From the IMG/VR virus record IMGVR_UViG_3300044574_000078, positions 1 to 46,948 of that record: a stretch of 46,948 bases of DNA. One strand, given 5' to 3'. Position 1 is the first letter of the stretch, and each line of letters begins with the position of its first letter. The stretch comes from a virus. The notes beneath the pieces were generated by a model that was given only the letters and a program-made list of their open reading frames with translations, was not told where the DNA came from and did not search any database. The position numbers and the translations under genes are program-made. Below, piece by piece: positions 1 through 46,948 of the stretch.

Positions 1-93
1 GGCACGGGCGGCATAGGCAACGGAGGCATAGGCAACGGCATCGGCAACGGCACCGGCACGGGCGGCATAGGCAACGGCGGCATAGGCAACGGC
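1..93. repeat. Terminal direct repeat, left copy
   Basis: These 93 bases are identical to 46856-46948 at the other end. An exact end overlap is what an assembler leaves when it closes a circular or circularly permuted genome; the unique length would be 46,855 bp. The copy lies inside a low-complexity gene, so repeat slippage could also give an overlap, but the reading frame continues correctly through the joint. Confidence 0.9.
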
Positions 94-295
94 ATCGGCA
101 TCGGCACCGGCATCAGCGGCACGGGCGGCAACGGCACCGGCACGGGCGGCATAGGCAACGGCGGCATCGGCAACGGCAACGGCAACGTCATCGGCATCGG
201 CACCGGCACGGGCGGCATAGGCAACGGCGGCATAGGCAACGGCATCGGCAACGTCATCGGCGGCACGGGCGGCATAGGCAGCGGCATCGGCGGCA
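1..295. repeat. GC-rich short tandem repeats (GGCAACGGC / GGCATA / GGCACG words)
   Basis: Short words built on GGC every six bases (GGCATA, GGCAAC, GGCATC, GGCACG, GGCACC) fill this stretch and 46811-46948 across the joint. They are the coding repeats of the minus-strand alanine-rich protein, where GCC (Ala) alternates with Val, Tyr, Asp, Arg or Gly codons. Such DNA expands and contracts easily. Confidence 0.85.
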
Positions 296-645
296 AATCG
301 CTCAAATGTGTCAACAATTAACCATTGTAGGAATTGCTGACCGACCAGCGATAAGTCTGCACCTGGTACAATGCAGGACATAAAACGAACCGGCCATTGC
401 ACAGCGTCGGCGTTCGACATACCCTCAAAGAGAGTATCTTCAAGCTTTGCAAGCATTATAGGAATGCCGAATTGTGTTTCGTATTCCGCGTGATTGCTGC
501 TGTAAATTGTGCAGCCGACGGCGCAACCCTTGCCGCTTTCCCAATACCGACCCTTGATTATTTGGTCGGCGGCACGGTGCGCTTCAAGTTGTGCAATGAT
601 CGCGTTCTTGAGCTCGGGGTCGTTGTGATAGGCGATTAATGTCAT
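1..645 (-). CDS. Alanine-rich repeat protein, N-terminal 215 codons (continues at 46948-46748)
   Basis: ATG at 645-643 follows AAAGGAATTAACC. The first roughly 100 residues are a non-repetitive domain with the segment KGRYWESGKGCAVGCTIYSS and a Trp/Arg-rich stretch. After FERFAAD the protein becomes long alternating-alanine repeats (AYAARA, ADDVADAV, VAYAA). The frame has no stop to base 1 and continues after circular closure to TAA at 46748-46750, giving about 250 residues ending in a non-repetitive KLCELIAAAP tail. Proteins of this architecture are common in phages of Proteobacteria; some alanine-rich relatives are named Imm-5-like immunity proteins, but no function is established and I assign none. 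The repeats should form a long alanine-rich helix. Repeat number may be wrong if the assembly collapsed copies. Confidence 0.85.
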   Translation of the reverse strand, partial: MTLIAYHNDPELKNAIIAQLEAHRAADQIIKGRYWESGKGCAVGCTIYSSNHAEYETQFGIPIMLAKLEDTLFEGMSNADAVQWPVRFMSCIVPGADLSLVGQQFLQWLIVDTFERFAADAAAYAARAADDVADAVAYAAVAYAARAGADADDVAVAVADAAVAYAARAGAVAARAADAGADADAVAYAAVAYAARAGAVADAVAYASVAYAARA

Positions 646-712
646 GGTTAATTCCTTTTTTTAGTTGTTGCGTGCGAATCCAGGGCCGTAGTTGATAAGC
701 CCAAGACCAAAC

Positions 713-952
713 CTACCCGGCGATCTTGAACCACGCCTTTTTGCCGTCGCGTACTTCGAGCTTGTACTGTTGTCCGAACCCAAGGCCCAATCTGGCGAGA
801 CCGTCCGAACGGAAGCAGTCTCCGCACACGTTGCCCCACGCGCCGTGAATTTTCGCGTCGTACATGACAGACACTTCATTAGGTCCGTCGCCGAACTTGA
901 CAAGGTTGCACATATCGCAGTTGCCGAGTGGTGAGAGCCATTGCGTAGTCAT
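713..952 (-). CDS. Small zinc-ribbon-like protein (79 aa)
   Basis: Two CxxC pairs (C12/C15 and C43/C46) in a 79-residue protein suggest a single treble-clef or zinc-ribbon fold. ATG at 952-950 is preceded by GAGGGAGAGCTGAG, the phage-type ribosome site, and starts 1 base after the stop of the upstream 47-codon gene, so the two are probably co-translated. No catalytic motif is seen. Small Cys-pair proteins in phage early clusters often bind DNA or host proteins, but the target here is unknown. Confidence 0.75.
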   Translation of the reverse strand: MTTQWLSPLGNCDMCNLVKFGDGPNEVSVMYDAKIHGAWGNVCGDCFRSDGLARLGLGFGQQYKLEVRDGKKAWFKIAG

Positions 953-953
953 C

Positions 954-1097
954 TCAGCTCTCCCTCACAACATCATCTTGCGAACGGTTCCAGCAAAGCA
1001 GGTCTCCCTCGTCCAAACTGTTGTCATGAGCATCGATGAAGTGTACCGCACGAGCGATGTTGCCGTCCGCCATATCCATAAGTTGTACTCTAGCCAT
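954..1097 (-). CDS. Small hypothetical protein (47 aa)
   Basis: ATG at 1097-1095 follows CGGAGACGACAA; the frame reads MARVQLMDMADGNIARAVHF and ends at TGA 956-954, directly before the next ATG. It sits about 30 bases downstream of the promoter at 1132-1159, so it is the first gene of that transcript. It has no recognisable family. Promoter, ribosome site and tight coupling support it although it is very short. A competing longer frame (965-1147) has no ribosome site. Confidence 0.65.
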   Translation of the reverse strand: MARVQLMDMADGNIARAVHFIDAHDNSLDEGDLLCWNRSQDDVVRES

Positions 1098-1131
1098 TTG
1101 TCGTCTCCGTTCATCGTCAGTTGATACGACC

Positions 1132-1159
1132 ACTCTACAACGTCCACTACGATTGTAAA
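1132..1159 (-). promoter_or_regulatory. Promoter P1, minus strand
   Basis: Reading the minus strand, TTTACA (1159-1154), a 16-bp spacer and TAGAGT (1137-1132). The 19 bases GAATAATAGCTATTTACAA at and upstream of the -35 are identical to those of promoter P2. It would transcribe the genes from 1097 leftwards through the circular joint. Confidence 0.7.
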
Positions 1160-1169
1160 TAGCTATTAT

Positions 1170-1550
1170 TCACTTGAGGTGGATTTTGGCCAGCGCCACC
1201 AACCGGTGACACTCGTCGATGAACGGCTCATAGCCTTCATTGAGCTTCGCCTGCAAATCGCGGACGTCGCGCTCAAAGGCTTGGCGCTGCGCCTTCAGCT
1301 TTTGATACGCCACCACCTTGTCGTAGCTTTCCTTGTCGATGAGAAACGGAATGCTCCACTTGGACGACGAACCCATGAGCTCACCGTGAGGCGTGAAGCG
1401 CCAAATGTCGCCGCCCGCCATCTTGACGCTGACCTGGCCGGATGCAGTGACCTTCGTCACCTCGCCGCTCACGTAGTTGTTGTCCCACGATCCAGGTTTG
1501 CCGATGTAGGCGGTGTCGCCGGCCTTGAGTGTCTTTGTATCGAGGCGCAT
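1170..1550 (-). CDS. Hypothetical phage protein (126 aa), C-terminal coiled coil
   Basis: ATG at 1550-1548 has CGGAGTAACTACG upstream and is the first gene after promoter P2. The N-terminal half (MRLDTKTLKAGDTAYIGKP, then alternating beta-like segments) looks like a small beta-barrel resembling KOW/SH3-like folds; the C-terminal half, from about residue 70, is charged and helical and probably a coiled coil. No family name can be given with confidence. The gene lies in a leftward unit separate from the early genes that start divergently at 1727. Confidence 0.7.
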   Translation of the reverse strand: MRLDTKTLKAGDTAYIGKPGSWDNNYVSGEVTKVTASGQVSVKMAGGDIWRFTPHGELMGSSSKWSIPFLIDKESYDKVVAYQKLKAQRQAFERDVRDLQAKLNEGYEPFIDECHRLVALAKIHLK

Positions 1551-1582
1551 CGTAGTTACTCCGTTGCGTTGTTAATGCGATC

Positions 1583-1611
1583 ATTCTACTTCTATCTGTC
1601 GTCGTTGTAAA
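1583..1611 (-). promoter_or_regulatory. Promoter P2, minus strand
   Basis: TTTACA (1611-1606), 17-bp spacer, TAGAAT (1588-1583) on the minus strand. It is divergent from P3, whose -35 lies 56 bp away, and it drives the 1550-1170 gene. Confidence 0.75.
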
Positions 1612-1666
1612 TAGCTATTATTCGCTTATGTGAACAAACTTTATTCACCAGTCAATAAATTAGTTG

Positions 1667-1695
1667 TTTACATTATCGATCTGACGTAGTAGTAT
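1667..1695 (+). promoter_or_regulatory. Promoter P3, plus strand
   Basis: TTTACA (1667-1672), 17-bp spacer, TAGTAT (1690-1695), preceded by AAATTAGTTG as in P6 and P7. Drives the gene starting at 1727. Confidence 0.8.
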
Positions 1696-1726
1696 CCGAA
1701 TACCAACATTGCTGAGGATAAACTAC

Positions 1727-2212
1727 ATGGCTGGTGACAACACCGCGTATTACGCGGCAGAAAGCGCTTTGCGCGAAAAACTGCTGCGTATGCCTGACGA
1801 CGCGCATAGGGCACTGCCGGGAGGCAGCGTGACCGGGGAACTCGCCATCCTCAACGCCGCGACGGGCGACACCAAACTGACATTCGACCCATCGAAGCCG
1901 GAAGAGGTCAAGCGCTCGGCCCGGATCGTCAAGGACATGATCCGACGCGGCTTCGTTCTGCTGATCGAAGTCGGGCGCGATGAAAAGGGCCCAACCTACC
2001 GCCGCGCCCATGATTTCGATGAAGCCACAGCCGAATACATTGTGGCCGGACTGGCCGGCGACGCAGAGGAAACACCAGACAATGAGCAAGAATCGGCAAG
2101 CGCGCCGCGCATCCAAAGCCAGCGACCGGCGCAAAGCCGCCGTGCTAGCAAAACCCGTGTCCCGGCCAGTGCAGCAAAAGCCGTCGCTGTCGCACGGACG
2201 GCGGGAGGCTAA
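1727..2212 (+). CDS. Hypothetical early phage protein (161 aa)
   Basis: The chosen ATG (1727) follows GCTGAGGATAAACTAC; a TTG at 1709 lies too close to the transcription start. The first 110 residues (MAGDNTAYYAAESALREKLL onwards) form an apparently globular helical/beta domain with the segment VKDMIRRGFVLLIEVGRDE. The last 50 residues are rich in Ala, Ser, Arg and Gln and probably disordered. I recall similar proteins in alphaproteobacterial phages, all of unknown function. The next gene begins inside its 3' end in another frame, so translation is probably coupled. Confidence 0.75.
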   Translation: MAGDNTAYYAAESALREKLLRMPDDAHRALPGGSVTGELAILNAATGDTKLTFDPSKPEEVKRSARIVKDMIRRGFVLLIEVGRDEKGPTYRRAHDFDEATAEYIVAGLAGDAEETPDNEQESASAPRIQSQRPAQSRRASKTRVPASAAKAVAVARTAGG

Positions 2213-2891
2213 GATGCTCGATAACTTCGCTCCCATGCGTGATGCCTTGGCATCGATCGCCAATATGACTGATGAATGGGCCGGAATTCCCATGCCAATT
2301 GAGGGCGAGCGATTGGTGATTGAGCCGTCCTATCCATGGGCTGCCATCCTGTCGAGGCGGGACGACGATTCCCCATCCGAAGACGATGGCTGGCGGCTGC
2401 GCAACGGGTGGTATTCGCGCCATCACCGCTGTGACATTCTGCTCATGGAGCGCGATGGCAAACTTGATTGGGGTAGGCTGCCTGCATTTCACCATATCTC
2501 GCACGATCTGCGAACGCTCGGTTGCTCAGATGTTTGGGGAACTGAGCAGGAAGGCAGAGCGGTCGATCTGCTCGGCAAAATCCTGCGGCACCGCCAGTTC
2601 AAGCAATATCTGATGACCGGCATGTTTCTCGAAACCAGTCCGCGCTCGGGTGTCACCTATCTGTTTCGCCGCCTCAAGCCGACCGTGGCATTGACTGTGC
2701 GAGGCGACGAGCCGCGCATTCTTGCTGCGCTCTGCATGCACCCGATCGCCTATTATGCGGACAGTTGGGCCGGATCGATGGTCCCGACAGACGATGTGAT
2801 CGCACACGTCACCATGATGCGGGGTGACGAACATATGTTCTGGAAGCGCAGCAATCAGCACCCGGCCTACCGCCCAGAGGCAGGGCTGTGA
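2082..2891 (+). CDS. Hypothetical phage protein (269 aa)
   Basis: An in-frame opening extends back to 1980, but ATG 2082 has AGAGGAAACACC upstream and starts a basic MSKNRQARRASKASDRRKAA tail. The body is Trp- and Arg-rich with a GIPMPIEGERLVIEPSYPWA segment and a C-terminal HPIAYYADSWAG segment. It overlaps the preceding gene by about 130 bases in another frame. I recognise it as a protein recurring in phages of Alphaproteobacteria, always without known function. The basic N-terminus could bind nucleic acid (inference). Confidence 0.8.
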   Translation: MSKNRQARRASKASDRRKAAVLAKPVSRPVQQKPSLSHGRREAKMLDNFAPMRDALASIANMTDEWAGIPMPIEGERLVIEPSYPWAAILSRRDDDSPSEDDGWRLRNGWYSRHHRCDILLMERDGKLDWGRLPAFHHISHDLRTLGCSDVWGTEQEGRAVDLLGKILRHRQFKQYLMTGMFLETSPRSGVTYLFRRLKPTVALTVRGDEPRILAALCMHPIAYYADSWAGSMVPTDDVIAHVTMMRGDEHMFWKRSNQHPAYRPEAGL

Positions 2892-2892
2892 C

Positions 2893-2967
2893 ATGCAACC
2901 CAACCCCGTCCAAAGTGGCGTGGATCATGCCGTCGACTTTCACAACCACCGTCTTGGGTACGACTAG
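2893..2967 (+). CDS. Possible micro-ORF (24 aa)
   Basis: ATG follows the TGA of the previous gene by one base (TGACATG) and the frame MQPNPVQSGVDHAVDFHNHR ends at TAG 2965-2967, which itself lies inside the ribosome site of the next gene. Spacing is like the other coupled genes here, but the peptide is too short to judge by composition; it may be only a spacer. Confidence 0.3.
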   Translation: MQPNPVQSGVDHAVDFHNHRLGYD

Positions 2968-2979
2968 GAGAACACGCCC

Positions 2980-3171
2980 ATGAGAGCATCTCTTTTGCTC
3001 CACGCGTCTACGCCACTGCGTGTAGTCGAACGTGGGGCTAACAACCTCCGCCACGACATGTTAACTGTGGCGGACCACCCGAGTTGCGAGGTCGACGTGG
3101 ATGTGAAGCTCCGTGGCAACGCACTTGAACTTATTGGCACTTGTTATCTGGTGAGGGAGAACATCCGGTGA
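2980..3171 (+). CDS. Small hypothetical protein (63 aa)
   Basis: ATG follows TAGGAGAACACGCCC, the phage-type ribosome site. No family is recognised. The stop TGA (3169-3171) overlaps the GTG start of the next gene (3168), a typical coupling overlap in this operon. Confidence 0.6.
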   Translation: MRASLLLHASTPLRVVERGANNLRHDMLTVADHPSCEVDVDVKLRGNALELIGTCYLVRENIR

Positions 3172-3497
3172 ACAACTCACGACGTAAAGACACCGACGAA
3201 CAGATCAAATCGCTTGAGGCGTTGAAGCCAAAGCTCGAGGAACTTCGTATTGCGATGGCAACCATTAAGGACGATCTTGCCGACATTCAGGACTCAATCC
3301 AAGAGATCATCGACGACGAGCAGGAATACTTCGACAACATGCCTGAAGGTCTACAGTCAGGAGACAAGGGCACCGCTGCTGAGCACGCTATCAGTGAAAT
3401 GGAGCAGGTGGCTGAGAAGCTCGACGAGGACATTGATTTCGACGACCTCGACATTGACGAGTTGATAGGCTACCTTGACAGCTCGAAGCACGGGTGA
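3168..3497 (+). CDS. Acidic coiled-coil hypothetical protein (109 aa)
   Basis: GTG at 3168 with GGAGAACATCCG upstream decides the start; upstream in-frame codons lack a site. Residues 8-50 form a heptad-like charged helix (EQIKSLEALKPKLEELRIAM), followed by QEYFDNMPEGLQ and a very acidic end (DEDIDFDDLDIDELIGYL). Proteins with the same EEYFDNMPE core flanked by coiled coils are widespread in phages and have no known function. Confidence 0.75.
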   Translation: MNNSRRKDTDEQIKSLEALKPKLEELRIAMATIKDDLADIQDSIQEIIDDEQEYFDNMPEGLQSGDKGTAAEHAISEMEQVAEKLDEDIDFDDLDIDELIGYLDSSKHG

Positions 3498-3509
3498 GGG
3501 AGAACACTT

Positions 3510-3734
3510 ATGGCGATGCCACAAACTAACAGGTTGGGTCAAAACCTCTGCACAAGCTGTAACAGCAACACACCTAGGTTTGGCGAAGAGGTGTGCGGCA
3601 GATGTTTGGAACAATTGGAACAACAAGACGATATGAACCGCGTTTTGTTGTTGATAAGAGACGAAACAGCCGGTGACAACTACCGCTTCGACGCTATCGC
3701 AGATGCGCTTGACATGATACTGAGAAAGATATGA
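3510..3734 (+). CDS. Small zinc-finger protein (74 aa)
   Basis: GAGGGAGAACACTT precedes the ATG. Two Cys pairs (C14/C17, C29/C32) predict a zinc ribbon, followed by an acidic helical tail. The stop overlaps the next ATG (ATGA). Unknown target; probably a small DNA- or protein-binding accessory factor (inference). Confidence 0.7.
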   Translation: MAMPQTNRLGQNLCTSCNSNTPRFGEEVCGRCLEQLEQQDDMNRVLLLIRDETAGDNYRFDAIADALDMILRKI

Positions 3735-3889
3735 CACAGCGCGAACGCCAAGTGGTTGAAGACCTGCTTAAAGAGATCGGCCGTCCTCAACATGGGCACT
3801 TTGGCTTTACCCACCAGCAGATCCACGACATGTATGACAAACTCGTACGTGTTGGTCTCGTGCCACTACCAAAGGAGAACGCCCGTTGA
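3731..3889 (+). CDS. Small hypothetical protein (52 aa)
   Basis: ATGA overlap with the preceding stop; the frame starts MTQRERQVVEDLLKEIGRPQ and ends at TGA 3887-3889, overlapping the TTG start of the next gene. The single helix-loop-helix-like composition gives no family. Start-stop coupling on both sides supports it. Confidence 0.6.
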   Translation: MTQRERQVVEDLLKEIGRPQHGHFGFTHQQIHDMYDKLVRVGLVPLPKENAR

Positions 3890-4260
3890 TACTATGCCCA
3901 AAGTGCGGACGGCGGCCAATACACCTAACGACTAAGTACGGTCTGAGGCTTCAGTGCTGTGGTCTGTGGGCGTGGGGACACTATCAATTGGTTGACAAGG
4001 AAACACACGAGGCAAGGGGTACTGCGCACAAAGTTTTAGACGAGCTTTGGAAGCTAAACATTACAAAAAGATCTGAGGCATACGCACTGCTTTCAGAAGA
4101 ATTGGGTATTTCTCGTAGCGCGTGCCACATGAAAGAGATGGACTTTTATACGGCGTCACGGGTTCCAAAGGCTGTGGAAAATATCAAAGCCAGGTTGCTT
4201 GGCGAAATCGACACGCAGTATCAACTACCGCTCTACCAAAGGAGAACACATAATGGCTGA
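3886..4260 (+). CDS. Zinc-finger-containing protein, DUF3268-like (124 aa)
   Basis: TTG start 3886 with AAAGGAGAACGCCCG upstream. The N-terminus has CPKCG (C4, C7) and C24/C25 with H32, a likely zinc-binding knuckle; the rest is helical with a KRSEAYALLSEELGISRSAC segment that looks like a helix-turn-helix. This layout matches phage proteins annotated as zinc-finger-containing (DUF3268). A nucleic-acid-binding role is inferred, not shown. Overlaps the next gene by 8 bases. Confidence 0.65.
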   Translation: MILCPKCGRRPIHLTTKYGLRLQCCGLWAWGHYQLVDKETHEARGTAHKVLDELWKLNITKRSEAYALLSEELGISRSACHMKEMDFYTASRVPKAVENIKARLLGEIDTQYQLPLYQRRTHNG

Positions 4261-4456
4261 CTTGACTTCTAAACTTGAACCCGCCACTTTTAACATTGTT
4301 AGCACTGAGACTTCGAAACCAGTGTCAAATAACGAAGCGCTATTAATATCTGCCGCCATTTCACTTAAGCGCATAGCTGACGCTGTTGAGACGCTTGCAA
4401 GTGCCGTTGATTACAGGTACGGCGAGCCTTCAATCAGGACGAGGCACGAAACGTAG
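4253..4456 (+). CDS. Small hypothetical protein (67 aa)
   Basis: ATG 4253 follows AAAGGAGAACACATA, which picks it over the upstream in-frame start at 4199. Contains one amphipathic helix (EALLISAAISLKRIADAVET). It is the last gene of this early unit, just before promoter P4. No family recognised. Confidence 0.6.
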   Translation: MADLTSKLEPATFNIVSTETSKPVSNNEALLISAAISLKRIADAVETLASAVDYRYGEPSIRTRHET

Positions 4457-4494
4457 GGGCGCCCTTAACTTCACTAACGCCATCGATTGGGCTG

Positions 4495-4523
4495 TTTACA
4501 AAGCCAGACGACCGGCGTATCCT
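4495..4523 (+). promoter_or_regulatory. Promoter P4, plus strand
   Basis: TTTACA (4495-4500), 17-bp spacer, TATCCT (4518-4523). Transcription should start near G4530, exactly at the first base of the perfect inverted repeat of the RNA gene that follows. Confidence 0.75.
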
Positions 4524-4529
4524 TACTAA

Positions 4530-4640
4530 GTTCCACCGACCCCTGGGCTCGCTTCTGTGAGAGTCCCGTCCTCGTCAACCCTCAGCAAGTTACGTTGGGT
4601 CGGTGGAACACCTAGTGCCGGCGGCTGACTGGTTTTTTTG
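4530..4640 (+). ncRNA. Candidate phage small RNA with anti-Shine-Dalgarno loop
   Basis: The stretch has its own promoter (P4), no open frame with a ribosome site, a perfect 13-bp stem that closes the RNA (GTTCCACCGACCC at 4530-4542 with GGGTCGGTGGAAC at 4597-4609), and an intrinsic terminator at 4612-4638. Between the arms are a small inner hairpin (GGGCTC with GAGTCCC, one bulge) and a probably open segment carrying AACCCTCAGC (4577-4586) and a second CCTC. AACCCTCAGC is the exact complement of the leader GCTGAGGGTT at 17515-17524. Inference: a trans-acting regulator of phage translation, or alternatively a structured leader of the primase-helicase gene if the terminator is read through. I know no RNA family that matches. 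Confidence 0.6.
4612..4638 (+). terminator. Intrinsic terminator of the small RNA
   Basis: CTAGTGCC and GGC-(TG bulge)-ACTGG form an 8-bp stem (one G-U pair) with a 3-nt loop, followed immediately by seven T (4633-4639). It sits 2 bases after the long stem of the RNA. Confidence 0.65.
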
Positions 4641-4686
4641 TGGGTTCCGCTGGGGGGGCCTTTGATCATTGGACGGGGACATTACT

Positions 4687-6774
4687 ATGCAGAAGCGTGG
4701 GAAGTCGACTACACACGACGACAAGTATCTGAGCAAGTTAGGATCGTCTGGACTCGACATCAATGACGCAGCTGCTTTGGGTATGTCCTACCTAGAGCCG
4801 AGTGAAACAAACGGTCTCCACCCGTCGTTCAAACCATTGGCTGCTCTTTGCATCGCCTACTTCGGTATTGACGGCAACACGTTAAGCGTCAGACCGAAGC
4901 ATCCTCCATTCTACAGGCTTCGCTACCTAGAGACCGACAAAAACTTCACAGGTATCACAGAAGCAAAGCAGGCTAGATACGTTCAAGAGCCAGAATCTGG
5001 TGTTGGAGCTTACTTTCCGAAGACCGTCAACTGGCAGGAGATTGCCGCTGACCACGAGACCGCGATCCTCATTACAGAAGGAGAGTTGAAGGCGGCCAAG
5101 GCAACCAAGGAAGGCTTCCCCACCATCGGACTCGGCGGCGTGTGGAACTTCAAGTCTGCAAAGAGCGGAGTTCCATTCCTCCCCGAGCTCGAGAGAATTA
5201 ATTGGTGCCGGCGTAACGTCTACATCGTCTACGACTCCGACTTCCGTGAGAAGGAAGGTGTGGTTCTAGCCATCAATGCACTGGCCGAGGAGTTAAGCGA
5301 CAGAGGAGCTGTGCCGTTTGCAGTCACGCTACCTGAACTATCTGAGGACATTGAAGTCAAGACAGGACTCGACGACTTCCTGATCCACCCTTCAGGTGGT
5401 CCAGAACAGTTGTTCGCGTTGCTCCACATAGCCCAACCGCTGACTCTTGCTAAACCTTTGTGGAGTCTGAACGACCAGGTGGTCTACATCAGGTCTCCAG
5501 GCCTCATCATAGAGCAACGCGACGACAACAAGCTGTCACCATCCGCATTCAAAGAACACGCCTACTCCACAGCAAAATACATGGAACAGGAGTTCAAGGC
5601 CGACGGGTCAGTTAGTCTAAAGAAGGTGCCCGCTGCCGGTGCTTGGCTCAAATGGCCACACCGCCGTGAGGTCAACAAGCTGACGTACGCTCCTGGTAAG
5701 GAGAAATTCTGCGACGACCCAGAGTCTCAACAGTCAGCCTACAACACATGGACCGGGTGGGGGTGCGAACCAAAGAAGGGCGATACACGACCTTGGTATG
5801 GTCTCATAAAGCACCTCTTCAGTGACGCTGACAAGGGCGCTATCGATTGGTTCCTTGATTGGTGCGCGTACCCGCTTCAGTATCCAGGGACAAAACTGTT
5901 TTCTGCTGTCGTTGTCCACGGTATTTACGAAGGCACAGGTAAGTCGTTGGTCGGTTACACACTAGGCAAGATCTACGGCGACAACTTTGCTGAGATACGT
6001 CAGGACGACATCCACAACGGTCGCAATGACTGGGCTGAGAACAAGCAGTTTGTCCTCGGTGACGAGGTTACTGGGTCAGACAGACGCCAAGATGCTGACA
6101 CGCTTAAGCGGCTTATCACGCAAAAGAAAATGCGGATTGACATCAAGTATGTCCCAGCCTATTCGCTCCCTGACTGCATCAACTATTATTTCACGTCAAA
6201 CCACCCTGACTCATTCTTCATGGGCGACAAAGACCGGCGTAATATGGTTATTGAGGTGGTTCTCCCACCACTGCCAGAAGATTTTTACGCTGAGTACGAT
6301 TTGTGGATGCACGGAGACGGACCATCGCACCTGTTCCATGAGCTGATGCAACGCGACCTGTCCAACTTTAACCCAGCGGGTCCGGCGTTCATGACTAAAG
6401 CCAAGACCCGTATGGTGGCTGACACGCGTTCAGACATTGCGTCTTGGGTTCGTCAGCTCATAGCAGATCCTGACAGACTGCTGAGAATTGGTCAACTCAA
6501 GATCGAGCGTGACTTGGTTACGAACAAAGATCTGTTGCGCTTATACGACGTCGATGGTTCGAAGAAGCTCACGGCAAACGGCCTGGGTCGAGAGCTTCGA
6601 CGGGCTGGTGTCAACTTGACAAACGGAGGAGACCCAGTCAGCACCAGCCTTGGTCTTGAACGTCTCTACATCGTACGCAACGCAGACCACTGGCTACACG
6701 CTAACATCAAGCAGATCCAAGCGCATGTTGACAAAGCTGATGGACAGCTGGTGAAAAAAGGTGTTAGATGGTGA
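4687..6774 (+). CDS. Primase-helicase (DUF3854 + DUF5906, 695 aa)
   Basis: Start ATG 4687 follows GGACGGGGACATTACT; a TTG at 4669 is the alternative. The N-terminal half carries a TOPRIM-like module typical of DUF3854: ILITEGELKAAKA (around residue 120), VYIVYDSDF and KTGLDDFL. The C-terminal half is a P4/D5-type superfamily 3 helicase (DUF5906): Walker A EGTGKSL near residue 415, Walker B FVLGDEVTG near 455, then a YFTSNHPD sensor segment. The enzyme should make primers and unwind DNA at the phage fork, working with the family A polymerase at 10723. It directly follows the small-RNA gene, so its transcription depends on readthrough or an unseen promoter. Confidence 0.88.
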   Translation: MQKRGKSTTHDDKYLSKLGSSGLDINDAAALGMSYLEPSETNGLHPSFKPLAALCIAYFGIDGNTLSVRPKHPPFYRLRYLETDKNFTGITEAKQARYVQEPESGVGAYFPKTVNWQEIAADHETAILITEGELKAAKATKEGFPTIGLGGVWNFKSAKSGVPFLPELERINWCRRNVYIVYDSDFREKEGVVLAINALAEELSDRGAVPFAVTLPELSEDIEVKTGLDDFLIHPSGGPEQLFALLHIAQPLTLAKPLWSLNDQVVYIRSPGLIIEQRDDNKLSPSAFKEHAYSTAKYMEQEFKADGSVSLKKVPAAGAWLKWPHRREVNKLTYAPGKEKFCDDPESQQSAYNTWTGWGCEPKKGDTRPWYGLIKHLFSDADKGAIDWFLDWCAYPLQYPGTKLFSAVVVHGIYEGTGKSLVGYTLGKIYGDNFAEIRQDDIHNGRNDWAENKQFVLGDEVTGSDRRQDADTLKRLITQKKMRIDIKYVPAYSLPDCINYYFTSNHPDSFFMGDKDRRNMVIEVVLPPLPEDFYAEYDLWMHGDGPSHLFHELMQRDLSNFNPAGPAFMTKAKTRMVADTRSDIASWVRQLIADPDRLLRIGQLKIERDLVTNKDLLRLYDVDGSKKLTANGLGRELRRAGVNLTNGGDPVSTSLGLERLYIVRNADHWLHANIKQIQAHVDKADGQLVKKGVRW

Positions 6775-6783
6775 CTTTAGTCG

Positions 6784-6812
6784 TTTACAACAACTGACAA
6801 ATATGCTACGTT
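6784..6812 (+). promoter_or_regulatory. Promoter P5, plus strand
   Basis: TTTACA (6784-6789), 17-bp spacer ending in TATGC, TACGTT at 6807-6812. The ATATGCTA context matches P6 (CTATGCTA) and P12 (CATGCTA). A leader of about 65 bases with a GTTGAG/CTCAAC pairing potential precedes the ATG at 6884. Confidence 0.65.
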
Positions 6813-6883
6813 CGTAATTGTTGAGGGGCGGACGTAATATAATCAACCAACCTTCGGCTTCGCTCAACCCATAGGGGAAACAC

Positions 6884-7108
6884 ATGTCAAATCTGAAAAA
6901 GCTACTCAAGACCACAGACGGCCTGCATGATGAGGTTGCTGCTGTTGTCCAGAAGGCTGTCGACACTGCCATGAAGGCACGCGACAAGGACATCAAGACG
7001 GCGATCAAGAACGCCAAGATGTCGGTCAAGGAAGCCGGCCTGGACAAGGGGTCCAAGGCAACTGCGTTGCTCACGATCGACGGCCTTATTGAAGAGCTCG
7101 CGGCGTGA
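6884..7108 (+). CDS. Small Lys/Ala-rich helical protein (74 aa)
   Basis: TAGGGGAAACAC precedes the ATG. The protein is almost wholly helical with heptad-like charge (AVDTAMKARDKDIKTAIKNA), so probably a coiled coil. Its stop TGA overlaps the GTG start of the next gene. No family recognised. Confidence 0.65.
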   Translation: MSNLKKLLKTTDGLHDEVAAVVQKAVDTAMKARDKDIKTAIKNAKMSVKEAGLDKGSKATALLTIDGLIEELAA

Positions 7109-7356
7109 GCAGGCGGACTGCACCCGAGACGGCACCGACTGTCGACATGGTCAACAGACCGCCGCACTACAATCAAGGCTCGATCGAATGTATTGACGCC
7201 ATCCAAGCGCAGCTGACGACTGAGGAGTTCGTCGGGTATCTGCGAGGTACGATCGCCAAATATAACTGGCGACTGATGCTCAAGTCGGATCCGCATGAAG
7301 ACGCCCAGAAGATTGCGTGGTATCAAGCTAAGTTGATTGAGGTGCTCGGTGGGTAG
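7105..7356 (+). CDS. DUF3310 family protein (83 aa)
   Basis: GTG start 7105 overlaps the preceding stop (GTGA). The core NRPPHYNQGSIECIDAIQAQ followed by FVGYLRGTIAKYNWRL and a C-terminal KIAWYQAKLIE helix is the signature of DUF3310, a family found in many phages and containing the nucleotide-kinase-like domain related to T7 gp1.7. A role in nucleotide metabolism is plausible; activity cannot be judged from this short sequence. Confidence 0.85.
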   Translation: MSRRTAPETAPTVDMVNRPPHYNQGSIECIDAIQAQLTTEEFVGYLRGTIAKYNWRLMLKSDPHEDAQKIAWYQAKLIEVLGG

Positions 7357-7684
7357 TCGGCAAAAAGCTGAACTGGCTGCCGAGGTGGTGGGGGTGAGTC
7401 TTGACGGGCTCACCTCCGCCACCTTGGGTGTTGCCTATAAAGATCTGATAAAGATCCACCACCCAGACGCCGGTGGAGAACATGAAGATTTTATTCGGCT
7501 GCAACATGCGAAGAAGGAATTGGTTTCATGGTTGGATGGTTTATCGGGCTATGGCTCGGGATCAATGTCATCTTCGTCTGGCTCCTCATCTTGCGGGCGC
7601 TGCGGCGGGAAAGGCTACGTGAAAGTCACCCGTGGCTTTTCGACGACGACGATCAAGTGCCTGAGCTGCAAACCAAAGGAATAA
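7349..7684 (+). CDS. J-domain protein with Cys-rich zinc motif (111 aa)
   Basis: GTG 7349 overlaps the end of the DUF3310 gene. The N-terminal 60 residues have a J-domain helix II with the HPD tripeptide (IKIHHPDAGG, H38-D40), which in DnaJ stimulates Hsp70. A Gly/Ser linker leads to a CGRCGGKG plus CLSC motif like the DnaJ zinc centre. It is a compact phage co-chaperone candidate that could recruit host DnaK. Its 3' part overlaps a membrane-protein frame (7528-7725). Confidence 0.75.
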   Translation: MGSRQKAELAAEVVGVSLDGLTSATLGVAYKDLIKIHHPDAGGEHEDFIRLQHAKKELVSWLDGLSGYGSGSMSSSSGSSSCGRCGGKGYVKVTRGFSTTTIKCLSCKPKE

Positions 7685-7725
7685 CCGATGACCTTCAAAC
7701 CCCTGCTGGCCGCCACGGTCGATGA
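7528..7725 (+). CDS. Overprinted small membrane protein (65 aa)
   Basis: In the frame +1 relative to the J-domain gene, ATG 7528 follows GAAGGAATTGGTTTC. Residues 2-24 form one strong transmembrane helix (FIGLWLGINVIFVWLLIL) followed by a positively charged RALRRERLR stretch and an acidic tail, a sensible N-out/C-in membrane peptide. About 157 bases encode both this and the zinc end of the J protein. The hydrophobic pattern may be a frame artefact of Gly/Ser-rich codons, so this is a moderate call. Confidence 0.45.
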   Translation: MVGWFIGLWLGINVIFVWLLILRALRRERLRESHPWLFDDDDQVPELQTKGITDDLQTPAGRHGR

Positions 7726-7840
7726 CATCAATGAGACGCTCGAGCGCCACTCTCACAACATGACGAACTGGAGGCCAAGCCATGACCATTACCGAACAAT
7801 TCCCCATTCGCAATCGCTGGACCAACGCAGTCCAGTTTAA
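7688..7840 (+). CDS. Short ORF with DNA-ligase-like N-terminus, possible remnant (50 aa)
   Basis: ATG 7688 follows AAAGGAATAACCG. The first residues MTFKPLLAATVDDI resemble the opening of phage ATP-dependent DNA ligases (KPxLAAxxDD...), but the frame then diverges and ends at TAA 7838-7840 inside the next gene, with no KxDG active site. It may be the scar of a ligase gene replaced by the pentapeptide gene, or a coincidence. Confidence 0.35.
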   Translation: MTFKPLLAATVDDINETLERHSHNMTNWRPSHDHYRTIPHSQSLDQRSPV

Positions 7841-8618
7841 CACCGAAATCACATGTGCGCGTGGTGCGACAATTGGTTTAAAAGTCGGCTTGGCGGTGCG
7901 GTGGGCCAACCTGAGCCGGGCCGACCTGAGCGGTGCCGACCTGCGCCGGGCCTACCTGCTCGGTGCCGACCTGCGCGATGCCAACCTAGGCGATGCCGAC
8001 CTGAGCGGTGCCAACCTGAGCTGGGCCGACCTGAGCGGTGCCGACCTGCGCGGTGCCAACCTGAGCCGGGCCGACCTGAGCGGTGCCGACCTGCGCGGTG
8101 CCAACCTGAACTGGGCCAACCTGAGCGGTGCCAACCTGAGCCGGGCCAACCTGCGCGGTGCCAACCTGAGCAATGCCAACCTGCGCGGTGCCAACCTGAG
8201 CGGTGCCAACCTAAGCGATGCCGACCTGAGCGGTGCCGACCTGAGCGGTGCCGACCTGCGCGGTGCCAACCTGCGGTTTTTCAAGGCCGACATGTGGATG
8301 ACCCTCACACAGGCAAGGGGTGAAGTCCCTGCTCTGGTATCGGCTTTGCGAGAAGGCAGGGTGGATGGTTCGCAATATGAAGGCGAGTGCGCCTGCTTAG
8401 TCGGCACCCTGTCTAACGCGCGAGCTGAGCAATATCGAACCGCGTTTCCGGATGCTACAAGGGCGCACCCTGCCGAGCAATGGTTTCTGATGATCCGCAA
8501 GGGTGATAAACCGAGCGACAAGACTGGCGGTGGCTTTGCTGCTGCGAAGGCGCTGGAATGGGCGCTTGAGTATTGCGAATTAACTGGCATCGCATTGCCA
8601 GAACCGGTGCAACCATGA
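7782..8618 (+). CDS. Pentapeptide-repeat protein (278 aa)
   Basis: GGAGGCCAAGCC precedes the ATG. Residues 1-40 are a short N-terminal domain (RWTNAVQFNTEI). About 25 A(D/N)LSG-type pentapeptides follow (residues 42-168), predicting a right-handed quadrilateral beta-helix. The last 110 residues form a separate domain (WMTLTQARGEVPALVSALRE onward, ending in FAAAKALEWALEYCEL). The same three-part design occurs in many phages. Pentapeptide proteins such as Qnr mimic DNA and protect gyrase; that role here is only an analogy. The repeats are very regular at DNA level (15-bp period), so copy number may vary. Confidence 0.9.
   Translation: MTITEQFPIRNRWTNAVQFNTEITCARGATIGLKVGLAVRWANLSRADLSGADLRRAYLLGADLRDANLGDADLSGANLSWADLSGADLRGANLSRADLSGADLRGANLNWANLSGANLSRANLRGANLSNANLRGANLSGANLSDADLSGADLSGADLRGANLRFFKADMWMTLTQARGEVPALVSALREGRVDGSQYEGECACLVGTLSNARAEQYRTAFPDATRAHPAEQWFLMIRKGDKPSDKTGGGFAAAKALEWALEYCELTGIALPEPVQP
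7900..8274 (+). repeat. 15-bp tandem repeats coding for pentapeptides
   Basis: Near-identical 15-bp units such as GCCGACCTGAGCGGT and GCCAACCTGAGCGGT repeat about 25 times in frame. Confidence 0.9.
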
Positions 8619-8688
8619 CGCGCCCCCTAGTCGGTTACACCTCCCCATTGTGCAGGAAAGGGCGGCTATTGGACTCCTAAATTAGTTG

Positions 8689-8717
8689 TTTACATCGACG
8701 ACCGGCTATGCTAGAGT
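8689..8717 (+). promoter_or_regulatory. Promoter P6, plus strand
   Basis: TTTACA (8689-8694), 17-bp spacer, TAGAGT (8712-8717), preceded by AAATTAGTTG. The transcript would begin near 8724 with leader TCATCAACGCTGAGGGAGAA. GCTGAGGG at 8730-8737 is complementary to CCCTCAGC in the candidate small RNA. Confidence 0.8.
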
Positions 8718-8747
8718 CGTCTCATCAACGCTGAGGGAGAATAGACT

Positions 8748-9140
8748 GTGGCCGTAACAAAACCGATCAAGCTGCCGAAGACAATGGGCGCGTGTGCCGA
8801 CTTGCTTTACTCGACACGCGAGCAAAGGCTTCTAGCTCAAAGGATCGTCGACGACCTTGCAAAGCGGGAGTCCGCTATCCGTGAGCATATCATCAACACA
8901 CTGCCTAAGACTGACACAGGAGCAAGCGGCAAGTTGGCTCGTGTCTCTGTGATAACAAAGCAGGTTCCGCAAGTCCATGACTGGGATAAGTTTTATGCCT
9001 ACGTCAAGAAGACAGGACAGTTCGAGCTCATGCAGCGTCGGCTGTCTGATACCGCCATCCGTGAGCGGTGGGACAACGGCAGGCAGATCCCTGGGGTCGA
9101 ACCGTTCGGCGTTGTCAGCGTCTCAATCAACAAGGTCTGA
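8748..9140 (+). CDS. Conserved phage protein of unknown function (130 aa)
   Basis: GTG start with GAGGGAGAATAGACT upstream. The protein has an N-terminal helix that includes KLPKTMGACADLLYSTREQR, a segment HIINTLPKTDTGASGKLARV, and a C-terminal beta segment. I recognise it as a protein that recurs beside replication genes in phages of Alpha- and Betaproteobacteria; no activity is known. It opens the P6 unit that runs into the ssDNA-binding protein and polymerase. Confidence 0.75.
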   Translation: MAVTKPIKLPKTMGACADLLYSTREQRLLAQRIVDDLAKRESAIREHIINTLPKTDTGASGKLARVSVITKQVPQVHDWDKFYAYVKKTGQFELMQRRLSDTAIRERWDNGRQIPGVEPFGVVSVSINKV

Positions 9141-9144
9141 GATC

Positions 9145-9297
9145 ATGCAGGTTATCCGCTGCGGCGACATGCAGTCCTACTATGCCACCTTCACGGAGAT
9201 GGCGTTGCTCAACAGCGTCATTGAGCCACAGCCGCTGCAAGTCGTCCTCGACTACTGGCTCGCAGAGATCGTCTACCACCTCAAAGAAAGGAATTGA
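9145..9297 (+). CDS. Small hypothetical protein (50 aa)
   Basis: ATG 9145 lies 4 bases after the previous stop; frame MQVIRCGDMQSYYATFTEMA ends at TGA 9295-9297 just before the next ATG. Ribosome site AAGGTCTGAGATC is moderate. No family recognised. Confidence 0.55.
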   Translation: MQVIRCGDMQSYYATFTEMALLNSVIEPQPLQVVLDYWLAEIVYHLKERN

Positions 9298-9299
9298 AT

Positions 9300-9530
9300 A
9301 TGGCCGAACAGGTCAACAGCACCAGCGACGACCGGGTCGTCAACAACGTGATGCGCCACGGCTACCGTGTCCTCGGCGATCACGAGAAGGAGCAAGTGCA
9401 GAAGATCAAGGACGATGGTCTTGCCTTCTGGAAGTTCCTCGACTCTCTCGGCAGCAGCCGCGAACTTTCGGTCGCCAAGACCAAGATCGAGGAAGCTGTC
9501 ATGTGGGGCGTGAAGCACATCACGGCCTAA
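9300..9530 (+). CDS. acb2: Acb2/Tad1-type anti-CBASS protein (76 aa)
   Basis: ATG 9300 follows AAAGGAATTGAAT. The C-terminal half contains LDSLGSSRELSVAKTKIEEA followed by VMWGVKHITA, the pattern I associate with the Acb2/Tad1 helical-hairpin domain; length (76 residues) and all-helical character fit. Acb2 proteins form hexamers that sequester the cyclic nucleotide messengers of CBASS and so block host abortive defence. It sits in an early unit, as expected for an anti-defence gene. A few relatives are annotated only as hypothetical, so ligand binding is inferred. Confidence 0.72.
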   Translation: MAEQVNSTSDDRVVNNVMRHGYRVLGDHEKEQVQKIKDDGLAFWKFLDSLGSSRELSVAKTKIEEAVMWGVKHITA

Positions 9531-9594
9531 CAGTTACCTGCCGGCGTGTGTTGGACGCGCTGGACGGGTCGCCGCGAAACCTGCGTAGTGGTTT

Positions 9595-9672
9595 GACAGC
9601 TCGGAGAGACGGCACTTCCAAGATAGACGCGACTTGGACTTCAACTCAGCGTGACAGCCGGAGAGACGGCAC
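9595..9672. repeat. Two copies of GACAGC-CGGAGAGACGGCAC in a non-coding gap
   Basis: GACAGCTCGGAGAGACGGCAC (9595-9615) and GACAGCCGGAGAGACGGCAC (9653-9672) differ by one base insertion and are both followed by CCAA within a few bases. They occupy the 174-bp gap 9531-9704, which has no open frame with a ribosome site. An ACTAG-TAT-CTAGT hairpin precedes the ribosome site at 9690. Possible operator or RNA element. Confidence 0.6.
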
Positions 9673-9704
9673 ACCAACTAGTATCTAGTAAGGAGATAAA
9701 TAAA

Positions 9705-10523
9705 ATGGCTCAAGCACCTACAAAAAAACCTGGCACTGCTGTTGCGAATTGGGACGAAGAACTTGCTCGTCAGGCAGATGTTGCTGCTGGCATGGAAGCA
9801 AATGTCGGCGGCGGTCAATTCTTCTCTGCCAAGGGTGGTGTCCTTCAGTTTGATGGTTCGCCACTGCCTGGAAACCAGGCTGCTGTAGTTATCGTTGACA
9901 CGATCCTTGAGAACGTGTATTACGAATGCAGCTACAACCCAGACTCTCCGCAGGCTCCAACCTGCTTTGCGTTCGGACGTGAAGACAACGAAATGGAGCC
10001 GCACGCTTCTGTCGACACCACTCCAGAGTTTGAACGTCAATCTGACGTATGTCATGGTTGTCCAATGAATGACTTCGGGACTGCTGTTGTTGGCCGCGGT
10101 AAGGCGTGTCGTAATACTCGTCGATTGGCTCTAATCCCGGCAGGTTCGTATAACTCCAAGGGCGACCTCGACATGTTTGACGACGTGGAACATTTCGCCA
10201 AGACGCCTATCGCCTTCATGAAAATGCCGGTGACGAGCGTCAAGGGGTACGCAACATTCGTCAAACAGGTGTCCGGCGCTCTTCGTCGTCCGCCACACGG
10301 CGTGTTCACCCGCATCTCGGTTATTCCTGATGCAAAGACTCAGTTCAAGGTTTTGTTCGAGGTCATTGAAAAGGTCCCGAACGAACTGATGAGCGCCATT
10401 ATGCAACGTCATACCGACGCTGGGTCTGTTATTGAATTCCCATACAGCCCGGTTGAAGAAGCTGCTGCTCCCGCACGTGGGAGTGGTAAGGCTGCTCCAG
10501 CCAAGAAGACAAGGAAGTACTGA
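9705..10523 (+). CDS. Probable single-stranded DNA-binding protein (272 aa)
   Basis: ATG 9705 has AAGGAGATAAATAAA upstream; the in-frame extension to 9651 lacks a site. The core contains an apparent OB-fold-like beta region (GGVLQFDGSPLPGNQAAVVI) and a Cys cluster (CSYNPDSP...TC, CHGC, AC) probably holding zinc. The C-terminus is Ala/Lys-rich and basic. Proteins like this lie next to polymerase genes in many phages and are annotated as ssDNA-binding; the position two genes before the polymerase fits. Unlike T7 gp2.5 it lacks an acidic tail. Confidence 0.6.
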   Translation: MAQAPTKKPGTAVANWDEELARQADVAAGMEANVGGGQFFSAKGGVLQFDGSPLPGNQAAVVIVDTILENVYYECSYNPDSPQAPTCFAFGREDNEMEPHASVDTTPEFERQSDVCHGCPMNDFGTAVVGRGKACRNTRRLALIPAGSYNSKGDLDMFDDVEHFAKTPIAFMKMPVTSVKGYATFVKQVSGALRRPPHGVFTRISVIPDAKTQFKVLFEVIEKVPNELMSAIMQRHTDAGSVIEFPYSPVEEAAAPARGSGKAAPAKKTRKY

Positions 10524-10525
10524 TC

Positions 10526-10726
10526 ATGGCGTCCGCCGTTAGCAAAGAATGGAAAGCATTGAACGACCAACTGCGCGAGGCGGACGAGCCTGTCTGCCGG
10601 CAACTGCTTGAGAAAGAACTCGATGGTAGTTGCCGGCAGCGGTATCTTTTGAGGATCCACTCGCGGCTTAACTATGTGCGTGCTCATGCAGAGCGTGCTA
10701 CGCTGGCGGGTGGAGACCGGATTTGA
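10526..10726 (+). CDS. Small hypothetical protein (66 aa)
   Basis: ATG two bases after the previous TGA, with GGAAGTACTGATC upstream. Helical and Arg/Glu-rich. The stop overlaps the TTG of the polymerase gene, so it may serve translation coupling. No family recognised. Confidence 0.65.
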   Translation: MASAVSKEWKALNDQLREADEPVCRQLLEKELDGSCRQRYLLRIHSRLNYVRAHAERATLAGGDRI

Positions 10727-12612
10727 ACCTTGACAGACCAGTAACAGTCGACTTTGAGACGTTCCCGATAGAGGGCCGGCCGGATTATCCGCCGGTTCCT
10801 GTCTCTGTGTCTATCAAGGAGTGGGGGAAAAAACCTAAGTTCTTTAGTTGGGGTCACATCAACGGCGGAAACAACTGCACACGTCAAGATGCAACCAACG
10901 CACTTCAGTCTGTGTGGAAGGGACCCCTGCTGTTCCACCACGCCAAGTTCGACCTGTCTGTCGCCACAGAGAAGTTGGGTCTGCCAATGCCTTCGTGGGA
11001 CCGCGTCCACGATACAATGTTCATGCTCTATCTTGACGACCCTCGTGCTCGCAGTTTCCAACTGAAGCCTGCAGGTGAACGTCTATTGGGTATGAAGCCT
11101 GAAGAACGTGACGCAGTGTCAGACTGGCTTTGCTCCCATCAACCCGTTCCTGGTCGTCGGTTGACACCATCTAAGGCCGTAGCATTTATTGCACTGGCTC
11201 CAGGAGACATCGTCGGCCCGTATGCTAACGGCGACACCATTAGGACGGAAGGCATCTTCAAGTACGGTCTTGAGATGTTAAAGAACCGCAGTATGCGCGA
11301 GGCGTATGATCGTGAGCGTCGTCTCCTGCCCATCCTTCTTGAGAACGAACGCGGTGGTGTTCCAGTAGATCTTGACCGTCTCCGAAATGACGTCGCAGCC
11401 TACAACAAGCTGCGTATCAATATCGACGAGTGGTTAAAGAAGCAACTCAAAGCCAAAGACATCAACCTCAACTCAGCCGACGAGCTCAGTGAGGCGCTCA
11501 TCAGGTCCGGGAAAGCTGATCCATCAAAACTAGGTCGGACCAACAACGGCAAGGTCTCGACCAACCAAGAGTCTTTGAAGTCTGGGATCAAGGATCCTCA
11601 GCTGTATGCGATGTTGGTCTACCGCTCTCAGCTTAACACGTGTCTAAACACGTTCATGGAGCCTTGGCTAGCTGTTGCTGAACGCACAGGTGGCATGATC
11701 CACACCAGCTGGAACCAAGTACGTGACGACAAAGGCGGCACCACCACGGGCCGGTTCAGCTCAACGCCTAACTTCCAGAATATACCCAATGAGTTTGACC
11801 AGTTGTTCTGGTCTAAGGCTCGTCCAGATCTTCCAAAGGAGCCGTTCCCACTTCTGGCCCTACCACAAGTTCGCAGCTACGTCATTCCAGGCAAAGGACG
11901 CGTTCTACTCGACCGTGACTACAGCCAGCAGGAAGTCCGGATCCTCGGACACTATGAGGACGCAACTCTCAAGGCTGCGTATCTCAAAGACCCATGGATG
12001 GACGCGCACGATACGACTCAGGAGAAGCTGCTTGACTTCGGGTTGGACTACGAACGCAAGCCTGTGAAGAATACAAACTTCGGTATCATCTACGGGCAGG
12101 GCGCTCCGTCGTTGGCACTCAAGAACGACTTATCAATTGAAGACAGTAAGCGTTTGATGCAGGCCATCAAGAACAACGTCTTCCCAGGACTCAAGGATCT
12201 GTTTGACGACCTTAAACAGCGTGCTAAGAACGATCTGCCAGTTCGCACGTGGGGTGGTCGCGAATACTTCTGCGAAGAGCCGATGTATTCTGAGAAGTAT
12301 GGTCGGTGGATGACGTTCGACTATAAACTCCTTAACCTCATCATTCAAGGTTCGGCCGCTGACTGCACCAAGGAAGCACTCATCCGCTGGAACGATACGA
12401 AGCACGAGGACGACAGGTTCCTTCTCTCTGTCCACGACCAGCAAACCATCGATACGCCAACCAAGCGACGCGACGATGCAATGAAGAGGTTAAAGGAAGC
12501 AATGGAGAGCGTTGAGTTTGACGTTCCAATGCTGTCAGAGGGAAAGTGGTCCACCACCAACTGGTTCGAACTCAAGGACTACGATAAAAGAGGAAAGTTG
12601 CTATGCCGGTAA
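10723..12612 (+). CDS. polA: Family A DNA polymerase (629 aa)
   Basis: TTG start 10723 (GGAGACCGGA upstream) overlaps the previous stop. The 3'-5' exonuclease begins at VDFETF (D10, E12), with LLFHHAKFDLS and HDTMFMLYLDD as further DEDD motifs. The polymerase domain has motif A DRDYSQQEVR (catalytic D399), motif B RKPVKNTNFGIIYGQG and motif C SVHDQ (H571, D572). Most family members have HDE at motif C and DYSQIE at motif A; Gln replaces Glu in one and Ile in the other. It should be the main replicative polymerase. It ends 10 bases inside the nuclease gene. Confidence 0.95.
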   Translation: MNLDRPVTVDFETFPIEGRPDYPPVPVSVSIKEWGKKPKFFSWGHINGGNNCTRQDATNALQSVWKGPLLFHHAKFDLSVATEKLGLPMPSWDRVHDTMFMLYLDDPRARSFQLKPAGERLLGMKPEERDAVSDWLCSHQPVPGRRLTPSKAVAFIALAPGDIVGPYANGDTIRTEGIFKYGLEMLKNRSMREAYDRERRLLPILLENERGGVPVDLDRLRNDVAAYNKLRINIDEWLKKQLKAKDINLNSADELSEALIRSGKADPSKLGRTNNGKVSTNQESLKSGIKDPQLYAMLVYRSQLNTCLNTFMEPWLAVAERTGGMIHTSWNQVRDDKGGTTTGRFSSTPNFQNIPNEFDQLFWSKARPDLPKEPFPLLALPQVRSYVIPGKGRVLLDRDYSQQEVRILGHYEDATLKAAYLKDPWMDAHDTTQEKLLDFGLDYERKPVKNTNFGIIYGQGAPSLALKNDLSIEDSKRLMQAIKNNVFPGLKDLFDDLKQRAKNDLPVRTWGGREYFCEEPMYSEKYGRWMTFDYKLLNLIIQGSAADCTKEALIRWNDTKHEDDRFLLSVHDQQTIDTPTKRRDDAMKRLKEAMESVEFDVPMLSEGKWSTTNWFELKDYDKRGKLLCR

Positions 12613-13271
12613 AATACGAGTCACCACAATTCACCGCTTGGAGTTTCAGTAGACTTAGCCAGTGGGAAGAGTGCCCTTTGCGCGCCAAGCTTAAGTTGCT
12701 CGACAAACGTCAGGAACCTGAAGGTCCTGCGTTGGCGCGAGGCAGCGCTATACACAAAGAAGCAGAACAGTTTGCATCTGGTCAGGTTCGTGCTTTGCCG
12801 CAATCTCTTGTCCTCATGAAGGACGAGTTCAAGGAGTTGAAGAAGGCCAAGCCGCTCGTCGAGCAGCAGTGGGCGTTCACCGTCAACTGGGAACCGACCG
12901 AATGGTTCGGCAAGGATGCTTGGCTGCGCGTCATCTGCGACGCCGTGACCGTCTCGCCGCCGAACGCAGTGGTCATCGACCACAAGACTGGCAAGCTCCG
13001 CGAGGGCTACAACGACCAGGTTGAGTTGTTTGCTTTGGCAGCACTTGCTAAGTTTCAAGATGTTAATGCCGTGCGCACAGAGCTGTGGTATCTCGACCAT
13101 GGGGTTATCAAAGACGACGAGTTCAACAGATCAACTGAGAAGAAGCTCCGCGTCAAGTGGGAAAAGCGTGCGCGTCCGCTATTGGCTGATAAGACGTTTG
13201 CGCCTAGACCAGGGTACCACTGCCGTTGGTGTCATTTCAGCAAAGCCAAATCAGGTCTGTGCAAGTACTAA
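12603..13271 (+). CDS. PD-(D/E)XK nuclease, Cas4/RecB-like (222 aa)
   Basis: The ATG overlaps the polymerase end. The N-terminus has a WSFSRLSQWEECPLRAKL segment (first cluster Cys), then GSAIHKEAE, the catalytic VVIDHKTGK (D-x-K) and QVELFALAA (QxxxY-like motif). The C-terminal CRWCHFSKAKSGLC supplies three more Cys, as in iron-sulphur Cas4/AddB exonucleases. Expected activity is DNA exonuclease, for recombination or host DNA degradation beside the polymerase. Confidence 0.85.
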   Translation: MPVKYESPQFTAWSFSRLSQWEECPLRAKLKLLDKRQEPEGPALARGSAIHKEAEQFASGQVRALPQSLVLMKDEFKELKKAKPLVEQQWAFTVNWEPTEWFGKDAWLRVICDAVTVSPPNAVVIDHKTGKLREGYNDQVELFALAALAKFQDVNAVRTELWYLDHGVIKDDEFNRSTEKKLRVKWEKRARPLLADKTFAPRPGYHCRWCHFSKAKSGLCKY

Positions 13272-13280
13272 AAATAGTTG

Positions 13281-13309
13281 TTTACAATATCATCGGAACG
13301 TAGTAGTAT
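13281..13309 (+). promoter_or_regulatory. Promoter P7, plus strand
   Basis: TTTACA (13281-13286), 17-bp spacer, TAGTAT (13304-13309), preceded by AAAATAGTTG. The leader ATCAACACTGAGGAG precedes the GTG at 13339. Confidence 0.8.
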
Positions 13310-13338
13310 AAATCTATCAACACTGAGGAGTATTTGAA

Positions 13339-13443
13339 GTGACTGCAGAACAGACTTTTATGTGGCTGGAATTTACCGCAATTGCGTTCTTTGTCGGCTT
13401 TGCTGTCGGTTATATCACGGGACGGATTGTGGGTCAATCATGA
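13339..13443 (+). CDS. Small single-pass membrane protein (34 aa)
   Basis: GTG after CTGAGGAGTATTTGAA. One transmembrane helix (FTAIAFFVGFAVGYITG) with Arg at its C-terminal end. ATGA overlap with the next gene. First gene of the P7 unit; it could act on the host membrane, but nothing shows how. Confidence 0.6.
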   Translation: MTAEQTFMWLEFTAIAFFVGFAVGYITGRIVGQS

Positions 13444-13577
13444 GACGGCCTTTTACCAATCACTTCTCACGACGGTTTAAGCCTCGTGAAGATCCTCGAT
13501 CTGGTGCGGTGGTTCAGCGCAACGGACGGACTGTTCCTGCGTATGAATCTAAGCAGAAGGACGTATACAATGACTAA
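13440..13577 (+). CDS. Small basic hypothetical protein (45 aa)
   Basis: ATGA overlap start; the frame MRRPFTNHFSRRFKPREDPR is Arg-rich and ends at TAA 13575-13577, overlapping the next ATG (13570). Possibly nucleic-acid binding (inference from charge only). Confidence 0.55.
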   Translation: MRRPFTNHFSRRFKPREDPRSGAVVQRNGRTVPAYESKQKDVYND

Positions 13578-13914
13578 AACCGCAGAACAAGTGCTGGCCA
13601 AGGTGGCAGAGATGACCCATCGCATCCCACAGCCGCCGCCCTATCACGCGTTGGAAGAACTAACCGCCCCCTACCTCCCCAAGCCAGCACCCGACCGGCT
13701 GACGCTGGCGGCGCGGGAGTGCTATGAGGCAGCGAAAGCTTGGCACTATCCTGATATGCAGATTGCCGCAATCCGCGCCATCATCGCCCGCGAGGTCGCG
13801 GCGGCGGAACCGAGTGATGAGGCGATTGGGCGGGTCGTGACCATGCTGTATGATAAAGATACGCCTTGGTGTTTTGGCGGGATCCGCTCGGCATTGAAGG
13901 GGGAAGGCGCATGA
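13570..13914 (+). CDS. Hypothetical phage protein (114 aa)
   Basis: ATG 13570 follows AGAAGGACGTATACA. The N-terminus is Pro-rich (HRIPQPPPYH); the rest is helical with AAIRAIIAREVAAAEPSDEA. The next three genes are chained by ATGA-type overlaps. Composition is more GC-rich than the replication genes, so this block may be an acquired accessory cassette. Confidence 0.65.
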   Translation: MTKTAEQVLAKVAEMTHRIPQPPPYHALEELTAPYLPKPAPDRLTLAARECYEAAKAWHYPDMQIAAIRAIIAREVAAAEPSDEAIGRVVTMLYDKDTPWCFGGIRSALKGEGA

Positions 13915-14090
13915 GCGGTCCGTTCCTGATTGAAGCCGAACGTAAGGGCTTTTGCCAGCTATGCGGAGAACATAACGAAACCCGCCCCTACGGCCCCAAT
14001 GGCGAAGAAATTTGCTTTGAGTGTGGTGTGAAAGACGTTGCCACCACCGAAAAGAAAATGGGCGTTTTTCTGTTTGGAGATAAGCCATGA
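13911..14090 (+). CDS. Small zinc-ribbon protein (59 aa)
   Basis: GGGGGAAGGCGC precedes ATG 13911. C15/C18 and C35/C38 form a ribbon (CQLCGE, CFECGV). Overlaps both neighbours by 4 bases. Unknown partner. Confidence 0.7.
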   Translation: MSGPFLIEAERKGFCQLCGEHNETRPYGPNGEEICFECGVKDVATTEKKMGVFLFGDKP

Positions 14091-14341
14091 CCCTATCCGA
14101 TGAACTCGAACGGCTGGTAAAGGATGCAACGCCGGGACCGTGGTGTGCAAGGCACAACAAAAGCAAAACGGCAGTTTTGTTGCTACACCCTGGGCATGGA
14201 CATATCGGAGAACTGGACTCCTACCAAGGGGGCGAGTGGGGACCGTCAAAGGAGCATCGGGATGCTAACGGCGCTCTGATCGTCAAACTTCAGAACAACC
14301 TCGCCACCATCATCGCAGCACTACGGGAGTCCGGTAAATGA
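14087..14341 (+). CDS. Ead/Ea22-like hypothetical protein (84 aa)
   Basis: The pattern ATPGPW near the start and DANGALIVKLQNNLATIIAA near the end is typical of the Ead/Ea22-like accessory proteins of lambdoid and many other phages. No biochemical function is known. ATGA overlaps on both sides. Confidence 0.6.
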   Translation: MTLSDELERLVKDATPGPWCARHNKSKTAVLLLHPGHGHIGELDSYQGGEWGPSKEHRDANGALIVKLQNNLATIIAALRESGK

Positions 14342-14670
14342 CGGAAGAACTTAAGCCCGGTCCAGCCTATCGCGAATGGCTGGTCAAGCAGCTTGAAGCA
14401 TGGACCGAGTTGGATGCGCCGGGAAAAACGGCCAACACCATATTTCTGATCGGGGCGGCTGCGAAAGCACTACGCCAGCCCGTTGCCGATGAGGCGATGG
14501 TTGAGCGGGTGGCTTCGTCTGGACAATTTCTCTTGGACCGCCTTGATGAGCTGGATTGGTCGCAGTCGTTTGATGATTTTTCACGAGACTACAGCGGCCA
14601 CGTTGACCCTGCAATTTCACATTTCCGCGCCGCAATCAACGCCATCAAGGGGACCGACAATGGACGTTAA
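14338..14670 (+). CDS. Hypothetical phage protein (110 aa)
   Basis: ATG overlaps the previous stop. Helical throughout; no motif recognised. It belongs to the same string of overlapping accessory genes and ends inside the next gene. Confidence 0.6.
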   Translation: MTEELKPGPAYREWLVKQLEAWTELDAPGKTANTIFLIGAAAKALRQPVADEAMVERVASSGQFLLDRLDELDWSQSFDDFSRDYSGHVDPAISHFRAAINAIKGTDNGR

Positions 14671-15166
14671 GCTGCTAGACGAACCGCGCACGATCTATAT
14701 TCAATGGTCCGGCGATGAGCAATTTATACGCAAGTGGTCGTTTAAGCCATTTCATTTAAGCAAACCGTTTAATGCAGAAAGCGTGTCTGTTTCTGACATA
14801 AGCCAGCCGGACGCGGAGACGGGTGATCTGGTGGAGCGGAAAGCCCGAAGCATCGCCGCCAGCCTTGAAGAACTAACGGCAAACGAACTTGATTACATTC
14901 GCCTGTTGCCAGAAGCCGAGACTCTCTGCGCGCTGCTCGAACCTTCCACCGGGTTTCAGTCCCTCACCGCCGAACGCGATGCAGCCCTTGCGCGCGTGGC
15001 GGAGTTGGAGGCTGGGCTTCAAGCCTGCATGGCCTCGCTTGGCGTGATATACATGGATTGGGATGGCGAGCCGCAAGACATGATCCACGTGCAGGATGCT
15101 TTCAAAGCAGCCCGCGCCCTGCTCGAAAGGACCAAGCCATGCTCGCGCAATACCTGGAGGATATGA
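14660..15166 (+). CDS. Hypothetical phage protein with coiled coil (168 aa)
   Basis: ATG 14660 follows AAGGGGACCGACA and replaces an in-frame extension back to 14483. An N-terminal beta-rich part is followed by a heptad helix (LTAERDAALARVAELEAGLQ), a pattern common in phage accessory proteins of the Ea22 kind. Function unknown. It is the last gene of the accessory block. Confidence 0.65.
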   Translation: MDVKLLDEPRTIYIQWSGDEQFIRKWSFKPFHLSKPFNAESVSVSDISQPDAETGDLVERKARSIAASLEELTANELDYIRLLPEAETLCALLEPSTGFQSLTAERDAALARVAELEAGLQACMASLGVIYMDWDGEPQDMIHVQDAFKAARALLERTKPCSRNTWRI

Positions 15167-15169
15167 TTA

Positions 15170-15745
15170 ATGCTTGACATAATGATAGATCTAGAGACCA
15201 GGGGCAACAAGCCTGGTTGTGCAATCCTCTCCATCGGTGCTGTGGCCTTCGATCCGGTCGAGCAGACCATCGATGAGGACGGCTTCTATCGGGTCGTCAG
15301 CCGCGCGTCGTGCAAGAAGGCCAAGCTCCACGAAGACCCGGAGACGATGGCGTGGTGGGGCAAGCAAAGCGACGCCGCCCAGATCGTGCTGGTAGAGTCG
15401 GAGGCCAAGGCGGCGTTGACCCTCAAGGACGCGCTGCTCGACCTCAATCTCTACCTGACGTCGTTCGGTCCAGCTAAGAAGATCCGCATCTGGGGCAACG
15501 GGGCAGACTTCGACAACGCCATCCTCTGCCTGTGCTACCAGGCGGCCGGCGTGCAGATGCCGTGGGACTTCTGGAACAATCGTTGTTTCCGAACGCTCAA
15601 AAACCTTGCTCCGCACATCAAGGTCGGACGCAGTGGCACATACCACAACGCGCTTGATGACGCTCGCACACAGGCAGACCACGCCATCAAGATCTTTGAG
15701 CTAATGGGCAACCGCACGAACTTGGTAGATGGCGCGTCGGCTTGA
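15170..15745 (+). CDS. 3'-5' exonuclease, Rv2179c-like DEDD family (191 aa)
   Basis: ATG 15170 has GGAGGATATGATTA upstream. Motif I IMIDLETRG (D7, E9), motif II GNGADFDNAIL and motif III YHNALDDARTQADH are the DEDDh exonuclease set; the arrangement with TMAWWGKQSD is typical of the Rv2179c-like (DUF5051) family. Members degrade single-stranded RNA or DNA ends. Co-transcribed with VRR-NUC and helicase genes, suggesting recombination or nucleic-acid salvage. Confidence 0.85.
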   Translation: MLDIMIDLETRGNKPGCAILSIGAVAFDPVEQTIDEDGFYRVVSRASCKKAKLHEDPETMAWWGKQSDAAQIVLVESEAKAALTLKDALLDLNLYLTSFGPAKKIRIWGNGADFDNAILCLCYQAAGVQMPWDFWNNRCFRTLKNLAPHIKVGRSGTYHNALDDARTQADHAIKIFELMGNRTNLVDGASA

Positions 15746-16085
15746 AAGCAGCATTGAAGCTGCCGCCTGTAGGAAGATCAAGGCTGAGCTTGGGGTTGAC
15801 AGCCTCAAGCTCAACTTGCGTGGGAACCGCGGTTGGCCTGACCGCTTGTTCTTCATTCCTGGAGGCAAACCGTTGTTTATAGAATTCAAACGCCCAGGCA
15901 CTGAGTCTGAGCCTCTCCAAGCGTACAGACACAACAAATTGAAGGAATGGGGCTATGACATTGAGGTCCATGACACGACAGAGGGAGCTTTTCGCGCGGT
16001 TGCCCGAGCAGTGGAAGCCGCACAAGTTTCAAAAGGCAGGGGTCAAATGGCTGCTGGAGCACGCGTGCGCCGCACTGTTCGCTGA
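15729..16085 (+). CDS. VRR-NUC domain endonuclease (118 aa)
   Basis: The segment RGNRGWPDRLFFIPGGKPLF followed by IEFKRPG gives the VRR-NUC catalytic set (G-x-PD...E-x-K). These stand-alone phage nucleases are Holliday-junction-resolvase-like and usually sit beside an SNF2-type helicase, as here. It overlaps the exonuclease by 17 bases and the helicase by 131 bases. Confidence 0.88.
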   Translation: MARRLESSIEAAACRKIKAELGVDSLKLNLRGNRGWPDRLFFIPGGKPLFIEFKRPGTESEPLQAYRHNKLKEWGYDIEVHDTTEGAFRAVARAVEAAQVSKGRGQMAAGARVRRTVR

Positions 16086-17463
16086 CCCAGGCGTCGGCAA
16101 GACCAGCATGACTCTTGGCGCAATATCGATATTGCTGAAGGGAGGACACGCATCTAAGATCTTGATTGTGGCGCCACGCAGAGTCTGTTACGAGGTTTGG
16201 CCAAAGGAGATCCAGAAGTGGAAAGACTTTAACCACCTGACTATTGAGATCCTCCACGGACCTGGCAAAGACGCTGCTCTGGAACGCGAGGCCGACATCT
16301 ACGTCATCAACCCAGAGGGGCTTGATTGGTTGTTCGGGGTGACAAAGACAATGTCAGCTAGCGGTAAGAAGCAACCAATTGTCAACATGAAGAGGTTAAA
16401 GGCTTTGGGGTTCGACACCTTGGTTGTAGACGAGTTGTCGAAGTTCAAACACAGTCAGACGCAACGGTTCAAGACACTGAAGCAAGTCCTTAGTTCATTC
16501 CGCCGTCGGTGGGGCTTGACCGGTTCACCTGCTTCTAACGGACTGATGGATTTGTTTGGGCAAGCATACGTCCTTGACATGGGCAATGCTTTGGGCCCAT
16601 ACGTCACCCACTACAGATCCAAGTATTTCGTGCCTGGGTGGGACGGCTTCAGTTGGACCCCTAAGGAGGGCGCAGAGGAATTGATCTACAAAGCTATGGC
16701 TCCGCTTGTTATGCGCATCGGGTCTGAGCACCTTGACCTGCCGTTGTTGGTCGACCAGACAATTGATATTAGTCTCCCGCAGTCTGCGTATCGCATGTAC
16801 GATGAGTTGGAAGCCCACCTCATTACCAAGATGGACGACGGGTTCATTACAGCGGCCAACGCGGCTGTGGCGTCATCAAAGTGCCGTCAGGTAGTCAACG
16901 GAGGTGTTTATCTTGACGAGGGTGTTGATGTCGGAAAGAACAAAAAGATACACAGGATAGGCAAACGCACTTGGGCAGAGACCCACGACGCCAAGCTCGA
17001 TGCTTTGGAAGAGTTGGTTGACGGACTGCAAGGAAAACCTCTGCTTGTTGGCTACGACTTCCAACACGACCTCGCCCATATTCAACAAAGGTTCGGCGAT
17101 GTGCCATACATCGGCGGCGGCGTGACTGACAAACGCGCTAACGAGATTGTTGACCAGTGGAACCAAAGCAAGCTGCCAATGTTACTTGGCCATCCTGCAT
17201 CTATGGGACACGGTCTCAACCTTCAATCAGGCATGTGCAGCCACGTGGTCTGGTTCAGCTTGACGTGGGACTTTGAACTATACGACCAGTTCATCAAGCG
17301 CGTCCACCGTCAAGGCAATACTGCTGACAGAGTATTCGTTTACCACCTGGTTGTAGCTGGCACAATTGATGAGGCAGTATATTGGGCGTTGAAGTCCAAG
17401 AAGAAGGGCCAGAACGCATTGTTTGAGGGATTGAAACTCGTTAAAAAGATGCGACGTGCCTAA
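15955..17463 (+). CDS. SNF2-family DEAD-like helicase (502 aa)
   Basis: ATG 15955 has GAAGGAATGGGGCT upstream, giving a 131-base overlap with VRR-NUC; ATG 15970 is a weaker alternative. Motif I FADPGVGKTS (about residues 42-51), motif Ia ILIVAPRRVC, motif II VVDELSKFK (near 158), motif III GLTGSPASNG, and motif VI KRVHRQG show a superfamily 2 SNF2-like translocase. DELS replaces DEAH, as is usual in phage members. With VRR-NUC it probably processes replication or recombination intermediates. Confidence 0.9.
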   Translation: MTLRSMTRQRELFARLPEQWKPHKFQKAGVKWLLEHACAALFADPGVGKTSMTLGAISILLKGGHASKILIVAPRRVCYEVWPKEIQKWKDFNHLTIEILHGPGKDAALEREADIYVINPEGLDWLFGVTKTMSASGKKQPIVNMKRLKALGFDTLVVDELSKFKHSQTQRFKTLKQVLSSFRRRWGLTGSPASNGLMDLFGQAYVLDMGNALGPYVTHYRSKYFVPGWDGFSWTPKEGAEELIYKAMAPLVMRIGSEHLDLPLLVDQTIDISLPQSAYRMYDELEAHLITKMDDGFITAANAAVASSKCRQVVNGGVYLDEGVDVGKNKKIHRIGKRTWAETHDAKLDALEELVDGLQGKPLLVGYDFQHDLAHIQQRFGDVPYIGGGVTDKRANEIVDQWNQSKLPMLLGHPASMGHGLNLQSGMCSHVVWFSLTWDFELYDQFIKRVHRQGNTADRVFVYHLVVAGTIDEAVYWALKSKKKGQNALFEGLKLVKKMRRA

Positions 17464-17471
17464 TTTAATTG

Positions 17472-17500
17472 TTTACAACGGCCGATGATAGTGATAGTAT
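17472..17500 (+). promoter_or_regulatory. Promoter P8, plus strand
   Basis: TTTACA (17472-17477), 17-bp spacer, TAGTAT (17495-17500). The short leader contains GCTGAGGGTT (17515-17524), which is the ribosome site of the ATG at 17527 and the exact complement of the loop of the RNA at 4530-4640. Confidence 0.8.
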
Positions 17501-17526
17501 AATCTATTATCCGCGCTGAGGGTTGT

Positions 17527-18231
17527 ATGAAGAAAATTTCTGTTCCAGTTGTTTGCCGTGAGGTTCTCACGGACCACCTTATCTTAGTGGTATCACACTC
17601 AGATGGTGATTTAGGCGTTCTTTACAGAGAAGACGACAGACGACTTGGCCTCTCTGTTATGGCCGAGACGTGGTGGGACGTTCATGTATTCCCCACCAAA
17701 GAGGATCCAAAGGCTTACGCCGAGATCCTCAAAGCCTATTCGCTCCACTGTGGAGCTGATCCCGATGCGGCCCGGGTACTGCGCCGATTTACCAGTATTA
17801 CCGAAGAGGAGTTTTATCGAATGACACAGGTTGCAAAACCGGCTGCCAAAGCAATGGCAGACAGAAAGAAGGCTGTTGAAGACAACGCCGGCAAGAAGGG
17901 CGCTGATGCTGCGAAGGCTGCTGCACCAACCAAGCGCGTGACGCAGACTGCCGAGGAAAAAGAGGCAAAGAAGGTTGCCAACCTCGCAAAGCTGAAGGCG
18001 TTGAATGAAGAAAAGAAGGCGAAGCGCGCGGCCGAAGGTCCCAAGGAGCGCAGGCCGTCGGCCGCAAGTCGGTTCAAGGAACTGATCATGGCCGGCAAGT
18101 CCACTGACGACAAGATCTTCGAGGCTGTCCAGAAGGAATTCGGACTCGATGACTCGAAGCGCAGCTACGTCGGTTGGTACCGCAACCAGCTCCGCAAGGA
18201 CGGCAGCAACCCGCCTGAAGCCAAGAAGTGA
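17527..18231 (+). CDS. Hypothetical phage protein with basic coiled coil (234 aa)
   Basis: ATG directly after GCTGAGGGTTGT. Residues 1-95 are a globular domain of unknown type; residues 100-175 are Lys/Ala/Glu-rich coiled coil; the last 50 residues (RFKELIMAGKSTDDKIFEAV, then SYVGWYRNQL) look like a helix-turn-helix module found in several phage proteins. DNA binding is inferred. It opens the nucleotide-metabolism unit, so it may be regulatory or architectural. Confidence 0.7.
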   Translation: MKKISVPVVCREVLTDHLILVVSHSDGDLGVLYREDDRRLGLSVMAETWWDVHVFPTKEDPKAYAEILKAYSLHCGADPDAARVLRRFTSITEEEFYRMTQVAKPAAKAMADRKKAVEDNAGKKGADAAKAAAPTKRVTQTAEEKEAKKVANLAKLKALNEEKKAKRAAEGPKERRPSAASRFKELIMAGKSTDDKIFEAVQKEFGLDDSKRSYVGWYRNQLRKDGSNPPEAKK

Positions 18232-18252
18232 GCTGAGGGTGACGGGGAACAA

Positions 18253-18281
18253 GGGAGCGGAGTAGATCGTACTCCGCTCCC
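18253..18281 (+). promoter_or_regulatory. Perfect 12-bp hairpin without T-tract
   Basis: GGGAGCGGAGTA (18253-18264) and TACTCCGCTCCC (18270-18281) pair perfectly around a GATCG loop, followed by AATTATC rather than a T run. It lies between two genes of one unit and could be an mRNA processing or stability element, or a weak terminator. Confidence 0.6.
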
Positions 18282-18310
18282 AATTATCATGGAAGGAAGG
18301 AAGGAAGACA

Positions 18311-19066
18311 ATGGAACGTAGAGAAAAGACCCGCGACGACCGTGAGTATGACACAACTCAGCTTCATGCTACGCAACATGGCAAGTCACTCCACCGCGAC
18401 TACTCGGCGCACTTCTGGCGTTGGTCGTTTGCACGACGGTTCATCACACCGAAGGACCATGTCCTCGAGGTTGGGTGCGGCGAAGACAAGCCTCTCAGCA
18501 AGATCTTGACGGGCGGAGCCTCGGCACGTGTTGATACCTACGTTGGTGTTGACCTTAACAAGCTCAAGGAGTCTGGGAGTCAACGCCTGACATTCCTCGG
18601 CGAGTTCAATTTCGTTGAACGCCAGAAGGAGTTGATGAAGCTGCGTCCAGGTGGGTTCGACGTCGTTGTCCATCTTGAAGTCATCGAGCACATGCGCGTC
18701 GATCTTGGCGCCAAGATGCTCAAGGCATGCTTCGCATCGTTGCGTCCTGGTGGCGTGATGCTTATGTCCACCCCCGTCTACGACGGCGTGCGTCATGCAG
18801 CCAACCACATCCATGAATACACCGTGCCTGAGCTTGAGAAGGCTGTCATCAAGGCTGGGTTCAGCGTCGACCGCAGGTTCGGCACGTTCATGGACATCAA
18901 GCACATCGGCAAGGTCGAGACTGACCGCGTTGATCCAAAGGCCGTGAAGCAGGTAGCTAAGGCGTTGGCTGAATACTTTGACAACGACGCCATCAGCAAT
19001 ATCTTTGGTCCACTCTACCCGGACAATGCTCGCAACAACCTGTGGGTTTGCAGGAGGCCAGCATGA
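18311..19066 (+). CDS. Class I SAM-dependent methyltransferase (251 aa)
   Basis: The ATG follows four GGAA repeats ending in AGACA. Motif I VLEVGCGED (near residue 51), the acidic YVGVDLN and the post-motif FDVVVHLEVIEHM are class I Rossmann methyltransferase hallmarks (Methyltransf_11/23 type). No DNA-methyltransferase catalytic motif (PCQ, DPPY) is present, so the substrate is not obviously DNA; it could act on a small molecule, tRNA or a modified base. It sits directly upstream of the nucleotide genes. Confidence 0.82.
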   Translation: MERREKTRDDREYDTTQLHATQHGKSLHRDYSAHFWRWSFARRFITPKDHVLEVGCGEDKPLSKILTGGASARVDTYVGVDLNKLKESGSQRLTFLGEFNFVERQKELMKLRPGGFDVVVHLEVIEHMRVDLGAKMLKACFASLRPGGVMLMSTPVYDGVRHAANHIHEYTVPELEKAVIKAGFSVDRRFGTFMDIKHIGKVETDRVDPKAVKQVAKALAEYFDNDAISNIFGPLYPDNARNNLWVCRRPA

Positions 19067-19485
19067 GCATGTTCAACGATGTCAGAGAGTTTCACCAAAA
19101 GTTCGGACTCATTGTTTTAGATATTCCATCGCACTTGACAAAGCGTAAGCTAACCGAGCGCATTGAATGCATGCAAGAAGAACTTGATGAGTTTGACGCT
19201 GCATGCGCCGGCCAAGACCTTGAGCAACAGGCTGATGCACTGGTTGACCTTGTATACTTCGCTCTTGGTACGGCCGTCATGATGGGCCTGCCGTGGAAGA
19301 AGTTGTGGAAGGATGTGCACCGCGCCAACATGGACAAGGTTCGAGGTGAGACACACAGGGGCCATAAAGTCGACGTGTGCAAGCCAGACGGTTGGATACC
19401 GCCGCAGGGTTTAATGTTCCTCAACGATGCAGGTTACTGTGGGTATCCCGGCGAAGAAAGAGCAGTCGATGACAATCAGTTGTGA
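19063..19485 (+). CDS. MazG-like nucleotide pyrophosphohydrolase (140 aa)
   Basis: ATG 19063 follows GCAGGAGGCCAGC and overlaps the previous stop. Helix pattern MQEELDEFDAA ... ADALVDLVYFALGTAVMMGL is the EExxE/ExxD metal-binding motif of the MazG/all-alpha NTP pyrophosphatase family. These enzymes hydrolyse (d)NTPs, possibly to remove dCTP when modified cytosine is made, or lower ppGpp. That link is inference from the neighbouring genes. Confidence 0.8.
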   Translation: MSMFNDVREFHQKFGLIVLDIPSHLTKRKLTERIECMQEELDEFDAACAGQDLEQQADALVDLVYFALGTAVMMGLPWKKLWKDVHRANMDKVRGETHRGHKVDVCKPDGWIPPQGLMFLNDAGYCGYPGEERAVDDNQL

Positions 19486-20476
19486 ACTGACAATCTTCGA
19501 AGGTCCTGACGGTGGTGGCAAGTCCACCGCCGCCAAGGCTTACGCAGAAGCGACCAACGCTCGGTATGTCCACTTCCCGTCGCTGCCAAGGGTCACGTGG
19601 CGGGGGTTGCCGAGAATGTATCTTGAAGCCATGCTCCCTGCCCTTCACGGATACCATAATGTCGTCTTTGACCGCAGCTGGTTGTCTGAGCATCCGTATG
19701 GTTCTGTCTTCCGTCCCAATCAGACGCTGAGGGTAGACACAGCAGCACAGCGGATATTGGAGCGGGTTGTAATGAGATGCAAGGCTCGAGTGGTCTACTG
19801 TCTTCCAGGTCTTCACGCTTGCATGGAGACGTTTCGTTCTCGCAGGGGCGAAGAGATGCTGGAGCGAGAGGAACAACTCGAAGCAGTTTACAGGGCATAC
19901 GACGCTCAGGTAGACTATTCCCAGACACACCTTCCGTTTTGCGTGTTTGACAGAACAAAGCACAACTACGATCTGTACACGCCTTCTGAGTCTCATGAGA
20001 GTTGCAGGTTCAGCGATGGGCCATCAACAGCCGCCCATGATTTACGCATCCCCACTGTCGGCAACAGATTAGCCAAGGTGTGTCTGGTCGGAGAGAACTT
20101 CAGTGAACGCGGAGACCATGATCTTTGGCAACAGTATCCGTTCACCCCGTTGGCGGCTGGGAGTAGTCACTGGTTGTCATACTATCTGGAGGCGTCCAAG
20201 GTCAGAGAAAACGAGATCTGTTGGGCCAACGCCGACTTTGACCTTCAGCTTCTCGATGCTTCAATCTCTGCAAATCACTATATTGCTTTTGGAGCGGTAG
20301 CCGCTAAAGCTCTTGACAACGCATGTCTCAACTATTCAGTCGTTCGTGATCCGAAACAACAAATGAGGGAAAAAACCTATGACCAATACAACCTTGGCCG
20401 TCTCATCCGCTCTGTCATTGACGGAAGCATGGCAACGTCTTCTGAAGGATCTGATGTTCAACGGGCGTCAGGTTAG
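19469..20476 (+). CDS. dNMP (thymidylate-type) kinase fused to a UDG-fold-like domain (335 aa)
   Basis: ATG 19469 follows GAAGAAAGAGCAGTCG. Residues 1-170 are a P-loop deoxynucleoside monophosphate kinase: FEGPDGGGKST (residues 10-20), VVFDRSWLSEHPYG and VVYCLPG. Residues about 190-300 form a second domain with CLVGENFS, a PFTPLAAGSSHWLSYYL segment and ICWANADF, a layout like the uracil-DNA-glycosylase superfamily but without its catalytic water-activating motif. The kinase would phosphorylate dTMP or a modified dNMP. The 3' end overlaps the next gene by 98 bases. The second domain's role is unknown. Confidence 0.75.
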   Translation: MTISCELTIFEGPDGGGKSTAAKAYAEATNARYVHFPSLPRVTWRGLPRMYLEAMLPALHGYHNVVFDRSWLSEHPYGSVFRPNQTLRVDTAAQRILERVVMRCKARVVYCLPGLHACMETFRSRRGEEMLEREEQLEAVYRAYDAQVDYSQTHLPFCVFDRTKHNYDLYTPSESHESCRFSDGPSTAAHDLRIPTVGNRLAKVCLVGENFSERGDHDLWQQYPFTPLAAGSSHWLSYYLEASKVRENEICWANADFDLQLLDASISANHYIAFGAVAAKALDNACLNYSVVRDPKQQMREKTYDQYNLGRLIRSVIDGSMATSSEGSDVQRASG

Positions 20477-21239
20477 CCCGCGTGGGGTGAAAACATTAGA
20501 GCTGCCTCAGCATACAATATCGTTCGACATGCGTTGGCCAGTCATCACAGTCCCAGAGCGAAACCTTCATGTGCCGTTCCTCGGTGGTGAAGCCTATTGG
20601 ATCCTCAGTGGGGACGACACGGTTGAAGGCATCAAGGACTACAACCGCCACATCGGTCAATTCAGTGATGACGGGGAAACGTTCTTCGGTGCCTATGGTC
20701 CAAAGGTCTGTGGGCAGTTTCAGTACGTGGTCAGCAAGTTGATGGAAGACCCTCAGTCGCGTCAGGCGGGCATGACAATCTGGCGCGAGAGTCCACCGAA
20801 GACGAAGGACGTTCCGTGCACTATAGCACTGTTCTTCAACATTCGTGGCGGCAAGCTCCATGCTCACGTCTTCATGCGCTCATCTGACGCGTGGCTTGGT
20901 CTGCCGTACGATGCGTTTAACTTCACTATGATCGCTGCCGCAGTGGTCAAGGAGTTAAACCGCGGCCGGCTTCCAGGTGTCTACATAGAGCTTGGGACTC
21001 AGTACTTGACGATGGTCAGTAGCCACATATACGAACAGCACTGGCGCTTAGCTAACAAGTGTCTTATGCCAGTTGAGATGGGGTGGTCTCTGCCAACTCA
21101 GTTCATAGACCCGAACATCGAGATCCTCGAGATCCTCGACTTCCTAAGGAAGTCTAAGCGCGGAGATCCTGTTCGTTGGTTTGAGGACCATCAACCAAGT
21201 GACTTTATTTATGGAGACAACGATGTCGAGATTGACTAG
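20379..21239 (+). CDS. Thymidylate synthase homologue, probable dCMP hydroxymethylase (286 aa)
   Basis: ATG follows GAGGGAAAAAACCT. The fold is clearly thymidylate synthase: GGEAYWILSGD (Glu of the E58 type), the nucleophile motif DVPCT (C147) and RSSDAWLGLPYD. By eye, Asp178 takes the place of E. coli Asn177, which reads the dUMP ring; the same Asn-to-Asp change, 31 residues after the Cys, marks T4 dCMP hydroxymethylase (C148/D179). The Trp needed for hydride transfer (E. coli W80) aligns with His. Both point to hydroxymethylation of dCMP rather than dTMP synthesis. Neighbouring kinase and dCMP deaminase fit a modified-cytosine pathway. A plain or divergent TS is the alternative. Confidence 0.7.
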   Translation: MTNTTLAVSSALSLTEAWQRLLKDLMFNGRQVSPRGVKTLELPQHTISFDMRWPVITVPERNLHVPFLGGEAYWILSGDDTVEGIKDYNRHIGQFSDDGETFFGAYGPKVCGQFQYVVSKLMEDPQSRQAGMTIWRESPPKTKDVPCTIALFFNIRGGKLHAHVFMRSSDAWLGLPYDAFNFTMIAAAVVKELNRGRLPGVYIELGTQYLTMVSSHIYEQHWRLANKCLMPVEMGWSLPTQFIDPNIEILEILDFLRKSKRGDPVRWFEDHQPSDFIYGDNDVEID

Positions 21240-21720
21240 AGACGCGTGGGCCATGCAGATGGCTCAGCTCACGGCACAACGGGGGACATGTCTTCGCCGT
21301 CAGGTGGGCTGCGTCCTGTTGAACGGTCGTGGACACGTGTTATCCACTGGCTACAACGGGGTGGCGTCTGGTATGTCGCACTGCAATGAGGTTGGACGTG
21401 TCAGCCAAGCTGGGCCAGACCACGTTCCTTTTACGGACGACCCATTCGGCCACCCGCATGCTTGCCCAGGAGCTCATGCCGCCAGTGGAACAAACCTTGA
21501 CGGCTGCCATGCTCTGCATGCTGAACAGAACGCTCTGCTCCAGTGCAGAGACCCATGGTCTATCGATGTGGCTTACATCACAGCGTCTCCATGCATGACC
21601 TGCACCAAGTTGCTGCTCAACACTAGCTGCTATAAAATTGTGTTCCTCGAGCAGTACCCCCACCCCGAGGCTCAGGAGCTTTGGGAGTCAGCAAGACGCA
21701 CTTGGCATCAATTTACCTAG
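21223..21720 (+). CDS. dCMP deaminase (165 aa)
   Basis: ATG 21223 has GGAGACAACG upstream and overlaps the previous gene by 17 bases. HAEQNALL (H99, E101) and PCMTC (C124, C127) are the zinc and catalytic motifs of the cytidine/deoxycytidylate deaminase family. It converts dCMP to dUMP, feeding dTMP synthesis and drawing on the dCMP pool shared with the enzyme at 20379. Last gene of the rightward early region. Confidence 0.9.
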   Translation: MSRLTRDAWAMQMAQLTAQRGTCLRRQVGCVLLNGRGHVLSTGYNGVASGMSHCNEVGRVSQAGPDHVPFTDDPFGHPHACPGAHAASGTNLDGCHALHAEQNALLQCRDPWSIDVAYITASPCMTCTKLLLNTSCYKIVFLEQYPHPEAQELWESARRTWHQFT

Positions 21721-21834
21721 ACCCGTAGGGAGACGGGTTCCACGCGATCATCGTTAGGCTAAGGTAACCCACATAGAAACATTGATCGCATAGAACCGAT
21801 GACAGCAGACGAATAACCGAGTTCGATAATACAA

Positions 21835-21888
21835 GACCCTCGGCCAACTAGCGGGAGGAGTAACCGGCCGGCCGAGGGTCAGGTTTTT
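21835..21888 (+). terminator. Terminator of the early region
   Basis: GACCCTCGGCC (21835-21845) pairs perfectly with GGCCGAGGGTC (21870-21880) and is followed by AGGTTTTT. It lies between the convergent early and late units and should stop rightward transcription. Confidence 0.7.
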
Positions 21889-21899
21889 GCTGGTTATTC

Positions 21900-21927
21900 C
21901 AAGCGCTAGGGGGAAGGAAAGCGCTTG
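21900..21927 (-). terminator. Second hairpin, possible late-operon terminator
   Basis: CAAGCGCT (21900-21907) and AGCGCTTG (21920-21927) form a perfect 8-bp stem just beyond the stop of the last leftward gene. No strong T-run follows on the minus strand, so termination may need another factor. Confidence 0.4.
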
Positions 21928-21943
21928 CCGTGGGTTGTCCAGC

Positions 21944-22174
21944 TTAACCCGCAGGTGGTTTGGTGGGGCAGTCATTCTCGCAAACGCAGGCCCACTTAGA
22001 GTTATGTTCCTCAACAGCCTTCACTGTCTCAGGAGAGTCACCAACGCCGTCATACGAAATGGGTTTCGCAATGCGGCAGTAATCACTTACCGCGGCTACG
22101 GTCGAACCTGTTCCGCAGGCGCTCGTCACGGACAGGGTCAGGAGTAGCAACAGCAGCTTCTGCTTTTTCAACAC
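21944..22174 (-). CDS. Outer-membrane lipoprotein, probable o-spanin (76 aa)
   Basis: GTG start with AAAGGAGGTAGAAGCCC upstream. A Lys-rich N-terminus, Leu-rich hydrophobic stretch and lipobox (SVTSAC) give a lipoprotein signal with lipidated C20; the mature part holds three more Cys. It overlaps the preceding i-spanin candidate by 92 bases in another frame, the usual Rz/Rz1 arrangement. Together the pair would fuse inner and outer membranes at the end of lysis. Assignment rests on topology and position. Confidence 0.65.
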   Translation of the reverse strand: MLKKQKLLLLLLTLSVTSACGTGSTVAAVSDYCRIAKPISYDGVGDSPETVKAVEEHNSKWACVCENDCPTKPPAG

Positions 22175-22298
22175 GGGCTTCTACCTCCTTTATCTCTTCG
22201 TTGGCTTGCACGGCTTTGCCAGCCTCGAGAAGTTGCCGGTCCCCTAGCCAACCAAAAAAGCTGGCTAGGGCACCAAACAACGAACGTATCAAGCCCAT
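22083..22298 (-). CDS. Small coiled-coil membrane protein, probable i-spanin (71 aa)
   Basis: ATGA overlap with the holin stop. An N-terminal hydrophobic segment (LIRSLFGALASFFGWLG) anchors a periplasmic heptad helix (IKEVEARVEKAEAAVATPDP) ending in a basic tail. Short coiled-coil i-spanins look like this and lie directly downstream of holin genes. No sequence family is certain. Confidence 0.6.
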   Translation of the reverse strand: MGLIRSLFGALASFFGWLGDRQLLEAGKAVQANEEIKEVEARVEKAEAAVATPDPVRDERLRNRFDRSRGK

Positions 22299-22471
22299 CA
22301 GGGGGTTGCGGGCTTGTTGGTCTTGGCAGACCAGAACGCAACGGCAATTGTCGTCAGCGCGCCAGTGACGGCCAAAACAGTTTCAGCATCGGCAATACCC
22401 TTGCCAATGACAAAACCACCAACTGCGCTCAAGATTGCGCGGACGATACCTCCAAACTGTTCACCAGTCAT
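22298..22471 (-). CDS. Holin (57 aa)
   Basis: ATG 22471 with AAGGAGAATAGAA upstream; the frame extends to 22525 without a site. Two hydrophobic helices (IVRAILSAVGGFVIGKGI and VLAVTGALTTIAVAFW) with a short charged turn and a basic tail fit the Pam3-gp28-type small holin. It would permeabilise the inner membrane to release the amidase. Confidence 0.7.
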   Translation of the reverse strand: MTGEQFGGIVRAILSAVGGFVIGKGIADAETVLAVTGALTTIAVAFWSAKTNKPATP

Positions 22472-22511
22472 TTCTATTCTCCTTCGTCGTTGTTTGACCA
22501 ATAATGGGCGG

Positions 22512-22970
22512 TCAGATACCCACATCCTTCAGCCAGGAAGCTACGTCAAACGATGGGCAAGCCTTCAACCATTCGTGGGGCTCGACAACACCGTCCTTGT
22601 CCTTGTCAGGTGACAAATCACGGTGACCCATGACTTTTGAACCTGGATACTTAGCCTTGAGGGCTTTGATCAACTTGGCCAAAGCTGTCTTCTGAGCGTC
22701 GGTCCGCGTGTCCTTTGGCGTAACACCGTTGGACGCCAGTCCGCCGATGTATACTACACCAATGCTGTTGGCATTAAAACCCTTGACGTGGCTGCCTGCA
22801 ACTTCTTCATCGCGGCCCTTCTGAACTGTGCCGTCAAGCATCACAACGTGGTGGTACCCGATACCGTTCCACCCCTGAGCCTTGTGCCAACGATCAATGT
22901 CTGCTGCCGTGTGCGGTTGGCCCTCTCGAGTTGCAGAACAGTGGATGACGATCTTATCAATTTTCCTCAT
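22512..22970 (-). CDS. Endolysin, N-acetylmuramoyl-L-alanine amidase (152 aa)
   Basis: ATG 22970 follows AGGAGAAGACCA; an upstream in-frame extension to 23057 is not used. VIHCSATREG (H10), GIGYHHVV, VMGHRDLSPD (H116) and KACPSFD (C138) supply the zinc ligands of type-2 amidases, as in T7 lysozyme (H, H, C). No signal peptide is seen, so it depends on the holin for export. It overlaps the upstream membrane-protein gene by 14 bases. Confidence 0.92.
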   Translation of the reverse strand: MRKIDKIVIHCSATREGQPHTAADIDRWHKAQGWNGIGYHHVVMLDGTVQKGRDEEVAGSHVKGFNANSIGVVYIGGLASNGVTPKDTRTDAQKTALAKLIKALKAKYPGSKVMGHRDLSPDKDKDGVVEPHEWLKACPSFDVASWLKDVGI

Positions 22971-23283
22971 TGGTCTTCTCCTTAGATCCAAACTTCCAAT
23001 CAGACCACTTGGCAAAAACAGTGTCGATGCCGTACGGTCCAAGGTAACCAACCACAATTGCGGTGGAGATGGTGACCTCCCACTGAACGTTGAACCACGT
23101 GCACAGACCCAGAGCTATCCACCCGGTTCCAAGAGCAATCGGTACGTCGAGAATCAAAGCCCAAGTCAGCGGCTTTTTTCTGCCCATCTGAACTTGTTTT
23201 GCGTGGTACATGAGTCTTCCTATCATTCCAGCGCCTCCTGTCAGCAACCAAGGTATGCTGTCTCTTAGATTAATATCGTCCAT
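22957..23283 (-). CDS. Membrane protein, second holin-like or antiholin (108 aa)
   Basis: It has three or so hydrophobic segments (WLLTGGAGMIGRLM, LILDVPIALGTGWIALGL, VTISTAIVVGYLG) and a charged C-terminus. Position directly before the endolysin and the pattern match phage holin-family proteins of alphaproteobacterial phages. It may be the main holin, with the 57-residue protein as partner or antiholin; sequence cannot tell which. Confidence 0.65.
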   Translation of the reverse strand: MDDINLRDSIPWLLTGGAGMIGRLMYHAKQVQMGRKKPLTWALILDVPIALGTGWIALGLCTWFNVQWEVTISTAIVVGYLGPYGIDTVFAKWSDWKFGSKEKTNEEN

Positions 23284-23306
23284 TTTTACGTTTCCCCAAA
23301 CACTCT

Positions 23307-25298
23307 TTAAGAACTGGAACCTTTGGTGACTACGAAGTTGAAAACAGGTTGCTCAGTAGTTGTGCCACCTGTTGTTGCGAACGTTACATCAAAACTTCCA
23401 GCAAGTACTTTTGTAACATGTATACGGTATTTGTCTGCACCTGATTTTTGGCATACATCAACCAGGTCTGTCACCGCAACGTTGCTGTTTGTGACAGTAA
23501 AGGTATTCCAAGTCGCGCTGCCTGCCGCAGAGACCAGAGTGATTGCACCGCTGGGTTTGTTCAACGTAACGCCTGTGGCCCTACTTGTTATCTGAGTGAC
23601 AACGCCCCCAGACCCGACAGGGTATCCAAACCCAGAGCTTGATGCTTGGAACGCTGCAGCACTGTTGATGGTCAGTGTTAGCGAGTTTCCTGTCCTATCA
23701 TACGACAGGTAGTCATTGGCATCAAACAAAGTGCGCGGGTTGCTTGTTACCAACGTCGAATAGAAGTTGGTGTCGACATTAAACCTGTCTGACGTGACGC
23801 CGTTGGAATTGACTGTCAGCTTTATAACACCACCAATGTAGGTGGTCAAACCATTTGAGGTTCTGTCGTATGCCATATAGTCAGTGGCGTCAAACACAAA
23901 CAGTGGGTTTCCAGACGACAAAGTCCAGTACGCTGTCCCGTCAAGGTTGAACCTATCAGACGTCGTTCCGTTGGAGTCGATGGTTGATTTTACCACGGAC
24001 CCAATTGTGACAGTAAGGCTGTTTGTGGTCCTGTTGTACGACATGAAGTCATTGGTGTCAAACGCAATCAGCGGGTTCCCGCTGGAAAGAGCTATGTAAC
24101 CACTTCCATCGAGGACAAACCTGTAAGCCTCGGTCCAGATCAAGCCAGTTGTCTGGCCTAGCGTGTTAGCTATAACCCTCGTGTTACCAGCAAACAAGAT
24201 GGCGCCACCCAGGTTTTCTATGCCGTAGCGGGTGTTGCCCTCATACTTGCCGCCGGCAACGCGAACATCTCTTGCAGCAACTGCAGCACCGACATAGAGA
24301 CCTGAGCCGACAGCTCCGAGAGCGTAGGCGTCAGTGAAGTCTAGATCCTGCCCAGCGTCAACGCGAATACCGTCAGCCTCAGAGTAGTCACTCTCAAGAA
24401 CAACACGTCCGATTGCCGGGAGCCGTGTGCCGCCAGATACGTTGCGGATGATGTTGCCCTTACCGCCAATGACCCCAATTCTACCGGTCACGGTGTGGAC
24501 TGCGCCATCCCAATCAAACCCGTAGAACCCAGAACCTGGATCTATGACAGCACGTTCAAAGTGGATGATATCAGATAACTTGGTGTTGTCGCCATAGAGC
24601 TTGATCCCAGGGCCGCGTGTAGTTGCCCACAGAAAATCAACTTGAACAGAGTTGAACTCCTCAGCGTACAGACCACCGTAAGCATCGATGATGTTAAGCT
24701 TTTGGATGTTGACACGGGACGCGTTAGATAGCTTCACAGCGTACCCAGCAGTTTGTCCAGGCGAGTTTACGTTGATTGCTATCTCAACCCCATTGACGCC
24801 GCCGTTGACGATGATGCCATCTATGGCTCCAGATGTTTTCAATGCTCCTGGGCCGTAGATACGTTGGTTGTTATTTGCCATCGTCAGTGACGTGGTGTGG
24901 AGGTAGGTTCCAGCAAGATACACGTTTTTGCCAGTGGCAATAGCTGTGACGAGAGGTGTGGTATCGTTAGCGACTCCGTTACCAACACCCGAGTACTGCT
25001 CAGGAGTTACATAGTTGTCGGCCGTAAGGTTGCTCAGATCATAGACCTGAACGCGGATATTCGGAACAGTGTACACAAGATCTGCTGACGTAGCCTTGAT
25101 GATGTAGGTATTGTTTGGTGCCGAAAAACCAACCATCCCGTTTATAGTGGCGGTCTGCGGGTTTGCTATCACAGATAGTCCCGTCGAGTTGTAGATCGTT
25201 GCCAGCGTCACGCCGTCTGACAGATAGACTGTCACAATTGCGTACGGAAGAACCGCGCCTGTGTCTGCTCTTGCAATGGTGTATTCAACGTATTGCAT
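23307..25298 (-). CDS. Tail spike/receptor-binding protein with beta-helix (663 aa)
   Basis: Residues 1-100 form a virion-binding head with MQYVEYTIARADTGAVLPYA at its start, typical of phage tail fibre N-termini. Residues about 100-370 have the short-period pattern of a right-handed beta-helix (pectate-lyase-like: NNQRIYGPGALKTSG, NIIRNVSGG). Three tandem units of about 56 residues follow (ALSSGNPL..FD..DY..YDRT..SLT), then a C-terminal beta domain. It probably binds, and may cleave, a surface polysaccharide. It is the last structural gene before lysis, a usual place for host-range proteins. Confidence 0.8.
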   Translation of the reverse strand: MQYVEYTIARADTGAVLPYAIVTVYLSDGVTLATIYNSTGLSVIANPQTATINGMVGFSAPNNTYIIKATSADLVYTVPNIRVQVYDLSNLTADNYVTPEQYSGVGNGVANDTTPLVTAIATGKNVYLAGTYLHTTSLTMANNNQRIYGPGALKTSGAIDGIIVNGGVNGVEIAINVNSPGQTAGYAVKLSNASRVNIQKLNIIDAYGGLYAEEFNSVQVDFLWATTRGPGIKLYGDNTKLSDIIHFERAVIDPGSGFYGFDWDGAVHTVTGRIGVIGGKGNIIRNVSGGTRLPAIGRVVLESDYSEADGIRVDAGQDLDFTDAYALGAVGSGLYVGAAVAARDVRVAGGKYEGNTRYGIENLGGAILFAGNTRVIANTLGQTTGLIWTEAYRFVLDGSGYIALSSGNPLIAFDTNDFMSYNRTTNSLTVTIGSVVKSTIDSNGTTSDRFNLDGTAYWTLSSGNPLFVFDATDYMAYDRTSNGLTTYIGGVIKLTVNSNGVTSDRFNVDTNFYSTLVTSNPRTLFDANDYLSYDRTGNSLTLTINSAAAFQASSSGFGYPVGSGGVVTQITSRATGVTLNKPSGAITLVSAAGSATWNTFTVTNSNVAVTDLVDVCQKSGADKYRIHVTKVLAGSFDVTFATTGGTTTEQPVFNFVVTKGSSS
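23640..24110 (-). repeat. Three in-frame repeats of about 168 bp in the tail spike
   Basis: Each unit encodes a variant of SSGNPLxxFDxxDYxxYDRT followed by SDRFN in the first two. The period is 56 residues. Confidence 0.75.
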
Positions 25299-25307
25299 TA
25301 CATCCTC

Positions 25308-28259
25308 CTATAAGATCTGCTTGATGTTATGGCTAAGCACACCATCGCTAATATATGTGTGAGCATCGTCCACAGTGATCTTGACTACCGTTCTCAAACC
25401 ACCGTCTGCACCAAAGAATTTTGCCTTAACCCAAGGAGCATGCCTTCCAAGCAACCCAGAGAAAAGTCTGAACCTGTGATTGGAGGTAGCTCTGATGGGC
25501 TTGCGCCAACCTGGAAGCCAGCAGACCTTTGTTTCAGCAACGGCCCTCACAACGTGGGACACGTTAAAGGCTCCCCACGTCATCAGGTGTTCGTGATTAG
25601 TCCACACCCAATCACCGGATCTGACAAACCTTGCTTGGATCTCTTTACCCGGTCCAGTGCGATACGGGTTTGCCAACAAGATCATGCTTGTCTCTTCAAC
25701 GCAGTATCCGTCGTATCCGCCGCCGGTGATACCGCCACCTGTAGGTGTTGAACCTCCGCCTGTTGAAATGACAAAACTCATTTCAGGCGACATGTTCAGG
25801 AAGTTTGGATTTGACGACCACGCGTCATACGCCGCAATCCTGCAGTAGTAGGTTCCAGCTGGTACGCCATAAACATATATTGAGTTGACACCACTTAGTG
25901 CAGTGCCGCCAGACGTGGCTGGATCAAATCCAGCCGTTGAAGAATAGAACATGATATAGCCACCGAGGTCGCTGCTAGGAGACGCCGTGCATGTAGCATT
26001 AGCGGACGTGGTGCCACCAGCAACTGCTGGGCTTGCAACCCCAAGAGGTGCGTCGTTTGTCACGGATATAAAGCTGCTATACGAACTTGAACCTGAGTCG
26101 TTGCTTGCCTTCGCCTGGACCTTATATGCTCTCTGTTGTCCGTCTCCGATAGACATGGCAGACGTATAGTTTGCCGTAGGAGTGGTACTGATAATAGAGC
26201 GAATGAACGTCGTTCCATCTGACTTGTAGAAGTCAAACGTGTAGTAGGTTGCTCTGTTTGACGCTTGGCACAATACAGAAAGAACGTTGCCGGTCCAAGT
26301 GGAACCACCGCCTGAAGTAGTCAAGCCCACTGGGGTTAGCGGCAAAGATGTAAGTGGCGCTAGACTAATTGTGTACGGAACAAGACCCTCAATGTCTTGA
26401 AGTCCACGCCCGTAGTAGTTGAAACTGCGGAACTTAACATATATTGTGGAGCTTGAATTCTCCGGGTCATAGGCGAACTTGAATATCGACTCGTCGAGAC
26501 GGATGAATTGCGCACCACTCGAGTGGGCTACAACAGGAGTTCCCCGCTGACCTCTCCTCAAGTACGACAAGTTGTAGTTTGTTGGCGAAGTCAGTGACGC
26601 GTTAGCATACGAGAGTATCTCAATCCCGCCAACCAAGCACAGTGTTGCACCTGCGTCTGCCTCAGCTGTGGTGACGGGTGCTATCGTAACTTCAGTGCTG
26701 ACTATGTCGACTGACAATGTGCTTGTATTATCAGGGTCTGCAACCAACGGAAGTGTAGCCGTGAGCTGTCCATACCTGGCTGGAGAGGAAATGGTTCCAA
26801 CGCGTGAATAGCTTATGTCATCAACGCTTATCCAGACTTCAGCACCACCCCAGTTTGCGCCACCGCACGCAGCGCACCAGACTTCGTGTGTCTGGGTAGA
26901 CAGCGAGGTGGGGGCGTTGAAGAGTATTGGTGATATTACGTTGCCAGGATCTACATCAACAGCTGGCTGATACCCACCTGAACTGTGAGAAGCGTACTGA
27001 GCGGCGGAAGCTGTCTGTCCTGGAACACCCATAGCAGTCATAGACAACGTACCATCAGGGTTTTCGTCTATCTGCTCTATGATAACCAACTGACGATTGA
27101 GAACCATACCGTCAACAGATGTCGACAGAGTAACGTAGTCCATCGGCTCGATGCCAACAAAGTCTTCAGGCAGGTCAAAGACATATCTGTCACGAATGTA
27201 CAGTTTGCGTTGAAGCCTTAGCTGCACAACCTGCTGCGCAATGTTTGCGTCACATATATCGTGGAATTGTTCTACGTCCTGCTTGCGGAGGCCGAAGTTG
27301 ACAATGTTGTCCAAGTCCTGTGCGGTAGCCACAGCGGGTTGGTACTGGTTGAGCCTGTCAAGATACTCCAACTGAGTGTAATTGTACGCGTCAGACTGGT
27401 TGATAATTTCCAACTGGACCTCTCTCAGGAAGTCATCTTCAGTCAGATCATATATGGGCGTGAGGTTTGGAGTCCAGCTAACTGAGTTGGCAGACATAAC
27501 AGAGTCACCGTAAGGTTTGACTTTGAGCAGACCTTCAGACCAAAAGAAGTCACTGTTGGTCTGCTCAGATATACGACGCAGAAAACCGCTTCCGCTTGAC
27601 GACGAGTCCAACAGCGGTGAAAGCAAAAGGTTACAGGCCCTACAGTAAAGCGACCAATCAGAGAAGTCACCTATAAGTCCTGCCGTCCAGCCGGTAACAC
27701 CGTAGCTAACGTTGGTCAGAAAATCTGTGATGATTTCGCTAGGATCAGCATCGGGAAGACCTGGTTCTTGGACGGCGAAGTCTACTTCGAAACCGTGGTT
27801 GGGTAGTGAAGCACCGTTGCCCAATGGATAATCTTGAGCATAGACGTACGCCAGTGAAGAATACCCAAGAGCGTGGGTTGGGTAGAGCGACGTCATGTAA
27901 CCCCAAGCAGCTTGCGTCAACGAACCTACGGCCAAGCTAAGTCCTGCCTGTGCGAGAGCTGTTGTTGAACCATTGGTCATAACGGAGCTGTCGCGGTAGA
28001 TTGTTCTTACGCCTTGTATGGGACCCTCTGCAAGCGACATTATAATCGATGCAGTGTAGGTGTATGTGGTAGACGTTACACCACCGCCTTTGCCGCCTGA
28101 CTTTGTCGTCTTGGGTATTGCCTTGAAACCAACGTAGTCTATCAGGTTGCAGCTGACACGAGTTCGTCCCCACCCAATTGGTATGGGCTGCCCCAACAGA
28201 GACGTTTGTATCTGAAGTCCAGCTAGTGCTGTTTCTGTGATGGTTGTAGAACCGGCCAT
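25308..28259 (-). CDS. Tail tip/host-specificity protein with C-terminal Hint domain (983 aa)
   Basis: The N-terminal 450 residues (SLLGQPIPIGWGRTRVSCNL ... EDDFLREVQLEIINQSDAYN) are the baseplate hub/tip J-like region of alphaproteobacterial siphophages. Two fibronectin-type-III-like beta domains follow around residues 640-830 (ending SPEMSFVIS). After a Gly-rich linker the last 131 residues (853-983) form a Hint/intein-like domain: Cys853 start, a TSNHRF block B motif, and DAHTYISDGVLSHN with His977-Asn978 near the end. Self-cleavage at the tip is therefore possible. The gene directly follows the NlpC/P60 peptidase. Confidence 0.82.
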   Translation of the reverse strand: MAGSTTITETALAGLQIQTSLLGQPIPIGWGRTRVSCNLIDYVGFKAIPKTTKSGGKGGGVTSTTYTYTASIIMSLAEGPIQGVRTIYRDSSVMTNGSTTALAQAGLSLAVGSLTQAAWGYMTSLYPTHALGYSSLAYVYAQDYPLGNGASLPNHGFEVDFAVQEPGLPDADPSEIITDFLTNVSYGVTGWTAGLIGDFSDWSLYCRACNLLLSPLLDSSSSGSGFLRRISEQTNSDFFWSEGLLKVKPYGDSVMSANSVSWTPNLTPIYDLTEDDFLREVQLEIINQSDAYNYTQLEYLDRLNQYQPAVATAQDLDNIVNFGLRKQDVEQFHDICDANIAQQVVQLRLQRKLYIRDRYVFDLPEDFVGIEPMDYVTLSTSVDGMVLNRQLVIIEQIDENPDGTLSMTAMGVPGQTASAAQYASHSSGGYQPAVDVDPGNVISPILFNAPTSLSTQTHEVWCAACGGANWGGAEVWISVDDISYSRVGTISSPARYGQLTATLPLVADPDNTSTLSVDIVSTEVTIAPVTTAEADAGATLCLVGGIEILSYANASLTSPTNYNLSYLRRGQRGTPVVAHSSGAQFIRLDESIFKFAYDPENSSSTIYVKFRSFNYYGRGLQDIEGLVPYTISLAPLTSLPLTPVGLTTSGGGSTWTGNVLSVLCQASNRATYYTFDFYKSDGTTFIRSIISTTPTANYTSAMSIGDGQQRAYKVQAKASNDSGSSSYSSFISVTNDAPLGVASPAVAGGTTSANATCTASPSSDLGGYIMFYSSTAGFDPATSGGTALSGVNSIYVYGVPAGTYYCRIAAYDAWSSNPNFLNMSPEMSFVISTGGGSTPTGGGITGGGYDGYCVEETSMILLANPYRTGPGKEIQARFVRSGDWVWTNHEHLMTWGAFNVSHVVRAVAETKVCWLPGWRKPIRATSNHRFRLFSGLLGRHAPWVKAKFFGADGGLRTVVKITVDDAHTYISDGVLSHNIKQIL

Positions 28260-28261
28260 CT

Positions 28262-28693
28262 TTAGATCCCACCAAACAAAGTGAAGAACTTACGTTGCCT
28301 ACCGATCAAGTCACTTTCAAGATCCATGTTTGCACGGACTACCGCCGACCCTTTAACGACGGCATGTATTATATCAGGATAATCCAAGATGATTGCAGAG
28401 TGGCTGAACGTTCTGCCAAACTTCCAAATAACAAAGTCGCCAGGCTTCACGTCTTCAACGCCTATCTCAGTGGCGTACGGCGTCACAAAGCCGAGGAAGG
28501 TTTCCTCATCGCGGTGGAGCATCCAATCTTGAGTGTAGTTTGGCTTTATCTCTGGTATCAAGCCGACAGCGTGGTAGACTGCAGCAGGCAGCATAGCGCA
28601 ATCGACACCGACGCCCTTAATCCAGGCGTGCGGGTGGTACGGCGTACCCTCCCATGACAGAGCCTCTGCGACAATGGCTTCTCTCGTGCTCAT
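28262..28693 (-). CDS. NlpC/P60 tail peptidase (143 aa)
   Basis: Catalytic Cys32 in GVDCAML, His near residue 99 in RTFSHSAII, and a third polar residue in DIIHAV match NlpC/P60 cell-wall peptidases. In gene transfer agents and related phages this enzyme (gp14 position) sits between the DUF2163 protein and the tip protein and opens peptidoglycan during DNA entry. Stop and start overlap with both neighbours within a few bases. Confidence 0.9.
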   Translation of the reverse strand: MSTREAIVAEALSWEGTPYHPHAWIKGVGVDCAMLPAAVYHAVGLIPEIKPNYTQDWMLHRDEETFLGFVTPYATEIGVEDVKPGDFVIWKFGRTFSHSAIILDYPDIIHAVVKGSAVVRANMDLESDLIGRQRKFFTLFGGI

Positions 28694-30804
28694 CAGCCCT
28701 TGCCCCCTGAAGTGGTGGTCGTATTAGCCGACCCCAATGATGTGGTTGGCACAGGAACAAATGGTGTTCCCTTGAATTTGATCAGGTTGTTGAACTTGGT
28801 GGAGCACGTGCCTTTAGCCAAGTCACAGCCGGCGTATGCGGTAAATGTATCACCGATAGAAGCCTGTGCGGGAAGCGGATTGACGAGTGTAAAGGTTCCA
28901 TCAGCCGCGTTGTACTTCACTGTCCGAGAAATACCGTTGTTGGCTCCGCTAGTAAACACGACACGGCCTTGTGAGTAGTAGCCAGCGGTTGTTAGACCGC
29001 ATTTAAATGATCCTGTTCCAGCTAATGTCACGGTCCCAGCCGCACTAAAGCTAGCCGGGTTCAGCCCGCAACCAGCATCATAAAGTGTTCTCAAACACCC
29101 TGACTGGTAAAGGTTTCTAGGTGCCTTTGTATTAAGGAGGACCAACCAAGAAGACACTGACAGGTTTGCAGTCGCACCTTGTATAGAGTGCACAGATGTG
29201 ACTTTGCCGGCAAACCTGATAACCGTTCCTGTAATGCTCTGCGACCAGTCAGGCGCGTATGCTCGCTCGAGCTTTATTGTTGCGCCGTCGAAGCCGTGCT
29301 TAGCGATGAACGGTATAATATCAGTTGAGTTGATGGTATCAAAGTTGACGACGCCCATATCAACAGCCGCGGTAGGATCTGAAAGTGCCTTCAACTCAAA
29401 GTCAGACTTCAACGTGGGGTAGTAAACGACCTGCTTGAGGTGCCCGTTCAAGGTGTAGACCGTGACCGTGTGGCCCAGCTGGATCGAGGTTGCTCCTACG
29501 CCAGACGTATTTGTGCCGGCTGCAACAGTTCCACCATTCATTGACACTCTAGCTGCGTACACAGATGACCAACCGAACGCAATTTTGGTCTTGCCGGGGC
29601 GCGTGGTGGTGTTGGCGGTCGAGGCATCGCCAGTGAAGATGACGCCGGCATAACCCTTGTTGTCGAAATAGACACCAGCCGAGCGGGCGGAAGCGTTGAA
29701 CCCGATAAACGGACTAAGCACACCGCTGGCCGGAAGGTCTGCAGTGATAACGAACGTCCCTTGGGTTGAATTGATCCAAGGAGCCACATTTGGCGCAACC
29801 ATCGTGGGGAGATCGCGGGTGCGGGTGACGGTCGCGCCGGTCGTCGGAATAAGGGAGGTGGCGAAGGCGCCCTTCTCGACCTGACCGCCCCACGAATAGA
29901 AGAAGTGACCGACTGCCGATGTGTAGTTTCCGGAGGCGGTGGCTTGATCCGTCTCCAACGTCAAGGTGGTGTCGGTCGCGGTGGTGACCGTGATAACCAC
30001 CCGCCACCAGCCATTTTTGTATTGGAAAGCCTTGGTTGATCCCGCCGTGTAAGACCCCGTGGTCGATAGACCGGTCATTGCCCCGGTAGCGGTGTTCAAC
30101 CAAGCGACACAAGAGCCGGAGGCACCGTAAGCTATGACAGATTGGAACGTGCCCCCCGACCCGGCTTTCACGAAGATCGAGGCTGATACGGTCGAGTTGG
30201 CTGTTATCGTGCAGGACTTGTTGCGAAGGTTGGTCGTGCCAGAGGCAACCTCGATCTTGGTTGCTGAGGTCGTCCCATCTGGTGCCAGCAAGGCGTTGAC
30301 CGTTACGGTGTCACCGCCGTTTGAAGTCCAGCCAGCGCCCGTGTGGCTGGCCAACATGAGGTTCGTGCGAGCCTCTTCTATCAGCAGCCCAAGTTTCTCG
30401 CCCGTCACCGGATCATAATCGAAGCGCGGGGCGGATGCCGCCGCCACTATGACGCCGCTCGAATTGACACGTGTTCCGTTGGCGCCACCACTGATTGTTA
30501 TCCGTGGATCAAGTGTTTCGCTGGCCGTAAAATCGAGTGCCAGCGTTGGCATCCCTGATGTTGGTCGTCCCAACGCTGTAATGGAAACTTCAAGCGAAGC
30601 TACCTCAACACCGCGCTTCTCAGAGATTGATCCCCTAGATATTAATGGTCCTTTAACAAAAGTCTGGCCGTTATAGCTCAAGCTCTGGTCGTGTGACGTC
30701 CAACGGACAACAGACCCACCGTTAAGCGTAATGGTCCACAGATCAGCGCTCACAAACCTGCCGGTTGAGAGTAAAGAAAGCAGAGTGGAAGATATATTTT
30801 TCAT
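28693..30804 (-). CDS. DUF2163/BR0599 tail protein with inserted carbohydrate-binding-like domain (703 aa)
   Basis: ATG 30804 overlaps the upstream stop (ATGA); the frame continues back to 30843 but the coupling decides the start. The first 77 residues (FVSADLWTITLNGGSVVRWT) and the last 220 (IKLERAYAPDWS ... CGLNPASFSAAGTVT) are the two halves of DUF2163, the gp13-type hub protein. Between them lie about 405 residues of beta-rich sequence with ARTNLMLASHTGAGW and a FVITADLPASG lectin-like segment, resembling the concanavalin/LamG-like modules of phage tail proteins. The insertion is visibly more GC-rich, suggesting transfer. Confidence 0.8.
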   Translation of the reverse strand: MKNISSTLLSLLSTGRFVSADLWTITLNGGSVVRWTSHDQSLSYNGQTFVKGPLISRGSISEKRGVEVASLEVSITALGRPTSGMPTLALDFTASETLDPRITISGGANGTRVNSSGVIVAAASAPRFDYDPVTGEKLGLLIEEARTNLMLASHTGAGWTSNGGDTVTVNALLAPDGTTSATKIEVASGTTNLRNKSCTITANSTVSASIFVKAGSGGTFQSVIAYGASGSCVAWLNTATGAMTGLSTTGSYTAGSTKAFQYKNGWWRVVITVTTATDTTLTLETDQATASGNYTSAVGHFFYSWGGQVEKGAFATSLIPTTGATVTRTRDLPTMVAPNVAPWINSTQGTFVITADLPASGVLSPFIGFNASARSAGVYFDNKGYAGVIFTGDASTANTTTRPGKTKIAFGWSSVYAARVSMNGGTVAAGTNTSGVGATSIQLGHTVTVYTLNGHLKQVVYYPTLKSDFELKALSDPTAAVDMGVVNFDTINSTDIIPFIAKHGFDGATIKLERAYAPDWSQSITGTVIRFAGKVTSVHSIQGATANLSVSSWLVLLNTKAPRNLYQSGCLRTLYDAGCGLNPASFSAAGTVTLAGTGSFKCGLTTAGYYSQGRVVFTSGANNGISRTVKYNAADGTFTLVNPLPAQASIGDTFTAYAGCDLAKGTCSTKFNNLIKFKGTPFVPVPTTSLGSANTTTTSGGKG

Positions 30805-31457
30805 TGCTTCACCGTCTGAAACTCTAGTCCTTTTCCAGACCACAAACCGTTCATCATTTGCATAGCATCAAACTGGTCTTTTGTAAACCTGCACAGGAAA
30901 AAGAAGTCGCCTGTCCATGTAATGACAGCACCAACAGCTGGCGGAGAAGCAAAGATGACAGACCCTAGCGAACCGATGGTGTACAAGGTTGTTGGCGTGC
31001 CATTGATGTAAATTGTTGGTACACCGCTAACACCTCTGACAGGTTCTGTGAAGGTAATTCCACCAACAGACATTGTTCTGTTCAACTGAAACGTTGTGTT
31101 TATTCCGTTGCCAACACCAACAAATTGATTGGTGGCGGAGTTATCAGTCCTGTCGTAATAGAAAAACTCCTTGAAGCTACCAGCGTGCATATTAAAGAAT
31201 GCAAACATCTTCTGAATTTCAAGTTTATCAGGCGCGTCACGCAGCACCGCATAAGCGACCTTAAACTTCCAGATGGGGTACGACCACAGAGAACGGCGAC
31301 GCTCTACACCTGACACAGACGTCTCAGTGTTTGTCTTCCATAAAGGAGCTTTGAGTTGTATAAACGACTGACCAGCCAAGAACGGAAAAATATCCGGATC
31401 GTCACTGAGGTCAGCTGCGGAGATGATCCACCTTGATGGAAGATAAGGAGTTGTCAC
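30801..31457 (-). CDS. DUF2460 distal tail protein (218 aa)
   Basis: The fold signature IWKFKVAYAVLRDAPDKLEI and the central beta segment FKEFFYYD fit DUF2460 (TIGR02217), the distal tail protein of gene transfer agents (gp12 position). It should connect the tail tube to the hub. Ends in an ATGA overlap with the DUF2163 gene and starts 4 bases inside the tape-measure end. Confidence 0.85.
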   Translation of the reverse strand: MTTPYLPSRWIISAADLSDDPDIFPFLAGQSFIQLKAPLWKTNTETSVSGVERRRSLWSYPIWKFKVAYAVLRDAPDKLEIQKMFAFFNMHAGSFKEFFYYDRTDNSATNQFVGVGNGINTTFQLNRTMSVGGITFTEPVRGVSGVPTIYINGTPTTLYTIGSLGSVIFASPPAVGAVITWTGDFFFLCRFTKDQFDAMQMMNGLWSGKGLEFQTVKQ

Positions 31458-33910
31458 AGGCTTCCTCCGTTTCTAGCGTATCGTTTAACGCCTGCGGATA
31501 CTGCCGATTGGTTTTTCTCAAACCACTGACGCAGCTGAGTCGGGTTGTGGATAACGTCACCGTGAAGGTGCAAGTGGACAGGACCGCCAGAACCGCCAGA
31601 ACCGCTTCCGCCTTCCGCCATATCGCGGATGACGTCAGCTTGCTCAGCTGGAAGAACCATTTCTTTTTGGTGGAGCTGTGTAATCGGATTGACGCCGGCC
31701 GGAACGTCCCAACCGCCCTCTGCCGCGACCATTGGTAGAAATGCCAAGGCGGCAGCTGACGCGGCAGCACCGGCAGCGGGCGCTGCTGGAGGTCCTACAA
31801 CCGGAATTGCTGCGGTTGACGCAACGGCTGCAGCACCAGCCACACCTGCTTGTGCGGTGATTTCACTAATGGCGTTGACTTTAGAAGCCACCTTGCCTAG
31901 AATTAAGGCCGCCAATTTCTTAGCTATCCACTGGGCAATCATCTGTTGTAGCATCTGGGTGATAGCATTCACCAACCCCATATACAAACCGCGCACGCCT
32001 TGACTGAATGATTGGAAGCCCATCAATGTCTTTGCTATGGAGTCTCCCCACGCTTGGCTAACGGCGTTAATGGCGTTGAACTGCGTTTGGTTTGATTGCA
32101 AAGCAGCTTCGGACCTCAACTGATAGGCGTTGAGCTGATGCTGACGTTCTATCTCAAGAATTTCGTTCTTGATGCGCTGATATTCAATCGGGTTCATATC
32201 AGGATCTTGCTCCATAAGAGCAAGTTTTTCCTGTAGACTGTTTGACGCTATGTTGAAACGCTCATTCTCAAATTGAACCTCCTGTTGGATACGTTCTGTC
32301 TTTGAGATGATACCAAGCTCTAGTTCAAGATCTGCTTGACGCTGAGAGTACTCAACCGCAGAATAAGCAGCCTGCTCATTGGAAGCCATGATTTCGTTGT
32401 TGATGGCTTTTTGCTGCGCGGCTGATGCACGCGATATCGCGGTGACTTGATCTTGAGCCTGAAGGTATTGGTTGGACGCTTCTCCATACTTCTCCTTCAT
32501 CTGGTTGGCGATGTCTGTGGCTATCTCAAGGCGAGTTTGTTGGTTGTTCTGGAATAAGTCGAGCTCATCACGCAAACCATTTATCTGCGCGCTGAATGCT
32601 TCTTGACGCACAGCACTGGCGGCGGCCAAGTACTTCTGTTCAACTTGAAGGCGTAGATCCGCCGACAATCCCTGCTGAGACAAAATGTTCTGCCAGAATG
32701 AAGCCTCAGCCTGCTCGCTGAACCCGTAGAACGTGTTGTTCTGTTGGTTCATGCGCTCATGAGATACTCGTTGTGAGGCCAGCAACGCCTCGAACTTGGA
32801 CATTTCGTCCTTGTCGCCGCCACTCTTTTTTGACCCTCCGGTCTTTTTAGATCCACCTGACTTTTTGGCGGCCTCCTCAGCGGCGTTTCTGGCGTTCGTC
32901 GCCTTGAGCACTTCTTCTTTGTACGCCTGCTCGGTCATGCGACCTGCGCTGAGAGCTTGCGTAAGAGCGTAGACGCGCCTTTCGTAACGACCAGCTGCGG
33001 CCGCAGATGCGTCAGTAGCTTCAGCAACCTCCTGTTGTATCTGAACTCCTCGTCCAGCACGGATTGACTGCTCGTTCTTTGCAATGAGGTTGTTTTGGCG
33101 TTCTATCTCGGCATTGAGGGTGTTGACATTGGCGCGGTCAACTGAAGCCTGGCCACCAATAAATGAACCGGCGGCGCCACCTACACCTTGACCGGCTGAA
33201 CCAGAAGCTGCGATAGTAGATGCTGAAAGTTTAGCGCGTGCCAACTCCAATTCAGCTACAGCAGCTTGCCTTGCAGCAACAGCTCGGTCGCGAAGTGATT
33301 GTGCCTGCCTGATGTTGGAGGCAGTAGACGACTGGGTTGTGCTGATTTCGCGCTCAGTGGCAGAACGTAATTCGTCTGTTGCCTTCTTTAAGTCTTTTGA
33401 CGCGTCTGTCTGTTCGTCTTGAGCGTCGGCAGCCTTACTGTGGGCAGCCCACATGACTCCGAGTATAGACACGGCACCCAGAATGGCTGAACCCCACGGA
33501 CCGGCAAGGAAGCCAACAAAGCCTCCTGCCGATCCGCGCATCAATGCTATTGCTTGAACAACTTGGTTGCCCTGTTGCGCAAAAATCATCATGGGATTAG
33601 TACCCATGGAGAACTGTGTCGCAACGTCACTTATCTGGTACGAGAGGACTTGGAGGCCCATTCGGCTCTGGCCGGCGGATGCTCCAACTTGCTGAAGAGC
33701 GTTGTTAGCACGGACAGCAGCAACAGGTAACTTGTTTCCAAGGTCGTCTACCACAGCAGCGATAGCAGACGCTGAAGAACCCTTTAGCTCAGACAGAGTG
33801 GCACTCATCTGTCCAACAGCGTTCTTCACAGCGCCAGTTGCTTGCGCCATCCCTTGGCTTACGCCAGACGCATCAGCTCCCACCCTAACATTGATACTGT
33901 CTTCACTCAT
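31454..33910 (-). CDS. Tail tape measure protein (818 aa)
   Basis: It starts MSEDSINVRVGADASGVSQG, typical of phage tape measures. Long Ala/Gln/Glu-rich coiled coils fill residues 170-640, and hydrophobic segments (FVGFLAGPWGSAILGAVSIL near 140) could insert in the host membrane. It ends in a small domain rich in Gly and His. Tape-measure length sets tail length; at about 1.5 angstrom per residue this predicts roughly 120 nm. It follows the frameshifted chaperone genes, the standard order. Confidence 0.92.
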   Translation of the reverse strand: MSEDSINVRVGADASGVSQGMAQATGAVKNAVGQMSATLSELKGSSASAIAAVVDDLGNKLPVAAVRANNALQQVGASAGQSRMGLQVLSYQISDVATQFSMGTNPMMIFAQQGNQVVQAIALMRGSAGGFVGFLAGPWGSAILGAVSILGVMWAAHSKAADAQDEQTDASKDLKKATDELRSATEREISTTQSSTASNIRQAQSLRDRAVAARQAAVAELELARAKLSASTIAASGSAGQGVGGAAGSFIGGQASVDRANVNTLNAEIERQNNLIAKNEQSIRAGRGVQIQQEVAEATDASAAAAGRYERRVYALTQALSAGRMTEQAYKEEVLKATNARNAAEEAAKKSGGSKKTGGSKKSGGDKDEMSKFEALLASQRVSHERMNQQNNTFYGFSEQAEASFWQNILSQQGLSADLRLQVEQKYLAAASAVRQEAFSAQINGLRDELDLFQNNQQTRLEIATDIANQMKEKYGEASNQYLQAQDQVTAISRASAAQQKAINNEIMASNEQAAYSAVEYSQRQADLELELGIISKTERIQQEVQFENERFNIASNSLQEKLALMEQDPDMNPIEYQRIKNEILEIERQHQLNAYQLRSEAALQSNQTQFNAINAVSQAWGDSIAKTLMGFQSFSQGVRGLYMGLVNAITQMLQQMIAQWIAKKLAALILGKVASKVNAISEITAQAGVAGAAAVASTAAIPVVGPPAAPAAGAAASAAALAFLPMVAAEGGWDVPAGVNPITQLHQKEMVLPAEQADVIRDMAEGGSGSGGSGGPVHLHLHGDVIHNPTQLRQWFEKNQSAVSAGVKRYARNGGSL

Positions 33911-33914
33911 AATG

Positions 33915-34456
33915 CTATCCCGGAGTCTGTGGAGCCATTGCCATAATATCTGCTATGCTAGACTGCTCTTCCTCTTCATTGTCTTTGCTTCCCAAACCCA
34001 GGTAGCCTTTAACCATCATGTGCAGCGGAGGATTTTTTGACCAATACTCCTTCAACTCCATTAGACGCGGTATGTCCATGTTGTCGGCAATGTAGTCCCA
34101 AGTCCAACCGGTGCTTGCAATCAAGTGGGCGTAGATCTCGCCCCAGCTTATTTTGCTGGGGCTTACGCTTCCCCCTGGTCTGTACTCATGACAAAACCTG
34201 AGACCTGAAGAACAGCCTGAAATACCTCGACCATGTTTCCAAGATCCAGAATGTCCTTAACCTCCTCCAAGGTCATGTCAGGATAGTTGCGTGCGATAGC
34301 TGCATGCGTTACTTCCGAGACCAGCTTTACCGACTTCGGATCGAGACCTCCCGTGAAGTTGACAAGCTGGTCTTGGTAGTATTCCACTTTGCTGAGTGAA
34401 AGTGGCGGCACGACATACATCTTGCCGCCAAGTTCGATTTCCTTCCCCTTAATCAT
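33915..34456 (-). CDS. Tail assembly chaperone G-T fusion made by -1 frameshift (about 180 aa)
   Basis: The downstream T part (MIASTGWTWDYIADNMDIPR to the stop at 33915) is open back through the G stop in the -1 frame (SWGEIYAHLIAST). Shifting at GGGGGAA (34175-34169) joins 97-codon G to T without a stop; 542 bases plus one reread base make 181 codons. T proteins bind the tape measure while G binds tube subunits. The T part has no ribosome site of its own, which supports the fusion. Confidence 0.8.
34140..34175 (-). promoter_or_regulatory. Programmed -1 frameshift signal
   Basis: Read on the minus strand: slippery GGGGGAA (34175-34169), 6-nt spacer containing the G stop TAA, then GCCCCAGC-(7 nt)-GCTGGGGC, a perfect 8-bp hairpin (34162-34140). 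This is the textbook slip-spacer-stem arrangement, although GGGGGAA is not one of the most efficient heptamers. Confidence 0.75.
34163..34456 (-). CDS. Tail assembly chaperone G (97 aa)
   Basis: ATG 34456 follows GGAGAATTGATT, choosing it over the in-frame 34480. The small alpha/beta protein (GKMYVVPPLSLSKVEYYQDQ) is the unshifted product that ends at TAA 34165-34163. It lies between tube and tape-measure genes, the conserved position of gpG-type chaperones. Confidence 0.8.
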   Translation of the reverse strand: MIKGKEIELGGKMYVVPPLSLSKVEYYQDQLVNFTGGLDPKSVKLVSEVTHAAIARNYPDMTLEEVKDILDLGNMVEVFQAVLQVSGFVMSTDQGEA

Positions 34457-34458
34457 AA

Positions 34459-35229
34459 TCAATTCTCCGTAGTGGCCCAAGTCATAACGTTGCCGGACGC
34501 ATCTGCAAAGACATCGAAGTCAAAGTCAGGCACGTTGAAGTCATCGAGCTTTGTTGCAAACGACAACTTCGAGGCAATGCAGGTGGGGAACGTCAACGTG
34601 AAGTTGCGGCCCTGGTAGATCGTCGTCAAATCGGCGCGGAACGTAGGTGCGTATCCCATTGGGACGTTCTGCACAGTCGACCGCTTTGCCGAAGTCGACG
34701 TGGCAGTGTACTGGAAGCTGATGAACACCGTGTTGCCCTGCTGAGCAATGTTGAAGGTGTAGACACCGGCTGTAACCGAATACTGACCGGTGGCAGGCGC
34801 AGAAGCAACGCGAACAAGCGGAATGCCGTTCGAGTCACGGACACCCAAATCGACGGCCCACGTACCGGACGACGGCACAACTGGAGTGGTCTGGAACGGA
34901 GTGGTTGGAATGACTGAGCCGGTCGTGTCATAGACGGTCGAGTAGATCCCCGACGTCATTGTCTGGCCGAAGAACAGGCTGTTGATGAGAGAGCCGTTGA
35001 GCTGCGCCATCTTGGCCTTCGCTCCGACCTTCCCCTTGCCGCGTCCAACCGCAACAGGAAATTGGTTCTGACCAAACAACATCTTGTTGTCGAAGTCGAT
35101 TTCGACGCTTACTTCCTGAAGCACACCAAACAGAACTGGTGATGCAACAGTTGCAGCGATCGCATTGCCGAATGCGTCAGACGTGGGGATGCCCCAGAGC
35201 TGACCGGCACCAAACGAGTATTGAGCCAT
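34459..35229 (-). CDS. Major tail tube protein (256 aa)
   Basis: AAGGAGAATACCC precedes the ATG. The sequence is beta-rich with MLFGQNQFPVAVGRGKGKVG, which fits tail tube folds of siphophages, and it is placed just before the chaperones. A central Thr/Ser-rich stretch (residues 95-175) looks like an added surface loop. No other tube candidate is present. Confidence 0.75.
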   Translation of the reverse strand: MAQYSFGAGQLWGIPTSDAFGNAIAATVASPVLFGVLQEVSVEIDFDNKMLFGQNQFPVAVGRGKGKVGAKAKMAQLNGSLINSLFFGQTMTSGIYSTVYDTTGSVIPTTPFQTTPVVPSSGTWAVDLGVRDSNGIPLVRVASAPATGQYSVTAGVYTFNIAQQGNTVFISFQYTATSTSAKRSTVQNVPMGYAPTFRADLTTIYQGRNFTLTFPTCIASKLSFATKLDDFNVPDFDFDVFADASGNVMTWATTEN

Positions 35230-35242
35230 GGGTATTCTCCTT

Positions 35243-35674
35243 TTAGTCGGCTGTTAAGATCATAATGGGGACTATGGCGACAGCCTGTTCGCCGAGTAGA
35301 CCCTCGTCCGTGATTAAGTCGCCCTCAATGCGGGCGTATTCAACAAGACCGCCCAAAGTTTGGGTATCTACTGCAGAGTGGTCTGGTTGTAGTGATGCAA
35401 CAACCGCGTCAAGCATGTTGTTCAGCGTGGTAGCTGGAACCTCATTGGCTTGAGTTTGAGAAGTTGCATAAAGGTAGAGCTTGACTTCCAAAAACCAGCG
35501 TGTTGGCTGGCGACTTTGAACGACAGCACGTTCACCAACTTGAGCCATAAACATAGCTGGTTGCTGACCAGCCGAGACATCAGACCAGTGCTTCAACACA
35601 CGTGAGGAAGTCTGCCACTGATAGGCTCCAGTAAGGCGTGCGAATAACGCTGCGTAGATGGCTTCGCGGTTCAC
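35243..35674 (-). CDS. Tail terminator / completion protein (143 aa)
   Basis: Alpha/beta protein starting MNREAIYAALFARLTG with a C-terminal QAVAIVPIMILTAD. The N-terminal helix plus beta layout and position between the gp10-like and tube genes fit the tail terminator family. It caps the tube and meets the head. Overlaps the upstream stop by 4 bases. Confidence 0.7.
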   Translation of the reverse strand: MNREAIYAALFARLTGAYQWQTSSRVLKHWSDVSAGQQPAMFMAQVGERAVVQSRQPTRWFLEVKLYLYATSQTQANEVPATTLNNMLDAVVASLQPDHSAVDTQTLGGLVEYARIEGDLITDEGLLGEQAVAIVPIMILTAD

Positions 35675-36156
35675 TTTGCAGCCCTCCGCACAGCAGCTTC
35701 TATTTCTGTGCTGATGATGCCAGTCTCAGCAAAATCCTTCAATGCAGACCGGAGAAAAGACCGTTCAGGCAGATTAACAGTACGTGTGTGGACTCGTATC
35801 TGCACGCTGCGAGGCGTGATAGACCGACCCCACACCTGCTTGATTTCCCGCATGTGTGCTTCAATAGTTTCTGTTCCGGAGAAACCATACTCATGCTTCC
35901 GTCCGTAACTGACGTTAGTTGACACCTTGCCTACGATCTTGTCGCCTTGGTCTACAACCACCTGGTCAATCGAGCGACGCAAAGTTCCTGTCCTGACGTT
36001 CAGGACTTGTCCGCTAAGCTTGTTAGCTTTGACGTGCTTTTGCAGTTTGATCGCCAGACGGGTAATGGCAATCTTCAGCTGCACACGGAGCTTGCCAGGC
36101 ATAGCATCAAACTGTCTGATGACCGACTCAGATCCTGTGACGTAACCATCAATCAT
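35671..36156 (-). CDS. HK97 gp10-like head-tail protein (161 aa)
   Basis: ATG 36156 is in ATGA overlap with the previous gene; the frame continues to 36177. RTGTLRRSI and YGRKHEYGFSGTETI are the conserved features of HK97 gp10-like proteins, which act in head-tail joining. A C-terminal PERSFLRSAL segment agrees. Confidence 0.82.
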   Translation of the reverse strand: MIDGYVTGSESVIRQFDAMPGKLRVQLKIAITRLAIKLQKHVKANKLSGQVLNVRTGTLRRSIDQVVVDQGDKIVGKVSTNVSYGRKHEYGFSGTETIEAHMREIKQVWGRSITPRSVQIRVHTRTVNLPERSFLRSALKDFAETGIISTEIEAAVRRAAK

Positions 36157-36695
36157 GACGGCACCACATTCATCCACTGATGCAGTGACGTTTTGATACG
36201 CGACGGCAAATCAGCCACATTGAAGGTTACCGTCTCGCCACCAAGCTGCTTGCTGATGTGGCCAATGCGTTCTTTTTCGCGGTAGATAACACCAACCAAC
36301 TCAACGCATGCTTGTTCAATACCAAACGGCACTGACGCGTAGCCTGCTGTGTAAGTTACCTTGATGTTTGCCTTGCCGCTGGTGAATACTTTGTCTGACA
36401 GATAGACGATCCTGTCGTCAAATGTAAACCCGGTGGTGTAGACAATTTCGTCAATTGAGACGGAAGCAACAGCTGACACCGGGTACTGACGAAGACACAA
36501 TCCGGTAGTCCCACTACCATGGTGAACTTCGTTTGTGTATGTCTGCGTCTTCAGACCTCTGTCGAGAAGCTCGATGATGAGGTTACTTGCCGACGTAATT
36601 AGTCGGTCAAGCAACCCGTCATCAGTGTTATTGTTGGACAAACCAAGCCACGCTTTGACGTTGGCCAAAGTGGTCAAGTCTATTGCGTTGGCCAT
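36153..36695 (-). CDS. Head-tail connector, gp6/Ad1-like (180 aa)
   Basis: It opens with MANAIDLTTLANVKAWLGLS and LLDRLITSASNLIIELLDRG, the helical front of gp6-like head-tail adaptors, followed by a beta core and a C-terminal helix. It should bind the portal ring. Position downstream of the capsid gene agrees. Confidence 0.8.
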   Translation of the reverse strand: MANAIDLTTLANVKAWLGLSNNNTDDGLLDRLITSASNLIIELLDRGLKTQTYTNEVHHGSGTTGLCLRQYPVSAVASVSIDEIVYTTGFTFDDRIVYLSDKVFTSGKANIKVTYTAGYASVPFGIEQACVELVGVIYREKERIGHISKQLGGETVTFNVADLPSRIKTSLHQWMNVVPS

Positions 36696-36701
36696 GGTGT
36701 G

Positions 36702-36911
36702 TTAGTCCTCTTCTTTCTTGGTGCTCTTGCGAGCTGACTTGCCACCGTCGTCTTCAACGGTCTCAGGAATTGGCTCGTATCCGAACGGGATGAGGGCGCT
36801 GGCGTACTCGCCTTCGTTGGGCAGTTCAACCACGCCTTTGACGATGTTGAAAGTCTGTCCACCAATGCTCACGCTGGGACCAGCGTCTTCAGGTGCTTTC
36901 CATTTCGACAT
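36702..36911 (-). CDS. Small hypothetical structural-region protein (69 aa)
   Basis: ATG after AGAGGAGAATAAGC. A short beta-rich core (VSIGGQTFNIVKGVVELPNE) and a charged Lys/Glu tail. It lies between capsid and connector genes; possibly a minor head protein. No family recognised. Confidence 0.65.
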   Translation of the reverse strand: MSKWKAPEDAGPSVSIGGQTFNIVKGVVELPNEGEYASALIPFGYEPIPETVEDDGGKSARKSTKKEED

Positions 36912-36967
36912 GCTTATTCTCCTCTGGGTGTAAGTGGGCGGAGCTCAGCAACCCCGCCCACCGACAA

Positions 36968-38485
36968 TTAACCGTTACCGATGTTGGTGATGATACCCAT
37001 CGAGAACGGAGCGTAGTGCTGGAGTACGCCGTCAAAATAGACGCCGTAGTCGTAGCGACGGCTGCTGAGAGGCCACTCGAGCTGGTAGTAATCCTGGCGG
37101 AGGAGCATACGCGCAACCGAAGGAACACCGCTCATCGGATACGGGACATTCTGCGTGTAGAACAGAATGGTGCCGGCCGGCATGTTGGGGTGGACAACGA
37201 CGGGAACGATGTCGCCGGTCACCTTGTTCATGTAGCTGCCAATCTTCGTACCAGCAACGATGGTGGTAGGACCATCGATGTCGCGGAACAGCTGAAGCAG
37301 AGGCGCGCCGGATCCGGCAATAACCTTCTTGCTGATGTTAATCAGCTCCTGCGACGACACCATGATGACCGACGGCGACAAGCGATACCGGTTATACAGG
37401 TTGACGAACAGCTGCTCGAACTCGACAATGCCGCCAGCGTTGTCCGCAGTCAGCGGCGTTCCAGTGCCAGCGGTACCGGTAGCTTGAGCAATGATGGTTG
37501 CGTTCGAACCAGGCTTGAATGCCTGAGTAAGCAGACCGTCAAAGTCGAGGGTTGAGGCCGAACGGTCGGCTGCACCACCAGGAATGGCCGAAGCCAGCTG
37601 GCCAGTACCGACGATTGCAGTAAGAGTCATCGAGTTGATTGGGGTAACAACCTGAAGACGCTCGTTGGCGGCCGTTCCAACAAACCAAGCGTAACCGACG
37701 GCGCCGTTGACGCGAGTCACGGTTGCCGACAGAGTCGAGGTTGCACCGGTGGTGGCCTGCGCAGCAGCAGCGGACTGCTGTGCGTTGCCGCCGCCAAACA
37801 CGCTCGTACCGCCGCCAGCGTTGGTGCGGGTGATGAGACCAGGAACCAGCGAAGTTGCCGGGTCAAAGATCTGACCGATACCGCCGTTGTTGGCACCCAC
37901 CATGTCAAGGTAGGCTTGGAGACCAAGGGCTACACAGATGACGTTGTAGGTCGCGGCCGCAATAGTACCGCCTGTGGTTGCTGTCGACGTGGTAGGCGTC
38001 GGGGTGGTACCCATGGCGATCGAGGTGTTACCACCAAGGATGGTCCGCTCTTCCTGGATCATCGTAGCCTGCAGCGTAGACGTGACGGCAAGAGCCTTGA
38101 CGTCCTCGTAGTTCTTCGCTGCGTAGCCGGCTTCGAACGTGACGTTGTTTTCCAGACCGAAGCCGCGGAACGCAGCCAGGTATTCCGCGGCTTCGTGGTT
38201 GATGATGCCGCCGCGCAGACCTTCACCCACACCCGCACGAACGTTGGAAACGTTGATGTTGGTGATGGCCTTCCAGTTCGCTTGAATGGCAAAGCCGCCG
38301 GTGTCACGTGGCAGCATGTTGCGCAGCGGTGTCAGTACAGGGAACAGCTTCTTCGACGGTGCTTCGAGGTTGTAGGCCTGAAGACCGGTAGTTGCAGTAC
38401 CAGGTTGGACAAACGACTTGATGAGGTCGTCAGGGCTTGACTGAGCCACTTTGGCCAGTGCAAGGGTTTCTTCGGTGATGCTCAT
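36968..38485 (-). CDS. Major capsid protein with inserted beta domain (505 aa)
   Basis: ATG 38485 follows CAAGGAGCATCACA; the frame upstream to 38638 overlaps the protease gene and is not used. The N-terminal part (LFPVLTPLRNMLPRDTGGFA) and the C-terminal SGVPSVARMLLRQDYYQLEW fit an HK97-fold capsid. Residues about 160-330 are Thr/Ala/Gly-rich and contain TLSATVTRVNGAVGYAWFVG, an Ig- or fibronectin-like insertion likely displayed on the shell. Downstream of the protease/scaffold as expected. Confidence 0.85.
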   Translation of the reverse strand: MSITEETLALAKVAQSSPDDLIKSFVQPGTATTGLQAYNLEAPSKKLFPVLTPLRNMLPRDTGGFAIQANWKAITNINVSNVRAGVGEGLRGGIINHEAAEYLAAFRGFGLENNVTFEAGYAAKNYEDVKALAVTSTLQATMIQEERTILGGNTSIAMGTTPTPTTSTATTGGTIAAATYNVICVALGLQAYLDMVGANNGGIGQIFDPATSLVPGLITRTNAGGGTSVFGGGNAQQSAAAAQATTGATSTLSATVTRVNGAVGYAWFVGTAANERLQVVTPINSMTLTAIVGTGQLASAIPGGAADRSASTLDFDGLLTQAFKPGSNATIIAQATGTAGTGTPLTADNAGGIVEFEQLFVNLYNRYRLSPSVIMVSSQELINISKKVIAGSGAPLLQLFRDIDGPTTIVAGTKIGSYMNKVTGDIVPVVVHPNMPAGTILFYTQNVPYPMSGVPSVARMLLRQDYYQLEWPLSSRRYDYGVYFDGVLQHYAPFSMGIITNIGNG

Positions 38486-38507
38486 TGTGATGCTCCTTGA
38501 TTTTTGG

Positions 38508-38939
38508 TTAGCCGACCAAACCACCGGTTCGATGCAGCTTCTTGATTTCCCACGCCGCCAGCTGTTCAGGTCCAAGCCCGTCGGGAGGGGTATCCTCATC
38601 CGAGTTGCTCGACTTGCCGACGTCTTCCGACTTTCCAACGGTTTTCAACATGCCCTTTGCAGGAGCAGGCTGGTTCTCCAAATTCTCAAGCCGCTTGATA
38701 AGCGGGTCAAGAGCCTTGGTAACGACGTCGGAAAACTTCGACAGAATGTCGTCGGCTTTTGCCAAGTCATCGGTGGCTGCGGACTTTTCCGAGCCTTCGT
38801 TGCCAGACTTGTCAGAAGTCTCTTCACCTTCAGGGCCTTCCTTCTTCGTTTTGTCCTCGTCCTGCTCAGTGGCTTCGGCCGCAGACTTTTCTTCGGCTTC
38901 ATCGCTCTTGGCGAGGTTGGTTTCATCGCTGGTAGTCAT
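38508..38939 (-). CDS. Nested scaffold protein from an internal start (143 aa)
   Basis: Within the protease frame, ATG 38939 has AAAGGAGCAACTACA at ideal spacing. The product begins MTTSDETNLAKSDEAEEKSA and is acidic coiled coil with a C-terminal LGPEQLAAWEIKKL helix, the design of scaffold proteins such as lambda Nu3, which arises the same way. It would guide capsid assembly and then be degraded. Confidence 0.6.
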   Translation of the reverse strand: MTTSDETNLAKSDEAEEKSAAEATEQDEDKTKKEGPEGEETSDKSGNEGSEKSAATDDLAKADDILSKFSDVVTKALDPLIKRLENLENQPAPAKGMLKTVGKSEDVGKSSNSDEDTPPDGLGPEQLAAWEIKKLHRTGGLVG

Positions 38940-39722
38940 TGTAGTTGCTCCTTTGCTGGTTTCGGCGATTTCTTCACCAATCATCTCAACCAGCGTAGCC
39001 GTCAAATCATTAACATGCTGCTTGAGCTTTGCGGACACACCGCTTGTCTCCCCCTCGTAAGCTGCGTCAAAAGCCACGCTGCTTTGCAGGCTCTTGAGGC
39101 AGCCGAGTAGGTGGGCAAGTTCGGCGATGTCCCAAAACGATTTTTCCGCTGTCTTGCCTTCGTCAATAAATGATTTAGCCAGCTCAACAAGTTTGCTTGG
39201 AGCGATAGAACCTTTGTTGACAAGATCTGACAGTTGGTCGATAGATGACAGCTCGACGTCATCATGGTTAGGCTTATCGATGTCTTCAGCCTTGTACATG
39301 GTGAAGACCGCATCAGGATTTGCCGGTCGGTCAACCAGACTGATTTCAACCAACTTGATCCCTGTGATGATGTTGATGTTGTCAGGATCGCGGGTGAGAA
39401 CCTTGCCGCCGATTGAAAAGCCCTTGTAGACCTTAGCCTGGACCTTCTTGACGGCCTCGCTATCCACGATGTGTGCTCCGAACCAGGTGCGACCGTCGTC
39501 CATGACTTTGGCCTCGATAGCTGTTCCGGCAGCCTTGGCTTGGTGCATCTCACGGACAGCACCGAATTTAAGGTAGTCTGGAAGGGCGGTGGCGATTGCA
39601 ACAGACGTTACAATCTCTCCGTCACTGTCTTCAGACGCAGATGAGGCGTAACCGTAGACTTTGACTGTGCCGTCGTCTTGAGGTTCTGCCTTTTCAATCT
39701 GGGCGTAGAGGACTTTGCGCAT
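38508..39722 (-). CDS. Prohead protease-scaffold fusion (404 aa)
   Basis: Residues 1-160 are an S78/U35-type prohead protease: VKVYGYASSASEDSDGEIV, catalytic H60 in REMHQAKAAG, S103 in GFSIGG and the LVEISLVDRPANPDA end motif. The rest is a helical linker and an acidic scaffold. The protease should cleave scaffold and itself during maturation. It starts 1 base inside the head morphogenesis stop. Confidence 0.88.
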   Translation of the reverse strand: MRKVLYAQIEKAEPQDDGTVKVYGYASSASEDSDGEIVTSVAIATALPDYLKFGAVREMHQAKAAGTAIEAKVMDDGRTWFGAHIVDSEAVKKVQAKVYKGFSIGGKVLTRDPDNINIITGIKLVEISLVDRPANPDAVFTMYKAEDIDKPNHDDVELSSIDQLSDLVNKGSIAPSKLVELAKSFIDEGKTAEKSFWDIAELAHLLGCLKSLQSSVAFDAAYEGETSGVSAKLKQHVNDLTATLVEMIGEEIAETSKGATTMTTSDETNLAKSDEAEEKSAAEATEQDEDKTKKEGPEGEETSDKSGNEGSEKSAATDDLAKADDILSKFSDVVTKALDPLIKRLENLENQPAPAKGMLKTVGKSEDVGKSSNSDEDTPPDGLGPEQLAAWEIKKLHRTGGLVG

Positions 39723-40537
39723 CAGATGGTCTCCAGTTCTTCAATCAATTCAGGTAGAAGCGTGCACTCACAGTTTGGATGTGCGGTCGGAGCAAATATG
39801 CCCGGGGCATACTGGTAATCAAGGGGAACAACACCGACAGCTTGGTAACCAAGACATATGAGGCACGGATCAAAATCTACTAACCAAGATTTGCCGTCTA
39901 CCACCCCAGACTCTTCCCATCCTATCAACGCGCCAGCACTGTCTGCATTAGCTATCTCAGTGCGAGCAATCATCCTCGACCGCTCATCTGAGAAGGCGTA
40001 GCTATTTCGCAACCGCCTAGCCAGCTTATCAGTACTATCACCCGCCTCAATCGCCCTGCGTATTTCTATACGCAGCATATCACGCGTCGCGGAGTCGATA
40101 GCCCAGTGCGGATCTGGGTTGGGAACGTAAAAGTCGCCTATTCGACTCATGCCTACCAACTCAGCGGCACGAATGCGAGCCCATTGTTCGGCTCTAACGC
40201 GCATGCCGGCGCCAAACTCATCAACCATACCTGGGTCGATCTGCTCAAGAGCTAGTCCACCACCCGCAACGGCCACACCTGCCAAGTAGGGTTCAACATT
40301 TTCCGCTAGCGGCTGCCAATCGATGTTGACATTGTCCGTAGCTTCACCCGCCTGACTATCTGGGTCGTCTACCTTGGTGAGCCCCAATTGTAAACCTATT
40401 TGTTGAGACACAGAGACGATTTGTTGCTCAAAAAACACCTGAATAGCTAGCCTCATCAACATCCTGTTCTTAGCGACGACGGCGCGGTTAATATACCGTC
40501 TGTCATCACGTGTTGGAGGGTAGGCTTTAGCCTGCAC
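39722..40537 (-). CDS. Phage head morphogenesis protein, SPP1 gp7/Mu F-like (271 aa)
   Basis: The C-terminal half has RMIARTEIANADSAGALIGW, then the CLICLGY pair and HPNCECTLLP, the conserved signature of the phage Mu F/SPP1 gp7 family, which includes two Cys/His clusters. These minor head proteins bind the portal and enter the capsid. Overlaps the portal gene by 11 bases, as usual. Confidence 0.9.
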   Translation of the reverse strand: MQAKAYPPTRDDRRYINRAVVAKNRMLMRLAIQVFFEQQIVSVSQQIGLQLGLTKVDDPDSQAGEATDNVNIDWQPLAENVEPYLAGVAVAGGGLALEQIDPGMVDEFGAGMRVRAEQWARIRAAELVGMSRIGDFYVPNPDPHWAIDSATRDMLRIEIRRAIEAGDSTDKLARRLRNSYAFSDERSRMIARTEIANADSAGALIGWEESGVVDGKSWLVDFDPCLICLGYQAVGVVPLDYQYAPGIFAPTAHPNCECTLLPELIEELETI

Positions 40538-42044
40538 GGACCGTCTCTACGCGACCGTCAGAGAATTCAGCTTTGACAATGGTGGGAGCAATATCGACAA
40601 GAGTATCACCAAGGTGAATGTCCAACTTCACGGTGGGATCTTGCTTCCGCTCAGGCTGGTTGGCCTCCTGCTCGTTGTTCACAGCCTGGTCACCAGCCGA
40701 TTGGAACGGATTTGCACCTCCAGGACCGGACTCAGGAGTGAGCTTTGCCCTCTGCTCTTCGGTCATCGGTTTCTTTCCGAGCTCTTCACGCACCTCATCG
40801 GGGTCGAGAACACGAGTCGACAGGTAGATCTGATTGATCTGAGCTTTGACCAGCGGGTTCATTTCCTCCTGGTCGGGGAAGTAGAACTCCAGATCTGTGT
40901 AACCGAAATACTTGTTGATAATAAAATCAATCAAGTTCTTCACCCACTGCTTCAGTGGGGCAAGACCCTCGTCCTGAGCAGTTTCGGCCTGAGACTGGGC
41001 GGTGGCCCTGTTGTTAGACACCGTCAACTGGGTGGGTGCAACGTTGAAGCAGTAGCAGACGACACGAGCCAACCACTCGTTCATGACCTGGTCGTCTTTG
41101 CCCTGCATGGCATTGGCTTTGGTGTCTATCGGGCTAACACCGTGTGGGACAAACCTGCCCTTACGCTTGTTGGCTCCGGTAGAAATGGTATCCCACCAGT
41201 CTTGGAATTGCTTGATTTGGTCGGGACCCCACGTATCTGGTACACTGAAAAGAGTGTCGGGAACGTTGCCCTCAGTAAAATACTGAAGTTGGTAGATCTG
41301 GCGGCGCAAAGCAATGTTGATTGTAGTGATAATCTGCTCAACAGGCGAGAACCCGTAAAGTCTGTATGAGCGAACATTGCGCGGGCGCAGAATTACCTCG
41401 TCAAGAGTGTAGTCGACTGCTGCCATGCCCTTGAGGATCTGTTGATACGCAGGCTCTGGTGGTAGCGGCGTACGTCCTGTTCCGTCGATGACTCGCTTCA
41501 AGGTGGAACCGTCCATTGCGTCCAGACTGTACAACTTACCACCACGAGTCAACCGAGGGTAGATGGCTGGTGCATCGATTACCAACAAGTCCTCAACTAT
41601 GATCCGAAGCCAAGTCTGCCAGTCATTGAGTTTGTCTGGGTACCTAAAGAAGTCCATAAGCTGGTCAAGCCGCGCGTCGTCATCGGTAGCATTGATCCGC
41701 TTTTCCTTGTCGACGTTGCGGAACCCCCACGACAATGACGACAGTTGGTCCTTACGAGTCTCGATAGCAAGGCGCACAATGTCGTAGTTGTCTGCCAAAG
41801 CACGCAGGTCTTCATAACTGGCAGCAGAAGGCGTATCACTACGAGGCTTCTGATGCATGTTGATGCCGACAGGATAGTCGAACTGCCTACCCTTGGTCTG
41901 GTCTGACGGCTTTTCGGCCACAGGTTCAAGTGGCTGGTTAGGACCCATCCAAGCATTTTCAGCTCCACGGATGACGTACCGAGCTGCGGACGTCAAACGT
42001 GAAACCAGACTCGGTTCAATGGGTGTTTTCTTTGGCTGTGCCAC
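40527..42044 (-). CDS. Portal protein (505 aa)
   Basis: GTG start with AAGGATTTATCG upstream. Typical portal segments are DNYDIVRLAIETRKDQLSSL, YRLYGFSPVEQIITTI and CYCFNVAPTQLTVSNN, with a C-terminal Pro/Gln-rich tail. The dodecameric ring is the DNA gate and docking site for the terminase. Follows terL by one small gene. Confidence 0.92.
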   Translation of the reverse strand: MAQPKKTPIEPSLVSRLTSAARYVIRGAENAWMGPNQPLEPVAEKPSDQTKGRQFDYPVGINMHQKPRSDTPSAASYEDLRALADNYDIVRLAIETRKDQLSSLSWGFRNVDKEKRINATDDDARLDQLMDFFRYPDKLNDWQTWLRIIVEDLLVIDAPAIYPRLTRGGKLYSLDAMDGSTLKRVIDGTGRTPLPPEPAYQQILKGMAAVDYTLDEVILRPRNVRSYRLYGFSPVEQIITTINIALRRQIYQLQYFTEGNVPDTLFSVPDTWGPDQIKQFQDWWDTISTGANKRKGRFVPHGVSPIDTKANAMQGKDDQVMNEWLARVVCYCFNVAPTQLTVSNNRATAQSQAETAQDEGLAPLKQWVKNLIDFIINKYFGYTDLEFYFPDQEEMNPLVKAQINQIYLSTRVLDPDEVREELGKKPMTEEQRAKLTPESGPGGANPFQSAGDQAVNNEQEANQPERKQDPTVKLDIHLGDTLVDIAPTIVKAEFSDGRVETVRAG

Positions 42045-42054
42045 CGATAAATCC

Positions 42055-42276
42055 TTAAACTATGACCAATTGCCAAAAAGTTGTTTCGGAGCTTTCCCCG
42101 ATTTTCTCAATCTCAAAGTACGATCCTGCTTTAACTACCGCCGCTGCTGCCGACACATTGCTAGCAGATCCGTCAGCATTTTTGAACTGCAGCTCCAGGT
42201 AGAGACCCTCACGTCCGTGGACAGTAAGGTCACCTGTTTGTGGGTTCACAACATAAGGTTGAACAACGGTGCTCAT
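42055..42276 (-). CDS. Small hypothetical protein between terminase and portal (73 aa)
   Basis: The ATG overlaps the terL stop. Beta-rich (GLYLELQFKNADGSASNVSA). Small beta proteins in this spot occur in other phages and may be head decoration or neck proteins; nothing specific is seen. Confidence 0.65.
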   Translation of the reverse strand: MSTVVQPYVVNPQTGDLTVHGREGLYLELQFKNADGSASNVSAAAAVVKAGSYFEIEKIGESSETTFWQLVIV

Positions 42277-43712
42277 GCAAATTCCTTCTGTTGGGTCAAT
42301 TCTTCAACTTGCAGACGCATAAAGTCCAACAGTCCTGTTTTGCCGCCGTTGAGGTGCATATAGTTGAGAGCTTGGGTCGTCGAGTCAACATCGTCATCGT
42401 GGGTCGCGTTCGGGAACGTTCCCAACTGTGTAACGTAGGCTTCTACCCAAGGTGCGCCCAGCGGTAGGAAGACTTTGCCAGCCTCGACCAAAGGAGTAAC
42501 CGCAAAAGCCCGAGTGACCTTGTCGCTGTCGACCTTAATAGGCACGATGGGCAAAGTTGTCTGGCGTAGCTCCTGAATGAGCGATTGTCCCGACGCTTTG
42601 TCCTCAATAAGGATGGCGTGGGCCTTGTACCGCTCATTTATCTGGTGTATTTTGCGCTTCAGCTCAGGGAATTCCATTCGCTCGTTGATCCTGTCAAGCA
42701 AATAGTAGCCGTTTTCGCACTCTGCCCACACAGTCCCGGAGCTCGGGTCGTTGTGATCCTTGGTCTTGAATGCCGTATCCCATGAGTGGATGACGCGACG
42801 AACCTTAGGCATATGCCCAGGTTGGTAGTACTGCCACCAGTTCAGCTTGAATATACCGCCTCCAAGTGGTGCCGGACGCTGCATATACTGACCTGCGAAC
42901 ACGTAGCTGTTCGAATTCTCCATCTCACGCAGGTCTTCAAGCGTATGCTTGGCTGGCCACAACGCTTCTTCAGCATCGTTGATGGCCGGTATGAACAAGT
43001 GCTCCCACTGCTCGCCAGAACCGCCCTTAAGGAGCCAACCTGCAAGATCTTCTTCGTGGAGCCGCTGCATGACAACGATAATCGGCGTCCGCTGAGGATC
43101 ATTGACACGAGACTTCATGGTGTTGCCGTACCAGTCAAGAACGTTCTGGCGCATTGTGTCGGAATTTGCTTCGTCAGCCTTGTGCGGGTCATCTATGATG
43201 ATCGCGCCGCTGAAACTATACTCTTCGTCCTCATGGCGCAGCTTACCAGCACCAAATCCAGTAATTGTGCCCCCAGCGCCAGCTGCATAAACCACACCTG
43301 ATGCCGTCGTCTTCCAATGGTCTTTACCACCAGTGCTTGGATCCAATTGGACGCCGGGGAACACCTCTTGATACCACTGCGAGGAGACTATGTCTCGAAC
43401 TCGAGCGGTGTTATTACCAGCCAAACGTGCGGAGTACGAAGCGTGAATGAATTCGCATTCAGGCGCTTTTGCTAAGCACCAGGCCATGAAGCAAACAACG
43501 ACGATTTCTGTCTTGGAATACCGAGGCGGGATATTCACAACTAAGCGTTTACAATCTCCGTTGTATACCGCCTGCAATTTCTCGCACATAATTTCGTGGT
43601 GCCAGTTTCTGGACCACTTCATTCCGGTCATTTGCTTAAATGCATGCCTGCAGAAGAAGTAAAAGTCACCTTCCAACTTTGTTTTCAGTGCAAGGCGCTG
43701 CGGATCAAACAT
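42273..43712 (-). CDS. terL: Terminase large subunit (479 aa)
   Basis: The ATPase has Walker A PPRYSKTE (residues 62-69, the deviant P-loop of terminases) and Walker B AIIIDDPH (170-177). The RNase H-like nuclease has D312 in HSWDTAFK, E370-D371 in IEDKASG and a terminal DDDVDS near 455. It cuts concatemers and pumps DNA into the prohead. Overlaps terS by 8 bases. Confidence 0.95.
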   Translation of the reverse strand: MFDPQRLALKTKLEGDFYFFCRHAFKQMTGMKWSRNWHHEIMCEKLQAVYNGDCKRLVVNIPPRYSKTEIVVVCFMAWCLAKAPECEFIHASYSARLAGNNTARVRDIVSSQWYQEVFPGVQLDPSTGGKDHWKTTASGVVYAAGAGGTITGFGAGKLRHEDEEYSFSGAIIIDDPHKADEANSDTMRQNVLDWYGNTMKSRVNDPQRTPIIVVMQRLHEEDLAGWLLKGGSGEQWEHLFIPAINDAEEALWPAKHTLEDLREMENSNSYVFAGQYMQRPAPLGGGIFKLNWWQYYQPGHMPKVRRVIHSWDTAFKTKDHNDPSSGTVWAECENGYYLLDRINERMEFPELKRKIHQINERYKAHAILIEDKASGQSLIQELRQTTLPIVPIKVDSDKVTRAFAVTPLVEAGKVFLPLGAPWVEAYVTQLGTFPNATHDDDVDSTTQALNYMHLNGGKTGLLDFMRLQVEELTQQKEFA

Positions 43713-44094
43713 CGTCGTCGAGCTTCCTTCCCGCTTCGACGATTTCTCGGAACTGCTCTGGCGTCAGGTTAACTGCCGCAATGGGATCTTGATCAAGGTC
43801 GCCAAAGATGCTCAGGCCTTGGGTGGGGCGGCCAAACCCGCGGTCGAGGAGCTCCCGACAAATGGCCAAGCGTGTTTCCGGCTTGGTGTTGACATCGCGG
43901 AGCATGTCTTCGAACTGCTTGAACACTACATCTGTGTAGTCGGAGCTTAGCTTTGCGAGCTCTGCCACTCGGGCCTTGGCTTTGCTGGACCAACCACCTG
44001 GATTGCCTGACACGCCTTTCTGCCACATGTGCGAAGGCCGTTCGCCCTTGCGCACGTATGGTCGCTTTGTGCGTTCATCTGTCGGTCGCGACAT
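43705..44094 (-). CDS. terS: Terminase small subunit (129 aa)
   Basis: GGAGAAATATGGT precedes the ATG. The N-terminus (MWQKGVSGNPGGWSSKAKAR) is the DUF5681-like motif frequent in small terminases, followed by helices and a C-terminal LTPEQFREIVEAG. It should recognise the packaging start, probably the repeat region just upstream (44160-44340). Confidence 0.8.
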   Translation of the reverse strand: MSRPTDERTKRPYVRKGERPSHMWQKGVSGNPGGWSSKAKARVAELAKLSSDYTDVVFKQFEDMLRDVNTKPETRLAICRELLDRGFGRPTQGLSIFGDLDQDPIAAVNLTPEQFREIVEAGRKLDDDV

Positions 44095-44481
44095 ACCATA
44101 TTTCTCCGTTTACAAACCTCAGTGGTGAAGACTCACACTCTACTAATACTATGAACCCCAGGCGCCAAGATCCTAAAGTTTCACACCTGGGTGGTTTTAT
44201 TTCACTCGCCCAGGCGCGTGGATCTTGGCGCCTTATTGATAATCACTTTCACCTTCGCACCTAGGTGCTTGGGCCTTGGACCTGAGGGTGATACTCGCTA
44301 TCATTAGCAGACCAGGTGCTTGGAGCTTGGACCTAAGCGCCCAGGTGCTCTATCGCTATATGGCGGTGTGCTCAGTGCTAGTGGGTAGGCTCCTAGGCGT
44401 TCCTGCCCTGAGGAACATTGGCCTAGAATCTGCTACGCTTTTTGGCGTTTGTAAACAGTTCTTTTGAGGCGCACAAAATAA
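44095..44481. other. Non-coding repeat region upstream of terS, candidate pac site
   Basis: No frame with a ribosome site is seen in this stretch. It holds a 14-bp perfect inverted repeat (AGGCGCCAAGATCC 44160-44173 with GGATCTTGGCGCCT 44220-44233), a 12-bp palindrome GCACCTAGGTGC (44257-44268), and two 24-bp direct repeats with 3 differences (44263-44286, 44314-44337). Motifs CACCTGG, CGCCTGGGCG and CCAGGTG recur at least six times. Terminase small subunits bind such repeats next to their own gene. The promoter P9 lies at its right end. Confidence 0.6.
44427..44455 (-). promoter_or_regulatory. Promoter P9, candidate late promoter, minus strand
   Basis: TTTACA (44455-44450), 17-bp spacer, CAGATT (44432-44427) on the minus strand. 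The -10 is weaker than in the others. It is the only candidate upstream of the whole late operon that starts with terS at 44094. Confidence 0.5.
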
Positions 44482-44509
44482 AACGAGCGCCCGGTCATGA
44501 GCGCTCGTT
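44482..44509 (-). terminator. Terminator of the 45.4-44.6 kb unit
   Basis: AACGAGCGC (44482-44490) and GCGCTCGTT (44501-44509) form a perfect 9-bp stem. On the minus strand it is followed by TTATTTTG, so it ends leftward transcription just before P9. Confidence 0.7.
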
Positions 44510-44568
44510 CATTCATTTCGTTGGTGATGCGGTGGAGGGTGGGTCAGGTCGCTATGACGTCGCATGCG

Positions 44569-44805
44569 TCAGTCTGTAAATACGAAATTAACGCATCCAT
44601 GCACCTCGACAGCGTCTGCTCCTTCGACCAGTGCGTCTGATATATCGTACCTACTCGCAGTGGCGGCCACCTCTATGGCGCGGCACGTGGACGATCCATC
44701 GCTGAATGATACCTGCTCCAGTCCGTCCGTGGGGTTGGCCCCCATCTCTTGGACTGCGCAAGCCGACAGCGCAACGATGAGACTAACGATCAGTGCGCCT
44801 CTCAT
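44569..44805 (-). CDS. Small lipoprotein (78 aa)
   Basis: AAGGCGGCTTGAT precedes the ATG. MRGALIVSLIVALSAC is a clean lipoprotein signal with the lipobox LSAC (C16). The mature part is acidic with two more Cys. It is far from the lysis genes, so it may act at the cell surface early (for example superinfection exclusion), which is speculation. Confidence 0.65.
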   Translation of the reverse strand: MRGALIVSLIVALSACAVQEMGANPTDGLEQVSFSDGSSTCRAIEVAATASRYDISDALVEGADAVEVHGCVNFVFTD

Positions 44806-44806
44806 A

Positions 44807-45109
44807 TCAAGCCGCCTTGGAATAAGTGGCGATCATGTGGTCGCGGCCCTTCTTGCGATATTCGTTGTAAAGCGCACGTGGGTCGAGGTTCTTATTGATG
44901 ACAGTGTCGCGGATGACCTTTGGCAGAGCGATGAAATACATGCTGTACTTCGGATCGGCGTCGGTCATCGGCGTCTTCACCTTCTTGGCCTTGACCGGCT
45001 TTGAGGCGCTCTTGAGCATCTGCTCCAATTCGCCAACGGTCAGCTTCGATGCATTCTTGACGGCGACACCCGTGTCGGTCAAAGCGGCGATGAGTTCTTT
45101 CTTAGTCAT
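44807..45109 (-). CDS. Hypothetical protein with SAP-like N-terminus (100 aa)
   Basis: ATG 45109 is 6 bases after GGAGA (the ATG at 45115 would be too close). The first 35 residues (TKKELIAALTDTGVAVKNAS ... TVGELEQML) resemble a SAP/HeH-type helix-extension-helix DNA-binding motif; a Lys-rich linker and a helical end follow. Probable nucleic-acid binding, by inference. Confidence 0.65.
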   Translation of the reverse strand: MTKKELIAALTDTGVAVKNASKLTVGELEQMLKSASKPVKAKKVKTPMTDADPKYSMYFIALPKVIRDTVINKNLDPRALYNEYRKKGRDHMIATYSKAA

Positions 45110-45200
45110 TTTCATTCTCCAGTTTGAGGCTCTTCAGTGCAGACATAATCTGCAGACGCACCGGAGTGCGTTTCGCCTTTTTAGATCTTGATGAAATCAT
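45102..45200 (-). CDS. Possible small basic protein (32 aa)
   Basis: ATG at 45200-45198 lies inside the end of the preceding gene; frame MISSRSKKAKRTPVRLQIMS ends at TAA 45104-45102 overlapping the next start. Basic and compact, and it fills a gap in a tightly packed unit, but its ribosome site is weak. Confidence 0.4.
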   Translation of the reverse strand: MISSRSKKAKRTPVRLQIMSALKSLKLENEND

Positions 45201-45399
45201 AACGACCAAGGTATCCGCCATTCGACACGTCCAAACTCACAACCGCCGTCCAACGGCCGTTAGGCGCACGAATGATCAAGAAGCGATCGTTGTGCTCTGG
45301 GTACATGTTCCGATCTTGTTCGATCCGCTTGAGCAAAGCCGCTTCGGTCTCGTAGGTCCGGACGTGGTTCCATCCAACGTTGATCTGCCGTAGTGCCAT
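45181..45399 (-). CDS. Hypothetical phage protein (72 aa)
   Basis: ATG 45399 follows AAGGGAATTCAAA; the longer frame to 45456 starts inside the promoter leader and is rejected. A small alpha/beta protein with RFLIIRAPNGRWTAVVSLD. First gene after promoter P10. No family recognised. Confidence 0.65.
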   Translation of the reverse strand: MALRQINVGWNHVRTYETEAALLKRIEQDRNMYPEHNDRFLIIRAPNGRWTAVVSLDVSNGGYLGRYDFIKI

Positions 45400-45443
45400 T
45401 TTGAATTCCCTTCGTTGTGACGCGGTGCGCTCGTGATGGTTCT

Positions 45444-45472
45444 TTTCTAGAACCATTCAAAAGGCTTGTAAA
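45444..45472 (-). promoter_or_regulatory. Promoter P10, minus strand
   Basis: TTTACA (45472-45467), 17-bp spacer, TAGAAA (45449-45444), preceded by TTGAAAATAGTTG. Drives the small unit 45399-44569. Confidence 0.75.
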
Positions 45473-45542
45473 CAACTATTTTCAATAAAGTGAAAAGTAA
45501 TTTGGGTGTTCACCAACGCTCTTATACTCGCGTGCGCACGCG

Positions 45543-45571
45543 CGCGTACCTCGGATTGAGTCGTTTGTAAA
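45543..45571 (-). promoter_or_regulatory. Promoter-like element P11, minus strand
   Basis: TTTACA (45571-45566) with the same TTGAAAATAATTG upstream as P10, but the -10 at 17 bp is TACGCG (45548-45543), a poor hexamer. Possibly a weak or activator-dependent tandem promoter, or a protein site sharing the -35. Confidence 0.4.
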
Positions 45572-45626
45572 CAATTATTTTCAAAAAATGGCTCATATTT
45601 ATTTTCACTTTGTACCATCTTTTTTG

Positions 45627-45655
45627 TTTACAATTTGGTAAAAACATGCTATAGT
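45627..45655 (+). promoter_or_regulatory. Promoter P12, plus strand
   Basis: TTTACA (45627-45632), 17-bp spacer ending CATGC, TATAGT (45650-45655). The best match to a sigma-70 consensus in the window. It transcribes the repeat array that follows, divergent from P10/P11. Confidence 0.8.
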
Positions 45656-45698
45656 CGTCATTGACCATAACAGACCTTCCGTCGGCCGGTGGACACCA

Positions 45699-45821
45699 CC
45701 AACTGGCGAGGGAGGACACGTGACTCGGCCACCAACTTGCACGAGAGAACGTCTGGGCACCGACACCCAACTAGCACGAGAGTTCGCCCTGAGTGGGCCG
45801 CCTAACCGGCGCGAGAGTTCG
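45699..45821 (+). repeat. Four degenerate 34-nt repeats (CCAACTnGCnCGAGAG)
   Basis: Copies start at 45699, 45732, 45767 and 45801 (spacings 33, 35, 34). Each has CCAACT or CCTAAC, then GC, then CGAGAG or GAGGGAG and a short end such as TTCG. The spacing is not a multiple of three, so they are not protein repeats. The first copy is a good ribosome site (GAGGGAGGACACGTG) and the others resemble it. Confidence 0.6.
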
Positions 45822-45891
45822 CCTCATCGATGGGTGGCACTGTCACAACAATTTGCAAGTGCAACGGGCGAAGTTAGTAAAACAGGCGTTT

Positions 45892-46032
45892 TTACAGATT
45901 ACGGAATAAAGGCTGTTTTTAAACTCTACGTCTTTTTTTAAATAGATAGGGGTATTATTACTATAATATAATAATACTGTTTTAGATTAGCTTATATAGC
46001 TATAGGGGCTACAAAAATTCCGTAATCTGTAA
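45892..46032. other. AT-rich block between 16-bp perfect inverted repeats, candidate origin
   Basis: TTACAGATTACGGAAT (45892-45907) and ATTCCGTAATCTGTAA (46017-46032) are perfect inverted copies. The 109 bases between are strongly AT-rich with an inner palindrome (GTATTATTA 45952-45960 with TAATAATAC 45969-45977) and a TATAGCTATA. No gene is present. Such a block in a genome otherwise near balanced GC fits a replication origin; a protein-binding control site or recombination site is also possible. Confidence 0.5.
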
Positions 46033-46048
46033 GAGGTGGATTATTTGG

Positions 46049-46077
46049 TTTACACTTCTATAAATCCGTGCTAGCCT
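46049..46077 (+). promoter_or_regulatory. Promoter P13, plus strand
   Basis: TTTACA (46049-46054), 17-bp spacer ending GTGC, TAGCCT (46072-46077). It lies 16 bp after the inverted repeat and drives the gene at 46110. Confidence 0.7.
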
Positions 46078-46109
46078 TGCCGATCAAACCCAAGCGCAAG
46101 GAGCCAAGT

Positions 46110-46601
46110 ATGCGTTACCAACTATTCAACGGCGAGGACGAGCTGGTCAAAGACACAGATGAGCTCGAGGAAATCGCTGACCACCTCGACCTCAGCGCTC
46201 GGTATATCTACGTCCGGCTCTCAGCCAATAAAGGCGTTTTCACTCGAGGCCGAGGTGCCTACAAGATCACAATCAAGGACACCGGCCGGCAGGAGCGAGG
46301 CGCTTCAGGCGGATCACGCGGACCCAAGCGCACGGATTATCGCTACGCAGCGGTTTACCCCGACGAGCATCCCGACTCGTATCGCCTCCCCACCCACGAG
46401 GTCACGCTCGAAGAAATCATGAAGCACACCAAGTTGAGCCGCGAGCAACTCATGCAGAAGTTCGCGTCTCACGCAAAGGTCTTCATGCTACTCTCCTCGA
46501 AGCGGTCGTATCAAAAGGAACCTGTCGTGTTCAAACGCTACGCGCCTACACCTGAACTTGACGCGGTTCCCTCTGAGCCTCAACCCGTGAACGTTGACTA
46601 A
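46110..46601 (+). CDS. Putative DNA-binding regulator with two HTH-like modules (163 aa)
   Basis: AAGGAGCCAAGT precedes ATG 46110. The module ELEEIADHLDLSARYIYVRL (residues 16-35) reads as a helix-turn-helix, and TLEEIMKHTKLSREQLMQKF (about residues 106-125) repeats its pattern. A Gly/Arg-rich linker lies between. No repressor family is certain. Position beside the candidate origin and divergent promoters suggests it controls transcription or replication (inference). Confidence 0.65.
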   Translation: MRYQLFNGEDELVKDTDELEEIADHLDLSARYIYVRLSANKGVFTRGRGAYKITIKDTGRQERGASGGSRGPKRTDYRYAAVYPDEHPDSYRLPTHEVTLEEIMKHTKLSREQLMQKFASHAKVFMLLSSKRSYQKEPVVFKRYAPTPELDAVPSEPQPVNVD

Positions 46602-46747
46602 TCGTCGCCCGCCATGGTCAAAACTCCGAAAAGTCGTGGTCAAGCTGACCACTCGCATACGTGTAGGTCGACGTCAGGATGCCGTGGCCATAGACCTTGG
46701 TCTGCACTGTCAACACGTCACCACCGTCATCGACGCCCCAGCCGTAA

Positions 46748-46948
46748 TTATCGCGCGTTCACCATAGGTGCTGCGGCGATCAATTCGCATAGCTTGTCGG
46801 ACTGGCGCTTATAGGCACCGGCATCAGTGGCACGGGCGGCATAGGCAACGGCACCGGCACGGGCGGCATAGGCAACGGAGGCATAGGCAACGGCATCGGC
46901 AACGGCACCGGCACGGGCGGCATAGGCAACGGCGGCATAGGCAACGGC
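46748..46948 (-). CDS. Alanine-rich repeat protein, C-terminal part across the joint
   Basis: This is the end of the gene that starts at 645. On the closed circle base 1 is followed, on the minus strand, by 46855, and the frame continues AYAARATDAGAYKRQSDKLC and stops at TAA 46750-46748. Bases 46856-46948 duplicate 1-93. The clean non-repetitive end shows the joint is biologically sensible. Confidence 0.8.
   Translation of the reverse strand, partial: AVAYAAVAYAARAGAVADAVAYASVAYAARAGAVAYAARATDAGAYKRQSDKLCELIAAAPMVNAR
46856..46948. repeat. Terminal direct repeat, right copy
   Basis: Identical to 1-93; see the left copy. Confidence 0.9.

Follow-up and report, generated by a model that had tools for sequence, protein, structure and literature searches.

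In phage P4, the CI RNA base-pairs with two stretches of the replication-gene leader and thereby brings about termination (PMC4825925). The put RNAs of phage HK022, about 70 nt long with two adjacent stem-loops, lie downstream of early promoters, occur twice per genome and need no dedicated proteins (PMC9378689). For the replication genes of IncI-alpha, IncB and IncK plasmids, literature cited in PMC10724649 describes leader loop pairing as a switch, with a repZ pseudoknot and kissing by RNAI. Like CI RNA, seqA and seqC in the leader of the P4 alpha replication operon, the RNA described here would belong to an untranslated leader 5' of replication genes, and one of its segments is complementary to two others in the same leader; the targets in P4 flank CI on either side, whereas both partners here lie downstream of the loop that they match (P3). 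By analogy it resembles the P4 immunity RNA in logic and not in homology: our covariance model of the RNA, R1 (145 positions, 32 pairs), had no match in P4, and BLASTP of the primase against alpha gave a non-significant E of 0.37. As with HK022 put, EAR and lambda nut, a structured RNA would stand where an early phage transcript begins, but it differs from put by a closing stem, by loop complementarity and by its single copy. The plasmid leaders, likened here by description, share the loop-pairing logic in front of a replication gene, but an antisense RNA transcribed from the other strand opposes their switch.

The window, that is the whole stretch of DNA that was analysed, is an IMG/VR virus record of 46,948 bases (IMGVR_UViG_3300044574_000078). 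Its plus strand carries the replication genes (primase-helicase, 4687-6774, DNA polymerase A, a SNF2-type helicase and thymidylate synthase) and its minus strand the structural genes (portal, terminase, tail). The primase matches the PHROG DNA primase and Pfam DUF3854/DUF5906, and by this protein the closest cultured relatives are Stenotrophomonas phage vB_SmaS-AXL_3 and Pseudoxanthomonas phage PW916, whose papers mention no promoter, terminator or RNA at the site. A GGCACGGGCGGCATAGGCAAC-type repeat reaches both ends of the window (46811-46944 and 1-300), so the ends probably join, as in a circular or permuted genome. The features of the site are the following.

4494 to 4523, plus strand: predicted sigma-70-like promoter, GTTTACA-N17-TATCCT, predicted +1 at 4530.
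4530 to 4542, plus strand: 5' arm of the closing stem P1; 11 of 11 modelled pairs changed on both sides, 98.3% of cells paired.
4544 to 4568, plus strand: hairpin P2, variable among lineages; predicted fold, helices 2 and 3 weaker (80% and 60%).
4573 to 4594, plus strand: hairpin P3 with the 9-nt loop CCUCAGCAA at 4580-4588; predicted fold, loop near-invariant among relatives.
4597 to 4609, plus strand: 3' arm of the closing stem P1; fold, repeat search and pair statistics.
4612 to 4632, plus strand: hairpin P4, the terminator stem of the earlier note; fold, relatives and pair statistics (helix 5).
4633 to 4639, plus strand: run of seven T after P4, seen in the sequence and private to the window phage; possible attenuator.
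4642 to 4661, plus strand: hairpin P5, GGGUUC-CGCUGGGG-GGGCCU; relatives and pair statistics (helix 6).
4687 to 6774, plus strand: primase-helicase gene with DUF3854 and DUF5906; ATG start, in-frame TTG at 4669.

The earlier note had described here a 13-bp inverted repeat, a promoter with +1 at 4530, a hairpin two bases further on and seven T, and these coordinates are right. The arms of P1 are perfectly complementary over 13 bp with 54 nt between them. Perfect 13-bp repeats with 30-100 nt between the arms occur three times in the window, against a mean of 0.03 in 100 dinucleotide shuffles of the whole window (maximum 2 in any). The RNA of 4530-4640 folds at -42.8 kcal/mol (z = -2.4).

The promoter that had been assigned to the RNA is also borne out: its boxes are TTTACA (4495-4500) and TATCCT (4518-4523) with a 17-nt spacer, and the predicted +1, the seventh base past the -10 box, is the first base of P1. 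Among the representatives of the relatives, 34 of 41 have a -35 box (TTTAC or TGTAC) 34-41 nt 5' of P1, and in nearly every member of the family P1 begins on the base where transcription is predicted to start. The window carries eight exact GTTTAC-N18-TANNNT sites, exclusively on the plus strand (1666, 4494, 6783, 8688, 13280, 17471, 45626 and 46048), and 18 sites, against 5.2 expected, when one mismatch is allowed. From its sequence, this motif is a recurring predicted promoter of the window phage. In the region preceding the structural operon, two 24-nt direct repeats lie 99 nt apart (45466-45489 and 45565-45588), and each contains a minus-strand GTTTACA motif.

The comparison of relatives gives good support to a conserved structured RNA family and to its fold; the family is apparently undescribed. 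The absence of a known family, already noted from the sequence, was confirmed in Rfam 15, where neither the window nor the loci of ten relatives matched at gathering thresholds, and a lax-threshold search of 4400-4720 gave chance matches only. Searches with the primase brought in 9 contigs from genomes and about 60 from viruses; a further 67, in part the same ones, came from a second round. Within one primase clade most relatives have an equivalent element directly 5' of the primase. In all, about 40 non-redundant phage lineages, AXL_3 and PW916 included, have an equivalent RNA before this DUF3854/DUF5906 primase-helicase; that of AXL_3 occupies 46627-46794 on the minus strand. Around primase genes, 39 loci match R1 at E < 1e-4. 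Each lies just 5' of the primase and on its strand, and more than ten of the lineages are outside the model-building set; the window itself scores 81 bits (E 2e-24). A scan of all viral IMG/VR contigs with the three loop motifs, blind to the primase, returned 60 stretches, where rough arithmetic expects one to a few tens by chance, and 48 of them are convincing R1 matches. The primase is the next gene in all 44 R1-matching stretches with enough downstream DNA, and the placing of the window RNA just 5' of the primase-helicase (ATG at 4687) holds for the family. Two other R1 matches (L109 and L110, E about 5e-4), with no primase in the 3.2 kb searched downstream, were taken as chance. Exact copies of the window P1 were searched in the viral contigs and none was found.

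The distance from P5 to the start codon of the primase varies, usually between 20 and 110 nt. In one lineage (L027, L106 and L125) the gap between the RNA and the primase is about 525 nt, and it is similar in two further R1 matches (L149 and L187), so that close contact with the primase ribosome site is not required. The L027 insert (L027:2900-3400) has an ORF beginning MKTCTSCGESK that looks like an HNH endonuclease.

In the primase tree, a single clade of 40 rows (support 100/99) contains every one of the 30 rows with the RNA, and the window is a deep branch of this clade. The presence of the RNA requires seven changes on this tree; with the single clade, this fits an old gain followed by several losses. 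In 17 of 18 relatives that have no RNA, the primase lies within about 20 nt of the upstream ORF or overlaps it. Together with the tree, this packing suggests that the RNA accompanies a primase that heads its own transcript.

The family has a common layout: P1 encloses the variable P2 and P3, and the hairpins P4 and P5 lie beyond it. P1 is 9-20 bp long and its sequence is quite different from one lineage to another. Compensatory changes in relatives, which the earlier note had named as a test, are abundant: among 37 distinct sequences, each of the 32 model pairs shows at least one both-sided change, as do 305 cells against 112 in shuffles, and the covariation score is 0.59 against 0.19 in shuffles and 0.07-0.15 for slid structures. 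Cells are paired at 61.5% in P3, 77% in P4 and 75% in P5 in the same sequences. Because fitting to the model shaped the alignment, the scores of these weaker helices lean towards the model; P1 is beyond such doubt. Plain MAFFT/RNAalifold on all sequences recovers only the pairing of the P3 and P5 loops and misses P1, because the lengths of P1 differ.

In the model-fitted alignment, P1 has 18 G-U pairs and 3 A-C pairs, and this excess favours a plus-strand RNA over double-stranded DNA or the opposite strand. The same excess speaks against a replication-origin or priming element, whether DNA hairpins or a primer RNA, to which we would give hardly any weight. Such an element would suit the adjoining primase gene and the iteron-like TGTGTAGCG/CGCTACACA repeats, AT-rich stretches and polypurine tracts that several relatives have about 80-400 nt upstream. 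However, transcription heads away from the iteron and AT-rich region, the RNA has been lost among relatives, and in others the AT-rich region is about 600 nt upstream with a gene between while the RNA stays with the primase. The origin-like region lies 80-400 nt 5' of the RNA promoter in L105, L114, L070, L085 and L058 and contains the TGTGTAGCG/CGCTACACA repeats in both orientations, an AT-rich stretch, a AAGAAGAAG polypurine tract and a conserved TTATTGATTTATA-like sequence. A variant of GAAGC type occurs in L034. The iterons of the relatives (TGTAGCG) are absent from the window, and GC skew was uninformative as origin evidence.

The usual loops are CCUCAGCAA, near-invariant, in P3, GCUGAG in P4 and GCUGAGG in P5, and those of P4 and P5 are both complementary to that of P3. 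In most lineages, CUCAGC of P3 matches GCUGAG of P4, and (C)CUCAGC(A) matches (U)GCUGAGG of P5. In the window, GCUGA of P4 (4624-4628) is complementary to UCAGC of the P3 loop (4582-4586), the P4 hairpin being weak (-5.4 to -6.4 kcal/mol), and the P5 loop GCUGGGG (4649-4655) is complementary to CCUCAGC (4580-4586) with one G-U pair. In some lineages the loop partners have changed together. Both partners are changed in L034 and L052 (UAAGCG with CGCUU), a change that the two share and that may be one event; the register is shifted in L022 (CAGCAAG with CUUGCUG) and in L053 and L004 ((C)AGCAGG with CCUGCU(G)); and L132 has 11 complementary loop nucleotides. P4 or P5 is absent or altered in some lineages: L034, L052 and L132 have a single loop partner, and the partners are not clear in L031 and L061. 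Covariation also links the base just before the P3 loop to the one just after the P5 loop, C occurring with G and U with A. The Watson-Crick contiguous score of this flanking pair is 31 against 17, with p = 0.0002, or 0.07 when G-U is counted, in a permutation that ignores relatedness. The same test for P4 gave no such signal.

A 5'-terminal stem that only shields the primase mRNA against degradation, with no regulatory part for the complementary loops, would explain why nearly every member has P1 starting on the first base predicted to be transcribed, and stems without an unpaired 5' end are generally known to stabilise mRNAs. We regard this as very improbable, since it accounts neither for the conservation of the P3 loop, P4 and P5 nor for the way in which they changed together.

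The earlier note had seen a complete, terminated RNA gene of about 110 nt at 4530-4640. The hairpin at 4612-4632 and the seven T do exist, but the hairpin is the conserved P4 and the T-run is found in the window phage only: in the other representatives, no T-run follows P4 or P5 between P1 and the start of the primase. The conserved structure runs on through P5, and the limits were therefore too short, the element as conserved among relatives reaching about 4662 in the window. An intrinsically terminated small RNA gene has a promoter of its own, which was found, and a terminator at its conserved 3' end, which was not. Since no terminator is conserved and a second promoter would hardly fit in, the primase mRNA most likely has this RNA as its 5' leader; the same follows for the family, as no terminator stands after P5 in relatives and the primase starts soon after.

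A trans-acting small RNA, stand-alone or processed, is the alternative that deserves most thought, although we find it rather unlikely. The P1-P3 domain would be released, by the T7 terminator in the window and by processing elsewhere, and its P3 loop would find partners in the P4 and P5 loops of newly made leaders, or in other RNAs, so that the primase would be under negative feedback like that by the CI RNA of phage P4. P1 does close a compact domain of 80-100 nt, as in P4 (PMC4825925) a single loop is matched by two complementary targets within its own leader, and T7 follows P4 in the window; against it, there is no conserved 3' end or terminator. The window is enriched in the sequence TCAGCAAG, with 7 occurrences where 2.5 are expected.

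On balance, we favour a conserved structured 5' leader of the primase-helicase mRNA in which a loop-loop switch would control primase expression. Sequence comparison establishes the family, P1, the co-changing loop complementarity, the promoter and the fixed place before the primase, and the other stems more weakly; from these we infer which loop pair may form in the cell, whether it would act in cis or in trans and in which direction control would run. As transcription is predicted to start on the first base of P1, the mRNA would open with a blunt stem of 9-20 bp enclosing P2 and P3. The P3 loop would then pair with the loop of P4 or that of P5, both transcribed just later, and as it can hold one only, the leader should act as a switch. 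Which partner is taken, be it in the same transcript or in another, would set the amount of primase, at the level of transcription read-through or of translation, and the 5'-terminal stem may additionally protect the mRNA. In the window phage, the P4 state, followed by T7, would become an intrinsic attenuator, and the transcript could end before P5. No conserved pairing to the Shine-Dalgarno sequence of the primase was found. P5 was also tried as the ribosome site of a short upstream ORF and rejected: an ATG soon after GAGG is found in 10 of 30 cases against 4.9 expected and is not universal.

The leader could also work as a put-, EAR- or nut-like antiterminator, a nascent RNA that modifies RNA polymerase for read-through of terminators, including the T7 of the window. 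It is a structured, promoter-proximal RNA heading a long block of genes on the same strand, as the protein-independent put RNAs are downstream of their promoters (PMC9378689). Nevertheless, the operon shows no enrichment of terminators to be read through (18 terminator-like sites in the window region against 17.8 by chance) and contains further GTTTACA promoters, and each genome has one copy of the RNA. The putL/putR-like architecture of about 70 nt with two stem-loops was not found here, nor did R1 match the HK022 segment searched (NC_002166, 24000-40751). We therefore consider antitermination improbable.

The work thus defines an apparently undescribed structured RNA family, deeply conserved in tailed phages and fixed before the gene that starts DNA copying; to our knowledge, RNA regulation of primase in lytic phages is hardly known. 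A bolder form, which we think unlikely, is a replication switch made of RNA only. One loop would choose between two downstream loops, and the P1-P3 domain would accumulate free and act in trans on new leaders, with no antisense gene or repressor protein. By this means, lytic phages would gauge their copy number and set the moment at which primase is made. Given the strong covariation, the fold and the loop partners can be tested with a small number of compensatory mutants, and the R1 seed serves to annotate the family.

Two minor observations were made in passing. A candidate type II hammerhead ribozyme (35.2 bits, gathering threshold 37, E 0.0015) lies at L003:11207-11269 and L005:7625-7687, in a related phage whose primase has no leader RNA. 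In the window, 7782-8618 encodes a protein that consists mostly of pentapeptide repeats (Pfam PF00805, E 4e-55), a class of proteins that includes gyrase-inhibiting DNA mimics.
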